Part shown: piece after piece, positions 1-5,374 of the stretch
Layout of the letters: each line of letters begins with the position of its first letter
Numbering within the stretch: position 1 is the first letter of the stretch
Source of the DNA: an uncultured Flavobacteriales bacterium
Lineage (GTDB): Bacteria; Bacteroidota; Bacteroidia; Flavobacteriales; Crocinitomicaceae
Direction of reading: 5' to 3'
NCBI GenBank assembly: GCA_946478775.1
Contig: CAMLDR010000246.1
Coordinates: 1 to 5,374, forward strand
Length of the DNA stretch: 5,374 bases
Made by a program: the position numbers and the translations under genes
Notes under the pieces: model-generated
What the model was told of the DNA's origin: nothing
The model's database searches: none
Seen by the model: the letters and a program-made list of their open reading frames with translations, nothing else

Positions 1-31
1 TCTCTCCACACACTACGCTCTTCCTTGATCT
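1..31 (+). other. Probable untrimmed sequencing adapter at contig end
   Basis: Aligned by eye with the 3' part of the Illumina TruSeq universal/read-1 adapter, these 31 bases match at 25 of 29 positions, with four mismatches and a two-base TT insertion. The block CGCTCTTCC is exact, and the adapter's terminal GATCT is exact and ends at position 31. The orientation is the one expected for adapter preceding an insert. The coding sequence of the minus-strand gene is convincing down to codon 32-34, and past that point the translation becomes a basic string unlike the repeat before it. The adapter sequence is recalled knowledge. That this is contamination is an inference, but a strong one. Confidence 0.85.
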
Positions 32-2062
32 ATGCGGTAGTGTTGGGTTTGCCAGGGTCAGGTCACAACCATTCCCCGGATCTGTTCCATCCGTGATTTC
101 CTGTCCGTTTGTTACACCGTCTCCGTCGCAATCTCCTGCCAGATCGGATAAAATATCCACATCTACGTAGAAATCTTCTACTTCACCATGAATAACCGGC
201 CCGAAGCTTCTTTCGTCGATTGCTGTCGTTGCAGGATTGTCCGTTAATGTTTCGGTAGTAATTCGGATCCGAGCATATTTGTTTCCGCAGGAAGTTGAAA
301 TACCATTCCAGTTCAGATTGGTTGTCTGCGCAGCAACCGCAGATGGAACCGAAGCAGTAAACAGTTCGCTTTCAGAGAAAACACCGTCATTGTTCCAGTC
401 GACCCACGCATAAATATTCGCATTGGTTCCTGAGTTATTTGTAAAAGTCAGTGTAGTGGAGAAATTCGGATTGACAGTGGTATGTGACAAAGGTGTTACT
501 AACCCGTCTTCATCCGCTCCATCACCGTTTGTACCTGAATTGTTTGCTCCTGGAGCTACGTTATTACTTAATCCGTTGTCCGGATCGGGTTGGCTTATTC
601 CCAAATAGATTTCATCGCCGCACATATAGTAATGCGCTGCCGGATTTCCATTTTCAAATGAAAACGGTGCATCTCCGGCATCATACGTACTGGAACCACA
701 GATTAATCCGACAGGTGTATTGGCACAGTCAAATGTAGCAACCGTGCTTGTTCCTGAAACGCCGTCACCCATTGATCCGTCTATCTTATGCCCCATGTAA
801 CAGTATCTTTCGGCACATAATTTCATAATAGCTGTAGTGTGCCCGCCGATCTCCACATAGGTTGCATGGTCTGTTCCGGGAATAAATCCGTTGGGAACTT
901 TTGGCAAAGGATGGTTACCGATTCCTCCGGGTACCCCGATCATTTCGTTGTTGTTGGAACCCCACGACCACAATTCTCCGTTCGAAAGAATAACTGAAAC
1001 AGAGGCATTCGGTGTGCCGGGTGAACCGTCATTATCATTAGCAGAAACGAAAATCACATCCGAAAGGTCTGCCGTATTGGTTGAATTCCTTACCGGAACC
1101 CATCCGTTTGAATTCGTTGTATTTCCTTGCCCGAGCTGTCCATTCCCGTTACTTCCCATTGCATAAAGCTTGTTATCCGCAGGGTTGATCGCATAATAGC
1201 TTGCCCTGTTGCTTGCATCGGTCCAGGTATTGTTCCCGAAATCAGCAGTCATGGCAATCATTACCGGAAGACCTGAGAACGGAGTAGTCATTGCTACTGC
1301 GCGATTGTATGTTGCTACTGCTGAGCCATCTCCGCGGTAACAGCGAACTCCCCAGGTATACCATTGACCGGTAGAAGTTACCGCGAATGCTCCGACAGGA
1401 GTGACGCGGATATCAACAACTCCCGTCAGGGCTGGGTTTCCTGTGATATCTCTGGTTACTCTTGACCAATAATTCTCGGCAGCTCCCGGAAATGTCCCTC
1501 CGTTTCCGTGTATGGCTTCATTTCGTCCGCTCACATATACTTCTCCCGAATGTGTGAGTAATACCAATGACCCCCAAGAAGCGATCATGTTCTTAATATC
1601 CGACGGAGCAATTCCAACGGGCATGGAAATTTGTGCAAACCCTGTGATGTTGTCTAATCCCGTTCCGATTGCCACGTTATTGGCTCCCCAGGAGTAAAGT
1701 CCGTCTGTTGAAAGTATGAATGCTTGTGTTGTTGTAGAAGACTGGGTTGCCAGTGTAGCAAATAAAGGCGCTCCGGTGTAATTGTAATGTTGTGCCGGAA
1801 CTCCTGCATTTGGTTCAATAACTACGGGCGTTAAATGCCTTGCTGCTGCGGAACCGTTGCCATTAGCAGTAGAACCCGCACCCCAGATCAGGAAAGTTCC
1901 GTCGGGGCGTGAAGCAATAGTTGTATGGAACCCGGATTGGATCTGATCGTAAGGCTGAAGCGGATTACAACCCGAAGATTGTGCCTGCGCCGTAGATAAA
2001 AAACCAATACCAATAATTGCAGCGCGCATTTTTGCACTCTTGAAAAGTAAGTTCTTTCTCAT
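1..2062 (-). CDS. Exported RCC1-like seven-bladed propeller with GEVED domain and calcium-type repeat (3' end missing)
   Basis: This is an exported surface or secreted protein of unknown substrate. The frame is open from ATG at 2062 to the left edge; genuine coding probably stops at 32 (677 residues) because bases 1-31 look like adapter. Residues 1-27 form a signal peptide: a basic start, the core AAIIGIGFLS, and a likely cut at AQA|Q. Residues 48-440 hold seven RCC1-like units, each with a short strand, a D/N/S-G turn and a WG or MG motif (WGAG 60, WGAN 125, VSGR 177, WGVR 237, MGSNGNGQLG 302, WGSN 367, MGHK 423). Seven is the RCC1 propeller number. Next come a DAGDAP motif (461-466) and an acidic GADEDG stretch (515-520). 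A GEVED domain follows (about 546-635; YAWVDWNNDG and GEVEDFYVDV). Then a thrombospondin-type-3-like repeat (644-667, DCDGDGVTNG). In Bacteroidota such proteins usually end in more repeats and a type IX sorting domain, which cannot be seen here. The start lies 2 bases after the upstream stop, so translational coupling is likely. Met12 (2029) is an alternative start that still leaves a signal peptide. Confidence 0.9.
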   Translation of the reverse strand, partial: MRKNLLFKSAKMRAAIIGIGFLSTAQAQSSGCNPLQPYDQIQSGFHTTIASRPDGTFLIWGAGSTANGNGSAAARHLTPVVIEPNAGVPAQHYNYTGAPLFATLATQSSTTTQAFILSTDGLYSWGANNVAIGTGLDNITGFAQISMPVGIAPSDIKNMIASWGSLVLLTHSGEVYVSGRNEAIHGNGGTFPGAAENYWSRVTRDITGNPALTGVVDIRVTPVGAFAVTSTGQWYTWGVRCYRGDGSAVATYNRAVAMTTPFSGLPVMIAMTADFGNNTWTDASNRASYYAINPADNKLYAMGSNGNGQLGQGNTTNSNGWVPVRNSTNTADLSDVIFVSANDNDGSPGTPNASVSVILSNGELWSWGSNNNEMIGVPGGIGNHPLPKVPNGFIPGTDHATYVEIGGHTTAIMKLCAERYCYMGHKIDGSMGDGVSGTSTVATFDCANTPVGLICGSSTYDAGDAPFSFENGNPAAHYYMCGDEIYLGISQPDPDNGLSNNVAPGANNSGTNGDGADEDGLVTPLSHTTVNPNFSTTLTFTNNSGTNANIYAWVDWNNDGVFSESELFTASVPSAVAAQTTNLNWNGISTSCGNKYARIRITTETLTDNPATTAIDERSFGPVIHGEVEDFYVDVDILSDLAGDCDGDGVTNGQEITDGTDPGNGCDLTLANPTLPHRSRKSVVCGE

Positions 2063-2064
2063 TT

Positions 2065-2727
2065 TTAATTGGTGATTGCGTAACTAAAAAAATGGGCTTG
2101 GCCGGTGCTGTCGTAAACACGGAATTGAACGTTCCCTTTTGTTGGAACTGCTCCGGATAACTCGAATGAAAGTTGGTTGAGTCCATTTTTCAGAACTGCT
2201 TTGTCATTTTTCAATCGGGAAGAAATAGCTGCGGCACCTGTTGTCTGTACTTCACGTACGGTATAATCGACCGGTTTTCCGTCATAAGTTTTCACCGTTA
2301 CAGGAAGGGTCATTACAATTCCGGAAGCATCTCCCGTTTTTAGCGGTGTTGAGAAGATTGGATTTTTCAGGTCGAAAATCATCTGAACACGGCTAACTTC
2401 TACTGTAACTGTTTCTGTTTTAGCGGGGTGATCCCCATGAGCCGGGATATTGAAAGTAAGCTTATATGTTCCGGGTTGAGAGAAAACCAACTTTCCGGTC
2501 ATTTTTCCCGAACCTGAATGCTTGCTCACTCCTGATTGAGGTGCTACATCCCACGAAATGGATAACGAAAGATCTGTTGCAACTCCCGCTTCAATCGCAT
2601 CACCGAAGCAAATAGAGTAGTGGCTTTGTAAGATATTCACATCCTCATCACAGGAGCCGTATGCCGGACTTCCATATGCCAGTAAACACACCCAGGAAAA
2701 ACCCAGGATGGTGAATAGTTTTTTCAT
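2065..2727 (-). CDS. Exported beta-rich protein of unknown function, first gene of a two-gene operon
   Basis: I do not recognise a named family. The 220-residue product starts with a clear signal peptide (KK, then the hydrophobic core LFTILGFSWVCLLA), with likely cleavage near residue 25 (AYGS|C). Cys26 after Y-G-S is only a weak lipobox, so a lipoprotein is possible but not favoured. The mature part alternates short beta strands and turns. Residues about 50-112 resemble a PKD/Ig-like sandwich, with the typical FSQPGTYKLTF strand and the closing strand TETVTVEV. Residues about 114-220 look like a second beta-sandwich ending at the C-terminus. Cys26 and Cys40 are the only cysteines in the mature part and could form a disulphide. 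No catalytic motif or sorting domain is visible. The frame stays open upstream to an ATG at 2838, but I chose 2727 because it begins the signal peptide and lies downstream of the likely promoter. The stop is 2 bases before the propeller gene's ATG, so the two products probably work together at the envelope. Confidence 0.85.
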   Translation of the reverse strand: MKKLFTILGFSWVCLLAYGSPAYGSCDEDVNILQSHYSICFGDAIEAGVATDLSLSISWDVAPQSGVSKHSGSGKMTGKLVFSQPGTYKLTFNIPAHGDHPAKTETVTVEVSRVQMIFDLKNPIFSTPLKTGDASGIVMTLPVTVKTYDGKPVDYTVREVQTTGAAAISSRLKNDKAVLKNGLNQLSFELSGAVPTKGNVQFRVYDSTGQAHFFSYAITN

Positions 2728-2767
2728 AGTTAAAAAATGTTTTTTAGTTAATGACTCAATTAGGGCG

Positions 2768-2775
2768 CGAAGATA
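2768..2775 (-). promoter_or_regulatory. Candidate Bacteroidota -7 box for the two-gene exported-protein operon
   Basis: On the minus strand this reads TATCTTCG, one base off the Bacteroidota primary-sigma -7 pattern TAnnTTTG. It lies 40 bases upstream of the ATG at 2727, which would give a 5' leader of about 30-35 bases. No good -33 TTTG is found 17-23 bases further upstream; the nearest sequence is a poor ATTC at 2793-2796. The placement is good, but the call rests on one half of the promoter only. Confidence 0.45.
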
Positions 2776-2850
2776 GACCGCAATGGTTCCTTGAATGGAG
2801 AGTATGTGTATCCGGATTCCCGAATTTAAACAGGACAAATGGTGATTTTT

Positions 2851-2879
2851 ACACGGATTAATTTAATGTCAATCAGTGT
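2851..2879. repeat. Imperfect inverted repeat upstream of the operon promoter
   Basis: ACACGGATT (2851-2859) and AATCAGTGT (2871-2879) are complementary at 8 of 9 positions, around an 11-base A/T-rich spacer. The centre is about 95 bases upstream of the candidate -7 box. This could be a binding site for a dimeric regulator, but nine-base imperfect dyads also arise by chance in A/T-rich DNA. No second copy was noticed in the window. Confidence 0.25.
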
Positions 2880-2951
2880 TTTATGGTTTTTTTCTCCTTA
2901 AAATGGACAGGAGATAATAACGGAAGACTGAAAAAGTATCTCTTGAAGTTT

Positions 2952-2990
2952 GAAAAACAAAAAAAGACCATCCATTTAGTGGACGGTCTT
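2952..2990 (-). terminator. Intrinsic terminator of the TPR/AraC regulator gene
   Basis: Read on the minus strand, a 10-base-pair stem (arms 2981-2990 and 2964-2973) closes a 7-base loop. The single non-Watson-Crick pair becomes a G-U wobble in this direction. The stem runs straight into a T-rich tract (2953-2965, seven T's then G then five T's). It begins 35 bases after the regulator's stop at 3025. On the plus strand no T tract follows, so it works in one direction only. It separates the regulator from the exported-protein operon. Confidence 0.88.
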
Positions 2991-3024
2991 GCTAAAAATG
3001 ATTGCCTGATTGTGTTGTTTTTTC

Positions 3025-4584
3025 TTACTGTTTTTCGTCCAGGTATGCTAAAAATGTGGAGGGAGAAAATCCGGTAACAGCTTTAAAAACGGCAGAGAAT
3101 TTACTGTGTGATGAGAAGCCGCATTCCTCTGCCAGAACACTCAGCTTGTAATTTTTGAATTTCTCGTTCTGTTCAATTTTTTCAATGATGTATTTGATAC
3201 GCAATTCATTGATGTAGGTATTGAAATCTTTATTCAGGTAAGTATTCAATACATGTGAAAGGTATTTGGTATTGGTACTCAGCATTCCTGCAAGCATTGG
3301 AAGCGAGATTTGCTTGTCGGTGAATTTACTTCCTCTTTCAAACTCTTTCAGGTCGTTTAAGATCTTTGTTTCTATTGCTTCCGACATGATCTTACGGTTC
3401 GGATCTTTCTTTTCAGAAACGGTTACTGCCACTGGTTTTTCCTTTTCGAACCGGGCTTCCCGCATTCGCGCCATTACTTCCCGGAAACGTTCACGTTCCC
3501 GTTTTCTGCTTCTCCGGTGCCAGATAAAGATCCCGATAATCACCAGGCACAATCCGATGGATACGACCAACAGCACATTCCTGTTTTGCGCCAGGACCTT
3601 TCCTTTGGATTTAGTAGTACTGACAAAATCCGCGATGGATTCTTTCTTCTTTTTCTCACTTAGTTCCAGGGCCTGTACATACTTGTCGTTGTACTTTGAG
3701 TATTTTGCAATGTCTTTGGAAAGGTGATAGTAATCTGCCAGTGTTTTATAGACTTCGATTTTTAGCTCCAGATAATCGGAATGCTCTACGATTTCCTCTG
3801 CTTTCTGTAGATTTTCAAAAGAAGCTTCCATGTTTTTCTTTTCCAGGTAAACCCTTCCCAGACCGCTGTAAATAAATCCGCTGAGCATTGCATTTTCCTG
3901 GGTCACTTTTGTAAGCCTTTCCGAAGAACTGTTGTAGTACTTCAGGGCGTCGTCCCATTTTTTTAACCCGATATAAATCCGTCCGAGCAATTGGTCATTC
4001 GTTGCTAAGAAGTAAATTTTGTCCTGTTCACTGTAAACCAGCTGCTGAAAGTAACTATCTGCTTTTTTTGCTGCGTTATGTGCTTTTTTATACTGCGCGT
4101 ATTCAATTTCGTAATAAGCTGTTTCCTGGTAGATCAGTCCGAGATACAACTTCTTCATTTGCTCATTTTCGATTTTGTGGCTGACCGTCTTTCCTTTCTC
4201 CAGGTATTCTTCACCTTCCTCATACAATCCCATGATCCGGTATTGGGTAGATAAAAACCCGGCGATTCTGGCTTCCCAGTCATAAAATTGGTTTTTTACT
4301 GCAATGGAGTCGGCCTTAACAGCGAATTGAACGGATTTTTTAATGTCTCCTTTTTGCTGAAAAAGAGAAGAGGAAAGCATCAAAGCTTTTAATTGATGGA
4401 TTTCCGGTTTTGAATTCCGGTACAATGAGTCTGCAATTCGAATGGCCTTATTGATATCCTGTGCAGCAACATTTACGGCTGTTGAGAAATAAATACTGTC
4501 AAATTTTTGCTGGGCAGCCGGATCTTCCTGGGCATGAACACTGGCTGCTAATAAACTAACCAAAAGTATTTTTATATATTTCAT
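3025..4584 (-). CDS. Membrane-tethered one-component regulator: periplasmic TPRs, one TM helix, cytoplasmic AraC-type HTH
   Basis: A 519-residue transcription regulator of a layout common in Bacteroidota. Residues 1-19 are a signal peptide (core ILLVSLLAAS, possible cut VHA|Q). Residues about 40-310 form helical TPR-like repeats. I count about six: near 47-99, 101-138, 146-182, 191-224, 230-268 and 272-306, with typical ALKYY and YLEKKNMEASFENLQKAEE patterns. One membrane helix spans 337-355 and is followed by a basic stretch (HRRSRKRERERFRE), which puts the C-terminus in the cytoplasm. Residues about 405-516 are an AraC-family domain. Its first helix-turn-helix is near 426-447 (LPMLAGMLSTNTKYLSHVLN) and its second near 481-508, with the family signature GFSSHSKFSAVFKAVTGFSP. 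No histidine kinase or receiver domain is present, so the signal is probably sensed by the TPR part and passed through the membrane. The start at 4584 fits the signal peptide; the bases before it (GGAAATAGA) are A-rich with no strong Shine-Dalgarno site. It is a single gene between two terminators. The targets and ligand are unknown. Confidence 0.93.
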   Translation of the reverse strand: MKYIKILLVSLLAASVHAQEDPAAQQKFDSIYFSTAVNVAAQDINKAIRIADSLYRNSKPEIHQLKALMLSSSLFQQKGDIKKSVQFAVKADSIAVKNQFYDWEARIAGFLSTQYRIMGLYEEGEEYLEKGKTVSHKIENEQMKKLYLGLIYQETAYYEIEYAQYKKAHNAAKKADSYFQQLVYSEQDKIYFLATNDQLLGRIYIGLKKWDDALKYYNSSSERLTKVTQENAMLSGFIYSGLGRVYLEKKNMEASFENLQKAEEIVEHSDYLELKIEVYKTLADYYHLSKDIAKYSKYNDKYVQALELSEKKKKESIADFVSTTKSKGKVLAQNRNVLLVVSIGLCLVIIGIFIWHRRSRKRERERFREVMARMREARFEKEKPVAVTVSEKKDPNRKIMSEAIETKILNDLKEFERGSKFTDKQISLPMLAGMLSTNTKYLSHVLNTYLNKDFNTYINELRIKYIIEKIEQNEKFKNYKLSVLAEECGFSSHSKFSAVFKAVTGFSPSTFLAYLDEKQ

Positions 4585-4783
4585 TCTATTTCCGACAAAT
4601 GAGTAGTAAACTGCTTGTTTTTTGAGGCTGTAAAATTAGCCAAATTTTTTCCTTCATTAACTGATCTCGTTCAAATCCGATCAAAATCAAACGCCTTAAT
4701 GTAACGCAATACAAATTGAAAGTGTCAAAGTGATGAACTTTCCGCAAAGAGTTTGTTAAGTCCTGTTCCCCTGAGTTTATAGC
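4585..4783 (-). promoter_or_regulatory. Intergenic region carrying the regulator gene's promoter; only a weak candidate found
   Basis: This 199-base A/T-rich gap follows the terminator of the RNA-binding gene, so it must hold the promoter of the TPR/AraC gene. The best pair I can find on the minus strand is TTTG at 4712-4715 and TGATTTTG at 4682-4689, spaced by 22 bases. The latter is one base off TAnnTTTG, and the pair would give a leader of roughly 90 bases. A second near-match, TAATTTTA (about 4633-4640), lacks a partner. No small gene, riboswitch or repeat is evident. Confidence 0.25.
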
Positions 4784-4815
4784 AAAAAAAATCCCCCGGC
4801 TTAGGCAGGGGGATT
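4784..4815 (-). terminator. Intrinsic terminator of the RNA-binding protein gene
   Basis: On the minus strand the arms AATCCCCC (4815-4808, read as its complement) and its partner (4797-4790) form a G/C-rich 8-base-pair stem. The 10-base loop can add two inner G-C pairs. The stem is followed by an unbroken run of eight T's (4791-4784). It starts only 4 bases after the stop codon at 4820. This is a textbook strong terminator, and no T tract follows on the plus strand. Confidence 0.93.
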
Positions 4816-4819
4816 ATAA

Positions 4820-5374
4820 TTATTTTTCTTCTTCTTCGTCTTCTTCTTCATCGTCTTCCCATTCGTCCTCATCGTCGTAGTCTTCATCAGAATCTTCGTC
4901 GCTGTTTACCAGGTACTTACGGTAGTCTTCTTCGATTTCGTCTTCTTCGTTTCTTCCGAATAAGTCCAATTCTTCATCTGATAAATCATCCTCGTTCAAA
5001 AACAGGTTGTCTTTACCACTTTTGCGATAAGCTTCCATTTTTGGTTTCTTCGGAGCTTCTTTGCTTGCACCTCCGCCGGTACCTCGCACATCTTTTTCTT
5101 TTTTACGTTCCACCTTTGCAGGAGGAATGTCATCAAGACCTCCAAAAGCAGGTTTGATGCTGCGTGTGTCATCCGGTTTGTTGTAATCGGATTTCGTGTC
5201 GCTTACAGCATTCCGGTCATCCCTGGGACGATCACTTCTGAAAGCAGGTCTGTCACCTGAACGGTTATCCCCTCCTGATGGTTTGCTTCCAGAACCACGG
5301 TCGTCTGCTTTTTTAACAGCGATATTTCGTCCGTTGATTGCATAATTATCAAGCGCCTCAATCGCTTGATCAGC
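4820..5374 (-). CDS. RRM-type RNA-binding protein with acidic tail (5' end outside window)
   Basis: The C-terminal 184 residues of a gene that runs off the right edge. Residues 1-23 of the visible part (ADQAIEALDNYAINGRNIAV, then KKA) match the last helix and fourth strand of an RNA-recognition motif, where A-IEALN...INGR-I-V is typical. RRMs are about 80 residues, so roughly the first 60 residues or more are missing. After the domain comes a disordered linker (24-126), rich in R, D, K, S, G and P. The final 58 residues (127-184) are extremely acidic: 36 are D or E, ending WEDDEEEDEEEEK. A GTG at 5111-5113 is in frame but should not be taken as the start, because the frame with the RRM end continues upstream. 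The protein is probably cytoplasmic and binds single-stranded RNA. Small RRM proteins are common in Bacteroidota and are often expressed as single genes. The RRM call rests on a short fragment. The acidic tail might modulate RNA binding, but that is inference. Confidence 0.85.
   Translation of the reverse strand, partial: ADQAIEALDNYAINGRNIAVKKADDRGSGSKPSGGDNRSGDRPAFRSDRPRDDRNAVSDTKSDYNKPDDTRSIKPAFGGLDDIPPAKVERKKEKDVRGTGGGASKEAPKKPKMEAYRKSGKDNLFLNEDDLSDEELDLFGRNEEDEIEEDYRKYLVNSDEDSDEDYDDEDEWEDDEEEDEEEEK

Follow-up and report, generated by a model that had tools for sequence, protein, structure and literature searches.

A Contig End Probably Formed by a Degraded TruSeq Read-1 Adapter, and the False C-Terminus of a Truncated RCC1-Repeat Protein

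Gene Content of the Window

The window, by which we mean the whole stretch of 5,374 nucleotides that was analyzed, carries at its left end a minus-strand propeller gene that is broken off inside its first DCDGDG unit (table 1). The encoded protein has Pfam matches that pass the curated cut-offs for RCC1 repeats and GEVED, and matches that fall below them for an RCC1-like domain and TSP3_bac; the gliding-motility/T9SS-type C-terminal domain PF13585 has no Pfam match in it. Adjoining the propeller gene, at 2065–2727, lies a gene of 220 residues without a Pfam match, which keeps this neighborhood in all nine DNA-level relatives described below and is 64–81% identical in them. The right end of the window (4820–5374) also cuts a gene, of which the C-terminal protein part with a strongly acidic tail is present. 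At its start, this part resembles the last residues of an RNA-recognition motif; no Pfam match was found for this protein.

Table 1.— Features at the left end of the window and identity to the orthologs along it.
Positions	Strand	Feature	Basis or content	Window versus 7 orthologs	Orthologs inter se
1–31	+	Probable degraded TruSeq read-1 adapter 3′ end	25/29 identities, 2-base insertion at 25–26	45%	75%
2–31	−	Ten codons, RSRKSVVCGE, taken to be spurious on the truncated protein	Exact translation of the tip		
32–46	−	Codons PTLPH, unverified beside the junction	37% versus 80% among 7 orthologs	37%	80%
47–2062	−	Genuine gene part, N-terminal 672 residues	RCC1-type repeats, GEVED domain, TSP3-type repeat		
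47–61				55%	68%
62–90				79%	80%
91–130				87%	86%
131–190				83%	81%

Relatives of the Truncated Gene

At the DNA level, nine relatives of the gene were collected, seven from a scan of genome contigs and two full-length ones from 240 genomes of the family, 31 of which had any match. In all nine, the open frame runs past the window's end point and into further DCDGDG repeats. Eight of them close at 1768–1917 amino acids, counted from the matched start, with the common C-terminus ...LKGYVYIQR, and the ninth (L002) stops at 1469 residues, next to an undetermined residue. The length used for L001 is the 1916 residues from the matched start; it becomes 1957 when the count begins at the open frame's first Met. 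The order of the propeller gene, the 220-residue gene and a TPR/AraC-type regulator is likewise kept in 9/9 relatives. L001 (CP034120.1) is titled Glaciecola amylolytica, and has a Fluviicola-type ortholog and the same gene order; its genome (G001) is grouped with the Fluviicola sp. genome G003 in one family, and the organism name of L001 looks wrong.

When proteins were searched with a single full-length ortholog as the query, the best 120 of 428 matches included at least 13 full-length orthologous proteins (P0031–P0043, 1646–1989 amino acids), the 13 listed being 75–92% identical to window residues 40–666; a conspecific protein was not found among these best 120 of 428. No viral relative of the window protein was found. 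PF13585 is precomputed in all 13 of the full-length orthologs P0031–P0043; the window gene is truncated. The initial annotation had proposed comparison with a related genome as a check: the gene continues in 9/9 relatives, and a 24-base part of the tip, with up to 3 mismatches, is missing from the 240 family genomes. Judged by these relatives, some 1000 further residues very likely follow in the real protein, and the window protein would correspond to about the first third of the full-length protein plus 10 false residues.

An Adapter Match at the Left Tip

The TruSeq read-1 adapter and the other oligonucleotides were screened in their presumed standard form. Over the last 29 bases of this adapter, the 31-base tip agrees at 25 positions and disagrees at 4, and a 2-base insertion falls between CTCTTCC and GATCT; this reproduces the alignment given by the initial annotation. 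Its score of 18.5 was never reached by shuffled sequence: when the first 80 bases were dinucleotide-shuffled 2000 times the best score was 15, and 300 shuffles of the entire window gave at best 14. As a control on real DNA, none of 7580 overlapping 80-base stretches of the relatives on both strands attained it (best 13.0). A Gumbel estimate puts adapter resemblance of this grade at about 1e-6 per 80-base stretch, and the adapter identity of bases 1–31 is beyond chance. Among the 17 oligonucleotides screened at the left end, the runner-up, at 11.5, was an older Illumina oligonucleotide that shares its 3′ end with the adapter; none of the 17 scored above 9 at the right window end, which has no adapter match. 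When 3 mismatches were tolerated, none of the 240 family genomes contained a 24-base part of the tip, and the first 24 tip bases had no exact match in the viral contigs. Two parts of the TruSeq adapter, AGATCGGAAGAG and CGTCGTGTAGGGAAAGAGTGT, are printed in PMC11536531.

The frame stays open through the tip, as had been claimed, and the ten added residues are the exact minus-strand translation of the 31 bases. In the same frame, the clean adapter encodes RKSVV and then reaches the codon TAG, for which the window copy has TGT on our reading of the alignment. These results support the view that the ten terminal residues (678–687) are adapter-derived and not real, and the alignments suggest that residues 673–677 (PTLPH) are also without support.

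Orientation and Control Copies of the Adapter

The GATCT that closes at base 31 faces the insert, which is the orientation of adapter joined to insert; read on the minus strand, the insert comes first and would be followed by read-through adapter at 31..1. We infer that base 1 is the true contig end. The initial annotation had described this orientation as the expected one, and the same facing was seen in 127/128 exact control copies among the matches listed. These controls comprise at least 128 exact copies of the 22-base adapter end in at least 120 public viral contigs. Of the 128 listed, 103 lie at most 40 bases, and 23 more at most 250 bases, from the stored sequence's outward end; of the remaining two, one lies 306 bases from the end and one is reverse-facing. 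Adapter words near a viral contig end in L108 (at 14343) and L305 (at 4833) face the wrong way for a contig end.

When copies were selected on the outer 18 bases of the adapter (n = 124, near viral contig ends), the inner part was exact in 115. Four of the nine inexact inner parts keep an altered form that ends in GATCT (two carry a substitution, one a deletion and one, in a wrong-facing copy, an insertion), and the other five diverge from the adapter; the window's 2-base insertion is in none of these nine listed copies. For 70 copies with 11 outward bases among the matches listed, 61 were exact there and 9 inexact. None of the inspected viral-contig copies is as damaged as that of the window, these controls having been picked by long exact words, so that the frequency of badly damaged copies is not measurable from them. 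We also considered, and rejected, that the 2-base insertion marks an adapter variant that recurs: the scans gave at least 120 stretches in one case and 29 in the other, and enrichment at ends was absent. The insertion-bearing word gave 141 matches, 5 near the outward end and 4 near the other end, with locus ends not always being contig ends. One of the five outward-end matches (L245) has the window's 16 letters, with no adapter-like letters before them.

Where Homology Is Lost

Identity along the left end was profiled against the seven gap-free orthologs (table 1), the two of the nine with a length change in the linker being left out. The value for bases 32–46 was matched by 452/2000 shuffles and is not above chance. 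For bases 1–31, the ungapped ortholog similarity of 45% compares with 28% in shuffles and was reached by 12/2000. Homology had been expected to stop exactly at position 32, but it is lost already at about base 46, 15 bases inside the junction. At the protein level, P0035, the closest at the linker among the matches listed, shares CDL.LAN with the window and then diverges. Bases 1–31 are not part of the related genomes at that place (0/240 genomes; 45% versus 75%), though their similarity is above that of shuffles.

Bases 32–46 may be poor-quality insert, the linker of another repeat unit, or foreign. Compared with 167 repeat units, bases 32–61 reached at best 19/30, where the units' best mate elsewhere has a median of 24, and bases 32–46 reached at best 10/15 (median 13; shuffles 8.1, sd 1.1, max 11). 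Another repeat unit as the source of bases 1–31 was rejected, the best of the 167 units giving 17/31 (median 27; shuffles mean 13.9, max 19).

Origin of the Tip

We put a probability of about 0.9 on the left end being an assembled contig end, the last 31 bases of which are a damaged copy of the untrimmed Illumina TruSeq read-1 adapter. The observed part of this explanation is the adapter identity, its orientation, the loss of homology and the continuation of the gene in relatives; the match, orientation, position and homology loss agree in supporting the adapter interpretation made in the initial annotation. Short-read assembly tends to stop in runs of similar repeats, and the tip would sit at the point where such a run, of DCDGDG repeat units, opens in the gene. 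A short insert would have been read through into the adapter. With its 4 substitutions and 2 inserted bases relative to the clean adapter, the copy could easily slip past a trimmer, and assembly would then have carried the contig tip into it. As the frame is open through the adapter, a protein caller would add the 10 false residues and hide the truncation. Some observations speak against the adapter reading: for an adapter copy the tip has many changes (4 mismatches and a 2-base insertion), its insertion is in none of the nine inexact copies listed and the insertion-bearing word is not enriched at ends, homology is already gone at 32–46, where the insert should be genomic, and bases 1–31 keep an ungapped similarity to orthologs above that of shuffles.

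The last of these (12/2000) would fit a genuine genome sequence, namely a divergent linker of this species that is adapter-like by chance, as would the open frame and the CDL.LAN shared by P0035 immediately before the tip. Such a linker is exceedingly improbable, given the chance of about 1e-6 per 80-base stretch for the adapter resemblance; in addition, the DCDGDG motif that stands next to the junction place in 9/9 DNA-level orthologs is gone from the window, and the seven ortholog segments reach only 10–12/29 against the gapped adapter, compared with 25/29 for the window. A chimeric join at the tip, to another organism, a vector or a foldback, would account for bases 32–46 looking foreign at the orthologous position and for the imperfect inverted repeat 6–16/37–46. 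We regard it as very unlikely: inverted repeats of that quality occur at 56/744 other window places, a second adapter copy at 32–70 is equalled at 88/748 other window places, and bases 1–60 gave one chance-level match (bases 28–53, E 0.4) against 72,556 plasmid records and no match against 50,697 phage records. As to a foldback, which was likewise rejected, the repeat finder listed no repeat in 1–200, and the fold of 1–60 has a z of −1.64, with 12/200 shuffles as good.

The mismatches may stem from low-quality read ends, as the initial annotation suggested. The odd letters of the tip raise a variant that is compatible with the adapter reading, in which the consensus is a mosaic: the read-through would have been fused with the real continuation of the genome, or error correction would have pulled it towards that continuation, making the tip a letter-by-letter blend of adapter and genome produced by read error correction or consensus calling. 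Three of the four substituted columns have the orthologs' letter (in 7/7, 6/7 and 7/7 orthologs; the fourth in 3/7), and the 2-base insertion brings GGAA and TGTG into the genome's register. Adapter with random error (20,000 trials) reaches the ungapped ortholog similarity of the tip in 0.01% of trials when the insertion may fall anywhere, in 0.66% when it is fixed in place, and in 2.6% when the letters alone are random; with 11 back-translated proteins, the null reaches the similarity in 0–2 of 3000 trials, and in 35–56 of 3000 with the insertion in place. In a gapped test with nine orthologs, however, the tip's 4.44 is inside the adapter-plus-noise null (mean 2.25, sd 1.49, max 5.89; 60 trials), inside the shuffle null as well (mean 2.56, sd 1.77, max 7.0; 60 trials), and below the 10.3–16.9 found among the orthologs themselves. 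Moreover, one of the inserted letters fits no ortholog and the other 3/7, bases 32–46 should under a blend look genomic too and do not, and the test was conceived post hoc, once the alignment had been seen. We consider a blend unlikely; the six non-adapter letters give a hint of a lean to the genome in the ungapped tests, and the gapped test does not confirm it. If true, exact-word adapter screens would overlook such blends, and databases would be left with false protein ends that look plausible.

Comparison with Known Proteins and Artifacts

The window protein has its N-terminal RCC1-type repeats, GEVED and first DCDGDG in common with the Fluviicola-type large repeat protein (tandem-95 repeat protein, P0038, P0040 and others), and 9/13 full-length orthologs are 91–92% identical to it over residues 40–666. 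Whereas the Fluviicola-type relatives extend for about 1000 residues or more, the window protein is cut off and ends in residues that are probably adapter-derived. The relevance of the tip is limited to annotation, as a flag for masking: bases 1–31 (1–46 for safety) should be masked, the protein called partial, and residues 678–687 dropped from family models.

The tip is best explained as an ordinary artifact of a kind already described, and we see nothing biologically new in it. Adapter contamination of contig extremities in public microbial genome databases is described in PMC11536531; there the adapter sequence, direct or reverse-complemented, lies no more than tens of bases from a contig end, outward of the insert, and the window is alike in this. 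The screen given there uses the exact 12-base word AGATCGGAAGAG or its complement. In the window, the 2-base insertion interrupts that word, so that this copy would escape an exact 12-base screen and may serve as an example of how a short insertion lets an adapter copy through such a screen.
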